A model generated the notes under the pieces. It was not told the DNA's origin. It did not search any database and saw only the letters and a list, made by a program, of their open reading frames with translations. A program made the position numbers and the translations under genes. This document shows positions 1-64,000 of a stretch of 64,000 nt of DNA, piece after piece. The stretch is from NCBI GenBank assembly GCA_018223085.1, contig JAAEZB010000002.1:1-64000 (forward strand), in the 5' to 3' direction. Origin of the DNA: Paracoccaceae bacterium. GTDB taxonomy: Bacteria; Pseudomonadota; Alphaproteobacteria; Rhodobacterales; Rhodobacteraceae. How positions within the stretch are numbered: the first letter of the stretch is position 1; each line of letters opens with the position of its first letter.

Positions 1-245
1 GCGTGCCCCGGTTTTTCTTTGGCTTGGGGTTTGGGGAAGGCCTTAGAATAGCGCGGATGGCCCAGAGCGGACCTTCGTGAGAGAGCTAGACCCTGCATCG
101 CAGTGTCCCGCATAGCTGGCCTTTGTGCCTCACGCAGCGGACGACCGTTCGATCCACCTAACCCACATTGCGCAATCCTCACCACGTCCAGAGGGTCTAA
201 CATGGAGGAGCCTACACATATCCGCTAGACTAATATTTCGTCGCC

Positions 246-1448
246 TCATCCCCTCTCAAAAAAACCATAGTGCGGTTGGGAGTGCCCGAAGGACACGGTA
301 TCCGGCCCATACCGCCGGTTGATGTTATCGACCACCTTGCCAAGTTTCTCACGACTTGTCGGGGACGCCTGCGGTAGCGGTAGGAAGAGATCCGGCATTC
401 GGTCCTCAAGCCTCTGAATGCGTCCCAACTGCACACCGACCGACAAGTAGTTTCTGCATTCAGTGCGGTCATAGAACCGCCGCCACAGGGCCTTGTGCAG
501 TGCCAGAAAGTGAAGGGTGTCTTGGCTGGGAAAGGTTGTGATGCCATCCGACCACCATCCCTTGGGGCTGCAAGATACCTGAATAGAAAAGTAGCGCGCC
601 AGATAGCCATCTCGGCGTAGGCGTGCCGTCGCCTTTTCCACCAACCAACGAGATACAAAATACGCATTTGGTAAGGAACGGTTTTCCGGGGCCAAAACCT
701 TTGAGTTACCATACCCGTTCCGCCTTGTGGGCATGAGCGGAATATCTTCACCTTGCAGAGCGCGCACGAACCGCTCTCCCTCGACCGAATGCCAGATCAT
801 GCGCGCATGTCGCGGGTCTAGGCGGTAAAGGTCTGGTATCGTTTGCACCCCCGCAGCCACCAGCTTGCGGTGAATTCCCTTGGCAATCCCCGGCAGCTTG
901 TCCAGTGGCATATCAGCCAGCCTATCCGGCATATTGTCGGGTGACAGCCATGATAGCCCATCCGGTTTTTCCAACTTCCCGGCAATTTTTGCGAGAAGAT
1001 GATTGGGGCCAAGCCCGACTGAAGCACCGATGAATGGTCCGGCTTCTTGCTTAATAAGGGCTTTGATTGCCGCCGCTTTCGCAACAGCCCTGTCAAGCTC
1101 GTGATCCACAGCGGATAGTCGGATTTGGAATTCATCGACCGACCGAATGCGCTCAACTTCCGCGATCCGATCAATCGCCTTAGCGATCTTTTGGTTCATG
1201 CGCACATAGACCCGGTGACGTGCGCCCACGAGGGCAATATTCGGACAGAGCTTCTTTGCCTCATATATCCGCGTCCCAACACCAATACCCAAAGCTTTCG
1301 CATCATAGGAGGCCGCCACAATGGCTCCGGCGTCATTGTCGACAGCCGTGATCCCAACAGGCCGCCCACGCAGTTCTGGAGTCAACTGCTGCTCCACAGA
1401 GGCATAGAAACTATCCATGTCGATATAGAGAGTTCGAAATTTCACCAT
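246..1448 (-). CDS. Y-family DNA polymerase (DinB/UmuC-like; often mislabelled 'type VI secretion protein ImpB')
   Basis: 400 aa; YIDMDSFYASVEQ and SVDEF catalytic motifs, helix-hairpin-helix-like PLDKLPGIAKGIHRKL. Confidence 0.93.
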   Translation of the reverse strand: MVKFRTLYIDMDSFYASVEQQLTPELRGRPVGITAVDNDAGAIVAASYDAKALGIGVGTRIYEAKKLCPNIALVGARHRVYVRMNQKIAKAIDRIAEVERIRSVDEFQIRLSAVDHELDRAVAKAAAIKALIKQEAGPFIGASVGLGPNHLLAKIAGKLEKPDGLSWLSPDNMPDRLADMPLDKLPGIAKGIHRKLVAAGVQTIPDLYRLDPRHARMIWHSVEGERFVRALQGEDIPLMPTRRNGYGNSKVLAPENRSLPNAYFVSRWLVEKATARLRRDGYLARYFSIQVSCSPKGWWSDGITTFPSQDTLHFLALHKALWRRFYDRTECRNYLSVGVQLGRIQRLEDRMPDLFLPLPQASPTSREKLGKVVDNINRRYGPDTVSFGHSQPHYGFFERG

Positions 1449-1464
1449 TTCAGAATCGCCAGAT

Positions 1465-1479
1465 GTTCACTATTTGTTC
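1465..1479. promoter_or_regulatory. LexA/SOS box (alphaproteobacterial GTTC-N7-GTTC)
   Basis: GTTCactatttGTTC exact match, located between divergent starts of the polymerase and the small ORF. Confidence 0.85.
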
Positions 1480-1483
1480 CTAT

Positions 1484-1786
1484 ATGGACATGAAAGGCAA
1501 ACTCGGCAACGTCTCGTTTGGTGGGAACTGGAGCGAAGATATCCTCATCCGTGATCAGGTGGGCGCTGTGCTTGATTTTCTGGACTGCGCAGCCCGTGAA
1601 TGTGTGGACCGCGATGTGCGAGGCAAAGAAATGGATGCCGTCCTCACGTATGTCGCCGAGAACATTGAAAAAGGGACAATGCTGGCGGCAGCACTACGCC
1701 ATGCGCTTGCACAGACAGAGCCATGGCAGCGACAGGGGGCAGCGCTTCGGGTGGTAGAGCAGATTAGGCGGATTGTTGGGGAGTGA
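1484..1786 (+). CDS. small hypothetical protein, divergent from the Y-family polymerase and sharing its SOS box
   Basis: ORF track start at 1463 lies upstream of the SOS box; MDMKGKLGN... start at 1484 is more plausible. Confidence 0.6.
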   Translation: MDMKGKLGNVSFGGNWSEDILIRDQVGAVLDFLDCAARECVDRDVRGKEMDAVLTYVAENIEKGTMLAAALRHALAQTEPWQRQGAALRVVEQIRRIVGE

Positions 1787-1934
1787 ACGGCCCTTATCCT
1801 TCCCATTGCAGTCGATGGTTGTCTGTGCAGCGAACGTCTCCTTCCCGCCCACCCTGTCGAGTTCTGCTCCCGCTCAGACCAAGATATCGCACGACAACAA
1901 AAGCCACCTAACCCAACCACTCACCTTTCCTTAA

Positions 1935-2064
1935 CCCGCACGCTGCCTTAACCATCGCGCGCGCGGTTAAACCGGTCCTTTTGCCAAACCCGCACCGACG
2001 CAATACCGACGTAATACATACGCGATGCAGATGTGCGTTTTCCCAGTCGTTTCAGGCGTTAACC
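1935..2064. repeat. dispersed intergenic element copy A with 11-bp tandem ACCGACGYRAT units
   Basis: CCCGCACGCTGC...ACCGACGCAATACCGACGTAATACATACGCG...GTTAACC shared with 39758-39856. Confidence 0.7.
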
Positions 2065-2093
2065 ATGGTTTTCATGTGCCGATTCGGCTTGCG

Positions 2094-3872
2094 TCAAAGC
2101 GGCCAGAACACCGGGATCAGGATCGACGCCAAAAGCCCGATCGAGAGGTTAAGCGGGATCCCCACACGTAGGAAATCCGTGAACTTATACCCCCCCGGAC
2201 CATAGACGAGCATGTTGGTCTGATAGCCGATCGGGGTGGCAAAACTCGCCGATGCGGCGACCATCACCGCGATCACCAACGGGCGCGGATCAATCCCCAT
2301 CGCAGAGGCCAAACCGATGGCAATCGGCGTCACAACCACGGCCACCGCGTTGTTGGAGACAAGCTCTGTCAGAACCGAGGTCAGAAGGTAGACCGCCCAC
2401 ACCAAAAGGAACGGCGGCAAGCCCGACAAAACAGGCGCAACTGCCTCAACAATAAGGGAAACTGCCCCGGAATGCTCAAGTGCCGCGCCGATGGCGAGCA
2501 TCGAGAAAATCAGTGCCAGAAGCCGCCCATCGACAAAGGAAAACGCCTCATCCGCGTCGATACAGCGGGTCAAAAGCACCGCCGCCACCGCAAGGATCGA
2601 CAAGAGGAAAATCGGCGCCACACCGAACCCCGCAAGCGCCACAATGGCAATCAGCGCGGCAATGGCAATCGGCGCATGGCCCCGGCGGAATTCGCGTTCT
2701 GATGGATGGGTCACGTCCACCATGTCCATCTCTTTGGACAGGCGCTGAATATCGCCCGGCGCCCCTTCCAGAAGCAGCGTATCCCCCACCCGCACAAACA
2801 GATCGTCAAGCTGTCGACCGATATTCTGGTTCCGCCGATGCACCGCCAGCGGATACACCCCAAACCGCCGCCGCAACCGCAAGTCCCCCAACCGACGCCC
2901 CACCATCTTACACCCCGGCGTAATCAGCGCCTCCACGGTGGTTGTCTCCACCGCCGAAACCTGATCCACACGCTTCAAGGACTTGTCTCTCTGAAGCGAC
3001 AAAAGCTCCGTCATTCGTGTGCGCAAAACCACCCGATCACCGACCTGAAGCGTCACCCCTTCAAGGTTACGACGCAGCGAAAGATCGCCGCGGATCACAT
3101 CGATGAGACGCACCCCTTCACGCTTGAAAAGCTGCACCCCGTTGACCTCGCGCCCAATGAGGTTCGACTCCGGTGGGATTACGGCTTCGGTAAAGAATTT
3201 CATCTGTTTCCGGTTCGATAGCATGTCCGCCATGCTGTCGCGCGCAGGGAGCAACCGCGACCCGAAAACCCGCAAATAGATCATCCCCCAAATGACCAAA
3301 ATCACGCCCAGCTTGGTCACCTCAAAGATCGAAAACGCCTCAAGCCCATGGGCCCGCGCAACACCATCGACAAGCAGGTTGGTCGATGTCCCGATAAGCG
3401 TCAGCGTGCCGCCAAGGATCGCGCCATAAGACAGCGGAATCAAGAGCTTGGAAGCCGTTGTCCCAAGGGTGCGGGCGAGCTGGGTAAAGACCGGGATCAT
3501 CACCACAACAACCGGTGTATTGGACACCACCGCCGAGGCCACAATGACAAACCCCATCAGCATGGCAATCGCCAGGCGCGGATTGGTCTTGGCCTGTGTG
3601 TCGGCCATGTGGGTGAACGCACTAAGCGCGCCAGTGCGCACCAGGGCCCCCATGATGATAAACATCGCGGCGATGGTCCACGGCGCCGGGTTGGACAACA
3701 CCGCCAACGCCGAGTCATAGGGCAAAACTCCCGTCACCAGAAGCATCGCCACCCCGGCAATCGCAACCACTTCGGTGGGAAAACTCTCGCGTAGGAAAAG
3801 CGTGAACATGACGCCCACAGTGGCAAGCGCAATCACCGCCTGAGTGGTTTGTGAAAAATCGAACAGATCCAT
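2094..3872 (-). CDS. SLC13 family permease with RCK/TrkA_C domains
   Basis: 592 aa; two hydrophobic blocks flanking TrkA_C-like repeats (IPPESNLIGREV..., GCKMVGRRLGDL...). Confidence 0.88.
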   Translation of the reverse strand: MDLFDFSQTTQAVIALATVGVMFTLFLRESFPTEVVAIAGVAMLLVTGVLPYDSALAVLSNPAPWTIAAMFIIMGALVRTGALSAFTHMADTQAKTNPRLAIAMLMGFVIVASAVVSNTPVVVVMIPVFTQLARTLGTTASKLLIPLSYGAILGGTLTLIGTSTNLLVDGVARAHGLEAFSIFEVTKLGVILVIWGMIYLRVFGSRLLPARDSMADMLSNRKQMKFFTEAVIPPESNLIGREVNGVQLFKREGVRLIDVIRGDLSLRRNLEGVTLQVGDRVVLRTRMTELLSLQRDKSLKRVDQVSAVETTTVEALITPGCKMVGRRLGDLRLRRRFGVYPLAVHRRNQNIGRQLDDLFVRVGDTLLLEGAPGDIQRLSKEMDMVDVTHPSEREFRRGHAPIAIAALIAIVALAGFGVAPIFLLSILAVAAVLLTRCIDADEAFSFVDGRLLALIFSMLAIGAALEHSGAVSLIVEAVAPVLSGLPPFLLVWAVYLLTSVLTELVSNNAVAVVVTPIAIGLASAMGIDPRPLVIAVMVAASASFATPIGYQTNMLVYGPGGYKFTDFLRVGIPLNLSIGLLASILIPVFWPL

Positions 3873-3916
3873 AAAAATCCCGGTATTTGCCTCGCGTCAC
3901 AATCGCCGATGCATCG

Positions 3917-4807
3917 TCAGGGAGCAAGCGTCTCCTTGCGCCGTGGCTGCACCAGCGCCATGCCCGCCAAAATAAGCCCCATCGCAAGCCAGACCCACCC
4001 TGAGTAGCGTTCCGACAGGATCAACATCGACCACAAAACCCCCGTCCCGGTCACCACATAAGCGACCTGCGCGGCAAAGACCGATCCCGTGCGCCCCACG
4101 AGCCAGACATAGCTGGTATAAACCGCCACATGGATCAGCGAGGACAGGACCAATGAAAATTCCGGCGCGCCCCACTCGGTGCGCGGATCAATGAACTGCC
4201 CGGTCCCAATCGCCAGCGGCAGCGCCACAATCGCCCCAAGCGCCGAGGCCCCAAAGAGGAGCTGACCAGGGCCAAGCCCATGGGTGCCCCATTTGGAAAC
4301 GATATTCCCTTCAAAGGCATAGCAAAGCGGCGCAATCATCGCCACCGGCACCCAGAACACCATGGCCGGGTCCGGCAGGCTCTCGGGACGGATCAGCAAA
4401 ACAACGCCTGCGCCCCCGATCAAAAGCCCAAGAAGCCGCGGGCCTGAAAACTGATCGACCCGCAAGCCAAGAGCGATCGGAAAGGCAAAGATCGGCACCA
4501 ACGAGATCAGCACCGAAACGATCCCGGCAGGAAGATGGATCGTCGCCTTGTAGGAAAAACTATTTGGCACAAGCGTGCCCAGAAGCGCGATCAGCAAGAT
4601 GAACCACCAGAGCCGCCATGGCAGCGCCAGAGATTTCCCCTGCACAAGGCGGATCGCGCCAAGCGCCACCGCCCCAATGGCCTGCTGCCAGAAGATCAGA
4701 CCAAAAGGCTGATAGCCTTCGCTGACGGCGATCTTGGTGAGCGGCTGGGTGATGCCCCACCCCGCGCCAAGCACGAGCAAGATACCAAGCGCCGCCCCCC
4801 GATTCAC
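3917..4807 (-). CDS. DMT (EamA) family transporter
   Basis: 296 aa, ten-TM EamA-like protein. Confidence 0.85.
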   Translation of the reverse strand: MNRGAALGILLVLGAGWGITQPLTKIAVSEGYQPFGLIFWQQAIGAVALGAIRLVQGKSLALPWRLWWFILLIALLGTLVPNSFSYKATIHLPAGIVSVLISLVPIFAFPIALGLRVDQFSGPRLLGLLIGGAGVVLLIRPESLPDPAMVFWVPVAMIAPLCYAFEGNIVSKWGTHGLGPGQLLFGASALGAIVALPLAIGTGQFIDPRTEWGAPEFSLVLSSLIHVAVYTSYVWLVGRTGSVFAAQVAYVVTGTGVLWSMLILSERYSGWVWLAMGLILAGMALVQPRRKETLAP

Positions 4808-5670
4808 TGTGGGCCCGCAGGCGCAAGCCGCCCACCCTGACGCACCATCTCGATGCGCGTCGCCGCCCCTGTGCGGTCATCGGTCTCGACATAGACCCCC
4901 GAAAGCGTCGCCTCGCCCATTGCCGGGGTAAACCGCGCTTTGGGCATACCGGTCACGAAACGGCGCATCGGTTCGGCCTTTTCCATACCAATCACGGAAT
5001 TATAGTCGCCGCACATCCCGGCATCGGACTGGAACGCCGTCCCGCCAGGCAGGATCTGCGCATCCGCCGTCGGCACATGGGTATGGGTGCCGACAACAAG
5101 GCTTGCCCGGCCATCGCAGAAATGCCCCATGCCCATCTTTTCCGATGTCGCCTCACAATGCATATCGACCAACGCCGCCTGCACCATGCCGCCGCGCGGA
5201 TGTTTGCGCAGGATAGCGTCCATGGCCGAAAACGGATCGTCAAAGGGGCGCTTCATGAACACTTGCCCCAAAACCTGTGCCACGAGAACCTTACGCCCGC
5301 CACGCGCCTCAAAGACCCGATAGCCCCGCCCCGGCACATCACCATGGGCATAGTTGGCGGGTCGGAGAATGCGCGGTTCGTTCTGGATGAACTGCATCAT
5401 GTCCTTCTGATCAAAGGCATGATCGCCAAGCGTGACGCAATCGGCCCCCGCCTGAAGCAAAAGCTGCGCATGCGAGGCCGAAAGCCCCATGCCGTTGCTG
5501 GCGTTCTCGCCATTCACAACCACGAAATCGAGCCGCCAGTCCTCACGCAGACGCGGCAGATGTTCCGCCACAGCTGCGCGCCCCGCACGCCCCATGACAT
5601 CGCCCAGAAAAAGAAGTCTCATGCGCTTCTGGCTATCGCCATCGCGGCGCACGAGCAAGAGGGAACGCAA
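4804..5670 (-). CDS. TIGR00282/YmdB-like metallophosphoesterase
   Basis: RLLFLGDVMGRAGRAAV, VVNGENASNGMGL, VVGTHTHVPTAD motifs; true start probably MRLLFLGDVMG (~5622). Confidence 0.9.
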   Translation of the reverse strand: MRSLLLVRRDGDSQKRMRLLFLGDVMGRAGRAAVAEHLPRLREDWRLDFVVVNGENASNGMGLSASHAQLLLQAGADCVTLGDHAFDQKDMMQFIQNEPRILRPANYAHGDVPGRGYRVFEARGGRKVLVAQVLGQVFMKRPFDDPFSAMDAILRKHPRGGMVQAALVDMHCEATSEKMGMGHFCDGRASLVVGTHTHVPTADAQILPGGTAFQSDAGMCGDYNSVIGMEKAEPMRRFVTGMPKARFTPAMGEATLSGVYVETDDRTGAATRIEMVRQGGRLAPAGPQ

Positions 5671-5696
5671 CGGCGCAGCCCTGCCTTGCGCCCCTC

Positions 5697-6164
5697 TCAG
5701 AGCTTGGAAGAGATGACGCCCGTAGCAAAGCCGCCCATGCGCAACTCACCAAAGAGGCGCTGATACTCGATCTTGGGACAGCGGTTCTGGATCACGGTCA
5801 GCCCCGCCGCCTCGGCCTTGGCCGCCGCCTCGGCATGTTCAACGCCGATCTGCATCCAGATCGTCTTGAGCCCCGGCAGATGCTCCATTGCCTCATCGAC
5901 AATCGGCGGCACGGCCTCGGAGCGGCGAAAGATATCGACCATATCCACCGGCACGTCGATCTCCGACAAGCTCGCACGCACGGTCTGACCAAAGAGCATC
6001 TTGCCCGCATGGCCGGGGTTGACCGGAATGACGGTATAGCCCTTGAGCGACAGATACCGCGCCACGTAATAGCTCGGTCGAACCGGGTTCATCGACACGC
6101 CTACCACCGCAACACTCTTGGTGCGCTTGAGAATGTCTTTCAGGAGTTGATCTGAATACTGCAT
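5697..6164 (-). CDS. CoA-binding protein (YccU-like)
   Basis: VAVVGVSMNPVRPSYYVARYL Rossmann/CoA_binding signature. Confidence 0.9.
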   Translation of the reverse strand: MQYSDQLLKDILKRTKSVAVVGVSMNPVRPSYYVARYLSLKGYTVIPVNPGHAGKMLFGQTVRASLSEIDVPVDMVDIFRRSEAVPPIVDEAMEHLPGLKTIWMQIGVEHAEAAAKAEAAGLTVIQNRCPKIEYQRLFGELRMGGFATGVISSKL

Positions 6165-6189
6165 GGCCCGACCCTAGCGCGGCTTTCGA

Positions 6190-6223
6190 CAAGAAAAAAG
6201 CGCCCAAGTTGGGACTTGGGCGC
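6190..6223 (-). terminator. intrinsic terminator (minus strand) just upstream of the CoA-binding gene
   Basis: minus strand GCGCCCAAGTcccaACTTGGGCGC followed by TTTTTTC. Confidence 0.75.
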
Positions 6224-6330
6224 GAGGTACGGAACGAGGGACAGTGAATAAAGAGGCTGCTGTTCCGGTGCTGCCTCTTGTGTGATTAGAGATAACCGTA
6301 CTTTGCGACATTTAAAGGGCGCTCAAGAAT

Positions 6331-6342
6331 TTGTGATCACAA
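6331..6342. promoter_or_regulatory. perfect 12-bp palindrome, candidate operator
   Basis: TTGTGATCACAA in intergenic DNA. Confidence 0.4.
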
Positions 6343-6348
6343 GGTGAA

Positions 6349-6633
6349 TCAGTCGAAGATATCCTCGACCACGTCAAAAATCTCTTCAGCAAGGCGGCGC
6401 GACCAACTCTTGCGGCGCTTCTTTTTCTTCTTGGTCTTGGCCTCTTTATAGACCGGCACATGCACTACCTTCACACGTTCCTTGATGCGCGTCGCGCTTG
6501 GCATCTGTTTCAATTCATGTAGCGGCGCACCACAGGCCGAACAGGCCAACTCGTGCCGCCCACTCTCCTTGAACACAAGCGCGGCCCGAGTGCTGCAATA
6601 GGTGCAGGTGGCGATCTTCGGCGTCTGGGGCAT
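6349..6633 (-). CDS. small zinc-ribbon protein with polylysine tract and acidic tail
   Basis: CTYC...CSAC paired CxxC, KTKKKKKRRK, EEIFDVVEDIFD. Confidence 0.75.
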   Translation of the reverse strand: MPQTPKIATCTYCSTRAALVFKESGRHELACSACGAPLHELKQMPSATRIKERVKVVHVPVYKEAKTKKKKKRRKSWSRRLAEEIFDVVEDIFD

Positions 6634-6680
6634 CTTCTCTCCTTGGTCTTGCCCCTATCTAGGGCGCAATCCCCGGATTA

Positions 6681-7502
6681 TTAGCCCCCACGTGGCAAAG
6701 ACGCATAAAGCGCCACAGCGGCGGCGTTGGAGACGTTGAGCGATCCGAATCCACCCGCGAAATCAATCCGCACCAAGGCATCGACCGTTTCCTTGGTTTT
6801 CTGGCGCAGTCCCGGCCCCTCGGCCCCAAGAACAAGCGCCACAGGTGCATCGCGCCGCCCTTCAAGCGCCTCTTCAATCGTCTGCTCCGCCTCGCCATCA
6901 AGGCCAAGCACGAGATAGCCCATCTTCTGTAATTCGGTAATCGCATCCGAAAGGTTGCGCAGGCGCAAATAAGGCTGACGTTCAAGCGCGCCGGAGGCCG
7001 TCTTGGCCAATGCCCCGGTCTCAGGTGCCGAATTGTGCCGGGTGCCAATCACCGCCTGCGCCCCGAAAACTTCCGCCGAGCGTAAAATCGCGCCCACATT
7101 ATGCGGATCGGTCACCCGATCGAGTAGAATCAACCGCAAAGGCCGGTCGCCGCCTTCAATAGCGCGCTCCGCCAAAGAGCCCCAGTTGAGCGGCTTGACC
7201 TCAAGCGCAGCCCCCTGATGCACCGACTGAGGATCAATAGGCACTGAAAATTTGCGCGGCTCCACAACCTCGGGCGTCATGCCCGACTCGGCGATGGCAT
7301 CCGCCAGCTTGTCATGGGCATTCTTGGTGACCACAAGGCGGATCTTCTCGCGGTCCGGGTTCATCAATGCATCGCGCACCGCATGCAAACCGAAAAGCCA
7401 TAGGGTTTCCGCCGCAGCCTTGCGCTTTTGCTGTTCCTTTTCCACGACCCATTTCGGTTTTTTCATCGCCCGGTTTCCCCGTTTTTCATGAGCCCCCAGC
7501 AA
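6681..7502 (-). CDS. rlmB: 23S rRNA (guanosine(2251)-2'-O)-methyltransferase, SpoU/TrmH family
   Basis: LLDRVTDPHNVGAILRSAEVFGA; LGAEGPGLRQKT; FGSLNVSNAAAVALY SPOUT motifs. Confidence 0.9.
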   Translation of the reverse strand: MLGAHEKRGNRAMKKPKWVVEKEQQKRKAAAETLWLFGLHAVRDALMNPDREKIRLVVTKNAHDKLADAIAESGMTPEVVEPRKFSVPIDPQSVHQGAALEVKPLNWGSLAERAIEGGDRPLRLILLDRVTDPHNVGAILRSAEVFGAQAVIGTRHNSAPETGALAKTASGALERQPYLRLRNLSDAITELQKMGYLVLGLDGEAEQTIEEALEGRRDAPVALVLGAEGPGLRQKTKETVDALVRIDFAGGFGSLNVSNAAAVALYASLPRGG

Positions 7503-7603
7503 TGCGACGGGCGCGACCCATGTGCAAGAGATTTTCTTGTTGACGCTCCCTTTCAGTCCCGGTAATCAGCCCCACACATTGAGGCCGCAAGCCTCAGGAA
7601 AGT

Positions 7604-7687
7604 GGGCGACAGGCCGCAAGGTGTGGCAGGGGACTGTAACTCCCTCGCGGAGACGCACGCCTGGTTCGATTCCAGGGTCGCCCACCA
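7604..7687 (+). tRNA. tRNA-Tyr (GTA)
   Basis: GGGCGAC/GTCGCCC acceptor, CTGTAAC anticodon loop, long variable arm, CCTGG TTCGATT CCAGG T-arm, encoded CCA. Confidence 0.95.
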
Positions 7688-7860
7688 CTTTCCCCCTCGA
7701 AAACACGCAAAATAAACCCGCTATCGGCGAATCCTCCGACCGTTTGACACATGTCATGGACGCCGCGCACGCGCGCCCCGACTGTGGCCTGTGCGGGGCC
7801 ACAGGTGTCCCCCCTCCTGTGCCCCGAGAAGCATACGCACTCGGCAGATGGAGGATATTC

Positions 7861-9831
7861 ATGACAGATCAAATCAAAGGCGCGCGTGTCGCCGCCCTTG
7901 TCGGCCCCTATTCAAGCGGCAAGACGACCCTGTTTGAGGATATCCTCTTTACCGCAGGTGCCATCCCAAGGCGTGGCACGGTCAAGGACGGCACAAGCCT
8001 TGGCGATAGCGCCCCCGAGGCCCGCGCCCGCACCATGTCGACCGACCTCAACATCGCGGCATTTGACTATCTGGGCGATGATTGGACGGTGATCGACTGC
8101 CCCGGCTCGGTCGAACTCATCCATGATGCGCAATGCGCCATGATGGTGGCCGATGTCGTCGTTGTGGTCTGCGACCCCAAACCCGAACGCGCCGTGACCC
8201 TGTCGCCAATCCTGCGGTTCCTTGATGACCGCAACATCCCGCACATCCTCTATATCAACAAAATGGATCAAGAAGACGCCTCCGTGCGCGCCACGTTTGA
8301 GGCGCTTCAGGCCATCTCCTCCCGCCCTCTCCTGCTACGCGAAATCCCAATCCGCGACGCGGAGGGCCAACTCACCGGCATGATCGACCTCGTGAGCGAA
8401 CGCGCCTTCCGCTGGGAACCGCACAAAAAATCCGAAATCATTTCCATGCCCAAGGAAATCGCCGACCTCGAAGAAGACGCCCGCACCACGATGTTGGAAT
8501 CACTGGCGGATTTCGATGATACCCTGATGGAAGAACTTCTCGAAGATGTCGCGCCCTCAACCGGCGAAGTCTATGAAAACCTCGTGCGTGACCTGCGCAA
8601 AGACCTGATCGTGCCGGTGTTCTTCGGTTCTGCCGAGAACGAAAACGGCGTCACCCGCCTGATGAAGGCCCTGCGCCACGATACCCCCTCACCCGCCGAG
8701 ACCGTCGCACGCCTTGGTCTGCCGAAGACGGGCAAGGCAGCACAGGTGTTCAGCACCGGCTATGCTGGCAAGGCGGGCAAACAAAGCTACGTCCGCATCT
8801 GGTCGGGCGAGATTGCCGATGGTGATGTGCTCAACGGCGACCGCGTCGCTAATGTGGCCCAACCCCTTGGCGCGAAAACGACGCTGATCGGCAAAGCGGG
8901 CACGGGGGCCGTGGTGTCCCTCGGACGCATGGCCGGGGCAAAAACCGGCGATCTTCTGACCGAAGCCGGAGACGCCAAAGCCGACTGGCCCGCGCCCCCT
9001 GCACCGATGTATGCGCTGGCCCTCTCAACAGAGCACCACGCCGACGAGGTCCGCCTCTCCGCCGCACTGGCGCGCCTGTCCGAAGCTGATCCCTCAATCA
9101 AGACCACCCACAACCCCGAAACCGGTGAATTGCTCCTCGAAGGGCAAGGCGCGATCCAACTGCAAATCGCGCTCAAAGAACTCGAAGCCGATACCGGCCT
9201 CAAACTCTCACAAGAGGCCCCAACCGTCCCCTTCCGCGGCACGATCACCAAAGCCACCACCCAAAAGGCCCGCCACAAGAAGCAATCGGGCGGGCACGGC
9301 GAATTCGCTGATGTGGAGATCGAGATCAAACCGATGCAACGCGGCGCGGGCTTTGTCTTTGACGACCGGATCGTCGGCGGCGCAGTGCCCAAGCAATATA
9401 TCCCAGCGGTAGAAAAAGGCGTCCGCGCCTTCCTCGACAAGGGCCCCGAGGGTTTTCCGATTGTCGATGTCGCGGTGACACTGGTTGATGGTGGCCATCA
9501 CAACGTCGACAGCTCCGACATGGCCTTCCAGAAGGCCGCCGCCAAAGCCATGACCGACGCTCTGCCCAAATGCGCCCCGATCAAGCTCGAACCGGTGCAA
9601 AAGGTCACACTCTCAGTGCCTGCGGAATATACCCCCAAGGTCCAACGCATCGCCACCGGACGGCGCGGCCAACTCTTGGGCTTTGATACCAAACCCGGAT
9701 GGCCCGGTTGGGACGAGGTTGTAGCACTGATCCCGGCGGCTGAGATGGGCGATATCGTCACCGAACTACGCTCCGTAAGCCTTGGCGTCGGCACCATGGT
9801 ATCGGAATTCGATCACCTGCAAAAAGCCTGA
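7861..9831 (+). CDS. EF-G-like translation GTPase (second-type EF-G)
   Basis: GPYSSGKT P-loop, DCPGS, NKMD, EF-G domain IV/V sequence; ATG at 7861, ORF-track start 7522 is spurious because it spans the tRNA. Confidence 0.88.
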   Translation: MTDQIKGARVAALVGPYSSGKTTLFEDILFTAGAIPRRGTVKDGTSLGDSAPEARARTMSTDLNIAAFDYLGDDWTVIDCPGSVELIHDAQCAMMVADVVVVVCDPKPERAVTLSPILRFLDDRNIPHILYINKMDQEDASVRATFEALQAISSRPLLLREIPIRDAEGQLTGMIDLVSERAFRWEPHKKSEIISMPKEIADLEEDARTTMLESLADFDDTLMEELLEDVAPSTGEVYENLVRDLRKDLIVPVFFGSAENENGVTRLMKALRHDTPSPAETVARLGLPKTGKAAQVFSTGYAGKAGKQSYVRIWSGEIADGDVLNGDRVANVAQPLGAKTTLIGKAGTGAVVSLGRMAGAKTGDLLTEAGDAKADWPAPPAPMYALALSTEHHADEVRLSAALARLSEADPSIKTTHNPETGELLLEGQGAIQLQIALKELEADTGLKLSQEAPTVPFRGTITKATTQKARHKKQSGGHGEFADVEIEIKPMQRGAGFVFDDRIVGGAVPKQYIPAVEKGVRAFLDKGPEGFPIVDVAVTLVDGGHHNVDSSDMAFQKAAAKAMTDALPKCAPIKLEPVQKVTLSVPAEYTPKVQRIATGRRGQLLGFDTKPGWPGWDEVVALIPAAEMGDIVTELRSVSLGVGTMVSEFDHLQKA

Positions 9832-9840
9832 TCCAAAAAG

Positions 9841-9871
9841 AAAAGCCCGCCGAAAACCGGCGGGCTTTTTG
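9841..9871. terminator. bidirectional intrinsic terminator
   Basis: AAAAGCCCGCCGaaaaCCGGCGGGCTTTTT between convergent genes. Confidence 0.9.
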
Positions 9872-9888
9872 TTGCATATGAGGCCGCT

Positions 9889-11103
9889 TTAAAAAAACGC
9901 CTGAAGCCCGGTTTGCGCCCGCCCAAGGATCAGGGCATGCACGTCATGCGTCCCCTCATAGGTGTTCACCGTCTCAAGGTTCACCATGTGGCGGATGACG
10001 TGGAAATCGAGGCTGATCCCGTTGCCACCATGCATATCCCGCGCCATGCGCGCCACTTCGAGCGCCTTACCACAATTGTTGCGCTTGATGATCGACACCA
10101 TCTCGGGCGCCGCGCGTGCCTCGTCCATGAGACGCCCCACCCGCAGACAGGATTGCAGGCCAAGCGCGATCTCGGTCTGCATATTGGCGAGCTTGAGCTG
10201 GAAAAGCTGCGTCTGTGCGAGCGGCTTGCCAAACTGCTTGCGATCAAGCCCGTATTGGCGTCCCGCGTGCCAACAGAACTCCGCCGCGCCCATCGCGCCC
10301 CACGCAATGCCATAGCGTGCCCGGTTGAGACAGCCAAACGGCCCTTTGAGCCCTTCGACATTCGGCAAAAGCGCGTCTTCTGACACTTCGACATTGTTCA
10401 TCACAATCTCGCCGGTGATCGAGGCGCGCAAAGATGCCTTGTTCTGGATCTTCGGTGCCGAAAGGCCCTTCATGCCTTTCTCAAGCACGAAGCCCTTGAT
10501 CTTGCCGCCATGCGCATCCGATTTCGCCCAAACGACGAACACATCCGCAATCGGCGCGTTGGAAATCCACATCTTCGATCCATTGAGCACATAGCCGCCA
10601 TCGACCTTCTTGGCCGTGGTCTTCATGCTGCCCGGATCGGACCCCGCATCCGGTTCCGTCAGGCCGAAACAACCGATAAATTCGCCCGAAGCCAGCTTGG
10701 GAAGATACTTCTCACGCTGTTCCTTGGTGCCATAGGCATAGATCGGATACATCACGAGGCTCGACTGCACCGACATCATCGACCGATAGCCCGAATCCAC
10801 GCGCTCCACTTCACGCGCCACAAGACCATAGGTCACATAACCCGCGCCAATCCCGCCATATTCCTCGGGGATCGTGGTGCCCAGAAGGCCCATCTCGCCC
10901 ATCTCGCGGAAAATCTCCGGATCGGTCTGTTCGTTCTCGAACGCATCGGTCACGCGCGGGAAAAGCTTGTCCTGCGCATAAGCACGAGCCGCATCGCGCA
11001 CCATGCGCTCGTCTTCCTCAAGCTGATCCTCAAGAAGGAACGGGTCTTCCCATGTAAAAGAAGAAAGATCGGGCCGGCTCTGCGGCTTGAGATGATCGGT
11101 CAT
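9889..11103 (-). CDS. gcdH: glutaryl-CoA dehydrogenase (acyl-CoA dehydrogenase family)
   Basis: [55 protein letters not shown]; start MTDHLKPQ. Confidence 0.9.
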
Positions 11104-11146
11104 ATACGCCTCGGTCTGGTTGCGTTTCTTCAGGTTGGCTCCTCTA

Positions 11147-11166
11147 TTGCTCATTTATTTGAGCAA
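11147..11166. promoter_or_regulatory. 20-bp inverted repeat, candidate operator between gcdH and the XRE-cupin gene
   Basis: TTGCTCA-TTTATT-TGAGCAA. Confidence 0.5.
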
Positions 11167-11236
11167 GTCGAACAAAAAGTTGCGCACACCACGCAATCCC
11201 CCTAGAACCATGCGGGAACCTAGAATGGAACCGGCC

Positions 11237-11809
11237 ATGAGTGAAGAGTTTGACGTAGGGTCACGGCTCAGAACGCTGCGGAACACGGCAGGGCTTTCGC
11301 AGCGCCAGCTTGCGGAGGCCGCAGGCGTGCCGCATGGGCAGGTCTCCATGATCGAAACCAACCGTTCAAGCCCCTCTGTCGCCTCGCTGCGCAAAATCCT
11401 CGGCGGGCTTGGTATTTCCATGGCCGAGTTTTTCGAACCCGAAGAAGCCCCAGAGGATCAGGTCTTCTTTACTCCGCACGAATTTTCCGACCTAACTTCG
11501 GCCCTATACGCCGATGCCGCCGGACGGCTCGAACTGCGCCAGGTGGGCGATGCCCGCAAACGGGGCCTGCAAATCCTGCATGAACGCTATGCCCCCGGCG
11601 CCGACACCGGCGAAACCCTCCTCGAACATGAAGCCAGCGAAGGAGGCATCGTGATCTCCGGCGAGATCGAAGTCACCGTTGGCGCCCAATCCCGCATTCT
11701 CGGCCCCGGCGAGGCCTATCTTTTTGATAGCCGCCAACCGCACCGTTTTCGCAATCTCTCGAACGCCGAGGCCATCGTCGTCTCTGCCTGCACGCCCCCC
11801 TATCTCTGA
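11237..11809 (+). CDS. XRE-family regulator with C-terminal cupin domain
   Basis: HTH LRTLRNTAGLSQRQLAEAAGVPHGQVSMIE; cupin GEIEVTVGAQSRILGPGEAYLFDSRQPHRFRN. Confidence 0.9.
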   Translation: MSEEFDVGSRLRTLRNTAGLSQRQLAEAAGVPHGQVSMIETNRSSPSVASLRKILGGLGISMAEFFEPEEAPEDQVFFTPHEFSDLTSALYADAAGRLELRQVGDARKRGLQILHERYAPGADTGETLLEHEASEGGIVISGEIEVTVGAQSRILGPGEAYLFDSRQPHRFRNLSNAEAIVVSACTPPYL

Positions 11810-11818
11810 AGGACGCCT

Positions 11819-12931
11819 ATGAAACCGCTCGAAGGTCTGAAAGTCGTGGAACTCGCCCGCATTCTCGCGGGTCCGTGGATTGGCCAATCCCTCGCCGATC
11901 TCGGCGCCGAGGTCATCAAGGTTGAAAGCCCCGATGGCGACGATACCCGCAAGTGGGGCCCGCCCTTCATTGAACGCGACGGCGATGTGACGGCGGCCTA
12001 TTACTATGCCGCCAACCGGGGCAAAGACTGCGTGGTAGTGGATTTCCGCACCCCCGAAGGCCAGGCCCGCGTGCGCGACCTCGTGGCCGACGCCGATATC
12101 CTCATCGAGAACTTCAAGCTCGGTGGCCTCGCGAAATATGGCCTCGACTACGATAGCCTCTCCGCCCTCAATCCCCGCCTTATCTATTGCTCCATCACCG
12201 GCTTTGGCCAGGATGGCCCCTATGCCGCGCGCGCGGGCTATGACTTCCTCATCCAAGGCATGTCCGGCCTCATGTCGATCACTGGCGAGCCGGACGGAGC
12301 GCCGCAAAAGGTTGGCGTTGCCGTAACAGATATCGTCACCGGCCTTTACGGCACGATCGGCATCCTCGCCGCTGTCGAACAACGCCACCGCACCGGCAAG
12401 GGACAACATATCGATATGTCCCTCCTTGATTGCGCCACGGCCATGCTTGCCAACCAGTCGATGAACTACCTGTCCACCGGCCAAAGCCCCATGCGCAAAG
12501 GCAACGCTCACCCCAATATCGCCCCCTATCAGGTACTTCCCGTAAGCGATGGCCATATCATCATTGCCGTTGGCAATGATGGCCAGTTTCAGCGCCTCTG
12601 CGGCGTCCTCGGGCGCGGCGATCTGGCCGAAGATGGGCGCTTTACCTCGAACCAATCCCGCGTCGCCAACCGCGATGCGCTGACTGCGGAACTCGAAAAT
12701 GCAATGGCGGCATGGACCAAATCCGACCTCCTCGCCGCGCTTGAGGCCGCCACCGTCCCCGCCGGACCCATCAACGCCATTGGCGAAGCCTTTGATGACC
12801 CGCAGGTCAAGGCACGCGGCATGCAGATCGCCCCCGAAGGCATCCCCGGCGTGCGCGGCCCTTGGCGGTTTTCCGACGCAGAGCTTGCCCTCGACAAGAC
12901 CGCGCCGATCCTGCCGAAACCCAAAGGTTAA
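11819..12931 (+). CDS. CaiB/BaiF family CoA-transferase (candidate glutarate CoA-transferase)
   Basis: LEGLKVVELARILAGPWIGQSLADLGAEVIKVESP family-III CoA-transferase signature. Confidence 0.92.
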   Translation: MKPLEGLKVVELARILAGPWIGQSLADLGAEVIKVESPDGDDTRKWGPPFIERDGDVTAAYYYAANRGKDCVVVDFRTPEGQARVRDLVADADILIENFKLGGLAKYGLDYDSLSALNPRLIYCSITGFGQDGPYAARAGYDFLIQGMSGLMSITGEPDGAPQKVGVAVTDIVTGLYGTIGILAAVEQRHRTGKGQHIDMSLLDCATAMLANQSMNYLSTGQSPMRKGNAHPNIAPYQVLPVSDGHIIIAVGNDGQFQRLCGVLGRGDLAEDGRFTSNQSRVANRDALTAELENAMAAWTKSDLLAALEAATVPAGPINAIGEAFDDPQVKARGMQIAPEGIPGVRGPWRFSDAELALDKTAPILPKPKG

Positions 12932-13707
12932 GCGCCGCGAATATTGCGCTGCATGAGATGTTCGAAAAGACGCGGGCTAAGACGGTTGAGCACATGGCTG
13001 AGCCGCGCCACACGCCCCACCGGAATGAACGGACGTCGCCGCGCCACACCGCGCAAGATCACCTCTGCCGCCTCCTCTGGCGACATGGCGTCAATCCCAT
13101 CCGCCGCCGATCCCGGCCGCGCTGTGCCATCGGCTGCCGTTTCGGCGCGCCCCGGATTGGTGGCAATAAAGGACGGTGCCGCAATCAGAGTCTGCACCCC
13201 ATAAGCGGCCTCCTCCGAACGCAGGGACGAGAAAAACCCCTCAAGCGCGTGTTTTGACGCCGCATAGCCGGTGCGATGATAAAGCGGTGAAAAACCCGCC
13301 ACCGAGGACATCGCCAGATGCGTGCCTCGACTTTGGCGCACAGGACGCAAGAAAGCCGCCGCCATCGCCGTAGCGGCAAAAAAATTGATCTCAACCACCT
13401 TTCGCAGCGCCGCCTCTTCCATCTCGGCGAAAGCGCCAATCTGGGTAATCCCGGCATTATAGATCACAAGGTCAATCGAGGGGCTGTCCGAAATGATCCG
13501 CTCAAAGACCGCACCCCGCGCCGCCGCATCGGTCAGATCACAGGCCATCGGCACCTGCGTCCCGCTCTCCTCAAGCCCGGCAATATCACGGTCCAAAAGA
13601 ACCACGCGCCAGCCCTCGGCCTGAAGCCTAGAAGACAGCGCACGGCCCAGCCCACCTGCCCCGCCGGAAATCACCGCCGTTTTCATGCCCCCGCGCTCCG
13701 CCGCCAA
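12928..13707 (-). CDS. SDR family oxidoreductase
   Basis: GGAGGLGRALSSRL, YNAGI, YxxxK (YAASKHALEGF); start probably MKTAVISGG at 13686. Confidence 0.9.
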   Translation of the reverse strand: MAAERGGMKTAVISGGAGGLGRALSSRLQAEGWRVVLLDRDIAGLEESGTQVPMACDLTDAAARGAVFERIISDSPSIDLVIYNAGITQIGAFAEMEEAALRKVVEINFFAATAMAAAFLRPVRQSRGTHLAMSSVAGFSPLYHRTGYAASKHALEGFFSSLRSEEAAYGVQTLIAAPSFIATNPGRAETAADGTARPGSAADGIDAMSPEEAAEVILRGVARRRPFIPVGRVARLSHVLNRLSPRLFEHLMQRNIRGA

Positions 13708-14621
13708 TAGTCAAAAACCTCGGCGCTCGTCTTTTCGGGGACATAGCCGAAATCCCGCTTCAACGCATCATTGGCCAGAACCGGGCGATATTGCAGAAAC
13801 CGGACCTGCTCCGGCCCATAACGGCTCAGGCCAAGCGGTTTCGCCACCGCCAGCGCCGCCTTCAATAAGCCCGCAGGCAGGCGCACCACCGGCTTATCCA
13901 GCGCCCGCGCCAGATCGGACATCCCCATGGCTCCATCGCCCGCAACATTGAAGATACCCACCGGCCCATCCGTCGCTGCGCGGCGCAGGATACGCGCCAA
14001 ATCGCGTGTCCAGATAAAGACAAAGGGGCTTTCACTTCCCTTGAGCGCCAGAAGCCGCGGCTTCTTGAACAGCGCCGTGATCTGGTTCTCCGTCCCCTCG
14101 CCTAGCACGGTCCCAACGCGCAGGATCACTTGCTCCAACTCCGGCGCGTCACGGCGCACCTGCTCCAAAAGCTCCTCCACAAGGCGCTTGTGATGGCTAT
14201 AGGCAAAGGCATCATTGCCCCGAAGCGCATCGCCCTCGCGCAGCGGCACCGGGTTATCCGCGTGATAGCCATAAGCCGCCCCGGACGAGGTCACGACAAA
14301 CCGCCGCGTCCCCGCCGCAATCGCCGCCCGAACCACCTTCTTGGTCCCCTCGACATCCACCGCATAGGCAAAGTCCCGGTCCGCCCCCTTGGGCGGTGTC
14401 ACGATCGACGCCAGATGCACAACCACATCCGGGCACTCTTCCCCGATGACACGGGCCGGATCATCGCTTGTCACATCAAGCTTTACGAAACGCGCATTCG
14501 CCGGAAGCACCTCAGGACAATGCAGCCCCGTTGCAACAACCTCATGCGCCGTCCCATCAAGCTCGTGAAGGAACGCCTGCCCCACAAGACCGGCGGCCCC
14601 AGTGACCAAAATCTTGCTCAT
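13683..14621 (-). CDS. NAD-dependent epimerase/dehydratase (extended SDR)
   Basis: MSKILVTGAAGLVGQAF, YSHHKRLVE; ATG at 14621 overlaps the upstream stop. Confidence 0.9.
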   Translation of the reverse strand: MSKILVTGAAGLVGQAFLHELDGTAHEVVATGLHCPEVLPANARFVKLDVTSDDPARVIGEECPDVVVHLASIVTPPKGADRDFAYAVDVEGTKKVVRAAIAAGTRRFVVTSSGAAYGYHADNPVPLREGDALRGNDAFAYSHHKRLVEELLEQVRRDAPELEQVILRVGTVLGEGTENQITALFKKPRLLALKGSESPFVFIWTRDLARILRRAATDGPVGIFNVAGDGAMGMSDLARALDKPVVRLPAGLLKAALAVAKPLGLSRYGPEQVRFLQYRPVLANDALKRDFGYVPEKTSAEVFDYWRRSAGA

Positions 14622-15520
14622 CGCGCCGCCTCCTTGCGAGACCACAGATAGGCAAGCCCCATCCCCGACAGGATATGCCAGATCCCCCAGAATGCCGCGA
14701 CCACGGCCATACCGCCAAGCCCATGGAAAAACCCAAAGATCAGGACAAGCCCAAGGCCCGAATTCTGAATCCCCGTCTCGATGGTGACCGCCCGGCGGTT
14801 GAACGGCGATAGCCCTGCAAGGGTCGCCGTCGCATAGCCTCCCGCAAGCGCGATGGCATTGTGCAAAAGCACCAGCCCCGCCACGAGCCCCGCATATAGC
14901 AGGAAGTAATTCCAGTTCGCCGCCAGCGCCAACACGACAAAGGCCACGAAAATCCCCATAGACACCCATTGCAGCGGCGTGCGCAGCCGCTCGGTAATGT
15001 CCGGGCGCCTGACGTTGAGCCAGATACCAAGGATCAGCGGCAGAACCAGCATGAACCCAACCGTGATCGCGACCGACATCGGATCCACCGAGGTCGCCTT
15101 CAGGATATTGCGCGTCGGCTCATAGAGGCTGCCCCAAAAGGCGATATTGAATGGCGTAAGGAAAATCGCCCCCACCGTGGCAAAAGCCGTCATCGATACC
15201 GAAAGCGCCGCATTGCCCCCTGCCCGGTGGGTGATAAAATTCGAGATATTGCCCCCCGGACAGGCCGCCACAAGGATCAGCCCAAGCGCGATCGAGGGCT
15301 GCGGCTGGATCAAAAGTACCAACCCGAAGGTCAGCACCGGCAACACCACGAATTGCGAGAACAGCCCGGCAATAAGCGGTTTCGGCGCATGGGCAAGGCG
15401 CTTGAAATCCTCGGGCTTGAGGTCAATGGCGATCGAGAACATCACCACGGCCAGAATACCGTTCAAAAGCTGCAAAGAACCGGGGCTGAAATTCAGCATT
15501 ACGTCATCAACAGGGGTCAT
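14618..15520 (-). CDS. bile acid:sodium symporter (BASS) family transporter
   Basis: VAACPGGNISNFITHRAGGNAALSVSMTA BASS signature; start at 15520 overlaps the FMO stop. Confidence 0.9.
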   Translation of the reverse strand: MTPVDDVMLNFSPGSLQLLNGILAVVMFSIAIDLKPEDFKRLAHAPKPLIAGLFSQFVVLPVLTFGLVLLIQPQPSIALGLILVAACPGGNISNFITHRAGGNAALSVSMTAFATVGAIFLTPFNIAFWGSLYEPTRNILKATSVDPMSVAITVGFMLVLPLILGIWLNVRRPDITERLRTPLQWVSMGIFVAFVVLALAANWNYFLLYAGLVAGLVLLHNAIALAGGYATATLAGLSPFNRRAVTIETGIQNSGLGLVLIFGFFHGLGGMAVVAAFWGIWHILSGMGLAYLWSRKEAAR

Positions 15521-16833
15521 GCCTGGGCTCCTTTCGCCAGCCGGGAGATCCATTTCGTGACAGCGCCGCGATAGGTCGCCTTGTCTACGTAATAGGCCAT
15601 CCGGGCCAGATCGAGGTAGTCCATTCCGCCGGTCGCCCGGTTGAACCCCTTGTTTTTCTCCGCCTGAAGCGCCTTGGCCGCGCCATCCCCGGCGCGCAGA
15701 CCCGCGATATACCGCGCGACCATCTCCGCCTGTTCATGCCGCCCCTGCCAGCCGAGACCCGTCGCCTCAACCATGCCAAGCACGAAGAGATCGTCACGCT
15801 TGGGATGCATCGCGTTGAGGTAAAGATGCGGCGCGCTGCCCTGCCAATTGAGAAGCGTGTCGTCGATGAACGGGTAGTGCAGCTTATACCCCGTCGCCGC
15901 GAGGATCATGTCATACTCGCGCGACGTGCCATCGACAAAATGCACCGTCTTGCCATCCAACCGATCAATATCCGGCTGCACCCTCAGATCGCCATGCCCC
16001 GCATGATAAAGCACGAGGGAATTCACCACCGGGTGACTTTCATAAAGCTTGTAATCGGGCTTCGGAAATCCGTATTTCTCGGGTCGCCCGACGAACCAGC
16101 TGAGCAAAAGCCCGTCCACCTTCCGCTTGAGCCACATAGGCAGATTAACCGCCCCACCAAGCGTATCCGCAGGCCGCCCAAAGACGTATTTCGGCACGAA
16201 ATAATATCCCCGGCGCATGGAAATATCGGTGCGTGTCGCATGGTGGATCGCGTCCACCGCGATATCACACCCGGAATTCCCTGCCCCCACAACCAACACA
16301 CGCTTGCCGTCAAACTGGCTCGGATAACGATACTGGCTCGCATGGATCAGCTCGCCATCAAACGCCCCCTTGAACACTGGCATGTTCGGCTCCGATAGGG
16401 TGCCATTGGCAATAAGAACCCCGGCATAGATCGCCTCATGGTCGCCCTCCTCATCGCGCCACGCCACGCGCCAGCCCTCGCCATCGCCGCCAAGCGGCTC
16501 AAGACGGGTCACCTCGGCATTGAACCGGTAATGCTCCCGCAGGCCAAAATGATCGGCAAAGCGGCGGAAATAACCGACAAGATCACGATGGCTCGGATAC
16601 TCGGCCACTTCCTCATCCATCGGAAAATCCGCGAACTCGGTCATGTGCTTGGACGAGATCAGATGCGCGCTCTCATACATGGTCGAACGGGGCGCATCGA
16701 TATCCCACAAGCCCCCCACATCCGAATGCAGTTCGAACCCGTCGAACCCGATCCCCTGCGCCTTGAGAACCTTTGCCGCAGCAAGCCCCATAGGCCCCGC
16801 CCCAATCAGGGCGAATTTATCACGCATTTCCAA
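15517..16833 (-). CDS. flavin-containing monooxygenase / NAD(P)-binding protein
   Basis: GAGPMGLAAAKVL and VVGAGNSGCDIAVD dinucleotide-binding motifs. Confidence 0.88.
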   Translation of the reverse strand: MEMRDKFALIGAGPMGLAAAKVLKAQGIGFDGFELHSDVGGLWDIDAPRSTMYESAHLISSKHMTEFADFPMDEEVAEYPSHRDLVGYFRRFADHFGLREHYRFNAEVTRLEPLGGDGEGWRVAWRDEEGDHEAIYAGVLIANGTLSEPNMPVFKGAFDGELIHASQYRYPSQFDGKRVLVVGAGNSGCDIAVDAIHHATRTDISMRRGYYFVPKYVFGRPADTLGGAVNLPMWLKRKVDGLLLSWFVGRPEKYGFPKPDYKLYESHPVVNSLVLYHAGHGDLRVQPDIDRLDGKTVHFVDGTSREYDMILAATGYKLHYPFIDDTLLNWQGSAPHLYLNAMHPKRDDLFVLGMVEATGLGWQGRHEQAEMVARYIAGLRAGDGAAKALQAEKNKGFNRATGGMDYLDLARMAYYVDKATYRGAVTKWISRLAKGAQA

Positions 16834-16878
16834 TAGACACCCTCCCCTGTGCTATTGTTGTGTTAACTGCACGTTAGG

Positions 16879-16894
16879 TTGAACAGTCGTTCAA
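16879..16894. promoter_or_regulatory. candidate TetR operator
   Basis: TTGAAC-AGTC-GTTCAA inverted repeat in the FMO/TetR divergent intergenic. Confidence 0.6.
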
Positions 16895-16913
16895 AATAAG
16901 GCAAGATGTTTTT

Positions 16914-17600
16914 ATGAAGATGAAGATTCCACAGGAAAAACAAAGACAAAGGGCCCCATCCAAGCGCGCTCTTGAGACCCGCGCCGCGATTCTCGACGCC
17001 GCTGAACGGCTCTTTGCGGCGCGAGGATTCGACGGCACCTCGATCCGCGACATCGGCAAAGAGGCCGAAGTTCAGTCCAGCCTCGTCAACCATCACTGGG
17101 GTAGCAAAGAAGAGCTTTTCGCCCGGATCGTGACCCGGCGCGCCGATGAACTGTCCATCGCCCGCCTGAGTGCGCTTGCCGCCCATAATCATCGCGGCAC
17201 CCCAACGCTCGACGGTATCCTGACCGCGTTTTTCGGCCCCTATATCGAAAAAGCCGAGGCCGCAGGCCCACAATGGCAGGCCTATGCCCGCCTCGTGGCC
17301 ATGGTCTCTGCTGATCCACAATGGAAAGAACTGACCGAGCGCTGTTTTGACCCCACCGCACGGCTCTTTATCGACGCCATCGCCGCGCTTTTCCCGCAGG
17401 CCCGGCGCGACGACATAGCCGCCGGGTTCGTCTATTCGGTCTCGGCCATGCTCGCCTTGGCCACCTCCCGCTGGCGGATCGGCGCGCTGAGCAACGATCC
17501 CGACGCGATGACAAGCCACCTCAAGGAATTGGTGCAGTTCTGCGCCGCCGGGATCACCGCCGCCGCCCTGCCCGCGCCAGAGCCGGATCAGGGCATCTGA
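16914..17600 (+). CDS. TetR/AcrR family regulator
   Basis: RAAILDAAERLFAARGFDGTSIRDIGKEAEVQSSLVNHHWGSKEELF. Confidence 0.92.
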   Translation: MKMKIPQEKQRQRAPSKRALETRAAILDAAERLFAARGFDGTSIRDIGKEAEVQSSLVNHHWGSKEELFARIVTRRADELSIARLSALAAHNHRGTPTLDGILTAFFGPYIEKAEAAGPQWQAYARLVAMVSADPQWKELTERCFDPTARLFIDAIAALFPQARRDDIAAGFVYSVSAMLALATSRWRIGALSNDPDAMTSHLKELVQFCAAGITAAALPAPEPDQGI

Positions 17601-18040
17601 ACCGCCTTGCGCTCGAAATGCGCCATAGCCTTGCCAAGATCGTCATAAAGCAATTCCACGTCGATCGTCTCGACCGATCCAAGCGGATAGCTCAGGTAGA
17701 TCAGCGCATCCGACGGGATCGCCGCCGGGGACGGCCCCTTCACATCGCAAGGCGGCAGGTCAAAAACCTCCAGCGCCCCGCCATTCACCGCGAACCGCAC
17801 TTGGTGCAACCCACAGCGCCATGACAGCAGATGGGTGAAATACAAAAGGTCCTGCCCGTTATATTCCCGCACCGCGACCCAATTGCCCTGCGTCGCCTCA
17901 AGAATGGGCCGCATTTCGGTCGCGGTGAGGAATTTCCCGGTCGGGCTTTGGTCTTCTTTGGCAAAGCCTCCCTCTGCCATTGCCGCCCCGATCCAACCAA
18001 GGCCAGCCACCAACGCGCCAAGTGTCACTTGTCTGAGCAT
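17588..18040 (-). CDS. secreted hypothetical protein
   Basis: N-terminal signal peptide MLRQVTLGALVAGLGWIGAAMA; coding frame typical of the genome. Confidence 0.65.
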   Translation of the reverse strand: MLRQVTLGALVAGLGWIGAAMAEGGFAKEDQSPTGKFLTATEMRPILEATQGNWVAVREYNGQDLLYFTHLLSWRCGLHQVRFAVNGGALEVFDLPPCDVKGPSPAAIPSDALIYLSYPLGSVETIDVELLYDDLGKAMAHFERKAVQMP

Positions 18041-18161
18041 TCTCCCCTCCTCTTGGGATTTTGCCCCGCCCGCACCGGTTTTCCCCCTATTCGCGGGTGG
18101 AACGCAAGGATTTCGCCGCTATAGTCACGGCATAAGAGTATCGTGCAGGGCAGCATCAAAA

Positions 18162-19166
18162 ATGGCAAGAAAAGCGTCGAAAAAGCCGGATTTCAACATC
18201 GTCATCGTCGGACAATCCGGGCGCCTCCAATATGAGGCCCTGCTCTTTGCCGCCTCCCTGCGCGCCAAATCCCCCGATTTCAAAGGCCGCCTCTTCGTCG
18301 CCGAACCCCAGCCCGGCCCGCAATGGAGCAAAGACCCCCGCATCGCCTCCGAACCGGTGCGCACGGCACTCGAAGACCTTGGTGCCGAAATCCTGCCCTT
18401 CAACAACGAACATTTCGGCGAATACTACCCCTATGGCAACAAGATCGAAGCGCTTCTGGCTCTCCCCGAGGGTGAACCCTTCGTCTTCTTCGACACCGAC
18501 ACGCTTGTGACCGGCGATCTGATGTCCGTGCCCTTCGATTTCGACCGGCCCAGCGCCTCGCGCAAGGTCGAGGGCACATGGCCCACCATCGAACTCTACG
18601 GCCCCGGCTACACACAAATCTGGAAATCGCTCTACGACAAGTTCGGCCTCGATTTCGAAAGCTCTCTGGATTTGTCATGGCCGGATGAATACTGGCGCCG
18701 CTATCTCTATTTCAACGCCGGGTTCTTCTATTACAAATGCCCCAAGCTCTTTGGCGAACGCTTCCTGCATTACGCCCGCGAAATCCGCTGGAACGCGCCC
18801 GAGGAACTGGTCTGCCAATCCTTCGATCCCTGGCTTGACCAGATCGCCCTGCCCTTGGTGATCCACTCTTTCGGCGGAGGACGCGATGCCCTGCCCGAGG
18901 GCTATCTCGACGGGGACGTGACCTGCCACTACCGCGTGCTACCTCTCGCCTATGCCCGCGAAAACGACCATGTCATCGACGTACTCGAAGACATCACCGC
19001 CCCCAACAAGATCAAAAAAGTCCTCAAGCAATACGACCCGATCAAGCGCATGATCTATCAGGGCCGAGGCCAAAAGGTGCGCGCCCTCTTTGATCGCGAC
19101 AACCTGCCCCGCAAGGAACAGGCCATCCGCAACACAATCAAACGCAATGGCTTCTGGATGCGCTGA
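18162..19166 (+). CDS. putative GT-A-fold glycosyltransferase-like protein
   Basis: NIVIVGQSGRLQYEALLFAASLR; FFDTDTLV DxD-like motif; YFNAGFFYYK; ATG at 18162 (track start too long). Confidence 0.7.
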   Translation: MARKASKKPDFNIVIVGQSGRLQYEALLFAASLRAKSPDFKGRLFVAEPQPGPQWSKDPRIASEPVRTALEDLGAEILPFNNEHFGEYYPYGNKIEALLALPEGEPFVFFDTDTLVTGDLMSVPFDFDRPSASRKVEGTWPTIELYGPGYTQIWKSLYDKFGLDFESSLDLSWPDEYWRRYLYFNAGFFYYKCPKLFGERFLHYAREIRWNAPEELVCQSFDPWLDQIALPLVIHSFGGGRDALPEGYLDGDVTCHYRVLPLAYARENDHVIDVLEDITAPNKIKKVLKQYDPIKRMIYQGRGQKVRALFDRDNLPRKEQAIRNTIKRNGFWMR

Positions 19167-19284
19167 ACGTCCGTTCCGCATATCCCTGCCAAACCAACAC
19201 AATTTCCCTGATGCGCGAAGCGCCGTTGCGTGAACCTGCAACTCTGCCTAATGATGGCTGCGACATTTTGCAGGAGGAAAACCC
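19167..19284 (+). promoter_or_regulatory. metY leader with alternative RNA structures (candidate cis-regulatory RNA)
   Basis: CCTGCAA(19235-41) pairs with TTGCAGG(19268-74) overlapping the SD, or GCAAC pairs with upstream GTTGC(19225-29). Confidence 0.45.
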
Positions 19285-20577
19285 ATGTCCGACGCCCCCG
19301 CTTTTGGCTTCGACACGCTTCAGATTCACGCCGGTGCCCGCCCCGATCCCGCGACCGGCGCCCGTAACACCCCCATTTACCAGACCACGGCCTATGTCTT
19401 CCGCGACGCTGAACACGCCGCCGCGCTCTTCAACCTTCAGGAAGTAGGCTACATCTACTCGCGCCTGACCAACCCGACCGTTGCCGTGCTTCAGGAACGC
19501 GTCGCGACCCTCGAAGGCGGCGTGGGCGCCGTCTGCTGCTCCTCGGGTCACGCGGCCCAGATCATGGCGCTTTTCCCGCTCATGGGGCCGGGGCTCAACG
19601 TGGTCGTCTCGACCCGCCTCTATGGCGGCTCCATCACCCAGTTTAGCCAGACCATCAAACGCTTCGGTTGGTCGGCCAAATTTGTCGATTTCGACGACAG
19701 CGCCGCCATCGAGGCCGCCATCGACGACAACACCCGCGCGGTCTTCTGTGAATCCGTTGCCAACCCCGGCGGCGTGGTGACCGATCTCGACGCCGTTGCC
19801 GCCGTCGCCGACAAAGCCGGTCTGCCGCTCATCGTCGACAACACCTCGGCCACCCCCTATCTCTGCCGCCCGATCGAACACGGCGCGACGCTGGTGGTTC
19901 ACTCGATGACCAAATACCTGACGGGCAACGGCTCCGTGACCGGCGGCGTGGTGGTCGACAGCGGCAAGTTCGACTGGTCCGCCTCGGACAAGTTCCCCTC
20001 GCTCTCGCAGCCCGAGCCCGCCTATCATGGTCTCAAGTTTCACGAGACCTTCGGCCCCCTCGCCTTTACCTTCCACGGTATCGCCATCGGGTTGCGCGAC
20101 CTCGGCATGACGCTGAACCCGCAAGCGGCGCATTACACGCTCATGGGCATCGAAACCCTGTCCCTGCGCATGGAGCGTCACAACCAGAACGCCGAGAAGG
20201 TCGCCGCATGGCTTGAAACCAATCCCCATGTGGACGGCGTGACCTATGCGGGCCTGCCCTCCTCGCCCTATTTTGAGCGCGCCAAGCGCATCTGCCCCAA
20301 GGGCACCGGCGGCCTCTTCACCGTGGCGCTCAAAGGCGGCTATGACGCCTGCGTCAAATTCGTCGATAGCCTCGAACTCTTCAGCCACGTCGCCAACCTT
20401 GGTGATACGCGTAGCCTGGTGATCCACTCCGCCTCCACCACCCACCGCCAGCTCACCCCCGAGCAGCAGGATGCGGCAGGCGCAGGTGCCAATGTGGTGC
20501 GCATCTCCATCGGTATTGAAGACGCCGACGACCTGATCGCCGATCTCAATCAAGCGCTGGCCAAAGCCCACGCCTGA
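19285..20577 (+). CDS. metY: O-acetylhomoserine aminocarboxypropyltransferase (PLP, Cys/Met metabolism)
   Basis: FDTLQIHAGARPDPATGARNTPIYQTTAYVF; SMTKYLTGNGSVTGG. Confidence 0.95.
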   Translation: MSDAPAFGFDTLQIHAGARPDPATGARNTPIYQTTAYVFRDAEHAAALFNLQEVGYIYSRLTNPTVAVLQERVATLEGGVGAVCCSSGHAAQIMALFPLMGPGLNVVVSTRLYGGSITQFSQTIKRFGWSAKFVDFDDSAAIEAAIDDNTRAVFCESVANPGGVVTDLDAVAAVADKAGLPLIVDNTSATPYLCRPIEHGATLVVHSMTKYLTGNGSVTGGVVVDSGKFDWSASDKFPSLSQPEPAYHGLKFHETFGPLAFTFHGIAIGLRDLGMTLNPQAAHYTLMGIETLSLRMERHNQNAEKVAAWLETNPHVDGVTYAGLPSSPYFERAKRICPKGTGGLFTVALKGGYDACVKFVDSLELFSHVANLGDTRSLVIHSASTTHRQLTPEQQDAAGAGANVVRISIGIEDADDLIADLNQALAKAHA

Positions 20578-20595
20578 TCGCTCTTGCAAAACATC

Positions 20596-20628
20596 AAAGG
20601 CCGCGCTTGAGATAGCGCGGCCTTTTCT
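20596..20628. terminator. bidirectional terminator after metY
   Basis: AAAGGCCGCGCttgagataGCGCGGCCTTTT. Confidence 0.88.
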
Positions 20629-20665
20629 ATTTCACCTTGGCGAGAATACTCCGCGGGACAACGCC

Positions 20666-21352
20666 CTAATCTTCAATCGCAAACACCATCGTGACCGAGG
20701 CCGAGAACTCCATTTCCCCCGCAGCAACAGGCATCCCCATATCCGACGCCATTTCGGCCCGCGCCATCAACATCGGCTGCGGCGCACCCGTCCCCGCCTC
20801 CGACAGGCTCAGCACCGGCCCAAGCTCCACACCTGCCGCCTCGGCATAAAGCGCCGCCTTTGCCTTGGCATCGACCACCGCTGCCTTGCGCGCCTCATTG
20901 CGAAGCGGTGCCGGATCCTGAACCGTGAACTGCAATCCGCCAAACCCATTCGCCCCATCGGCCACCACGGCCCCGAAGATCTCCCGCAATAGCGCCAGAT
21001 CGCGCAACCGGATCGTCACCCGCGTCGCCGCGCGATAGCCGCGAATTTTCGGCGGCGTGTCCGCATTGTATTGCCGTGTCCATAGCGGGTTGAGAGAGAC
21101 CGTGCTGGTCTGCATGTCGCGCGCGGCAATCTTCATCTCTTCAAGGCGTGCAAACACCGCCCGCGCCCGCGCCGCCACCGTATCAAGCGCCACAGCGGCC
21201 TCTTCGGCCTCCTCGCTGACTTCCAGCGTCAGAACCGCCATATCCGGCACCGCCGCGACGATCCCTTCACCCGTCACCGTAATCATGCGCGGCTCGGCAT
21301 TGACCGCCCCCGCAAGACCCAAAACCCAAAAAACCAATACCATCAAACGCAT
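20666..21352 (-). CDS. SIMPL (DUF541) domain periplasmic protein
   Basis: signal peptide; ITVTGEGIVAAVPDMAVLTLEVSEE; GYRAATRVTIRLRDL. Confidence 0.88.
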   Translation of the reverse strand: MRLMVLVFWVLGLAGAVNAEPRMITVTGEGIVAAVPDMAVLTLEVSEEAEEAAVALDTVAARARAVFARLEEMKIAARDMQTSTVSLNPLWTRQYNADTPPKIRGYRAATRVTIRLRDLALLREIFGAVVADGANGFGGLQFTVQDPAPLRNEARKAAVVDAKAKAALYAEAAGVELGPVLSLSEAGTGAPQPMLMARAEMASDMGMPVAAGEMEFSASVTMVFAIED

Positions 21353-21518
21353 GGTGACATCTCCTTTTGTCCATCTTCCTGAGACTGCGCCTTTGCTGGT
21401 CTCGTGTCAAAACCTCCGGCCCCGTCTGTTTTCCTTCCCTTCGGCGAATCCCTGCGATAAAATCCAGCGAACGGAGCCGAGACTCCACAAGCCATGTCAT
21501 GGGTGCTAGAGCCGCCAT

Positions 21519-23843
21519 ATGAAACCGGATTTTGCCCTTTCCCTTTCTTTTGAAGGGATCAGTCTTCTTTACCGCGTCGAAGGCGGCTGGCACCTATTGG
21601 GCGAAGCAGCTCTGACATCGGAAACGCTTGGAGCCGATCTTGAGGCCCTGCGCGCCATGGCCGAGGCCATTGGTGGCAATACTTTCCGCACCAAACTCGT
21701 CCTGCCCAACGAACAGATCAAGTATCTGGCCCTCAGCACCGGCAAGATCCCGCGCAAAGCACGCGAAGAAGCGATTGCCCGCGAACTTGAGGCCACAACC
21801 CCCTACCAGATCACTGACCTCGCCTTTGATCTAAGCCCGACCGGAACCGAGACCCTCGCCGCCGCCGCCGCGCGCGAAACGCTGGCCGAGGCCGAAGCCT
21901 TCGCCGCCGAACACGCCTTCAACCCGGTCTGCTTCGTCGCCATCCCGCCTGCGGGTGCCTTTTCTGGTGAGCCCTTCTTCGGGGCGACAGACGCCGCAGC
22001 CAAGCTGCTCAAGAAAGACAAGCCCGAGGCCGATGAACTGCCGATCCATGTGATCTCCTCCGGCCCGCTTCCCGAACCAGAGCCGGAACCGGCCCCTGAA
22101 CCCACGCCGGAACCAACACCTGCACCCGAAATTCCCTCTGCACCTGTCGAACAGATCGCAGAGCCGGAACTCCCGCTTGCCCCGGTGCCCGCCACCGAGC
22201 CCGAGCAAGCGCCCGATCCCAAACCCGAAGCGCCCGCCGACGAGCCGCTTCCGACCTTCGGAAGCCGCCGCACCGCAAGCGCCCCGATCCGCGCCGAGCG
22301 CGGAGCCGAAACGCCCCCCCCGGCCGCCTCGACCCTGACCGCAAGCCGCGAAGACGCGGCCGCGCTGCGCTTTGATCCGGCCCGCATCGCCGCCGGCCTG
22401 CGCCCCCACGACGCCGACAAAACCGCCGCCCCAAAACCGGCACGCCCCACTCCCGCAAAGAAAAAAGCCAGGCAATTCGCCAAGGTCGCGACCGGCGTGA
22501 TCGGCACCGCTGCGACAGGTGTAAACCGGGCCCTCGCCATCCTGCGTGATCGTAGCAGCGCCCGGCCCGAGCCGAAACCAGACGCCAAAACCGCCCCCGC
22601 GACCGAACGCCAACGGATGATGATCTTCGGTGCCCGCACTGGCGAGATCGGCGGCAAGCCGCGTTTCCTCGGTCTGGCGCTTACGGTGGTGCTATTGCTG
22701 TTCCTCGCCGCCGTCGCCGCATGGGCCGCGCTGTTCCTTGAGGATGGCGTCGCGGGCCTCTTCCGCCGCGACCCGCCGCAACAAATCGCCAACACGGCCC
22801 CCGAAAGCCACCCTGTTGAGGCGCTTGAAACCGACGCCCTGCCGCCGGTGTCGCCGGGATCAATCACCGACAGCGCCGAAATCGAAGCGATGACCGACGA
22901 GGGCCACCCCTCAGCTCTCGACAGCCGCGAGGCCGAGGCCCGCTACGCGGCCACCGGCATCTGGCAACGTGCCCCCGAGCAGACGCAAGTGCCGCTTTCA
23001 GGCAGCACCGATGATCTCTACCTGACGTCGATTGACCGCGTGGTGATGGCCAAGGATGCCGTCGCCCTGCCAAATCCTGTGTCCTACCAAACCGACCGCG
23101 ATATGGCGCGCCAGATGTCGCCCCTGCCGCGCGGCCTGAGCTTCGATCTCGACGAACGCGGGCTGGTTAAGGCCACGCCAAACGGCGCACTCTCGCCCGA
23201 AGGCATCATGGTCTATCTCGGGCGCCCGCCAGTCCTGCCGCGAACCTACCCCGAGCGCCAAGCCGCGCCGGGCGAAGCCCTGCCGCCTGAAACCCGCGCC
23301 CGGATTGCCGGACTACGCCCGCGCCTGCGCCCCACTGATCTGATCGAACAAAACGAACGCGCCTCCAATGGCGGGCGTTCTCTGGCCGAACTGGGCAACA
23401 TGCGCCCGCGCCTGCGTCCCGAAACCGAGAAAGCCGCCGAAGAGGCCGAGGACACCACCGCCACACAATACGCCGTGGCCACCTCACTGCGCCCCAAAGC
23501 ACGCCCGGCCAATTTCGAAACCATCGTCGCGCGGGTTGATCCTGCCGAACGGGCACAGCCCGCCGTCGTAAACGCCGCCGTGGCCCCCGCCATCCCAAGC
23601 AAAGCTTCCGTGGCCCGGCAGGCCACAATCCAGAACGCCATGAACCTGCGCAAGATCAACCTTGTTGGCGTCTATGGCACCTCAAGCTCGCGCCGCGCGC
23701 TGGTGCGCCTGTCCAATGGGCGGTTCAAAAAGGTCAAGGTCGGCGACCGGATCGACGGCGGCAAAGTCGCCGCCATTGGCGATACCGAGCTGCGCTATGT
23801 GAAATCCGGCAAAAACGTGGTACTAAAACTGCCCCGAGGCTAA
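21519..23843 (+). CDS. PilM/GspL-like - TM - PilP/GspC-like fusion protein (hypothetical)
   Basis: N-terminal actin-like-fold style segment, Pro-rich linker, TM RFLGLALTVVLLLFLAAVAAWAALFL, C-terminal NLVGVYGTSSSRRALVRLSNGRFKKVKVGDRIDGGKVAAIGDTELRY. Confidence 0.75.
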   Translation: MKPDFALSLSFEGISLLYRVEGGWHLLGEAALTSETLGADLEALRAMAEAIGGNTFRTKLVLPNEQIKYLALSTGKIPRKAREEAIARELEATTPYQITDLAFDLSPTGTETLAAAAARETLAEAEAFAAEHAFNPVCFVAIPPAGAFSGEPFFGATDAAAKLLKKDKPEADELPIHVISSGPLPEPEPEPAPEPTPEPTPAPEIPSAPVEQIAEPELPLAPVPATEPEQAPDPKPEAPADEPLPTFGSRRTASAPIRAERGAETPPPAASTLTASREDAAALRFDPARIAAGLRPHDADKTAAPKPARPTPAKKKARQFAKVATGVIGTAATGVNRALAILRDRSSARPEPKPDAKTAPATERQRMMIFGARTGEIGGKPRFLGLALTVVLLLFLAAVAAWAALFLEDGVAGLFRRDPPQQIANTAPESHPVEALETDALPPVSPGSITDSAEIEAMTDEGHPSALDSREAEARYAATGIWQRAPEQTQVPLSGSTDDLYLTSIDRVVMAKDAVALPNPVSYQTDRDMARQMSPLPRGLSFDLDERGLVKATPNGALSPEGIMVYLGRPPVLPRTYPERQAAPGEALPPETRARIAGLRPRLRPTDLIEQNERASNGGRSLAELGNMRPRLRPETEKAAEEAEDTTATQYAVATSLRPKARPANFETIVARVDPAERAQPAVVNAAVAPAIPSKASVARQATIQNAMNLRKINLVGVYGTSSSRRALVRLSNGRFKKVKVGDRIDGGKVAAIGDTELRYVKSGKNVVLKLPRG

Positions 23844-23882
23844 GCCCGCCGACACGCCCTGCCCCAAGCCAAAAGGTTCTCC

Positions 23883-24752
23883 GTGCCAGCCGCCAAAAAT
23901 CCCCTCGACCAGACCCTGACAGAGCGGCTCTTCCTGCCCGAGGATGCGACGGTGCGCCTGCGCCTCATGCGCGGGCTGATCCATATGGTCGACGGCACGA
24001 GCCGGACCCTGTTTCGCAAACCCTTTTTCGGCCTGCGCGAATGCGAGGCGCTCTGGAAAGAGCTTGATATGGCGACCGACATGGATCTGGTCGCCGCTCT
24101 TCTGGCCCTCAAGGGCGGAACCGCGCTTGAGGCGCATGGGATCGATCATATTCCCGAAACCGGCCCCGCGCTGATCGCCTCGACCCATCCGACCGGCCCC
24201 TTCGATTTCGTCGCCCATGCCGGTGCCCTCATCAAACGCCGCCCCGACCTCAAGGTGGTCGCCAATAATGACGCCCGAACATTCCTCGGGGCCGACCGCA
24301 TCGTTTCGGTCCGGGTCAACCGCCACAACCGCGCGCTCTCGGCACGGCGCACCGTGACCGCCATGGAAACCCACCTGCGCGATGGCGGGGCGTTGCTGAT
24401 CTTCGGCTCTGGCCGCGTGCCGCGCCGCGCCGGTAGCGGGCTGATCGAGCCGCACTGGCGCTCTGGTGCGACCCGTGTCTCCAAGACCTGCAACATCCCG
24501 ATTATTCCCGCCAGCATCGACGTGCGCAATTCGCGTTACTACTACCGCCTGCGTCACCTCGCATGGCGCCTGAGCGGCAGCGACAACTTCGCCGTCACCG
24601 TCGGCTCGCTGCGCTACCTGATCGAAATGCTCGATCAACTCGGCGGGCGCTATGATCTGCACTACGGCGCCCCCCTCGCCGCTGGAACAGCCCCAGAGCT
24701 GATCCAGAAACAGGCCGAAAGCCTCGTGCCCGGCCTCTATTACGGCACCTGA
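23883..24752 (+). CDS. lysophospholipid acyltransferase family protein
   Basis: GPALIASTHPTGPFDF HX4D-like motif; LLIFGSGRVPRRAG. Confidence 0.75.
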   Translation: MPAAKNPLDQTLTERLFLPEDATVRLRLMRGLIHMVDGTSRTLFRKPFFGLRECEALWKELDMATDMDLVAALLALKGGTALEAHGIDHIPETGPALIASTHPTGPFDFVAHAGALIKRRPDLKVVANNDARTFLGADRIVSVRVNRHNRALSARRTVTAMETHLRDGGALLIFGSGRVPRRAGSGLIEPHWRSGATRVSKTCNIPIIPASIDVRNSRYYYRLRHLAWRLSGSDNFAVTVGSLRYLIEMLDQLGGRYDLHYGAPLAAGTAPELIQKQAESLVPGLYYGT

Positions 24753-24888
24753 CCGCCCCCGGCACAGCGAATATTCGACCCACTAATCACATCACCATTC
24801 TTGCAATCCTCGCGGCATATGACGTGCATCTGTTACAATAATCGCGTATCCTGCGCGTGAAAATCAAAAACAACGCGGTTTTTTCGCA

Positions 24889-25344
24889 ATGCTGGACGAG
24901 ATGGACAAGCGGCTCCTCGCCGCGCTTCAGAAAAACGCCCACCTGACGGCGCAAGAGCTGGGCGAGATGCTCAACCTCTCCCCCTCTCAGGCCGGGCGCC
25001 GCCGCCAGCGCCTCGAAGGCGAAGGCTATATCGCGTCCTATACCGCGCGCCTCGATCCGGTCCGCATCGGCCTTGACGTGCAGGCCTTTATCCAAGTGAC
25101 CCTCGCCCTCCACAGCACCGAACACGGGCGCGGATTTGTCTCCATGATCTCGACCCGCCCCGAGGTCATTAGCGCCTGGACGCTCACCGGAGACGCCGAT
25201 TACCTCCTGCGCGTCTATTGCGAGGATCTTTCTGCACTCAACGCCTTGATTCACGACGTCCTGTTGCCACATCCAGCCGTAGCCCGAGTCCAAAGCCAGA
25301 TCGTCATGGACCAGTGCAAACACGACGCGCCCCTGCCCACCTGA
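24889..25344 (+). CDS. Lrp/AsnC family regulator
   Basis: LDEMDKRLLAALQKNAHLTAQELGEMLNLSPSQAGRRRQRLEGEGYI. Confidence 0.92.
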   Translation: MLDEMDKRLLAALQKNAHLTAQELGEMLNLSPSQAGRRRQRLEGEGYIASYTARLDPVRIGLDVQAFIQVTLALHSTEHGRGFVSMISTRPEVISAWTLTGDADYLLRVYCEDLSALNALIHDVLLPHPAVARVQSQIVMDQCKHDAPLPT

Positions 25345-25359
25345 AGGACCTAACCACAC

Positions 25360-27234
25360 ATGGACGGATTCCTGCTCCAGATCACGATCTTCCTCGGCAC
25401 CGCGGTCATCGCCGTGCCCATCTCGGCGCGGCTCGGCATGGGCTCTGTGCTCGGTTACCTTCTTGCCGGGGTGCTGATCGGACCAATCCTCGGCCTCGTC
25501 GAAAGCTCGCAGGATCTCATGCATTTCGCCGAATTCGGCGTGGTGATGATGCTCTTCCTGATCGGCCTCGAACTGGACCCGCGCGCCCTCTGGGCCATGC
25601 GGCACAAACTTCTCGGCCTCGGCGGGCTGCAAATCCTCCTGACCGGCACCACGATCACCGTCGGCGCTCTCTGGCTCGACCATCCGCTGCAAACCTCGAT
25701 CGCCCTCGGCATGATCTTTGCCCTCTCTTCAACGGCCATCGTCCTGCAAACGCTCTCTGAAAAGAACCTGATGCAGACCGGCGGCGGGCGCTCTGCCTTT
25801 GCCGTGCTCCTGACACAAGACATCGCCGTAATCCCGATGCTAGCGATCCTGCCGCTTCTGGCCATGGATCCGGTCATGCAAATCGCCGCTGATGGTTCGA
25901 TCCAATCGGTCGGTGCTGCCAAGGATGGCCACGCTGCGGAACTCTCCCTCGTCGAAGGATTGCCCGGCTGGGGCGTCACCCTCGTCACCCTTGCCGCCGT
26001 AGGGGCCGTGGTTTTGGCCGGGCGCTACCTCGTGCGCCCCATCTTCCGCTTCATTCATGCCGCCAACCTGCGCGAGATGTATACCGCCCTTGCCCTGCTG
26101 ATCGTCATTGGCATCGCCCTGCTGATGACCATGGTGGGCCTCTCACCCGCGCTTGGCACCTTCCTCGCCGGCGTCATCCTCGCCACGAGCGAATTCCGCC
26201 ACGAACTCGAAAGCGACATCCAACCCTTCAAAGGTCTCCTCCTCGGCCTCTTCTTTATCACCGTCGGCTCCCAGATCGACTTTGCCGGGTTCTTCGCCGA
26301 TCCCGTGCCGATCCTGTCACTGACCTTCGCGCTCATCTTTGCCAAGGCCGTGATCCTGTTCATCCTTGGCCGCATCTTCGGCCTGCGCGGACGCAACCAG
26401 ATCCTCTTTACCCTAAGCCTCGCACAGGCCGGGGAATTCGGTTTCGTGCTGATCTCCTTCGCCCTGCAACAACATGTGCTGCCGCCAGCGCTGGCCGAGG
26501 AACTGATGCTTGTGGTGGCGCTCTCCATGCTCATCACGCCGCTTCTCTTCATCGCCTATGATCTCCTGACCCGCCGCATGGCCGAGAGCAAGGAAACCCG
26601 CCCCGATGATGAGATCGACGAACAAGGCCCCGTCATCATCGCCGGGATTGGCCGCTTTGGTCAAATCGTCAATCGCCTCGTGCGTTCGGCCGGGTTCAAG
26701 ACCGTGGTGCTTGACCATGACATGCGCACCATCGAACTCATGCGCCGTTTCGGGGTCAAAGGCTTCTTTGGCGACCCGACCCGCCCCGAACTTCTCCACG
26801 CCGCTGGCTTGGGCGAGGCACGGGTGCTTGTCGTGGCGCTGGACGACCCCAAGAACGCGACCAAGCTTGTCGCCTTCGCCCGTCGTGATCGGCCCGACCT
26901 GCATATCATCGCCCGCGCCCATGACCGCCACCATACATTCGAACTCTTCAACGCAGGCGCCAATGACATCGTCCGCGAGATGTTCGACTCATCCCTCCGC
27001 GCCGGACGCTATGTTCTGGAGAATATCGGGCTGAGCGAATACGAAGCCGCTCAAGCCGAACAGGCCTTCTACAAGCACGACCGTTATACGATCCGCGAAT
27101 TGGCCCAGCATTGGAATCCAAAGATCCCCACCGCCGAAAACAAGGCCTACATTGCCCGCGCCAAAGAGCTTGAGAAGGAACTCGAAATGTCCCTCCTCGC
27201 GCTCCTCGAAACAGAGCGCAAAGACGCGTCCTAG
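25360..27234 (+). CDS. CPA2 family K+/H+ antiporter with TrkA_N domain (KefB/C-like)
   Basis: [48 protein letters not shown]. Confidence 0.93.
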
Positions 27235-28241
27235 CCGTCCGAAACGCCCGCTTCGGCAAAGGTCGCCATGCCTGAATGACAGGCGATGGCCGATTTCAGG
27301 ATATTGATCGCCAACGCCCCGCCCGACGCCTCACCAAGGCGCAGGCCAAGCGACAGCATCGGCTCCTTGCCAAGCTTGCCCAGAAGTGCTGCATGGGCGG
27401 CCTCCGCGCTCACATGCCCCGCAAGCGCATGGTCAAGCGCCCCTGCCTCTGCCGCCTCAAGCGTCGCCGCCGCCGCGCAACAGATGAACCCATCAAGAAT
27501 GACCGGGATCGACAGGCTGCGCGCCCGGGCAATCGCCCCCGCCATCGCCGCCAATTCCCGTCCGCCAAGACAGCGCAGAACCTCAAGCCCGCCACGCCCC
27601 GGATTGGCCGCAAGCCCCTCGCGCACAACCCGCGCTTTGGTGGCAAGCCCGGCATCATCAACCCCCGTGCCGCGTCCGACCCAATCTTCGGCCTCACCTC
27701 CATATAGCGCCGCCGCAAGCGCCGCTGCCGCCGTGGTGTTACCAATGCCCATCTCGCCCACCACGAGGAGATCGGTGTTCTCCGCCACCGCTTCCCAGCC
27801 CGTCGCCAGCGCCGTCACAAGTTCCGCCTCGCTCATTGCCGGGCCTTGGGTGAAATCCGCTGTCGGGCGATCAAGCTCAAGCGCATGCACCGAGAGCTTC
27901 GCCCCCGCCGTCCGCGCGAGTTGGTTGATCGCGGCCCCGCCATGCTGAAAGTTAATCACCATCTGCTCGGTGACTTCCGCCGGAAAGGCCGAAACTCCCT
28001 GCGCCGTGACGCCATGGTTGCCCGCAAAGACAATCACCTGCGGCGCTGCGATCTCGGGCCGCGCCGTCCCGCGCCAGCCCGCATACCAGATCGCCATATC
28101 CTCAAGCCGCCCAAGCGCCCCCGGCGGCTTGGTCAACTGCCCATTGCGCGCCGCCGCCCCGTCCAACGCGACCTGATCCGGCGCGACGCAATTGGCAAGC
28201 AGAGAACGAAACGCATCAAGGGTCGAAAAAGGCGCGGACAT
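27231..28241 (-). CDS. cobT: nicotinate-nucleotide--dimethylbenzimidazole phosphoribosyltransferase
   Basis: [52 protein letters not shown]. Confidence 0.95.
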
Positions 28242-28322
28242 GGGCAGGCTCCTGTTGAATTACATGCTTATGCGCTGTTTACCTGAGCCGCACAGGCCTG
28301 CAAGGCCGGAAAGAGACCACAT

Positions 28323-29078
28323 ATGGCCCAGGACGACACACGCTTTGCAATCCCCGGTGACATCGCCACCGCGCTGGCGCTTCTGACCCGCCTGCCGCTG
28401 CGGGCCGAGTTCGCGCGCGGAGCCCGCGCCGCTTGGGCCTATCCCCTCGCCGGGTTGGCCGTCGCCGCGCTCGCTGCCCTGCCCACCGGCCTCTTCTTAT
28501 CGCTCGGCCTGCCCCCTCTCCTTGCCGCGCTGGTCTTTGTGGCCACCCAAGTGACCCTGACCGGTGCCATGCACGAAGACGGCCTTGCCGATAGCGCCGA
28601 CGGGCTCTGGGGCGGCTGGGACCGCGCCCGCCGCCTTGAGATCATGAAAGATAGCCATATCGGCAGTTACGGCGTCATCGCCCTGATCCTGTCGCTCGCT
28701 GCGCGCGTCCTCGCCATCGGCCTTTTGCTCGCAAACCCCGGCTGGCTCTGGCCGCTCCTTGCCGTGTCCATGCTCTCACGCGCGACAATGCCCGCCCTGA
28801 TGGCGGCCCTGCCCCATGCCCGCGACACCGGCCTGAGCCACGCCCAAGGCCGCGCCCCACGCGACACTGCCCTCGCTGCCGCCGCACTGACCCTCCTCGC
28901 TGCCCTGCTCTTCACCGGCCTCTCCGGCCTCGGTCTTGCGCTTCTCGCGGCCCTCACCGCCCTCGCCTGCGCCGCCATCGCCAAATCCAAAATCGGCGGC
29001 CAGACCGGCGACATCCTCGGTGCCACGCAACAGATCACCGAAATCGCCCTGCTCCTCGCCCTCACCACCCAGCCATAA
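28323..29078 (+). CDS. cobS: adenosylcobinamide-GDP ribazoletransferase
   Basis: AMHEDGLADSADGLWGGWDRARRLEIMKDSHIGSYG. Confidence 0.95.
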   Translation: MAQDDTRFAIPGDIATALALLTRLPLRAEFARGARAAWAYPLAGLAVAALAALPTGLFLSLGLPPLLAALVFVATQVTLTGAMHEDGLADSADGLWGGWDRARRLEIMKDSHIGSYGVIALILSLAARVLAIGLLLANPGWLWPLLAVSMLSRATMPALMAALPHARDTGLSHAQGRAPRDTALAAAALTLLAALLFTGLSGLGLALLAALTALACAAIAKSKIGGQTGDILGATQQITEIALLLALTTQP

Positions 29079-29082
29079 AAAA

Positions 29083-29113
29083 ACCGCGCCCCAATGGGAC
29101 GCGGCTTTTCTAA
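29083..29113. terminator. bidirectional terminator between cobS and carD
   Basis: CCGCGCCCcaatGGGaCGCGG flanked by A7 and TTTTCT. Confidence 0.8.
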
Positions 29114-29129
29114 CGGTCTGGCGCTTAAT

Positions 29130-29645
29130 TCAGGCAGCCACCGCGCGCGACGTCAGCACGTCGCCGATCTTCTTGGCCGCGGCATCCTCGTCACCGCCGC
29201 CCACGGCCGACACTTCACGGGTCAGACGCTCAAGCGCGGCTTCATAAAGCTGACGCTCGGAATAGCTCTGCTCGCGCTGATCGTCCGAACGGTGCAGATC
29301 GCGCACCACTTCGGCAATCGCGATAAGATCGCCCGAGTTGATCTTCTGTTCGTATTCCTGGGCCCGACGCGACCACATGGCGCGCTTAACTTTGGCCTTA
29401 CCCTTAAGCGTGGTCATGGCCTGATCGACCACATCGGGCGAGCTGAGGCTACGCATCCCGATCTCGGTCGCCTTGTTCGTCGGCACACGCAACGTCATCT
29501 TGTCCTTTTCGAACGAGATCACAAACAGCTCAAGCTGCATGCCTGCGACTTCCTGCTCCTCGATCGAGATGATCTGCCCAACGCCATGCGCGGGGTAGAC
29601 AACATATTCATTCGGGCGGAATTCGGTCTTATTGGTCTTGCTCAT
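29130..29645 (-). CDS. CarD family transcriptional regulator
   Basis: FRPNEYVVYPAHGVGQIISIEEQEVAG; start MSKTNKTEF. Confidence 0.93.
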   Translation of the reverse strand: MSKTNKTEFRPNEYVVYPAHGVGQIISIEEQEVAGMQLELFVISFEKDKMTLRVPTNKATEIGMRSLSSPDVVDQAMTTLKGKAKVKRAMWSRRAQEYEQKINSGDLIAIAEVVRDLHRSDDQREQSYSERQLYEAALERLTREVSAVGGGDEDAAAKKIGDVLTSRAVAA

Positions 29646-29954
29646 CTGAGTCCTTCCTGACGCAGGCCCATCCCACCGCGAAAAAAGATCAGGTCCGGGA
29701 AAAGGTTCCCGGCCATCGGCTTCTCTTGGGGACAAAAAGCCATCCTCGTCAGCGGCGGGATGGCTCTTGGGCAGTATGTCTATGTAACAGAGTTATAACA
29801 TAAAAACCGCATATCTCCAAGCAGGGCCGCTGGAAACGACCTGTTTCAGAGCGATTTTCAGCGCATTCTAAGCAATTTTTCCGGTCTCGCACAGATCAAA
29901 ACGCGGCAGATCAATCCGCCACATACCGACTTTCAAGCGCAAACGAATCGGGTC

Positions 29955-30293
29955 TTAGCCGCCTTCGCCCGGCGCTTCAGAGAAGTATTTATCAAGTTTG
30001 CCCTCTTCGCCATCATGCTTTTCGGCATCGGGCATGGGATCTTTCTTAGAGATGATGACCGGCCAGACTTCGGAATATTTCCGGTTAAACTCGACCCATT
30101 TTTCCATGTCCGGCTCGGTGTCCGGGCGGATCGCATCAGCGGGGCATTCCGGCTCGCACACGCCGCAATCAATGCACTCGTCGGGATGGATCACAAGGGT
30201 GTTCTCGCCTTCATAAAAACAGTCCACGGGGCACACTTCCACGCAGTCGGTATATTTGCAGGCGATGCAGTTGTCGGTGACGACGTATGTCAT
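29955..30293 (-). CDS. fdxA: 7Fe ferredoxin
   Basis: [39 protein letters not shown]. Confidence 0.95.
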
Positions 30294-30347
30294 ATGTCGA
30301 GTCTCATCTACACTTTTCCGATCCCCTAGCTAATCCAAGGGGCCGGA

Positions 30348-30722
30348 TCATTCAAGTTCACCACGACGTTTGAGGTCGAGTTTGCGCCGATCCCGCTTTG
30401 TGGGGCGGCCTTGTCCCTCATATCTAGGTGTCGGCGGAACGTTGTCTTTGACCTCGCTCAAATCGTCATAAAGGCTTTGCGCTTCCGTCGCGGGTCCCCG
30501 GCGCTCCCCGATGGCAACGATTCGCACCACGCGGATCGCCCGCGCCTGCGAAAAGGTCAAAACATCGCCGGGTGCAATGGCATGACTTGCCTTGCTGGCC
30601 TTGCTCGCGTTGACCCGCACATGCCCGCCGGTCACCATCTTTGCCGCCAGCGTGCGGGTCTTGAAGAACCGCGCATGCCAGAGCCACTTATCGAGCCGTT
30701 GCTTGGGGGAAACTTCGCTCAC
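30348..30722 (-). CDS. S4-domain RNA-binding protein (Hsp15-like)
   Basis: RLDKWLWHARFFKTRTLAAKMVTGGHVRVN. Confidence 0.92.
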   Translation of the reverse strand: MSEVSPKQRLDKWLWHARFFKTRTLAAKMVTGGHVRVNASKASKASHAIAPGDVLTFSQARAIRVVRIVAIGERRGPATEAQSLYDDLSEVKDNVPPTPRYEGQGRPTKRDRRKLDLKRRGELE

Positions 30723-30765
30723 GCCATAAACCGTTCGGGGCCGGAAAACCCGGCCCCGCTATCTC

Positions 30766-33552
30766 TTATCCCTTGTCCTTGAGCCCCATCAGAGCGGCTG
30801 CAAAGGGGTTGTCGGGATCAATGGCTTTTTCTTTCTTCGGCGGACGGGCCTGATATTGCTTGGCCCCTTGGTCGCGGCGCGGTGCGCCCTTGCCTTTGGG
30901 CTTGCCACGCGGCTTGTCGCCCTTCGGCGCGCCCCGCTCACGGCGCGGACCGCGATTGGCCTGCCGATTGCCGCCCCATGTGAAGGTATAGAATACCTCC
31001 ATCTCCGGGCCTTCCGCCGCTTCCGGTGCAGCATCTGCCTCCGGTGCGGCCTCTGGTGCAACCTCAGCCTCAGGAGCTGCCTCCTCGGCCTCTTGCGGTG
31101 CCGCCTCAGCCGGGGTCTCCGCCTCTGCGGTCTCGGCAGGTGCTTGCGCCGGGGCCTCTGTGGCAACCGCTTTGACCTTCTCGCGTTCGCCCTTCTCGGC
31201 CTTATAGCCAAGCCCCTGCATCAGGTCGGCAAACTGCTCAAGCGTCATACCGCTGATCGAGAGCATGTCGGCCTTGGCCTCAAATCCCCCACGGCTATCT
31301 TCCGCCCGTAGCATATCGGCAAGACGCTCCAGCATATCAATGCGGATCGCCCGTTCACCGGCGGCGCGATACCCCGCCATGCTGTGATAGCCCTGCGGCA
31401 GACCCTGCCCCGCAGGCACGGTCACAAGACCCGGCGGCGGCGCCTCAGGGAACTCGTCGAGCCCTTGGGCCAGCGACCACAGAACCAGGCGCAGGCGCGT
31501 CGGCGCGGGCTTGAGAAGAAGCGGCATGAAAATCGTGAACTGACCAAAGCGCACGCCATGTTTGCGCAGCGCGCCACGTGCCTCCTGGTCAAGTTCCTTG
31601 ACCTCGGACGCCACTTCGCCGCGCGGGATAATGCCGAGATTCTCGGCCAGACGGAAGGCAAAGCCCCGCGCCAGCCCCGTCAGCTCTTCATCCTTGGACA
31701 AGGTCATAAGCGGCTCGAACAGCGCAGCAACCTTACGGTCGATGAAATGCTGCAAGCGACGCTCGACCTTTTGGGCCACTTCGGCACCCGCCTCGTCATC
31801 GACGAACACCTTGATACCGGGTTTGAGCACCTCCGCGCCGGGCACAAGTTTGCCCACCGCCTGATCGCCCCACATAAGACCACCCTGTTCGGTGAAATCG
31901 ATTTCCGTATCGGGCGCGTTGTAGAACCGGTCCGCCCGCAGGTGGAACTGCGGCGCCAGCGCCTGCAGGCTCGCCTGCATGAGCGTTTTGGCCTCCTGAC
32001 CGGACGCCTCCTTGTCCGCAACGAAACGGAACCCTTCAAGCCGACCGACGAATTCGCCTTCGACGGTCACCTCACCCTTATCATTCACTTCGGCCAACAG
32101 GGCCTCCTTCTGTTTGAGCCGGCGCAAAAGCACGGATGTGCGCCGGTCCACAAATCTCTGGGTCAGACGCTCGTGCAGCGCATCCGACAGGCGGTCTTCT
32201 ACCGCGCGCGTCTCGCCGCGCCAATGGTTTTCGTCGTCAACCCAGCCATTTCGCTGCGCGACATATGTCCACGTGCGAATATAAGCCAATCGTTTCGACA
32301 GCGTGTCAATGTCGCCTTCGCTCCGGTCAAGCCGTTTGACCTGCCGCGCCATCCAATCGTCGGGTACCCGCCCTTTATCGTGCAGATAACCAAACAGCCC
32401 CTCAATAAGCGACGCATGTTCCGCATGGCTGATGCCGCGAAAATCCGGCACCCGGCAAATATCCCAAAGGAGGCGCACCGACGCCCCGTCGCTTGCCCGC
32501 GCCATAACGTCCGCCGATTGCCGCAACGTCCGAAGCGCCATCTGGTCATCCGCCTCGCGCGCCCGCACAAGCCGCTCATCCTGCGGCGCGACTTCAAGCG
32601 AGGCAAGAAGCGCATCGACCGTCCCAAACTCCAACCGCGCATTACGCCAGTTGAGCTTCTTCAAGGGCGTGAACCGATGCTCCATGATCGCCTCGGCCAC
32701 AGGCTCGTCCAAAGGCGGTGCCTCGCCAGTAACACCGAATGTGCCATGGCTCATCCCCCGCCCCGCGCGCCCGGCAATCTGCGCCAGTTCATTTGGCGCA
32801 AGCGGCCGCATCCGCCGCCCGTCAAACTTCACCGTCGAGGAAAACGCCACATGGTCAATATCAAGGTTGAGCCCCATCCCGATGGCATCCGTCGCCACGA
32901 GGAAATCCACATCCCCGTTTTGATAAAGCTCGACCTGCGCGTTGCGCGTGCGCGGGCTCAACGCCCCCATGACCACCGCTGCACCGCCCTTCTGACGGCG
33001 TAGGAGTTCGGCAATCGCATAGACATTATCAACCGAGAACCCAACAATCGCCGATCGCGGCTGCATCCGGCTGATCTTGCGGCTGCCGGAATAGGATAGC
33101 GTCGACATCCGCTCGCGCCGCATGAATTCGGCCCCCGGCACCAACTCCGCAATCGCCCCCCGCATCGTGTCCGAGCCAAGGAAAAGCGTCTCATGCGTGC
33201 CCCGCGCCCGTAGCAAACGGTCGGTAAACACATGCCCGCGCTCGGGATCGGCACAAAGCTGAATCTCATCAATCGCAAGGAAATCCGTGCCCATCGCCTC
33301 GGGCATCGCCTCAACGGTGCAGACCCAATATTGCGTGCGCGGCGGCACAATCCGCTCCTCGCCGGTGACAAGCGCAACAACCGACGGACCGCGAATGGCA
33401 ACGATCCGGTCATAGACCTCGCGCGCAAGCAAACGCAGCGGCAACCCAATCACACCGCTGCGATAGCCGAGCATCCGCTCAATGGCATAATGCGTCTTGC
33501 CGGTATTGGTCGGCCCAAGCACCGCCATGATCCGCCGCTCAAGGGCCATCAT
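30766..33552 (-). CDS. SUV3-like DExH RNA helicase
   Basis: GPTNTGKTHYA, AIDEIQLC, FLGSDTMR, ATDAIGMGLNLDI, QIAGRAGRG; Ala/Glu-rich then basic C-terminal tail. Confidence 0.92.
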   Translation of the reverse strand: MMALERRIMAVLGPTNTGKTHYAIERMLGYRSGVIGLPLRLLAREVYDRIVAIRGPSVVALVTGEERIVPPRTQYWVCTVEAMPEAMGTDFLAIDEIQLCADPERGHVFTDRLLRARGTHETLFLGSDTMRGAIAELVPGAEFMRRERMSTLSYSGSRKISRMQPRSAIVGFSVDNVYAIAELLRRQKGGAAVVMGALSPRTRNAQVELYQNGDVDFLVATDAIGMGLNLDIDHVAFSSTVKFDGRRMRPLAPNELAQIAGRAGRGMSHGTFGVTGEAPPLDEPVAEAIMEHRFTPLKKLNWRNARLEFGTVDALLASLEVAPQDERLVRAREADDQMALRTLRQSADVMARASDGASVRLLWDICRVPDFRGISHAEHASLIEGLFGYLHDKGRVPDDWMARQVKRLDRSEGDIDTLSKRLAYIRTWTYVAQRNGWVDDENHWRGETRAVEDRLSDALHERLTQRFVDRRTSVLLRRLKQKEALLAEVNDKGEVTVEGEFVGRLEGFRFVADKEASGQEAKTLMQASLQALAPQFHLRADRFYNAPDTEIDFTEQGGLMWGDQAVGKLVPGAEVLKPGIKVFVDDEAGAEVAQKVERRLQHFIDRKVAALFEPLMTLSKDEELTGLARGFAFRLAENLGIIPRGEVASEVKELDQEARGALRKHGVRFGQFTIFMPLLLKPAPTRLRLVLWSLAQGLDEFPEAPPPGLVTVPAGQGLPQGYHSMAGYRAAGERAIRIDMLERLADMLRAEDSRGGFEAKADMLSISGMTLEQFADLMQGLGYKAEKGEREKVKAVATEAPAQAPAETAEAETPAEAAPQEAEEAAPEAEVAPEAAPEADAAPEAAEGPEMEVFYTFTWGGNRQANRGPRRERGAPKGDKPRGKPKGKGAPRRDQGAKQYQARPPKKEKAIDPDNPFAAALMGLKDKG

Positions 33553-33567
33553 ACTGTTCCGTTTATT

Positions 33568-34128
33568 CTAGAGCGCCTGCCCCTTGACCAGAGGCTCGAG
33601 TCTGTCGAGCGCCTCTGTAACCTTGGGGTGTGTCGGATGTATAGCCCTGACTAGGGTATAGGCTTCCCAGGCGTCCTCATGCTGTTCCAGCATCTCGAAA
33701 ATCGCCGCCAGCCCGAGCAATGCCCCGTAATGATCCGGGTTAAGCGCCAAGGCCTGCTCAAGATCGCTCACCGCCGGACCATATAGCCCAGCCTCGAAAT
33801 AGGCCGCTGCCCGATTGACCCAGCCTTCGGCAAAGCCCGGCGCATGATCGACAAGCGCGCTCAGATGCTCAATCGCCGCCTCAACCTCGCCCCGTTCAAG
33901 CGCCTGCCGCCCGCGCTTCAAAAGGAAATCCGCGCTCGCCGAACCGGACTTGCTCCACTCAAGCTCGATCTCGCGCTCGATCTTTGCGGCCTCTGTCGCA
34001 TCCGCGTCACGTAGCTGTTGCAAAAGCGTTTCAACATCCGCAGCCCGCACAAGCGATGGTTGCAAAAATGTCATTGCGCCAAAAGTTGCCGCCACGGTAG
34101 GTTTGAGAAAGGTTTTCAGGATACCCAT
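33568..34128 (-). CDS. tetratricopeptide repeat protein with signal peptide
   Basis: TPR-like repeats; MGILKTFLKPTVAATFGAMTFLQPSLVRA leader. Confidence 0.8.
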   Translation of the reverse strand: MGILKTFLKPTVAATFGAMTFLQPSLVRAADVETLLQQLRDADATEAAKIEREIELEWSKSGSASADFLLKRGRQALERGEVEAAIEHLSALVDHAPGFAEGWVNRAAAYFEAGLYGPAVSDLEQALALNPDHYGALLGLAAIFEMLEQHEDAWEAYTLVRAIHPTHPKVTEALDRLEPLVKGQAL

Positions 34129-34199
34129 AACATTAATGATATTAGCGCGCGGACGCCGAATTTCCAGAGGCGCCGTTCTGACAAAAAGGATCAATACCC

Positions 34200-34490
34200 A
34201 TGAGCGACATCATAACCTCCGCAGTGGCAGCCCTCACCGAGAAACTTGGCGATGGCGGTTTTGACGGCTCGGCCAAATTCGTGATCGAAGGCGAAGGCGC
34301 CGTAATGATCGATTCGGACGGCGTGCGCGCCGCCGATGACGAGGCCGAAGTGACCCTCACCGCCGACGCCGAAACCTTCCAGTCGATCCTCGAAGGCGAA
34401 ACCAACCCGACCGCCGCCTTCATGTCGGGCAAACTCTCTGTCGATGGCGACATGGGTCAGGCAATGCAGCTTGGCACGGTCCTGAGCTGA
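34200..34490 (+). CDS. SCP2 sterol-binding domain protein
   Basis: KFVIEGEGAVMIDSDG...EVTLTADAETFQSILEGETNPTAAFMSGKLSVDGDM. Confidence 0.9.
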   Translation: MSDIITSAVAALTEKLGDGGFDGSAKFVIEGEGAVMIDSDGVRAADDEAEVTLTADAETFQSILEGETNPTAAFMSGKLSVDGDMGQAMQLGTVLS

Positions 34491-35434
34491 TGTTTGAAAC
34501 GCACCCCGCCCCCTTTCATACCGAAGTTGCCGACGGTCCCGCGACCGGCGCCGCGCTCTGGGTGAAAACAACGGACGGGGTGCGTATTCGCGTGGCCCAT
34601 TGGAACAAACCCGATGCCAAGGGCACGGTGCTGATGTTCCCGGGCCGCACGGAATATATCGAAAAATATGGCCGCACCGCGACGGCCTTTGCCGAGCGTG
34701 GCTATGCCATGGCCGCCATTGACTGGCGCGGTCAGGGGCTTGCCGACCGGCTCATCGACGACCGCGATGCGGGCTATGTCGAAGACTTCCCCGATTATCA
34801 GCTCGACGTTGCCGCCATGCTGGCCACGCTTGAGGCGCTCGATATGCCCAAACCTTGGTTCCTGCTGGGCCATTCCATGGGCGGCTGTATCGGCCTGCGT
34901 GCTGTGATGTCCGGCCTGCCGGTCAACGCCGCCGCCTTTAGCGCGCCGATGTGGGGCATTCAGATGTCCTCGGCCATGCGCCCCGCCGCCTGGGCCCTAA
35001 GCTGGACCAGCCGACGCATCGGCGCAGGCGAGCGCCTTGCGCCGGGCACCAAATCCGAAACCTATGTCCTCGCCGAACCGTTCGAGGGCAATACCCTGAC
35101 CCACGATCCCGACATGTATGCCTACATGCAGGAACAGATGCGTCAGGTGCCCGATATGGCCCTTGGCGGCCCAAGCCTGCATTGGCTGAACGAGGCCCTG
35201 TGCGAATTGCGCAGCCTCGCCGCACGCCCCGCCCCCGACATGCCCTGCCTGACTTTCCTCGGCACCGATGAACAAATCGTCGACACCGACGCGATCAAAA
35301 CCCGCATGGCCGATTGGCCGGATGGCGAACTGGTGATGATCGACGGCGGCGAACACGAGGTCCTGATGGAACTCCCCGCAATGCGCGATCAGGTCCATGA
35401 CGCCTGCGCCGCCTTCTTCGACGCCCACCTCTAA
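34490..35434 (+). CDS. alpha/beta hydrolase (lysophospholipase-like)
   Basis: GHSMGGCIG nucleophile elbow; TGATG stop/start overlap with SCP2 gene. Confidence 0.9.
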   Translation: MFETHPAPFHTEVADGPATGAALWVKTTDGVRIRVAHWNKPDAKGTVLMFPGRTEYIEKYGRTATAFAERGYAMAAIDWRGQGLADRLIDDRDAGYVEDFPDYQLDVAAMLATLEALDMPKPWFLLGHSMGGCIGLRAVMSGLPVNAAAFSAPMWGIQMSSAMRPAAWALSWTSRRIGAGERLAPGTKSETYVLAEPFEGNTLTHDPDMYAYMQEQMRQVPDMALGGPSLHWLNEALCELRSLAARPAPDMPCLTFLGTDEQIVDTDAIKTRMADWPDGELVMIDGGEHEVLMELPAMRDQVHDACAAFFDAHL

Positions 35435-35455
35435 GAGACGGAAAACCGCCCGCCG

Positions 35456-36298
35456 TCACGATCTGTCGCCGGGCCGCCCCTGATCCATTGCCGCACTGAG
35501 GGCCGAACCAGCAAGCGCCTCTTCGGCATAGCTGAACGTGCCAAACGTCTGCACTTCCTCTGCCGCCCGCACCAATGCCCCAAGTGCCGCCCGTGCGAAC
35601 GATCCGCCCACACTGATCCGCCGCACTCCCGCCTCGGATAGCTCCGCCACCGAATAACAAGGCCCCTGCAATCCCATCACCACATTGACCGGTTTATCGA
35701 CCGCCGCACAAACCGTGCGGATCGCCTCGATATCCGGCAACCCCGGCGCATAGAGCACATCCGCCCCAGCACGTGAAAAGGCCTGCAAACGGGCAATCGT
35801 GTCATCAAGGTCCGGCCGCTCCCAAAGATAATTCTCCGCCCGCGCCGTAAGAAGAAACGGCAGACCGCGCGCCGCCTCTGCCGCGGCCTCGATCCGCTCA
35901 ACCGCCAGCGACATCTCGTAAATCGGATGCGCCGGGTCTCCCGTCGCGTCCTCAATCGACCCGCCCACAAGCCCAACCTCAGCCGCCAGCCGGATCGTCT
36001 CGGCACATGTCTCCGGTGCCGCACCAAACCCGTCTTCAAGGTCTGCACTGACCGGAAGCGCCGTCGCCGCAACAATCTCGGCGGCATTCTGAAGGATTTC
36101 CCCACGGCCCAGCGCCGCAAAAGAATCCCGCTTCCCCTTGGAAAACGCATAGCCCGCGCTCGTGGTCGCCAGCGCCTCAAACCCCAACCCGGCCAACAAC
36201 CGCGCCGACCCCGCATCCCACGGGTTCGGCATAACAAAAGCCCCCGCGCCGTGATGCAGGGCTTTTAGACGGTCATATTTTGCAATCTGATCGGGCAT
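35456..36298 (-). CDS. isocitrate lyase/phosphoenolpyruvate mutase family protein
   Basis: MPNPWDAGSARLLAGLGFEALATTSAGYA; SADLEDGFG; GGSIEDA. Confidence 0.9.
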   Translation of the reverse strand: MPDQIAKYDRLKALHHGAGAFVMPNPWDAGSARLLAGLGFEALATTSAGYAFSKGKRDSFAALGRGEILQNAAEIVAATALPVSADLEDGFGAAPETCAETIRLAAEVGLVGGSIEDATGDPAHPIYEMSLAVERIEAAAEAARGLPFLLTARAENYLWERPDLDDTIARLQAFSRAGADVLYAPGLPDIEAIRTVCAAVDKPVNVVMGLQGPCYSVAELSEAGVRRISVGGSFARAALGALVRAAEEVQTFGTFSYAEEALAGSALSAAMDQGRPGDRS

Positions 36299-36370
36299 GG
36301 CGGCCTCATAAAGCTGGAACAAGCCCACCATACACAATCAGAACAAATGCGGAACAATTCTTTTCGCCCG

Positions 36371-37201
36371 CTAGGCGTCGCGCACAACCGGCGTCTTCTG
36401 CGTGCCAAGCCCCTCAATGCCAAGCGTCATCACGTCGCCCTCCTTGAGGTAAACCGGCGGCTTCATGCCCATGCCAACCCCCGGAGGCGTCCCCGTTGCG
36501 ATCACGTCGCCCGGTTCAAGCGTCATCATCTGGCTGAGATAGGAAATCACCTCGGCCACGGAAAACACCATCGCCCGCGAGTTCCCGGTCTGGCGCCGCT
36601 CCCCGTTCACATCAAGCCAAAGGTCAAGGTTCTGCGGATCGCCCGCCTCATCCGGCGTGACAAGCCACGGCCCCAAAGGCCCGAACGTGTCACAGCTCTT
36701 ACCCTTGGTCCACTGTCCCCCACGCTCAACCTGAAACGCACGCTCGGACACATCATTGGTCACACAATAGCCCGCCACATGGTCAAGCGCCTCGGCCTCA
36801 CTGACGTATTTCGCCCGCTTGCCGATCACCACGGCCAACTCAACTTCCCAGTCCGATTTCTCCGACCCACGCGGCAACGACACCGTGTCATTCGGCCCGC
36901 AAATCGCGCTCGTCGCCTTCATGAAAAGGATCGGCTCTTTCGGCAGGTCCATCCCCGCCTCCGCCGCATGGTCCGAGTAATTCAACCCAATGCACATATA
37001 CTTGCCCACGCGCCCCACCGGCGCACCAATACGCGGATCACCATCCACAAGCGGCAGGCTCTCGGGATCCACATCCGGCAGATCGGCCAACACATCGCCC
37101 GCCAGATCATCCATCACACCCGATAGATCGCGAATACGGCCCTCGCCGTCCAACACACCGGGCTTTTCCGCCCCCACTTCACCATAACGCAGGAATTTCA
37201 T
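36371..37201 (-). CDS. fumarylacetoacetate hydrolase family protein
   Basis: YMCIGLNYSDHAAEAG; DWEVELAVVIGK; GDVIATGTPPGVGMG. Confidence 0.93.
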   Translation of the reverse strand: MKFLRYGEVGAEKPGVLDGEGRIRDLSGVMDDLAGDVLADLPDVDPESLPLVDGDPRIGAPVGRVGKYMCIGLNYSDHAAEAGMDLPKEPILFMKATSAICGPNDTVSLPRGSEKSDWEVELAVVIGKRAKYVSEAEALDHVAGYCVTNDVSERAFQVERGGQWTKGKSCDTFGPLGPWLVTPDEAGDPQNLDLWLDVNGERRQTGNSRAMVFSVAEVISYLSQMMTLEPGDVIATGTPPGVGMGMKPPVYLKEGDVMTLGIEGLGTQKTPVVRDA

Positions 37202-37330
37202 TGTCTCTCTCCCCATTCATTCGCCCAAGGATTAGCCCAACCTCTCAAGGATTTGAAGCGGCCCCCTTGCACCTGCCCGCCCCCTCTGCCTATCTCTTTC
37301 CCAACAGCTCAGACAAACCAGAGGCCCCCC

Positions 37331-39151
37331 ATGCTCAACCTTCCCTTCCCCGTTCGCGACGCAAACGCCAGCTCCGGCACTGACGGCCTCGGCAACCTGC
37401 CCGAATGGGACCTGAGCGATCTCTATACATCCCCCGATGCCCCCGAGCTTGAGACCGACCTCGCCTTCCTTGAAAAGGAATGCGCCGCCTTTGCCTCCGA
37501 TTACGAAGGCAAGCTTGATACGCTCGACGCCGCTGGCCTCCTCGAATGTGTCCAGCGCAACGAAAAAATCTCGCAGGTCTCGGGCCGCATCATGTCCTAC
37601 GCAGGCCTGCGCTATTACCAACTGACAACAGACGCCGAACGCGCACAATTCATGTCGAATTGTCAGGAAAAGCTGACGAACTTCACCACCCCGCTGGTCT
37701 TCTTCACCCTCGAACTGAACCGGCTCCCGGACGAAACGCTCGACGCCGCTTTCGCGGAAAACGCCGAACTCGCTCGCTACAAACCGGTCTTTGACCGCAT
37801 CCGCGCCATGAAGCCCTACCAACTTTCCGATGAGCTGGAGAAATTCCTCCACGATCTCGGCGTGGTCGGCGACGCATGGGAGCGCCTCTTTGATGAAACC
37901 ATCGCCGGCCTGACCTTCGAGATGGAAGGCGACGACCTCAATATCGAGGCGACCCTCAACTACATGACCGACCCCGACCGCGCCAAACGCGAGATGGCGG
38001 CGCGCGAACTGGCCCGTGTGTTCCACGAGAACATCAAAATTTTCTCCCGCGTCCACAACACCGCCGCCAAGGAAAAAGAGGTCATCGACCGCTGGCGCAA
38101 CATGCCCAGCGCCCAAACCGCCCGCCACCTCTCCAACGACGTGGAACCCGAGGTGGTCGAGGCTCTGCGCAACGCCGTCGTGGCCGCCTACCCGAAACTT
38201 TCGCACCGCTATTACGAGCTCAAACGCAAATGGCTCGGCCTTGACCGGATGCAGGTCTGGGACCGCAACGCACCGCTTCCCATGGAAGAAACGCGCATTG
38301 TCGGCTGGGACGAGGCGCGCGCGTTGGTGATGGATGCCTACAACGCCTTTGATCCCCGCATGGGCGACATTGCCGACCCCTTCTTTACCAAGGGCTGGAT
38401 CGACGCGGGCGTAAAACCCGGCAAAGCCCCCGGCGCCTTTGCCCATCCGACCGTCACCAACGTCCACCCCTACGTGATGCTCAACTACCTCGGCAAACCG
38501 CGCGACGTGATGACCCTCGCCCACGAACTCGGCCACGGCGTGCATCAGGTCCTCGCCGCCGATCAGGGCGAAATGCTTTCCTCAACGCCGCTGACCCTCG
38601 CCGAAACCGCGTCCGTATTTGGCGAAATGCTCACCTTCCGCAAAATGCTCGACCGCGCCGAAACCCAGGAACAGCGCAAAATCCTCCTCGCCGGCAAGGT
38701 CGAGGACATGATCAACACCGTGGTGCGCCAGATCGCCTTCTACGATTTCGAATGCAAACTCCACGACGCGCGCCGCGCCTCCGAACTGACCCCCGAGGAC
38801 ATCAACGCCCTCTGGATGTCCGTGCAAGCCGAAAGCCTCGGCCCGGCGTTCGATTTCATGGAAGGCTACGAGACCTACTGGGCCTATATCCCCCACTTCG
38901 TCCACTCGCCCTTCTACGTCTACGCCTACGCATTCGGCGACGGCCTCGTGAACGCCCTTTACGCGGTCTATGCCGAGGGCGGAGACGGCTTCGAGGACAA
39001 GTATTTCGACATGCTCAAGGCTGGCGGCTCCAAACACCACAAGGAACTCCTCGCCCCCTTCGGCCTCGACGCCTCGGACCCCAAGTTCTGGGACAAGGGC
39101 CTGAGCATGATCTCAGACATGATCGACGAGCTGGAGGCGATGGAGGACTGA
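37331..39151 (+). CDS. pepF: M3 family oligoendopeptidase F
   Basis: TLAHELGHGVH HExxH zinc motif; LAETASVFGEM. Confidence 0.93.
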   Translation: MLNLPFPVRDANASSGTDGLGNLPEWDLSDLYTSPDAPELETDLAFLEKECAAFASDYEGKLDTLDAAGLLECVQRNEKISQVSGRIMSYAGLRYYQLTTDAERAQFMSNCQEKLTNFTTPLVFFTLELNRLPDETLDAAFAENAELARYKPVFDRIRAMKPYQLSDELEKFLHDLGVVGDAWERLFDETIAGLTFEMEGDDLNIEATLNYMTDPDRAKREMAARELARVFHENIKIFSRVHNTAAKEKEVIDRWRNMPSAQTARHLSNDVEPEVVEALRNAVVAAYPKLSHRYYELKRKWLGLDRMQVWDRNAPLPMEETRIVGWDEARALVMDAYNAFDPRMGDIADPFFTKGWIDAGVKPGKAPGAFAHPTVTNVHPYVMLNYLGKPRDVMTLAHELGHGVHQVLAADQGEMLSSTPLTLAETASVFGEMLTFRKMLDRAETQEQRKILLAGKVEDMINTVVRQIAFYDFECKLHDARRASELTPEDINALWMSVQAESLGPAFDFMEGYETYWAYIPHFVHSPFYVYAYAFGDGLVNALYAVYAEGGDGFEDKYFDMLKAGGSKHHKELLAPFGLDASDPKFWDKGLSMISDMIDELEAMED

Positions 39152-39163
39152 TAGCCCTGCCGT

Positions 39164-39186
39164 AGGGTGGGTTTTCAACCCACCAC
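39164..39186. terminator. GTAGGGTGGGTT-type hairpin downstream of pepF
   Basis: GGTGGGTTttcAACCCACC perfect hairpin. Confidence 0.5.
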
Positions 39187-39231
39187 CCCAACGGATGCAT
39201 TCACCGAGACTCCCCTGACAAGGAACGACCG

Positions 39232-39702
39232 ATGATTACCCTTGCCCCTCTTCCCCCCGGTCGCACGGACCTCGTAGCGGATATAAGATTGCCCGCCGAG
39301 CAACAGGTCTTTGCCGATTATCCGCCCGATGTCATGGCTTCGGCCGGGCCGGGGCGAGACGGGCATATGATCCTTGAAAATGGCACGGTCGTCGGCTTCT
39401 TCGCCATCGACCGCACCTATGCCGACGCCCATGATTTTGCCGAACCCGATACCATTGGGCTGCGCATGTTTTCGATCGATGCCCGCGCGCAAGGGCGTGG
39501 CATCGCCACCGCCGCCTGCCGCGCCCTCGCCGACTACCTGCCGCGCCACTACCCGGATGCGTCCGCCTGCTATCTCACCGTGAACCACCGCAACCCGCGC
39601 GCCAAAGCCGCCTATCTCAAGGGCGGCTTCACGGACACCGGCGAAGACTACCTCGGCGGCGGTGCAGGCCCGCAATATATCATGCGCCTCCCGCTCGCCT
39701 GA
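39232..39702 (+). CDS. GNAT family N-acetyltransferase
   Basis: RMFSIDARAQGRGIATAACRALADYL; NPRAKAAYLKGGF. Confidence 0.9.
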   Translation: MITLAPLPPGRTDLVADIRLPAEQQVFADYPPDVMASAGPGRDGHMILENGTVVGFFAIDRTYADAHDFAEPDTIGLRMFSIDARAQGRGIATAACRALADYLPRHYPDASACYLTVNHRNPRAKAAYLKGGFTDTGEDYLGGGAGPQYIMRLPLA

Positions 39703-39731
39703 TACATCCCAAATGTCTCATAAATTCCGGC

Positions 39732-39754
39732 ACGATTTCCCTTAACGAAATCGT
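39732..39754. repeat. perfect 8-bp inverted repeat with 7-nt loop beside repeat copy B
   Basis: ACGATTTC-ccttaac-GAAATCGT. Confidence 0.6.
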
Positions 39755-39757
39755 AAC

Positions 39758-39856
39758 CCCGCACGCTGCGTTAATGGTGCGATTTGCAAAGTCGATACCG
39801 ACGCAATACCGACGTGATACCGACGCGTTACAACCGCCCCTTTTGCGCCGTTAACC
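39758..39856. repeat. dispersed intergenic element copy B with three 11-bp tandem ACCGACGYRAT units
   Basis: CCCGCACGCTGCGTTAA...ATACCGACGCAATACCGACGTGATACCGACGCG...GTTAACC; similar to 1935-2064. Confidence 0.75.
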
Positions 39857-39875
39857 TTTCGAGTCGCCCCGCCTC

Positions 39876-40145
39876 TTACTTCAGCTGGCTATCCTTTGAT
39901 CCGCGCCGATTGATCCCGCCACGCATCTTCTGCGCCCCATCACGTTCCTGCATACAGTCGATACAGAGCTTCACACCGGGGATCGCCTTGCGCCGCGCCT
40001 CGGGGATTTCCTCCTCGCATTCGGCGCAATGCGTAAGGCTTTCTCCCACAAGAGTTTTTCGCGCCTTCATGCGCTCCAACTCGTCGCTGATCGTCGCCTC
40101 GATCTGCTCACTCACCGCGCCATCACGCGCCCATCCACCGGCCAT
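39876..40145 (-). CDS. DksA/TraR family C4 zinc-finger protein
   Basis: CAECEEEIPEARRKAIPGVKLCIDC. Confidence 0.92.
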   Translation of the reverse strand: MAGGWARDGAVSEQIEATISDELERMKARKTLVGESLTHCAECEEEIPEARRKAIPGVKLCIDCMQERDGAQKMRGGINRRGSKDSQLK

Positions 40146-40243
40146 GGCAATCTCCTTTGCCCTAACCTAACTCTCCAATCCCGCCACGTCACGCTTTGCG
40201 CGAATCCCTTCCCCACCTACCCTTATAAAAAAGGGAGGACACC

Positions 40244-41416
40244 ATGCGCACGTTCGGAAAATGGCTTGGCAGGCTTTTGCTGCTACTCATCCTGGCATTC
40301 ATCGCCTTCGTCAGTTTCGCCCCCGCCTACGTGGAGACCCAACGCAACGCCGTCGCCGACCATGCCCCCTATCCCGTCTCGCCCGAGGCGCAGGCCCTGC
40401 ATAACACGCTGACCATCGGCGACTGGCACGCCGATAGCCTTCTGTGGAAACGCGATCTCCTCGAACGTGGTAGCCGCGGGCAGGTCGATATTCCCCGCCT
40501 CCTTGAGGGCAATGTCGCCGTGCAAGTCTTTACCGCCGTGACAAAATCCCCGGCGGGCCAAAACTATGAACACAACCACACCGACGCCATGGACAACATC
40601 ACCCTCCTCGCCGTCGGTCAGCTCTGGCCGCTGCGCACATGGGGCTCCCTCTACGAACGCGCCCACTATCAGGCCGAGAAACTCCACGGCTTCGAGGCCG
40701 AGTCCGAAGGCCGTTTGCGCATCCTCAAATCACGCGCCGATCTCGACGCCCTCCTCGCCGCCCGCGCCGAAGGACAAGAGGTCGTCGGAGGCATCCTCGG
40801 CATCGAAGGCGCCCACCCCCTAGAGGGAAAAATCGAGAACCTTCAAGGACTTCAGGACGCAGGCTATCGCCTGATCGCGCTTCAGCATTTCTTTGACAAC
40901 GCCATCGGCGGCTCGCTCCATGGGGATGGCAATCACGGGCTAACGCCCTTTGGTCGTGAACTCGTGCAGGCCGTGGTCGACCGTGGCCTGATCCTCGACA
41001 TCGCCCATTCGAGCCCCCAGGTCGCCGAGGACGTGCTCGCCATGACCGATATCCCCGTCGTCGTGAGCCATACCGGCATTCACGGCAACTGCCCCGTTAA
41101 ACGCAACTACCCCGATGACCTCATGGCCCGCATTGCCGAAACCGGCGGGGTGATCGGAATCGGCTACTGGGCCGACGTAACCTGCGATGATAGCCCCGCA
41201 GGCGTCGCCAAAACCATCAAGGCCGCCATCGCCGTCGTCGGCGAAGATCACGTCTCGCTCGGCTCGGATTTCGACGGCTCTGTTGCTACTGCCTTTGATA
41301 CATCCGAACTCGCCGCCCTGACCCAGGCGCTCCTGGATGCAGGGCTGACCGAGACGCAGATTCGCAAGGTCATGGGCGAAAACATGATCCGCGTACTCCG
41401 CGCCCGCCTGAACTAA
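40244..41416 (+). CDS. membrane dipeptidase (peptidase M19 family)
   Basis: IGDWHADSLLWKRDL; LDIAHSSPQVAEDVL; VVSHTGIHG; LGSDFDG. Confidence 0.92.
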   Translation: MRTFGKWLGRLLLLLILAFIAFVSFAPAYVETQRNAVADHAPYPVSPEAQALHNTLTIGDWHADSLLWKRDLLERGSRGQVDIPRLLEGNVAVQVFTAVTKSPAGQNYEHNHTDAMDNITLLAVGQLWPLRTWGSLYERAHYQAEKLHGFEAESEGRLRILKSRADLDALLAARAEGQEVVGGILGIEGAHPLEGKIENLQGLQDAGYRLIALQHFFDNAIGGSLHGDGNHGLTPFGRELVQAVVDRGLILDIAHSSPQVAEDVLAMTDIPVVVSHTGIHGNCPVKRNYPDDLMARIAETGGVIGIGYWADVTCDDSPAGVAKTIKAAIAVVGEDHVSLGSDFDGSVATAFDTSELAALTQALLDAGLTETQIRKVMGENMIRVLRARLN

Positions 41417-41426
41417 GGAGGCCCAG

Positions 41427-41762
41427 ATGATTATCGCCCTCGTGCAAATCCCCCTCCCCGGCGGCAAGCGTCCCCACACCTTGGTCACTGAACAATCTCT
41501 CGAAGCCACGAAGATTTTTCACAATGTCAAAGGCTTGCGCCGCAAATATTTCCTCAACAACGAAGACGGCGGCGGCGGGGTCTACGAATTCGACAGCCGC
41601 GAAAATGCCGAAGCTTGGTTTCATGACGGCTGGGCCGACTGGATGGAGGGCCGCTTCGGCGTGCGCCCAACCCTGACCCTCTTTGATTGCCCGGTCCTGC
41701 TCGACAACGAGACCAGCGAGGCCCGCGTCGACGGCACAGCAGTCCCGCCGCCTTGGCTCTGA
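41427..41762 (+). CDS. small monooxygenase-like (YdhR/ABM-type) protein
   Basis: KGLRRKYFLNNEDGGGGVYEFDSRENAEAWF. Confidence 0.65.
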   Translation: MIIALVQIPLPGGKRPHTLVTEQSLEATKIFHNVKGLRRKYFLNNEDGGGGVYEFDSRENAEAWFHDGWADWMEGRFGVRPTLTLFDCPVLLDNETSEARVDGTAVPPPWL

Positions 41763-41772
41763 CCCCGAAGGG

Positions 41773-42150
41773 TTATTCCCTTGCAAAGGTGAAGCCACCC
41801 TTCGCCGCACCTCCCCCTAGGAACATCGTATTGCCCTTAATCCGACAGGTAGACTTGGACATGCTTCCCCGCTCAAAGCGCAATGTCGTCTTGCCGCGCT
41901 CAAGCGTATAGCTGAGCGGCATACCGGCCGCACGGGCGCAATTCCCCTTACAGCCAAGGGTCATATCTGCACGAAAGGTCCAGACCGCTCCAATCGCCTT
42001 GCCCGCATCATCAAAACGGTGCCACGTTCCGACAATCGTATCCGGCTGACATTTACGCGCCCCTGCCGCTGCGGCAGGCCCCGCCACGGAAAAACAAATC
42101 CCGGTCAGGGCAGCGCATAGCACCATTGATTTCAAAAAATGCTGGGACAT
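41773..42150 (-). CDS. secreted hypothetical protein
   Basis: signal peptide; IVGTWHRFDDAGKAIGAVWTFRADMTLGCKG. Confidence 0.7.
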   Translation of the reverse strand: MSQHFLKSMVLCAALTGICFSVAGPAAAAGARKCQPDTIVGTWHRFDDAGKAIGAVWTFRADMTLGCKGNCARAAGMPLSYTLERGKTTLRFERGSMSKSTCRIKGNTMFLGGGAAKGGFTFARE

Positions 42151-42312
42151 TCATTATCTCCTGTTCTCAAATTCAGAGCCACCCTAGGCCCATGACCTGC
42201 GAATGCAACATTCCTTACCTCACCGCCTTACGAACGCCCGACAAAAATACCCAAGTATATGAATTATAACGATTTTCCTTGAACGCCTTCCGCTACCGGG
42301 CTAGAGTTATCC

Positions 42313-42626
42313 TAAGAATTGCAGCCAGCCCGACTCACAAGGCCGCTATAGCAAGTCATCTCGCCCCTCTGGGTCGCCAGATAGCCAGCCAAGCCACTCA
42401 AGTGATTTTAGCCAGCCCAACCATCCTTTCGGATGGGCAATTCTATATGCCAGCCTTACGCCAGCTCCGCCCGCAAGACCGGATTCCTCAGCCACGGTCA
42501 AGCCAGCATCGGTTTTCCAAACCAAGAAGACTCCCCGGTCGCCAGCAGTCACCTCGCCAGCACCGACCGGCCCGGTCAGTCACCGCAAAAAACAAGGCGG
42601 CGCAAACGCGCCGCCTTTTGTCTTTT
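42313..42626 (+). ncRNA. candidate non-coding RNA with eight GCCAGC motifs
   Basis: putative promoter TTGAAC-N17-TAGAGT, GCCAGC clusters, hairpins CCATCCtttcGGATGG and CCGGTCG...CGACCGG, ends at an intrinsic terminator; no supported ORF. Confidence 0.4.
42596..42626. terminator. bidirectional terminator (rpoH 3' end and plus-strand candidate ncRNA)
   Basis: GGCGGCGCaaacGCGCCGCCTTTTGTCTTTT; minus strand also followed by TTGTTTTTT. Confidence 0.88.
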
Positions 42627-42644
42627 ATCCAATGGTGGCCGGAT

Positions 42645-43541
42645 TTAGGCCGAGGTCAGAAGCCCCTTTTCAGCGGCCAAGTTCTGCATCCGCTTCTGCA
42701 GCTTTTCAAAGGCGCGCACTTCGATCTGGCGAATGCGCTCACGGCTGACATCATACTGACCGCTCAATTCCTCAAGGGTCACCGGCTTCTCGGCAAGACG
42801 CCGCTGCGCAAGGATGTCCTTCTCACGATCGTTGAGCACCTCCATGGCTTCGGCCAAAAGCGCACGCCGCGCCTCAAGCTCATCCTTGGCCTCGTAATCG
42901 GCCGCCTGGTCGGCGTCCTCATCCTCAAGCCAATCCTGCCACTCCATCGTGCCTTCGCCCTCGCTGCCGATCTGGGCGTTGAGCGACGCATCCCCGCCGC
43001 TCATACGGCGGTTCATCGAGATCACTTCGGTTTCGGTCACGCCAAGGTCATGCGCAATGCGCTTGACGTTCTCAGGGCGCATATCGCCCTCTTCAAGCGC
43101 ACCGATCCGGGCCTTGGCCTTGCGCAGGTTGAAGAAAAGCTTCTTTTGCGCCGAAGTCGTGCCGAGCTTCACAAGGCTCCAGGAGCGCAGGATATATTCC
43201 TGAATGCTCGCCCGGATCCACCACATGGCATAGGTCGCAAGGCGAAAGCCTCTTTCGGGGTCAAAACGTTTGACCGCCTGCATGAGGCCCACATTGGCCT
43301 CCGAAATCACTTCGGCCTGCGGCAAGCCATAGCCGCGATACCCCATGGCGATTTTCGCCGCGAGACGCAGGTGACTGGTGACCATCTTATGGGCCGCTTC
43401 AGTGTCTTCCTTTTCGACCCATGCTTTGGCCAGCATGTATTCCTCTTCCGGCTCCAAGAGCGGAAATTTGCGGATTTCCTGCATATAGCGGTTCAGGCCG
43501 CCTTCCGGCGTCGGTGCCGGTAGATTTGCATAGTTACTCAT
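42645..43541 (-). CDS. rpoH: RNA polymerase sigma factor sigma-32
   Basis: LISEANVGLMQAVKRFDPERGFRLATYAMWWIRASIQEYILRSWSLVK; QKKLFFNLR. Confidence 0.96.
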   Translation of the reverse strand: MSNYANLPAPTPEGGLNRYMQEIRKFPLLEPEEEYMLAKAWVEKEDTEAAHKMVTSHLRLAAKIAMGYRGYGLPQAEVISEANVGLMQAVKRFDPERGFRLATYAMWWIRASIQEYILRSWSLVKLGTTSAQKKLFFNLRKAKARIGALEEGDMRPENVKRIAHDLGVTETEVISMNRRMSGGDASLNAQIGSEGEGTMEWQDWLEDEDADQAADYEAKDELEARRALLAEAMEVLNDREKDILAQRRLAEKPVTLEELSGQYDVSRERIRQIEVRAFEKLQKRMQNLAAEKGLLTSA

Positions 43542-43826
43542 ATCTGTCCCCCTCCAATGTTACAGGGCTTAACATCGAGATAGGTTGGCGCTAACGGGCT
43601 TTCAAGCGCCTGCCTCCTGATTTCTTAACGCGATATGAAAGCGATCCCGTCGCTTTGCCAGTAAATTACCACAGGCTCACGCGGTTGTGTGCTTTATATC
43701 GGAAAAATTCGCGCATTTCCGCCCCTTGGTGCGAAATCACACAGAACTCTCTGTGAAAACTGCGGTATCGCACAATAGGCCCGCCACGCTACACTCGCCT
43801 CATCCGCGCAACAGATACTGAACGCC

Positions 43827-44459
43827 ATGCCCGACAAAGCCTTTGCTCGCCACGCCCGCCTCGCCGGGCTGCTCTATCTTGGCATTATCCTCTTCGGTCT
43901 GACCGGTGAGGTCGCCCTGCGCGGCCCCCTGATCGACTGGAGCGATGGCGCGGCCACCGCCGCCGCGCTTGGCGCAGACAGTTTCCGGTTTCGTCTCTCT
44001 GTCGGCTTTGATCTCGTCATGGCCACGCTCGACATCGCGCTGGCCCTGACCTTCCTGCGCATGCTGCAACACGTGCACCGCCCCGCCGCCCTCTCCGCGA
44101 CCGCCCTGCGCCTCGTGCAAGCCGTGATCCTTGTCGCCAACGCGGCCCTCGTCTGGTCCGCGCCGGACGCGGCCAATCCCCTCCCGCTCCTCGCGCGCCA
44201 CGCGGCGGGCTATGATCTGGGCCTGGTGTTCTTTGCCGGGAACTGCCTGCTTATGGCGTGGCTCCTACGCGCTACCGGCCGACCGCCGCGCTGGCTCCCT
44301 ATCGGGATCGCGGCCTCGGGCCTTATCTACCTTAGCGGAAGCCTGACACGCTTCTTCGCTCCCGAGATCAACACACTCATGCAACCGGCCTATCTGATCC
44401 CGGTGATCTCAGAGACCGGCCTTGCGCTTTGGCTGCTATTTGGCCGACGCGCGCGCTAG
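43827..44459 (+). CDS. DUF4386-like integral membrane protein
   Basis: ARLAGLLYLGIILFGLTGEVALRGPLID; multiple TMs. Confidence 0.75.
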   Translation: MPDKAFARHARLAGLLYLGIILFGLTGEVALRGPLIDWSDGAATAAALGADSFRFRLSVGFDLVMATLDIALALTFLRMLQHVHRPAALSATALRLVQAVILVANAALVWSAPDAANPLPLLARHAAGYDLGLVFFAGNCLLMAWLLRATGRPPRWLPIGIAASGLIYLSGSLTRFFAPEINTLMQPAYLIPVISETGLALWLLFGRRAR

Positions 44460-45478
44460 CCCCGCAGGGCGGCAATCAATCCCGCCATGTCCTCGGGCAA
44501 TTCCGCCTCAAACCGCACCTTTTCGCCCGTCACCGGATGCTCAAACCCAAGCACCGCCGCATGAAGCGCCTGACGTGCAAACCCCTTCGCCGCCGCGATT
44601 CCGGCAGGTGATAGCGCCTTTTCCGAGAGCTTGCGCCGCCCGCCATAGACCGGATCGCCAATCAACCCATGCCCCGAATGCGCCATATGCACCCGGATCT
44701 GATGCGTGCGCCCTGTTTCAAGCCAACACTCCACCAGCGCCGCCACACCGGGCGTTCCGAACGCCTCGACAATCCGCGCCCGCGTCACCGCATGCCGCCC
44801 GCCATTGAACAGAACCGCCTGTCTCTGACGGTCCGTCTTGTGCCGCGCGAGCTGCGTGGTGATCCGCATGATATTGCCGCTCTCAAAGCTGACGCCCTTC
44901 ACCCCGCGCAGGCGCGGATCATTGGCATCCGGCACGCCGTAGACCACCGCCTTGTAATACCGTTCCACCGTGTGCTTCTCAAATTGCGCCGCCAATCCCT
45001 GATGGGCGCGATCCGATTTCGCCACCACGAGAAGCCCCGAAGTTTCCTTGTCGATCCGGTGCACGATGCCCGGCCGCTGTACCCCGCCAACACCCGACAG
45101 CGTATCGCCGCAATGATGCAAAAGCGCATTCACAAGCGTGCCATTGGGAGTCCCCGGTGCCGGATGCACGACCATCCCCGCAGGTTTGCTGATGACGATA
45201 AGGTCGGCATCCTCATAAACAACCTCAAGCGCGATATCCTCTGGCCCGATATGGCTCTCATCGGCGACCGGCACCGCGATCTCGACAAGATCCTCCTCGG
45301 CGACCTTGGCCTTGGCATCCGCGACCACGCCATTAAGACGAACCGCACCGTCCGCCAACAGACGCGCCAGCCGCGTGCGCGACAGGGTCGCTTCTTCTGG
45401 CACATCGCGCGAAAGCGCCTTATCAAGACGCTTGGGCGGGTCCGCTTGGATCCGAAACGAGATGAAGGACGAGGCCAT
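44456..45478 (-). CDS. RluA family pseudouridine synthase
   Basis: S4 domain; VHRIDKETSGLLVVAKSD; GRTHQIRVHMAHSGHGLIGDPVYG; ATG at 45478. Confidence 0.93.
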   Translation of the reverse strand: MASSFISFRIQADPPKRLDKALSRDVPEEATLSRTRLARLLADGAVRLNGVVADAKAKVAEEDLVEIAVPVADESHIGPEDIALEVVYEDADLIVISKPAGMVVHPAPGTPNGTLVNALLHHCGDTLSGVGGVQRPGIVHRIDKETSGLLVVAKSDRAHQGLAAQFEKHTVERYYKAVVYGVPDANDPRLRGVKGVSFESGNIMRITTQLARHKTDRQRQAVLFNGGRHAVTRARIVEAFGTPGVAALVECWLETGRTHQIRVHMAHSGHGLIGDPVYGGRRKLSEKALSPAGIAAAKGFARQALHAAVLGFEHPVTGEKVRFEAELPEDMAGLIAALRG

Positions 45479-45776
45479 GGACGAGACTCCCGAGCCGATC
45501 GAGCCGGCAAATTTGCGTTTCCTGCGCCTCCTGGTGACAGGGCTTACAGGGATCATGATTGTCGGCCTTCTAGTGGTTGTGGCGCTGATTGTCATCCGCC
45601 TCAATGAAACCGGCCCGACCATGCCCTCCGAAATCACCCTTCCCGAGGGCGTCAACGCCACCGCGCTGACCATCGGCGAGGGCTGGTGGGCTGTGGTCAC
45701 CGACGACAACCGCATCCTGATTTTCGACCAGATGACCGGCGCACTACGCCAGAGCATCGAAATCAACCAAGACTGA
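45477..45776 (+). CDS. small single-TM protein (DUF6476-like)
   Basis: MDETPEPIEPANLRFLRLLVTGLTGIMIVGLLVVVALIVIRL; start codon overlaps the RluA gene start inside CCATGG. Confidence 0.75.
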   Translation: MDETPEPIEPANLRFLRLLVTGLTGIMIVGLLVVVALIVIRLNETGPTMPSEITLPEGVNATALTIGEGWWAVVTDDNRILIFDQMTGALRQSIEINQD

Positions 45777-45786
45777 AAGAGAAGAG

Positions 45787-45863
45787 TGGTACCACCTCCC
45801 CGGCTCGAACGGGGGACCTCCTGATCCACAATCAGGCGCTCTAACCTACTGAGCTAAGGCGGC
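45787..45863 (-). tRNA. tRNA-His (GTG)
   Basis: GCCGCCT/AGGTGGT acceptor, TTGTGGA anticodon loop, TTCGAGC T-loop, encoded CCA; position -1 is T, discriminator A. Confidence 0.96.
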
Positions 45864-46013
45864 ACTGGGGGCGATTTATCGTCAGCGCCGAATGATTGCA
45901 AGTCTGGAATCGCGATTTTTTGCCCTCGGCGCCCCACGCTCCAACTTGCCCAGCCATCTTGCCAAGCGGCGCACTACGCGCTAGGCGAAATGCCAGCCAT
46001 CAGGAGAACCGCC

Positions 46014-46202
46014 ATGGGCATCAATACCGAACGCGACATCGAAGCCAACCTGCAAATCGGCCCGACCGACAAGGGGTTCGTGCGGATTTTCATCGAGGCA
46101 GACGGCCTTGAAATCCCGATGGACTTCTCCCCCGATGAGGCCGAAGAAATTGCCGAGGAAATCCGCGCAGCGGCCGCCACTGCGGCCAAGGTCGCGGGCT
46201 AA
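46014..46202 (+). CDS. small conserved-looking protein (DUF6324-like)
   Basis: MGINTERDIEANLQIGPTDKGFVRIFIEADGLEIPMDFSPDEAEEIAEEI. Confidence 0.75.
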   Translation: MGINTERDIEANLQIGPTDKGFVRIFIEADGLEIPMDFSPDEAEEIAEEIRAAAATAAKVAG

Positions 46203-46204
46203 GC

Positions 46205-47521
46205 CTAAGCCTCTGCCGCCCGTTCCAGCGCCGGATAGCGCATCCCAAGCGTCACGGCGCGGGCCACGAATGAGATCAAAAGCGCGATCCATAGCCCGTG
46301 ATTGTCCCATAGTGGGATCATCGCCAGCACCGCCACCACATAGACCAGCAGCGACAGCGCCATCATGTTGCGCATGTCTCGCGTGCGCGTCGCGCCGATG
46401 AATATCCCGTCGAGCATGAACGCCCCCACCCCGAGAAGCGGCGCCAAGGCCACCTGCGGCAGGTAACGTCGCGCCTCGATCCGCACATCCGGCGCCGTGG
46501 CCATAAGGTCAATGAGCCAGCCCCCCGCCACCAGATAAAACACAGATATACCAATCACGATCACCGTGCTCCACAGGCTGGTGAGAACCGCGCCCCGGCG
46601 CAGCGTCGCCCGATCCCGCGCGCCAAGTGCCTGCCCGACAATCGCCTCGGCGGCAAAGGCAAACCCGTCAAGCGCATAGGCCGAGATCGCAAGGAACTGC
46701 ATCAACACCTGATTGGCCGCAAGCGTCACATCGCCGAACCGCGCCCCAAGAAACAGGAAGGACATGAAGATCGCCTGAAGCATGAGCGACCGCAGCATGA
46801 TATCGCCATTGACCGCCATCACCTCGCGCAGACGCACCAGATCGAAAATCCGCCCCCAATCGCGCCAGGCCGGTTGCCTGAACGCATCACGGCAGAGCCA
46901 CAGCCCAAGCGCCAGCCCGCTCCACTCCGCAAGGAATGTCGCAATCGCGACCCCCTCCACGCCCCAGCCGAGGCCAAGCACGAACCACAGGTCGAGTAGG
47001 ATATTAAGCCCGTTCATCCATACCTGAAGCAAGAGAACCGCCCGCGTGCGTTCAAGCGCGATAAGCCAGCCCGTCACACCATAAAGCGCAATCGCCGCCG
47101 GGGCGCTCCAGACCCGGATCGCAAGGTAACTGCGGGCAAGGTCTTCAACCTCCCCGCTCGCAGGCGAAAGGCGAAAGCCAAGCCAAAACAGCGGCAGTTG
47201 CATCAGGACAATCGCCGCCCCCGCCGCCCATCCAATCATCAGCGCACGGGTGAGCATGGCCGAAACCTCGCCCTGCTGCCCCGCCCCATAGGCCTGCGAT
47301 GTGAGCCCCGTCGTGCCCATACGCAGAAATCCAAAGATCCAGTAAATCCCGGTCAGGATCACCGCCCCGATCCCCACCGCGCCAATCGGCGCCGCCTGGC
47401 CAAGCTGGCCAACAACGCCAGTATCCACCGCGCCCAAAATCGGCACGGTGGCGTTGGAAATCACGATGGGAATGGCCGTGGCCAGAACCCGGCGATGAGT
47501 GACCGCGCTGACCTTAGCCAT
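46205..47521 (-). CDS. MATE family efflux transporter
   Basis: 12-TM MATE; NATVPILGAVDTGVVGQLG, GTTGLTSQAYGAGQ. Confidence 0.93.
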   Translation of the reverse strand: MAKVSAVTHRRVLATAIPIVISNATVPILGAVDTGVVGQLGQAAPIGAVGIGAVILTGIYWIFGFLRMGTTGLTSQAYGAGQQGEVSAMLTRALMIGWAAGAAIVLMQLPLFWLGFRLSPASGEVEDLARSYLAIRVWSAPAAIALYGVTGWLIALERTRAVLLLQVWMNGLNILLDLWFVLGLGWGVEGVAIATFLAEWSGLALGLWLCRDAFRQPAWRDWGRIFDLVRLREVMAVNGDIMLRSLMLQAIFMSFLFLGARFGDVTLAANQVLMQFLAISAYALDGFAFAAEAIVGQALGARDRATLRRGAVLTSLWSTVIVIGISVFYLVAGGWLIDLMATAPDVRIEARRYLPQVALAPLLGVGAFMLDGIFIGATRTRDMRNMMALSLLVYVVAVLAMIPLWDNHGLWIALLISFVARAVTLGMRYPALERAAEA

Positions 47522-48026
47522 TGCCGCGCGGCGGCATCAGGAAATGCCCCGTGGCCTGCGCAAACAGGCGCGCGCGCTGATCCTGCCAGGCTTCCACATG
47601 CACGCTCGCATAGCGCCGCCCCGAGCGGTTCACACGGGCGCGCGCATAAGAATCGCGCGGCAGGCCCGAACGCAGGTAATCAACATTGAAATCAATCGTC
47701 TTGGGCAAACGCGGCATCTGGCCTGCGGTGATATCCTCAAGGTTCATTTCGCCATTCTCAAGCTCTTCCCAGAGCACCGACCACGCCAGCCCGATCACCG
47801 CCGTAACCTCAAGAAACCCCGCGATGGCGCCCCCGTGCAAGGCTTGCAGCATCGGGTTGCCGATAAGCCCCTCGTCAAACGGCATCACCGCCGTCAGCTC
47901 ATCACCACGCCGGTCAAATTCGATCCCAAGGAACTGCACATAAGGCACCCCATGCACCAATGCGCTGAGCGCCGCATCGCGCCGCTGTTTAACAACCTGA
48001 ACCGGTTCCGGACGTTTCATCGCCAT
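47514..48026 (-). CDS. PaaI-like hotdog thioesterase
   Basis: IGNPMLQALHGGAIAGFLEVTA. Confidence 0.9.
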   Translation of the reverse strand: MAMKRPEPVQVVKQRRDAALSALVHGVPYVQFLGIEFDRRGDELTAVMPFDEGLIGNPMLQALHGGAIAGFLEVTAVIGLAWSVLWEELENGEMNLEDITAGQMPRLPKTIDFNVDYLRSGLPRDSYARARVNRSGRRYASVHVEAWQDQRARLFAQATGHFLMPPRGNG

Positions 48027-48448
48027 TATTTGCCCTCTACCGTAAAGGCACCCGTGGCCGTGGCCACCGGGCGGTCCTTGTCATCGTCAAACGCCGTCGC
48101 GCGCACAAAAGCAACGGAGCGCGTAATATGATAGCACTCGGCGCGCGTCGTGACGGTCTGTCCCGGCGTCGCCGCACGCATGTAATCGATTCGCAGATCA
48201 ATCGTCGCCGTGCCCGCTGGCGAGGACGGATGGCTCATCGCCGCCGTGCCACAGCAGGTATCCATCAAGGCCGAAATCGCCCCCCCATGCAGCACCCCGG
48301 TCTCCGGATCGCCCACAAGCTTTGCGTCATAAGGCAGTTCCATCTCTGCCACACCATCCTCGATCAAGGTGAGCTTCATGCCCAGCGCTTTGCAATGGGG
48401 CACGAGGCTGATGAACTGTTCCGCCATCTTGATCTTTGCCGAGTCCAT
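48026..48448 (-). CDS. PaaI-like hotdog thioesterase (second copy)
   Basis: GDPETGVLHGGAISALMDTCCGTAA. Confidence 0.9.
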   Translation of the reverse strand: MDSAKIKMAEQFISLVPHCKALGMKLTLIEDGVAEMELPYDAKLVGDPETGVLHGGAISALMDTCCGTAAMSHPSSPAGTATIDLRIDYMRAATPGQTVTTRAECYHITRSVAFVRATAFDDDKDRPVATATGAFTVEGK

Positions 48449-48563
48449 TTTTCGCTCCTTGTCGTCTGCCTTAGACTATGATCCCTATTTTGCACGCGCG
48501 GCAAGGGGGCGGTTGCACCTTCTCACGCAGCGTCCTAAATTCCCGGCGGAGGAGAAACGCGAA

Positions 48564-48938
48564 ATGTCCGAGACCCGGCTCAGTTTCAAGGAAATGTGTG
48601 CACGCTTCGACGTGACGCCGCGCACCTTGCGCTATTACGAATATATCGAACTCTTGCAGCCCGAACGCGCAGGTCGTTCGCGCTATTTTGGTCCACGCGA
48701 AATCGCTCGTATGACCCTGATTATGCGCGGTCGCAGATTCGGCATCAAGCTGGAGGACATCCGCCAGTGGCTCCTCATCTACGAACAGGACGGCACCGAA
48801 GCCCAGATGCGCGCCTTTATCGAGATGGCCGACCGCCAATATGGCGAATTGCAGGAACAAAAGGCCCAGCTCGACGAAGCCATGCACGAGTTGAAGTCCC
48901 TGCGCGACAAGACTGTCAACCTTTTGAAATCCGCCTGA
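48564..48938 (+). CDS. MerR family regulator
   Basis: [38 protein letters not shown]-terminal coiled coil. Confidence 0.93.
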   Translation: MSETRLSFKEMCARFDVTPRTLRYYEYIELLQPERAGRSRYFGPREIARMTLIMRGRRFGIKLEDIRQWLLIYEQDGTEAQMRAFIEMADRQYGELQEQKAQLDEAMHELKSLRDKTVNLLKSA

Positions 48939-48965
48939 CACCTGCCTAAAAATCGTTCAGATCAA

Positions 48966-48996
48966 GCCCCGCCGCCCTGCGACCGGGGCTTTTTTC
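48966..48996 (+). terminator. intrinsic terminator after first MerR gene
   Basis: AGCCCCgccgccctgcgaccGGGGCTTTTTT. Confidence 0.85.
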
Positions 48997-49092
48997 ATGA
49001 CAATCCGGCAGAGTTTTTTCCCCGTTTTTCCATTTTTGTCACTTTACCTTCACAGACGCTACGTCAACTTTATAAGTGACGCGGCGTTACGG

Positions 49093-49107
49093 TTACGTTA
49101 ACGTCAA
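49093..49107. promoter_or_regulatory. candidate LiuR/MerR-type operator
   Basis: TTACGTTAACGTCAA, core ACGTTAACGT palindrome 49095-49104. Confidence 0.5.
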
Positions 49108-49172
49108 GCATCATTGTAACCCGGCGCTCGAACACCAAATCCATGACGAACGCCAAGCTTAGGGTATCCGCC

Positions 49173-49574
49173 ATGCAAGATACGACGATGACCATTCGCG
49201 AGATGTGTGACGCCTATGACGTGACGCCGCGCACCTTGCGTTTTTACGAAGCCAAGGAGCTTCTGTTCCCGATCCGTGAAGGACAGAAACGCCTGTTTAC
49301 CAAGCGCGACCGCGGTCGCCTCAAGCTGATCCTGCGCGGCAAGCGCTTTGGTTTCTCGCTTGAGGAAATCCGCCAACTGCTCGACCTCTACGATATGGAC
49401 GACCAGCAGGCGACCCAGCTCCAGCGCACCTATGAAGTCGCCCAAGCGCGACTTCAGGACATGGAAGAACAGCGCGACGAGCTGAACGAGGCCATCGACG
49501 ACCTCAAAGAACAGTTGAAATGGGGCGAAAAAGTCATCGCCTCCTTCAATGCCACCAAGAAAGCAGCAGAGTAA
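49173..49574 (+). CDS. MerR family regulator (paralog of 48564-48938)
   Basis: [65 protein letters not shown]. Confidence 0.93.
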
Positions 49575-49590
49575 CAAGGGAAGAGACCTG

Positions 49591-51366
49591 ATGCCGACCT
49601 ATACCGCCCCCGTAAAAGACATGCAGTTCGTTCTGCACGATGTGCTGAACGTTTCCGGCTCCGACATCCCCGGCTATGCCGAGCTGGAACCGGACTTCAC
49701 CAATGCCGTGCTCGAAGAAGCCGGCAAACTGACCTCCGAAGTGCTCGCACCGCTGAACGTGGTTGGCGATACCGAGGGCTGCCGGCTTGAGAACGGCATC
49801 GTCTATACCCCGACCGGTTTCAAAGAAGCCTTTGAGCAGGTCAAGGAAGGCGGCTGGACCGGCCTCGACATGCCCGAGGAATATGGCGGCCAGAACATGC
49901 CCTACGTGCTCGGCACTGCCGTGGGCGAAATGTTCTCGGGCTCCAACCAGGCCTTTACCATGTATCAGGGCCTGACCCACGGTGCCGCCTCGGCGATCCT
50001 CGCCCATGGCACCGAAGAGCAGAAAAACAAATGGCTGCCCAAGATGGTCTCCTGCGAATGGACCGGCACCATGAACCTGACCGAACCCCATTGCGGCACC
50101 GACCTCGGCCTCATGCGCACCAAGGCCGAACCGCAGGGCGATGGCAGCTATAAAGTGTCCGGCCAGAAGATCTTTATCTCTGCCGGTGACCACGACATGG
50201 CCGACAACGTCGTCCACCTCGTCCTCGCCAAAATCCCCGGCGGCCCCGAAGGCATCAAAGGTGTCTCGCTCTTCATCGTACCCAAGTTCAAGGTCGATGA
50301 CGAAGGCAATATTGGTGCCCGCAACGGCGTCTCCGTTGGCAACATCGAGAAAAAGATGGGCATCCACGGCAACTCGACCTGCGTGCTGAACTATGACGAG
50401 GCCGAAGGCTATCTCCTCGGCGAAGAGCACAAAGGCATGCGCGCCATGTTCACCATGATGAACGAAGCCCGCATCGGCGTCGGCATGCAGGGCCTCGCCC
50501 AAGCCGAAGCCGCCTACCAGAACGCCGTGGAATACGCCAAGGACCGCCTTCAGGGCCGTGACGTAACCGGCACCAAGAACCCGGACGGCCCGGCCGATCC
50601 GCTGATCGTGCACCCCGATATCCGCCGCTCGCTGATGGATCAGAAGAGCTTTGTCGAAGGGGCCCGCGCCTTCATCCTCTGGGGCGCAAGCCTGATCGAC
50701 GCCGCCCACCGCAACGAAGACAAGGCTGCCGATGGTCTCGTGTCGCTGATGACCCCTGTCATCAAGGGCTTCCTGACCGACCAAGGCTATGACATGACCG
50801 TGCTGGCGCAGCAGGTCTATGGCGGCCACGGCTATATCGAAGAACATGGCATGTCGCAGTTCACCCGCGACGCCCGTATCGCCATGATCTATGAAGGCGC
50901 CAACGGCGTGCAGGCGCTCGACCTCGTTGGCCGCAAGCTCGGTCAGGACGGCGGCAAACACGTCATGGCCTTCTTCGATCTGGTCAAGAATTTCTGCAAG
51001 GACAACAGCGACGACGAAGCCCTCAAGGACTTCATCGAACCGCTCAAAGCCGCGTCCAAAGATCTTCAGGCTGCCGGCATGTATTTCATGCAGAACGGCA
51101 TGAAGAACCCCAACAACGCGCTTTCCGGGTCTTATGACTTCATGCACCTCTTCGGCCACGTCTGCCTCGGCCTGATGTGGGCCCGCATGGCCAAAGCGGC
51201 CAATGCAGCCCTCGCAGCAGGCGCAGGCGACGCAGCGTTCTACGAGACGAAGCTCACCACCGGGCGCTATTACATGGTCCGTCGCCTGCCCGCGACCGCG
51301 ATGCATCTCGCACGCATCCAGTCCGGCGCCGACACCGTCATGGCGCTCGACGCCGAAGCGTTCTGA
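49591..51366 (+). CDS. acyl-CoA dehydrogenase with C-terminal extension (FadE-like)
   Basis: [73 protein letters not shown]. Confidence 0.93.
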
Positions 51367-51385
51367 ATACAATACGAACTGGCAC

Positions 51386-51405
51386 GGGCGGGGATATCCC
51401 CGCCC
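51386..51405. repeat. perfect 20-bp palindrome
   Basis: GGGCGGGGATATCCCCGCCC. Confidence 0.85.
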
Positions 51406-51482
51406 TCGCCTTTGGACCGAAAGAAGGAGAGAGACCCGTCCAATCTGACAGCCACGGCGTTTGCGGCAAGGATGGGAGTTTT

Positions 51483-51680
51483 GAGTATTTTTCCAGAGAA
51501 GAAGACAGGGGAGGTCCACTCCGTCATCCGGCCGCAGTCTGTCTTGGACGCACCCGGGCGGGACGACGGAGCTTCTCCTCTGGCGGCCATCGGCTCTCCA
51601 GCCTGTTCCGCATCATAGAGAATGGCGCGTTAACCTTAATGCCCGGTAAACCGCCTCCCTTCTTCTCTGTAAAAATACTC
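51483..51680. repeat. 198-bp intergenic segment bounded by 22-bp inverted repeats (one mismatch)
   Basis: left GAGTATTTTTCCAGAGAAGAAG (51483-51504), right CTTCTTCTCTGTAAAAATACTC (51659-51680). Confidence 0.75.
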
Positions 51681-51753
51681 CACGGGGGTGCGGGGGTGTG
51701 AAACCCCCGCTCCGTTGCGGAATATATGCGGCAAGGACGACTGGGAGGACGCC

Positions 51754-52389
51754 ATGACCATCAAACTTCACTGCTTCGGCGAAAGCGGCAATGCCTATAA
51801 GGCGGCGCTGGCGCTGGAACTTTCCGGCCTCGATTGGGAGCCGGTCTTTGTCGATTTCTTTTCCGGCATCAATCGCAGCCCGGAATTCCTTGAGAAAAAC
51901 GTCATGGGCGAGGCCCCCTTCCTTGAAGATGGCGACCTGACCCTGACCCAATCCGGCGTGATCCAGGATTACGTGAGCGAAAAGTCCGGCAAATTCGGCG
52001 GCAAAACCCCCGAAGAGCGCCGCGAAGTGTTGCGCTGGGTGCTCTGGGACAACCACAAGCTCTCATCCCAGGCCGGGATGACCCGCTTCCTGATGAACTT
52101 CCTGCCCGAGGACAAACGCCCCGCCGAAGTCATCGGCTTCATGCAGGGCCGCCTCAAGGCCGCCTACAAAACACTGAACACCCATCTTGAGGGCCGCGAC
52201 TGGATCGTCGGCGACGGTATGACCAATGCCGACCTCTCCTGCTGCGGCTACCTGTTTTACCCCGAACCCTTCGGGTTCGACCGCACCCAGTGGCCCAATA
52301 TCGACCGCTGGCTGACAAATATTGAACAAACGCCGGGGTGGAAACACCCCTACGACCTGATGCCCGGCTCCCCCGCGGACCGTGCCTGA
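51754..52389 (+). CDS. glutathione S-transferase family protein
   Basis: KLHCFGESGNAYKAALALELSGLDWEPVFVDF thioredoxin-like N-domain; GDGMTNADLSC. Confidence 0.88.
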   Translation: MTIKLHCFGESGNAYKAALALELSGLDWEPVFVDFFSGINRSPEFLEKNVMGEAPFLEDGDLTLTQSGVIQDYVSEKSGKFGGKTPEERREVLRWVLWDNHKLSSQAGMTRFLMNFLPEDKRPAEVIGFMQGRLKAAYKTLNTHLEGRDWIVGDGMTNADLSCCGYLFYPEPFGFDRTQWPNIDRWLTNIEQTPGWKHPYDLMPGSPADRA

Positions 52390-52403
52390 TAAAGGAGATC
52401 ATG

Positions 52404-53615
52404 ATGACCGAAGCCTATATCTATGACACCGTGCGTACCCCGCGCGGCAAGGGCCGTAAGGACGGCAGCCTGCACGAGGTGACCTCCGTGCGTCTCTCCG
52501 CCAGCGTGCTGAACGCCCTCAAAGAGCGCAACAACCTCGAAGGTCACGCCGTCGAAGATGTGATCTGGGGCAACGTCACCCAGGTCAAAGAACAGGGCGG
52601 CTGCCTCGCGCGTACCGCCGTGCTTGCTTCCGATCTTGACGAGCGTATCCCCGGCCTCGCCATCAACCGCTTCTGCGCTTCGGGCATGGAAGCCGTGAAC
52701 ATCGCCGCCAACCAAGTCAAAGGCGGCGCGGGCAATGCCTATATCGCCGGTGGTGTGGAAATGATGGGCCGCGTGCCCATGGGCTCGGATGGTGCTGCCA
52801 TCGCCGTGGACCCCTCGGTCGCCATGGAGATGTATTTCGTCCCGCAAGGCATCTCCGCCGACATCATCGCGACGGAATACGGCTTCAGCCGCGAACAGGC
52901 CGACGCGCTGGCCGTGGAATCCCAACGCCGCGCCGCAAAAGCCTGGGAAGAGAACCGCTTTGAGAAGTCGATCATCGCCGTCAAAGACATCAACGGCCTG
53001 ACCATTCTCGACCGCGACGAATATCTGCGCCCCGGCACCGACATGACCTCGCTTGGCGGTCTCAAGCCTGCCTTCAAGGAACAGGGCGAAGTGATGCCCG
53101 GTTTCGACAAGCTCGCGCTGATGAAATACCCGCACCTCGACGCGATCAACCACATCCACCATGCCGGGAACTCCTCGGGTATCGTGGACGGCGCCGCAGG
53201 CGTCCTGATCGGCAACAAGGAATTCGGCGAGGAATACGGCCTCAAGCCCCGCGCCCGCATCAAGGCCACCGCTAAGATCGGCCTCGATCCGACCATCATG
53301 CTCACCGGCCCGGTCCCCGCGACCCAGAAAATCCTCGCCGATAGCGGCATGGCGATCTCCGACATCGATCTCTTTGAGGTCAACGAGGCCTTCGCTTCGG
53401 TCGTTCTGCGCTTCCAGCAGGCCTTCGACGTCGATCCCTCAATCGTCAACGTCAATGGCGGCTCCATCGCCATGGGCCACCCGCTCGGCGCCACCGGCGC
53501 CATCATCATCGGCACGCTTCTCGACGAGCTTGAGCGCTCGGACAAGGAAACCGGCCTCGCAACCCTCTGCATCGCGTCCGGCATGGGCGCAGCTACCATC
53601 ATCGAACGCGTGTAA
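52404..53615 (+). CDS. fadA: acetyl-CoA C-acyltransferase (thiolase)
   Basis: NRFCASGMEAVNIAANQVKGG; NVNGGSIAMGHPLGATGA; CIASGMGAATIIE. Confidence 0.93.
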   Translation: MTEAYIYDTVRTPRGKGRKDGSLHEVTSVRLSASVLNALKERNNLEGHAVEDVIWGNVTQVKEQGGCLARTAVLASDLDERIPGLAINRFCASGMEAVNIAANQVKGGAGNAYIAGGVEMMGRVPMGSDGAAIAVDPSVAMEMYFVPQGISADIIATEYGFSREQADALAVESQRRAAKAWEENRFEKSIIAVKDINGLTILDRDEYLRPGTDMTSLGGLKPAFKEQGEVMPGFDKLALMKYPHLDAINHIHHAGNSSGIVDGAAGVLIGNKEFGEEYGLKPRARIKATAKIGLDPTIMLTGPVPATQKILADSGMAISDIDLFEVNEAFASVVLRFQQAFDVDPSIVNVNGGSIAMGHPLGATGAIIIGTLLDELERSDKETGLATLCIASGMGAATIIERV

Positions 53616-53626
53616 GGAGAGACAAG

Positions 53627-55819
53627 ATGACCGAATTCCACTACGCGACCGACGCCGAAGGCATCGCCACCATCACTTGGGACGTGCCCGGCAAATCCAT
53701 GAACGTCATGTCCTTTACCGGCCTCGAAGAGCTCGAAGCCTGCTTTGACAAGGCCATGGCCGACGACGCCGTCAAAGGCATCATCATCACCTCGGGCAAA
53801 GAAGGCTCCTTTGCGGGCGGCATGGACCTCAACCTCCTTGCCGTGATGAAGGAACAGGCGGGTGACAACCCGGCCAAGGGTCTCTTTGATGGCATCATGC
53901 AGATGCACGCCCTGCTGCGCAAAATCGAACGCGCTGGCATGGACCCCAAGACCAACAAGGGCGGCAAACCCGTCGCTTGCGTCCTGCCCGGCACCGCCGC
54001 AGGCATCGGCCTTGAACTGCCCCTCGCCTGCCACCGCACCTTTGCGGCCGACAACCCCAAGGCCCGTATCGGCCTTCCGGAAATCCTCGTCGGGATTTTC
54101 CCCGGCGCAGGCGGCACCACGCGTTTCGTGCGCAAAATGGGCGCCATGGCCGCCTCGCCCTTCCTGCTTCAGGGCAAGATGGTCGACCCCAAGAAAGCCA
54201 AAGGCGCAGGCATCATCGACGAGGTGAGCGAAGACCCGATGGCCGATGCACGCGCATGGGTTCTGTCCGAGCCGAAAATCGTCAAGCCTTGGGACGAGAA
54301 GGGCTACAAAATGCCCGGCGGCGATCCCTACCACCCGGCTGGCTTCATGACCTTCGTTGGCGCCTCTGCCATGGTCAACGGCAACACCTGGGGCGTCTAT
54401 CCGGCGGCCAAGGCGATGCTCTCGGCGATCTACGAAGGCGCGCAGGTGCCCTTTGACACCGCCCTCAAGATCGAAGCCCGCTGGTTTACCAATGTCCTGA
54501 TGAATCCGTCCTCCTCGGCCATGATCCGGTCGCTCTTCCTCAACAAGGAAGCGCTCGAAAAAGGCGCCAACCGCCCTGACGTTCCCGATCAGCGCGTCAA
54601 AAAAGTCGGCGTCCTTGGCGCGGGCATGATGGGCGCCGGTATCGCGCTCGTTTCGGCCAGGGCTGGCATGGACGTGGTCCTCATCGACCAGAACCAGGAA
54701 GCCGCCGACCGCGGCAAGGCCTATTCGGAAAGCTTCATGGACAAAGGCATCGCCCGCAAGAAAGCGACGCCCGAGAAGAAAGAAGCCCTTCTGGCCAAGA
54801 TCAACGCAACGACCGATCTTGAGGCCCTCAAAGACGTGGACCTCATCATCGAGGCCGTCTTCGAAGATCCGGGCGTCAAGGCCGAGATGACCAAGAAGGT
54901 CGAAGCGATCATCCCAGAGGATGCGATCTTTGCCTCCAATACCTCGACCCTGCCGATCACCGGTCTGGCCAAAGCCTCCGTGCGCCCGGAACAGTTCATC
55001 GGCATCCACTTCTTCTCGCCGGTCGAGAAAATGGCCCTTGTCGAGATCATCAAGGGCAAGGAAACCGGTCCGCGCGCCGTGGCCAAGGCCCTCGACTATG
55101 TGCGCCAGATCCGCAAGACGCCGATCGTCGTCAACGATGACCGCTTCTTCTATGCCAACCGCTGCATCATTCCTTACATCAACGAAGGCGTGATGATGGC
55201 TGGCGAAGGCGTGACCCGTCCGCTGATCGATCACGCGGCCCAGCTTCTGGGCTTCCCCGTTGGCCCGATCCAGCTTGTGGATGAAACCTCGCTCGACCTC
55301 GGCGCCAAGATCGCCAAGGCGACCATGGAAGCGATGGGCGATGCCTATCCCAAGTCGATTGCCGATGACGTGACCTTCTGGATGGTCGACGAAGGCCGTC
55401 TTGGCCGCAAAGCCAAAGCCGGGTTCTTCGATTACGACGAAAAGGGCAAACGCCTTGGCTACTGGGAAGGTTTCAACGACAAGTTCCCGCTTGCCGATGA
55501 TCAGCCCGAAGTGACCGAAGTTCAGCACCGCCTGATCTTTGCTCAGGTCCTCGAAGCCGTCCGCGCGCTTGAGGCCGGTGTGCTTGAAGACATCCGCGAA
55601 GGCGACGTCGGCGCGATCCTCGGCTGGGGCTTCATGCCGTGGTCCGGTGGTCCGTTCTCCTGGCTCGACATCGTTGGCACGCCCTGGGCCGCCGCGAAAT
55701 GCGACGAGCTGACCGAGAAGTTCGGCGACCGCTTTGCCTGCCCGCCGCTCCTGCGCGAAATGGCTGACAAGGGCCAGAGCTTCTATGGCCGCTTCGGCCC
55801 CGAAGCTTCCGCCGCCTGA
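53627..55819 (+). CDS. 3-hydroxyacyl-CoA dehydrogenase / enoyl-CoA hydratase bifunctional protein
   Basis: crotonase GLPEILVGIFPGAGGTTRFVRKMG; VGVLGAGMMGAGIALVSARAGMDVVLID; HFFSPVEKMALVEII. Confidence 0.95.
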   Translation: MTEFHYATDAEGIATITWDVPGKSMNVMSFTGLEELEACFDKAMADDAVKGIIITSGKEGSFAGGMDLNLLAVMKEQAGDNPAKGLFDGIMQMHALLRKIERAGMDPKTNKGGKPVACVLPGTAAGIGLELPLACHRTFAADNPKARIGLPEILVGIFPGAGGTTRFVRKMGAMAASPFLLQGKMVDPKKAKGAGIIDEVSEDPMADARAWVLSEPKIVKPWDEKGYKMPGGDPYHPAGFMTFVGASAMVNGNTWGVYPAAKAMLSAIYEGAQVPFDTALKIEARWFTNVLMNPSSSAMIRSLFLNKEALEKGANRPDVPDQRVKKVGVLGAGMMGAGIALVSARAGMDVVLIDQNQEAADRGKAYSESFMDKGIARKKATPEKKEALLAKINATTDLEALKDVDLIIEAVFEDPGVKAEMTKKVEAIIPEDAIFASNTSTLPITGLAKASVRPEQFIGIHFFSPVEKMALVEIIKGKETGPRAVAKALDYVRQIRKTPIVVNDDRFFYANRCIIPYINEGVMMAGEGVTRPLIDHAAQLLGFPVGPIQLVDETSLDLGAKIAKATMEAMGDAYPKSIADDVTFWMVDEGRLGRKAKAGFFDYDEKGKRLGYWEGFNDKFPLADDQPEVTEVQHRLIFAQVLEAVRALEAGVLEDIREGDVGAILGWGFMPWSGGPFSWLDIVGTPWAAAKCDELTEKFGDRFACPPLLREMADKGQSFYGRFGPEASAA

Positions 55820-55846
55820 GCCTGACTGCTTTCAGAAAACACGAAA

Positions 55847-55873
55847 CGCCCGGTCCTTACGACCGGGCGCTTT
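55847..55873. terminator. terminator after fadB-type gene
   Basis: CGCCCGGTCcttacGACCGGGCG then CTTTC. Confidence 0.75.
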
Positions 55874-55899
55874 CATTTTCAGGCCTTTCAATTCAAAAA

Positions 55900-56553
55900 T
55901 CAGGCCATGCCGTAATCGATATTATCCGGCATATAGGTCTCTTCAAGAAGCCGCGCCGCAACCGGAAGCGGCAGCATATTGTAATTCTGTGCCGCACCAT
56001 GTTTGGGGACATAGCCGACGCTCACCCCCCAATGCGCCTGACAAAAAGCAAGAGCCCCCTGATCGACGAAAATCATCTGGTCCTCTTCAAAAATCGGCAG
56101 CACAACCTCGACCGTGCCATAGGGTTCTTCGCGCTCGACCCCGTCAAGCAACGCAAGCGCCGCCCCCGGCACGACTGCAAAAGGATCGCCCCATTGGTCG
56201 GCAATATCATCGGACTCGATGAGCACGCCCTGATGCGGCATGACAAGCATCTCTTCGCAATTTCCGATCACCCCTTCCGGCACGAAAAGCGGCCAAAGCT
56301 CTTCCGGGCAGGGCCCGATTCCGCCCCATATCTGATCCCGGATCACCCCGATCACCTTTTGCGCGCCCCCATCAAAGGTCAGCACGCTTTCGCCCTTGCG
56401 TAGCGTTTCAACCGCGCGCCAGCCATCCTGCGTCGCCACGGTCGTCCCTTCAATGAGTCCACACCCGGCCCCGTTCAGGACCGGATCCTCATATCGTGTC
56501 TTCTCACGCGCGGGCCGCACAAGATCCGGCCCCGAGGTCACCCATCCAAACAT
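55900..56553 (-). CDS. Hint-domain-containing protein
   Basis: GAGCGLIEGTTVATQDGWRAVETLRKGESVLTFDGG...VMPHQGVLIES Hint-fold signature. Confidence 0.8.
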   Translation of the reverse strand: MFGWVTSGPDLVRPAREKTRYEDPVLNGAGCGLIEGTTVATQDGWRAVETLRKGESVLTFDGGAQKVIGVIRDQIWGGIGPCPEELWPLFVPEGVIGNCEEMLVMPHQGVLIESDDIADQWGDPFAVVPGAALALLDGVEREEPYGTVEVVLPIFEEDQMIFVDQGALAFCQAHWGVSVGYVPKHGAAQNYNMLPLPVAARLLEETYMPDNIDYGMA

Positions 56554-56723
56554 GTCATCCCCTCTGTTTGGTCATCAGAGTTTTCATCAGGAGGATTTGT
56601 CTTAATTTGTAAGGAATCCTGAGGGTCGAAAAGCGGTCCTTTTGGGGCATTGTTTCCCAAACGGGGCCAGTCCACGGGAAAACACCATGTATTGCACCTG
56701 AAACAGGGGGATTTCGCCCGGCC

Positions 56724-57647
56724 CTAATCGCGCCCCTCACGCGATCGCAGCGCAATGATAAGGCCCGCCGCGACGATCAGAGCGATTCCAAATCCTTGCC
56801 AAGCTCCAAGCCCCTGCCCCCACAAAAGCCAGGCAAAAACCGGCCCGAACCCCATCACGGCATATTCGAACACCGCAACATTGGTCGGAATATCCATCTG
56901 GTAGGCGCGAATGATAAGGAACACCGCCCCAAGCGAACACACCGCCTGCAACGCGATCCATGGCAAGGCCGGACCAAACGCCCCGGTCCATCCGCGTAAA
57001 AGAAACCCCGTCTCATCCCCGCCCCACGCCGCAAACGCAAGCGACACCACAAGACCGATCCCCCCCAGCATCGCCATATTCACCCCAAGAAGCGACACCG
57101 CGCTTTCGCCCTCGCACCAACTGCGCGTGGCAATCGCCGACACCGCATAAAAGAACCCCGCCGCCACCGGCATCAACATAACCGGGCCAAACCCCTCGCC
57201 CCCCGGCTGCAAGACAAGCAAAATCCCCACGAACCCAAGAACAACCGCGCCCCCGCGCCAGACCCCGATCCGCTGTCCCATCACCACAACATTGATAAGC
57301 AACACAAAAAGCGGCGAGGTGAACATCCCCGCCAACGCCTGCGCCACCGGCATCAGGCCCAGCGCCCCGAAATAGAGCATCATCGACAGAGAAAGCACCC
57401 CTGAGCGCGCCAAAACCCGGCCCCACCGGTTCGGCCAAAGGCTCCCAAGCCCAAGCATCGGCATCATCGCCAGAAGTGGTAGCATCAAGGCGCTGCGCAT
57501 GGCGTGAAACTGCCAAAGGCCCACCGTCTCGGCGATCAACCCGATGAACGTATCGACAAAGCCGATCACCGCCATCGCCACCACCATCGCCAGCGCCGCC
57601 GCCAATGGCCTGTTGCCTGCCTCGTTCACCTGTGCATTCTCCCCCAA
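56724..57647 (-). CDS. DMT (EamA) family transporter
   Basis: two EamA-like repeats. Confidence 0.88.
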   Translation of the reverse strand: MGENAQVNEAGNRPLAAALAMVVAMAVIGFVDTFIGLIAETVGLWQFHAMRSALMLPLLAMMPMLGLGSLWPNRWGRVLARSGVLSLSMMLYFGALGLMPVAQALAGMFTSPLFVLLINVVVMGQRIGVWRGGAVVLGFVGILLVLQPGGEGFGPVMLMPVAAGFFYAVSAIATRSWCEGESAVSLLGVNMAMLGGIGLVVSLAFAAWGGDETGFLLRGWTGAFGPALPWIALQAVCSLGAVFLIIRAYQMDIPTNVAVFEYAVMGFGPVFAWLLWGQGLGAWQGFGIALIVAAGLIIALRSREGRD

Positions 57648-57739
57648 AGACGCGCCTACGTAGCACTACGCACTACCATCGTCGCGCGCTTCTGTCGTAA
57701 AACCGACAAACCACCGAGGAATCAAGGGAGGAGGCTCCG

Positions 57740-59365
57740 ATGGGATGGATGGCCGATGAAACCGGGCTCGAAAAATGCGCCGCAAACTATGCGCCGCTGA
57801 CACCACTGGCGCATCTCAAACGCGCGCGTGATGTCTGGCCGGATCACCTTGCCGTGGTCTATGGCAAACACCGCACCACCTATGCCCAACACTATGAGCG
57901 CTGCACCCGCCTTGCCTCGGCCCTCGTCAAACTTGGGATTACCCCCGGCGATGTGGTGGCCACGATCCTTCCCAACCTCCCCGCCCATGTCGAGGCCCAT
58001 TTCGGCGTGCCCGCCTGCGGCGGCGTTCTGAATGCCATCAACATCCGCCTCGATGTCGATACCATCGCCTATATCTTCGAACATGGCGGTGCCAAGGTCG
58101 TCCTTGTCGACCCGCAATTCCTTGATGTGACCGAAGCCGCGATTGCCAAGATGGACGGCCCCGGCCCCAAAATCATCGAAGTTGCCGATGATTTCGACGG
58201 CTGGCACGCCTCGGGCAAACACATGACCTACGAGGATCTCCTCGCCTCCGGTGATCCCGATTTCGACTGGATCATGCCCGAAGACGAATGGGAAAGCCTC
58301 GCCCTCAACTACACCTCCGGCACCACAGGCCGCCCCAAAGGCGTCGTCTATCACCACCGCGGCGCTTACCTGAACACCATGGCACAGGTCGTGAGCTGGC
58401 GCATGACGCTCCACCCGACCTACCTGACCATCGTGCCCCTGTTTCATTGCAACGGCTGGTGCCATAGCTGGATGATGCCCCTCCTCGGCGGCACGATTGT
58501 CTGCTGCCGCGACATCACCGCTCAGGCGATCTACAACGCGATCCACTACGAAGGTGTGACCCATTTCGGCGGCGCCCCCATCGTTCTCAACATGATCGTC
58601 AACGCTCTGGATGAGGAACGCCGCACTTTCGACCATACCGTCGAAGTCTTCACCGCCGGCGCGCCGCCCGCCCCCGCGACCCTCAAGGCGATTGAGAATT
58701 TTGGCTTCAACATCACCCATGTCTATGGCCTGACCGAAGTCTACGGCCCCGCCACCGAATGCACATGGCAGGCCAAATGGGATCATCTCGAAGGCGACGA
58801 CCGCGCCGCCGTCAAGGCGCGTCAGGGCGTGCCCATGCCCTGTATCGAAGAACTGCGCGTCACCGATTCCAAACTCAACGACATCCCCCGTGATGGCGTG
58901 GCTCAGGGCGAAATCATGTTCCGCGGCAATGGCGTGATGAAAGGCTATTACAAAAACCCCGAAGCCACCGCCGAAGCCTTTGAAGGGGGCGTCTTCCATT
59001 CCGGCGACATCGCCGTGCACCACCCCGACACCTATGTTCAGATCGCCGACCGCGCCAAGGACGTGATTATCTCGGGCGGTGAAAACATCTCCTCGGTCGA
59101 GGTCGAAGGCGTCCTGATGGCGCATGAGGCGATTTCCCTCGCCGCTGTGGTCGCCAAACCGGACGAAAAATGGGGCGAAGTCCCCTGCGCCTTCGTCGAA
59201 CTTCTCCCCGGCAAGGAGGCCACCGAAGAAGAGGTGATCAAATTCGCCCGCGCCACGCTGGCCGGGTTCAAAACCCCGAAAAAAGTCGTGTTTCAGGAAC
59301 TCCCCAAAACCTCGACCGGCAAGATTCAGAAATTCGAACTGCGCGAGCAGGCGAAAACCCTCTGA
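57740..59365 (+). CDS. acyl-CoA synthetase (AMP-binding)
   Basis: LNYTSGTTGRPKGVVYHHRGAY; YGLTEVYGPATECTW; FHSGDIAVHHPDTYVQIADRAKDVIISGGENISSVEVE; PKTSTGKIQKFELR. Confidence 0.95.
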   Translation: MGWMADETGLEKCAANYAPLTPLAHLKRARDVWPDHLAVVYGKHRTTYAQHYERCTRLASALVKLGITPGDVVATILPNLPAHVEAHFGVPACGGVLNAINIRLDVDTIAYIFEHGGAKVVLVDPQFLDVTEAAIAKMDGPGPKIIEVADDFDGWHASGKHMTYEDLLASGDPDFDWIMPEDEWESLALNYTSGTTGRPKGVVYHHRGAYLNTMAQVVSWRMTLHPTYLTIVPLFHCNGWCHSWMMPLLGGTIVCCRDITAQAIYNAIHYEGVTHFGGAPIVLNMIVNALDEERRTFDHTVEVFTAGAPPAPATLKAIENFGFNITHVYGLTEVYGPATECTWQAKWDHLEGDDRAAVKARQGVPMPCIEELRVTDSKLNDIPRDGVAQGEIMFRGNGVMKGYYKNPEATAEAFEGGVFHSGDIAVHHPDTYVQIADRAKDVIISGGENISSVEVEGVLMAHEAISLAAVVAKPDEKWGEVPCAFVELLPGKEATEEEVIKFARATLAGFKTPKKVVFQELPKTSTGKIQKFELREQAKTL

Positions 59366-59413
59366 TCCTCACCCGCCCAAGGGCCCTCAGGGGCGCTTGG
59401 GCAAGGAGCCCCG

Positions 59414-59953
59414 ATGCAGGTGACCCAAACGCACGAAACCCGCCATGGCGAAATCTCGGCTCTCTTCAAGGCCACCTTCACCGCCTCTGAAGGTGCCGAA
59501 GAAGGCGCTCTGATTGGCAACCTCGCAGGGGCGCTCCTTTCCGAAACGCCCGACGACGACCTCCGCGTTTTTCTTGCCGAAGAGAACGGCGCGCTGATCG
59601 GCACCGCGATCTTTACCCGCCTGCGTTTTGCAGGCGACGACCGCACCGCCTTTCTCCTCTCGCCCATGGCCGTTGCCACGGATCATCAGGGCACAGGCGT
59701 CGGACAGACCCTCCTGACCGCTGCCCTCACCACCCTGCGCACCGAAGGCATCGACCTCGCCGTGACCTATGGCGACCCCGCCTTCTATGGCAAGGTTGGC
59801 TTCTTGCCAGTCAATACCGACACCGTCCCCGCGCCCCAACCGCTGAGCCAACCCGAAGGCTGGATCGCACAAAGCCTGACCGACGCACCGCTCCGCCCCC
59901 TGCAAGGCCCCGCAACCTGCGCCAACGCGCTGGACAATCCCGATTACTGGTGA
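59414..59953 (+). CDS. GNAT family N-acetyltransferase
   Basis: LLSPMAVATDHQGTGVGQTLLTAALTTLRTEGIDLAVTYGDPAFYGKVGF. Confidence 0.92.
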   Translation: MQVTQTHETRHGEISALFKATFTASEGAEEGALIGNLAGALLSETPDDDLRVFLAEENGALIGTAIFTRLRFAGDDRTAFLLSPMAVATDHQGTGVGQTLLTAALTTLRTEGIDLAVTYGDPAFYGKVGFLPVNTDTVPAPQPLSQPEGWIAQSLTDAPLRPLQGPATCANALDNPDYW

Positions 59954-60447
59954 TCCCCTCCCCCATACCGCCAGATCGTGAAGTCTTCTTCCGGTTCGGG
60001 CGGCTCGAAATAGCTTGAGATCATACGAAACTGCGCGTCCGTGGCCGCGAAATCGTGCCCGCCCTCGGCGTTCCGCGCCCTGAGCCGCGCAAGGCAAACC
60101 TCGTCCGGCACATCAAGAACATGCAGCACATGCGCCGCGCCGCTTTCCTCAAGGATGCCCCGCATCCAATCCCGCACCATCCGCGTATTGCCCGGATAAT
60201 CGAGGACGACCGACACCCCAGTCCCCAAAAGCGCCGCCACATGCGGCCCCATCGCATCGCGCAACCGCGCGCTATAGCGCACATAGTCCTGCACGCTTGC
60301 CATATCCTCGCCAAACAGCGCGGCAAGCCATGCATCCTCAGAAATAAGAACATGCCCCGGCGCACGCGCCAACTCGGCGCAAAGCGTAGATTTCCCGGCG
60401 GCGATCTTCCCGCACATCATGTGCAGGGTGGGTTGATTTTTAGACAT
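59944..60447 (-). CDS. P-loop kinase/ATPase (AAA_33/zeta-like)
   Basis: MMCGKIAAGKSTLCAELA Walker A; VVLDYPGNTRMVRDW. Confidence 0.88.
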   Translation of the reverse strand: MSKNQPTLHMMCGKIAAGKSTLCAELARAPGHVLISEDAWLAALFGEDMASVQDYVRYSARLRDAMGPHVAALLGTGVSVVLDYPGNTRMVRDWMRGILEESGAAHVLHVLDVPDEVCLARLRARNAEGGHDFAATDAQFRMISSYFEPPEPEEDFTIWRYGGGDHQ

Positions 60448-60693
60448 TGAAAAACCTCTGATCCGTGCAAAGCACGTGAAAATTGCAGACGAATACCCCG
60501 GCCCGGCGGTTCAGGCCGGGACCGTAATTCGCGCTCCAGGGCGCGCGCGCATCATCAAAACAAAGGCTCTCATGGCCTAAACATACCACCCTCGCCGCCC
60601 CTTGCCCATCCCGGCGATGCTGCGTTGCCGCCGCCCCCTGCGCCGTGCTATCCTAAGCCCCCAAGAGGCAGAGCAGCCCGCGCGACATCATCC

Positions 60694-61710
60694 ATGACCA
60701 AGACAGCCCTGACAAAATTCGAACGGCTTGAGGCTTCCGGCCTCTGGCGCCCCGCGCCCGACGCCCAGCGCCGCGACGTGATTGTCTCGATTGGCGAAGC
60801 GACCCTGACCATTTCCGACATGCAGGATCGCCCCCTCGCCCATTGGTCCCTGCCCGCCGTGGCCCGCCTCAACAAGGGTAAACGCCCCGCGATCTACGCC
60901 CCGGATGGCGATCCCGGCGAAACCCTCGAACTCGCCGAGAGCGAAGCCCACATGATCGAAGCCATCGAGAGCCTGCGCGCCGCCATTGACCGTCGCCGCC
61001 CTCGCCCTGGCCGGTTGCGCCTCGTGACCCTGACCGCCTCCATTGCCTCTGTCGCCGCGCTCACCGTGTTCTGGCTGCCCGGTGCACTTCTGGACCATAC
61101 CCTGAGCGTCGTCCCCCAAGCCAAACGCATCGAGATCGGCCAACAGCTTGAGAACGAACTCACCCGCCTTACCGGCGAACCCTGCCATAGCATGCTCGCC
61201 ACGCCCGCCCTCACCCGTCTGGCCGAACGGCTCGAAGTGCCGCGCCTCGTGGTGCTGCGCGGCGGGGTGCAGGACACACTCGCCCTGCCCGGCGGTGCCG
61301 TGCTGCTCAACCGCGCCATTGTCGAAGATTTCGAAGACCCCGATGTCGCCGCGGGCTACGTGCTCGCCGCCAAGGCCGACGCCGTCGAGCGCGATCCCCT
61401 GCAAGTCCTTCTTGAAGCTCAAGGCACGCTGACAACGCTGCGCCTGCTGACCACGGGCGCCCTGCCCGAAGACACGTTGCGCACCCATGCCGAGGCCCTC
61501 GTCGTCGAACCCCGCCCCGAGGCCGACCCCGAGATCCTGCTCGGCCTCTTTACCTATTATGAAGTGAAATCAACGCCCTACGCCTATGCGCTTGATCCCT
61601 CGGGCGAAAATACCCTGTCCCTGATCGAGGCCGATCCCTTCGAGACCTCGCCCCGTCCGGTGCTGTCAGATGGCGATTGGGTCGCGCTTCAGGGGATTTG
61701 TGGAGGCTGA
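60694..61710 (+). CDS. membrane-anchored M48-like protein lacking HExxH (predicted pseudopeptidase)
   Basis: single TM then VPRLVVLRGGVQDTLALPGGAVLLNRAIVEDFEDPDVAAGYVLAAKADAVERDPL. Confidence 0.65.
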   Translation: MTKTALTKFERLEASGLWRPAPDAQRRDVIVSIGEATLTISDMQDRPLAHWSLPAVARLNKGKRPAIYAPDGDPGETLELAESEAHMIEAIESLRAAIDRRRPRPGRLRLVTLTASIASVAALTVFWLPGALLDHTLSVVPQAKRIEIGQQLENELTRLTGEPCHSMLATPALTRLAERLEVPRLVVLRGGVQDTLALPGGAVLLNRAIVEDFEDPDVAAGYVLAAKADAVERDPLQVLLEAQGTLTTLRLLTTGALPEDTLRTHAEALVVEPRPEADPEILLGLFTYYEVKSTPYAYALDPSGENTLSLIEADPFETSPRPVLSDGDWVALQGICGG

Positions 61711-61738
61711 TCGGCCCGTCCCCGGACCGATCCCATCC

Positions 61739-63004
61739 TTATTTGCGCAACCGCGCGCCAGAGAACCCGGCTCCGCGCGCCTTGGCCAATGCCCCTTGCG
61801 CCGCATCCGCATTGCCAAACGGCCCCGCGAGAACCATGCGCCGGGTCACGCCCTGACGCTCATAAGTGCCGATCCGCACCGGCAGGCCCAGCGCCTGAAC
61901 CTGACGCGCCGCACTCTGCGCCGCGTCGTAATCACTATAGCTCGCGACCTGTACATAGCCCTGACCGCCCACGCGCAGCGCCTTTTTCGCAGGCGCGCTC
62001 TTGGTCGACACGACCGCCGTGCCTTGCGTTGACACCATAGCCATCGTCTCGGCATTGCCCCGGCGTAGCTTATGCGGCACGCCCAAATTCCAGACCCGCT
62101 CCATAGCGGCCTTGCCGCCAAAGGTTTGCTCACCACGATAGGGGTTGAGACGCCCATCCTCGAATACCCGCTGATAGCCCTCGGGCGGCTCGACATGCAC
62201 CATGGCAAACTGACGTTTTTCATAGATATGGCGCGGCACCACGCGCACATTCGGGCCAACCTGCCCCTCTCGCACGATCCGGCCTTGCGGCGCGCCCATA
62301 TAAGGCGCGCCCATATAAGACGATCCCTGACGCTCGATGTTGATGATAGGCGCGGGGGCCGTCGGTCGGCCGCTGCCCGGTGTATAGGGCAGTTCCGCCT
62401 GCGGACCACAGCGCACCGCGAGCCCCTTATGGGTCGCCCCGCCGCCTCGGCATGGCGCCGAAAGGCCCGAACGACGCGGCACCTGTTCAAGGCTCCGGCG
62501 CGGTTGTTTCGATGGCGCTGCGACGGTCACTTTCGGCTTGGCCACAGGCTTGGGCTTGGGTCTGCTCAAAGGGGCCGGCGCGGCGGTGATAACGCGCGGC
62601 TTTGGCTTGGCCGCCGGTTTCGCAACGGGCTTGGCCATGGCGGGTTTCGCCTGGGCTGTCGCCTTGGGCGCGCCCTGCTCGGGCTGGGCCGCCTTGAGCA
62701 CCGTCACGTTCTTGCCCAGCGTCGGCGCGACCTGTTGCTTGGTCGCCCCTGCAACCTGCGTCGGCTTGAAACCGCACAGAACCTTGCGGTCCCGGCTCAT
62801 CCGCGGCACCCAGGTGACGCTGCCATCAACCCCGGCGCGGATATAGACACAGCCCTTGCTGTCCACATACTGGCGCCCCTTGTAGGACGCGGGCGGAAAT
62901 TCGTTCGGCTGATCGACGTTCTTGAGGGATTGGGCCTCAACGGCTGCGCCGACACCCATAGATCCCGCAATGACGGCAATCGCGATTACTCGTATTAGTT
63001 TCAT
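61739..63004 (-). CDS. SPOR-domain-containing secreted protein
   Basis: signal peptide MKLIRVIAIAVIAGSMGVGAAVEAQ; C-terminal GYVQVASYSDYDAAQSAARQVQALGLPVRIGTYERQGVTRRMVLAGPFGNADAAQGAL. Confidence 0.9.
   Translation of the reverse strand: MKLIRVIAIAVIAGSMGVGAAVEAQSLKNVDQPNEFPPASYKGRQYVDSKGCVYIRAGVDGSVTWVPRMSRDRKVLCGFKPTQVAGATKQQVAPTLGKNVTVLKAAQPEQGAPKATAQAKPAMAKPVAKPAAKPKPRVITAAPAPLSRPKPKPVAKPKVTVAAPSKQPRRSLEQVPRRSGLSAPCRGGGATHKGLAVRCGPQAELPYTPGSGRPTAPAPIINIERQGSSYMGAPYMGAPQGRIVREGQVGPNVRVVPRHIYEKRQFAMVHVEPPEGYQRVFEDGRLNPYRGEQTFGGKAAMERVWNLGVPHKLRRGNAETMAMVSTQGTAVVSTKSAPAKKALRVGGQGYVQVASYSDYDAAQSAARQVQALGLPVRIGTYERQGVTRRMVLAGPFGNADAAQGALAKARGAGFSGARLRK
62289..62318. repeat. tandem 2x15-bp duplication within SPOR gene
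   Basis: GGCGCGCCCATATAA x2 encoding YMGAP repeats. Confidence 0.85.
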
Positions 63005-63006
63005 TG

Positions 63007-63029
63007 TGCCCCCACAATATCTGGGGGCA
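63007..63029 (-). promoter_or_regulatory. hairpin over the RBS of the SPOR gene
   Basis: minus strand TGCCCCC-agatattgt-GGGGGCA ends 2 nt before ATG. Confidence 0.5.
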
Positions 63030-63083
63030 GCATAACCGCAAAACTCAATATGAGTAAACCACCCATAGAGGTGGTTTGCGCGC

Positions 63084-63713
63084 TTATTTGGTGCCGAACA
63101 TCCGGTCTCCGGCATCGCCAAGACCCGGCAGGATATAGCCCTTCTCGTTCAGACGCTCATCGAGCGCGGCCGTCACGATCGGCACATCCGGGTGTGCTTC
63201 CTTCATCCGCGCGACGCCCTCGGGCGCTGCCAACAGGCACAGGAACCGGATATCCTTGGCCCCGGCTTCTTTCAGAAGATCAATCGCCGCAACCGAGGAA
63301 TTCCCCGTCGCCAGCATCGGGTCAACTGCAATCACAAGGCGCTCATCCAACTCGCTTGGCACCTTGAAATAATACTGCACCGGCTCAAGGGTCTCTTCGT
63401 CGCGATAAAGACCAACAAACCCAACCCGCGCCGACGGGATCAATTCAAGCATCCCATCCAAAAGACCATTGCCCGCCCGCAGGATCGACACCAGCGCGAG
63501 CTTGCGCCCCGCCAAAACCGGCGCGTCCATCTCCTGCATCGGCGTATCGATCCGCTTCGTCGTCATCGGCAACTCGCGTGTCACCTCATAGGCCAAAAGC
63601 TGGCTGATCTCGCGCAGCAAACGGCGGAACTCGCCGGTCGAAACGTCCTTCTGACGCATGATGGTGAGTTTATGCTGCACAAGCGGGTGATCGACGACGG
63701 TCAGGTGATCCAT
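63084..63713 (-). CDS. upp: uracil phosphoribosyltransferase
   Basis: [55 protein letters not shown]. Confidence 0.96.
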
Positions 63714-64000
63714 CTATTCTGTCTCCAGTTTCTTCATGATCCGCGCGCGCGTCTCGGTATCGCAAAAGGCGGCTTCGGCGGCAGTTTGGTTGAGAGCGCG
63801 GAAATCGGATTCGTCCCAGCCGAAGCTTTCCGCCAACATGTCATATTCCCGGGGGAGATTGGTATGGAAAAACGGCGGATCATCCGTCGAAACCGTGATT
63901 TTGACCCCGGCATCGCGCAGCCGCGCAATCGGATGGGCCGCAAAATCCTTATAAAGGCCCAGCGCCACATTCGATCCCGGACAAACCTCAAGCGTGATCT
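63714..64000 (-). CDS. adenosine deaminase family protein, partial (runs off window end)
   Basis: frame open to the edge: ITLEVCPGSNVALGLYKDFAAHPIARLRDAGVKITVSTDDPPFFHTNLPREY. Confidence 0.92.
   Translation of the reverse strand, partial: ITLEVCPGSNVALGLYKDFAAHPIARLRDAGVKITVSTDDPPFFHTNLPREYDMLAESFGWDESDFRALNQTAAEAAFCDTETRARIMKKLETE

Follow-up and report, generated by a model that had tools for sequence, protein, structure and literature searches.

A probable new type of accessory subunit for an error-prone polymerase: an uncharacterized 100-residue protein of marine bacteria

Introduction

In E. coli DNA polymerase V (UmuD'2-UmuC-RecA), an SOS-controlled small partner, UmuD', accompanies a Y-family polymerase that carries a RecA-NT motif, a concept set out elsewhere (PMC6511836) and referring to a resemblance to the N-terminal oligomerization motif of RecA. 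UmuD belongs to the self-cleaving S24 proteins and has a beta core; its gene lies in tandem with umuC. One study models the N-terminal arm of UmuD' in the palm/little-finger cleft of the polymerase (PMC12926913). In Gram-positive bacteria and prophages, YqjW/UvrX is partnered by YolD/YqjX (PF08863), an SH3-like barrel; this unrelated functional counterpart of UmuD is LexA-controlled, adjoins a Y-family polymerase and often resides on mobile elements (PMC6511836). PPB2, of the archaeal and bacterial PolB2 mutasome, is a small all-helical protein with three helices, encoded with a B-family polymerase and iRadA, and its highly conserved N-terminal arm (MGRT) was modelled as inserted near polymerase and DNA (PMC11791011). 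According to PMC11791011 and PMC12926913, UmuD', the YqjX/YolD variants and PPB2 are unrelated small subunits in which a conserved N-terminal arm with a variable body joins the polymerase. SRAP proteins (HMCES/YedK, PF02586) have also been linked to UmuC-like polymerases (PMC3765255, PMC12926913). In Acinetobacter, a genus without LexA, the small gene ddrR diverges from the SOS gene umuDAb at a common operator (PMC7273328, PMC11332147); DdrR assists UmuDAb and is described as unique to this genus (PMC11332147).

Here we describe a divergent pair formed by a Y-family polymerase gene and a gene for a protein of 100 residues. We found no paper naming this pair in the literature covered, outside which most subscription literature lies; the main text of PMC12926913 contains neither "alphaproteobacteria" nor "small protein", and its supplements could hold a prior listing.

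Results and Discussion

The pair lies near one end of the window, the stretch of 64,000 nucleotides that we analysed, which is the beginning of a contig in a 3.0-Mb MAG (145 contigs, 89% complete). The polymerase gene occupies positions 246–1448 of the minus strand (coding 249–1448, stop codon 246–248) and encodes 400 amino acids of a UmuC-like, Y-family enzyme. The small gene, on the plus strand at 1484–1786, encodes 100 amino acids comprising an N-terminal arm and a predicted four-helix body. Its start is best placed at the ATG at 1484, since homologues start 11 codons ahead of the FGG motif described below; a start at the alternative ATG at 1463, which is in frame, would lengthen the product to 107 amino acids and take the reading frame across the regulatory site. 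The gap between the polymerase start codon (1448, minus) and the ATG at 1484 measures 35 bp, and the perfect GTTC-N7-GTTC box that the first-pass annotation had placed in it was confirmed at 1465–1479 (plus strand; exact match GTTCACTATTTGTTC), where it is common to both divergent genes.

Counting the pattern alone sets the box barely above chance level. The window holds three matches to GTTC-N7-GTTC against 1.5 expected, a number that 13 of 100 shuffles reach, and the genome as a whole shows no enrichment: the pattern occurs 65 times in it, and the same pattern reversed, taken as a control, 94 times. The two further matches in the window, a total at chance level, lie at 11205–11219 and at 36341–36355, the latter immediately upstream of a minus-strand ORF that resembles isocitrate lyase. 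Such abundance is what could be said for the view that box and ORF adjoin an ordinary polymerase gene by accident. Judged by conservation, however, the box is clearly above chance. A perfect copy lies within the intergenic gap at 62 of 66 homologous loci, and when these are collapsed at 90% polymerase identity it is present in 25 of the resulting 26 clusters, the 26th having one mismatch; the gaps themselves span 35–92 bp. Homologues of the small protein at the equivalent position amount to 55 distinct proteins, and the ORF is a real gene under purifying selection: compared with its nearest relative (L013, a Pseudopelagicola MAG), its dN/dS is 0.20 (0.06 in the arm and 0.22 in the body), against 0.05 for the polymerase. 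This conservation refutes a chance origin, to which we give next to no credence.

The same genome also supplies a context for the box: five further genes have this box a short distance upstream, namely lexA, uvrA, uvrD, one that is mmcB-like and one of the radical SAM type (identities from Pfam). The pattern is that of the Caulobacter LexA consensus, GTTCN7GTTC (PMC12700426). Repression of both genes by LexA, as first proposed from the box alone, is thus strongly supported at the sequence level, by these sites in the host genome and by conservation in homologous divergons. The box ends 4 nt ahead of the small-ORF start codon, which leaves no room for a ribosome-binding site, and the transcript may be leaderless. 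Spacing is 2–5 nt in roughly half of the clusters, the window's own included, and 20–41 nt in the others. A scan of the gap with the sigma-70 consensus found no promoter-like site.

Searches for homologues of the small protein located them in 5 other members of the 249 genomes in the family, in 6 plasmid records, one Paracoccus phage and 4 viral contigs, and at 50 loci in genome_contigs, chiefly from Rhodobacterales and Sneathiella. One of the loci (L022), in a MAG labelled as Planctomycetota, is closely like those of Amylibacter and is probably mis-binned. Among the genome_contigs loci, which were found only via the small protein, 48 of 50 have an adjoining divergent polymerase, a count that takes in a few polymerases truncated at the end of a contig or interrupted by a break in the reading frame. 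The reciprocal search with the polymerase gave the same picture. Relatives about 53–61% identical carry the small ORF in genomes (L068–L070, L075, L136), on plasmids (L007–L011, L078–L081) and in a phage (L012), the exceptions being the separated polymerase pieces of genome G110 and, in Paracoccus yeei, a fragmentary polymerase (L082). The small gene was found at none of 37 loci whose polymerase is at most 43% identical, and many of these have GTTC-N7-GTTC upstream. The small gene is therefore the companion of one polymerase clade and not of LexA boxes generally. The first-pass annotation had asked whether the neighbourhood is conserved and had named homologous loci without ORF and box as evidence against a common control; among polymerases at least about 53% identical both are kept, a few decayed or rearranged loci aside.

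Inheritance follows the same line. Across the 26 clusters, the distance matrices of polymerase and small protein correlate with r = 0.84, a value that none of 2000 permutations reached. DNA similarity to the nearest relative (L013) spans positions 246–1757 at 89.9% and ends on both sides, where the neighbours are unrelated; because the two loci have only those two genes in common, polymerase and small gene move as a unit. The pair is a bare mobile cassette between unrelated flanks, carried also by mobilizable plasmids of Phaeobacter, Leisingera, Pseudosulfitobacter, Roseovarius and Paracoccus and by Paracoccus phage vB_PthS_Pthi1. On plasmid p2 of Paracoccus sp. TOH, a protelomerase-family gene lies near the divergon (L011:11120-12223), the record being circular nonetheless.

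The divergent arrangement at an operator, and the small helical protein that the model predicts, recall umuDAb-ddrR (PMC7273328, PMC11332147) and could fit a protein that controls the SOS switch itself, for example by co-repression or by modulating LexA at the common operator, much as DdrR assists UmuDAb. We consider this role distinctly unlikely. The gene tracks one polymerase clade and not LexA, polymerases at most 43% identical often bear the box without it, and no DNA-binding family was detected in the protein. Further, the host genome has an ordinary LexA, and DdrR is described as confined to a single genus (PMC11332147).

The mobility of the pair may also be read in favour of an independent SOS effector that shares only the promoter with the polymerase. 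Small SOS-induced proteins such as RecA modulators (DinI, PsiB) and division inhibitors exist, and a protein of this sort (a DinI-/PsiB-like modulator, a division inhibitor or an SOS aid to a plasmid or phage) would not be out of place on the mobilizable plasmids and the Paracoccus phage that carry the gene. One genome does hold the small gene away from the polymerase: in G110, a Roseovarius MAG, it stands beside era together with an SRAP gene whose product matches PF02586 (L031), and pieces of the polymerase (L074/L077) lie on other contigs, one beside an apparent rnc, with degenerate boxes upstream. However, an independent effector should often occur without a polymerase, and 48 of the 50 loci have one. 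The other exception (L035:3700-4060) retains the tail-coding end of an internally deleted polymerase, directly before a box region whose box has one mismatch. The small protein also lacks similarity to known families, and we regard an independent effector as unlikely. A functional partnership of the small protein with the polymerase is strongly supported. The first-pass annotation had proposed a damage-inducible partner and offered three roles for it, of which that of a polymerase regulator or partner fits best; we found nothing in favour of a clamp adaptor, the polymerase having its own clamp-type motif, or of a division inhibitor.

The polymerase itself matches the Pfam families IMS (1.6e-34) and IMS_C (2.1e-6), and its catalytic motifs IDMDSF (D10) and SVDEF (D105-E106) are intact, with catalytic positions invariant in the family. 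The structural model has an ordinary Y-family fold that matches Dpo4/DinB structures, and we predict that the protein is catalytically active. Two elements follow toward the carboxy terminus. MPDLFLPL (residues 351–358; 375–398, minus strand), in a low-confidence linker of the model, is a probable beta-clamp-binding motif, and sister polymerases have QxDLF at a comparable position. Further on, residues 365–380 (309–356, minus strand; within SREKLGKVVDNINRRYG) are predicted to form a helix whose sequence resembles the RecA-NT motif and which overlaps a DUF4113 match just under the cut-off.

The last residues set the clade apart. The tail HSQPHYGFFERG (residues 389–400; 249–284, minus strand) is specific to the polymerases with the small gene; G395, F396, F397 and G400 are invariant in 41 aligned polymerases, and the segment is predicted to be disordered (pLDDT < 50). 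Where the small gene is lacking, the polymerase has a different ending immediately behind the RecA-NT-like helix, G-x-[KR]-[IV]-[AS]-[FY]-x-[RK]-[IV]-P-x3-[ED]-F, which is shared by stand-alone alphaproteobacterial polymerases (L071–L073, L076, L083, L084, L086, L087, L137–L161) and absent from the partner clade. The tail swap was probably a single evolutionary event, so that the correlation between tail and partner counts as one data point. Some stand-alone polymerase genes are immediately followed, on their own strand, by a small hypothetical gene (L083:3721-3972, L087:3754-4020), a possible unrelated partner.

Searches with the small protein returned no significant match in Pfam, NCBIfam or PHROGs, only scattered weak ones, and no relative in PDB; no known family was recovered for the 50 members aligned (alignment A2). 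The best PDB profile matches were designed helical repeats, which we attribute to generic helices and not to relationship, and Foldseek found nothing for the model at E <= 0.001 in PDB or among viral models. AlphaFold2 predicts four helices over residues 25–99 with a pLDDT of about 90, preceded by a disordered stretch (residues 1–20, with blocks at pLDDT 41 and 56). Within this stretch lies the most conserved part of the protein, an arm at residues 8–19 (GNVSFGGNWSED; 1505–1540, plus strand) with the motif N-V-[AS]-F-G-G-x-W-S-E at residues 9–18. Mean column identity is 0.84 in the arm versus 0.45 in the body. N9, F12, G13, G14, W16, S17 and E18 are invariant in all 9 sequences gathered without a motif search, which form the unbiased set; they are invariant also in 50 of 50, in part by construction, as the genome_contigs and viral scans used FGG[NAD]WSE. 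Conserved yet predicted to be disordered, the arm has the profile of a docking peptide, and from the models we infer that the arm and the polymerase tail both resemble such peptides. Conservation of the arm would also fit RecA, LexA or the clamp as binding target. The resemblance of its N-[VI]-[AS]-F to the K-[IV]-[AS]-F in the tail of sister polymerases was considered as a copy in trans and rejected (p = 0.06–0.07 in column shuffles, not significant).

A conserved, unstructured N-terminal arm is thus what the small protein has in common with the described subunits, and its body sets it apart from each of them. Like UmuD', it would be a small partner under SOS control, and its polymerase too is of the Y family, with a predicted helix that resembles the RecA-NT motif. 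Unlike UmuD, it has no S24 or other Pfam match, its model is all-helical, without a beta core, and its gene is divergent from that of the polymerase. With YolD/YqjX it shares a LexA box, a Y-family neighbour and mobility; it differs in its four-helix body, its arm sequence and its alphaproteobacterial hosts, and no YolD appears among the Pfam families listed for the 50 members, so that profile and model both separate the two. PPB2 is likewise small and helical with a highly conserved arm, but the small protein has four long helices in the model and a Y-family partner. Part of the family sits within the reported association of UmuC-like polymerases with SRAP, since 6 of the 26 clusters have an SRAP gene 3' of the small one, and none stands beside the pair in the window; the small protein itself has no PF02586 match. 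DdrR, finally, has the same divergent position, and by its description it belongs to a different setting, acting with UmuDAb in a genus without LexA, whereas the locus reported here lies in a LexA genome and follows a polymerase clade. In the host genome we found neither UmuD nor YolD, the sole S24 protein found being LexA, and one other Y-family gene, DinB-like; at 89% completeness of the MAG, the missing UmuD and YolD are not proof of absence.

These observations are best accommodated, in our judgement and with a fair measure of confidence, by a LexA-controlled, mobile two-gene translesion mutasome whose small protein is a dedicated accessory subunit, doing the job of UmuD' or YolD as a non-relative of either. 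In the undamaged cell, LexA would bind the single box at 1465–1479 and shut both divergent promoters. Upon damage, RecA-triggered cleavage of LexA would free both genes, which would then be induced together. The products would be a predicted active polymerase, bearing the clamp-type motif, the RecA-NT-like helix and the special C-terminal tail, and a small protein that would physically bind it. The flexible arm may dock on the polymerase, for which the likeliest site is the palm/little-finger cleft that the models of UmuD' and YqjX suggest, and the four-helix body may regulate or stabilize the assembly of the polymerase with RecA and perhaps the clamp, with a presumed effect on mutagenesis. 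More tentatively, and at somewhat short of an even chance, we propose that the pair represents a class of mutasome not described before: a mobile polymerase swapped the usual alphaproteobacterial tail for a partner-specific one and a four-helix protein unrelated to UmuD, YolD or ImuB-C provides its arm as a docking peptide in trans.

Conclusion

If the accessory-subunit reading is right, translesion polymerases have acquired small subunits with an arm on at least one further, independent occasion, this time with a different fold again, and plasmids and phages are spreading a compact cassette for mutagenesis that damage would induce. The pair offers a clear test of the idea that what matters for control of the polymerase is a short docking arm, whatever fold bears it, and it would give a name to an unannotated protein family now labelled "hypothetical". 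Because it travels with its polymerase on chromosomes, plasmids and phages alike, this uncharacterized 100-residue protein of marine bacteria probably assists the error-prone enzyme as a subunit of a new kind.
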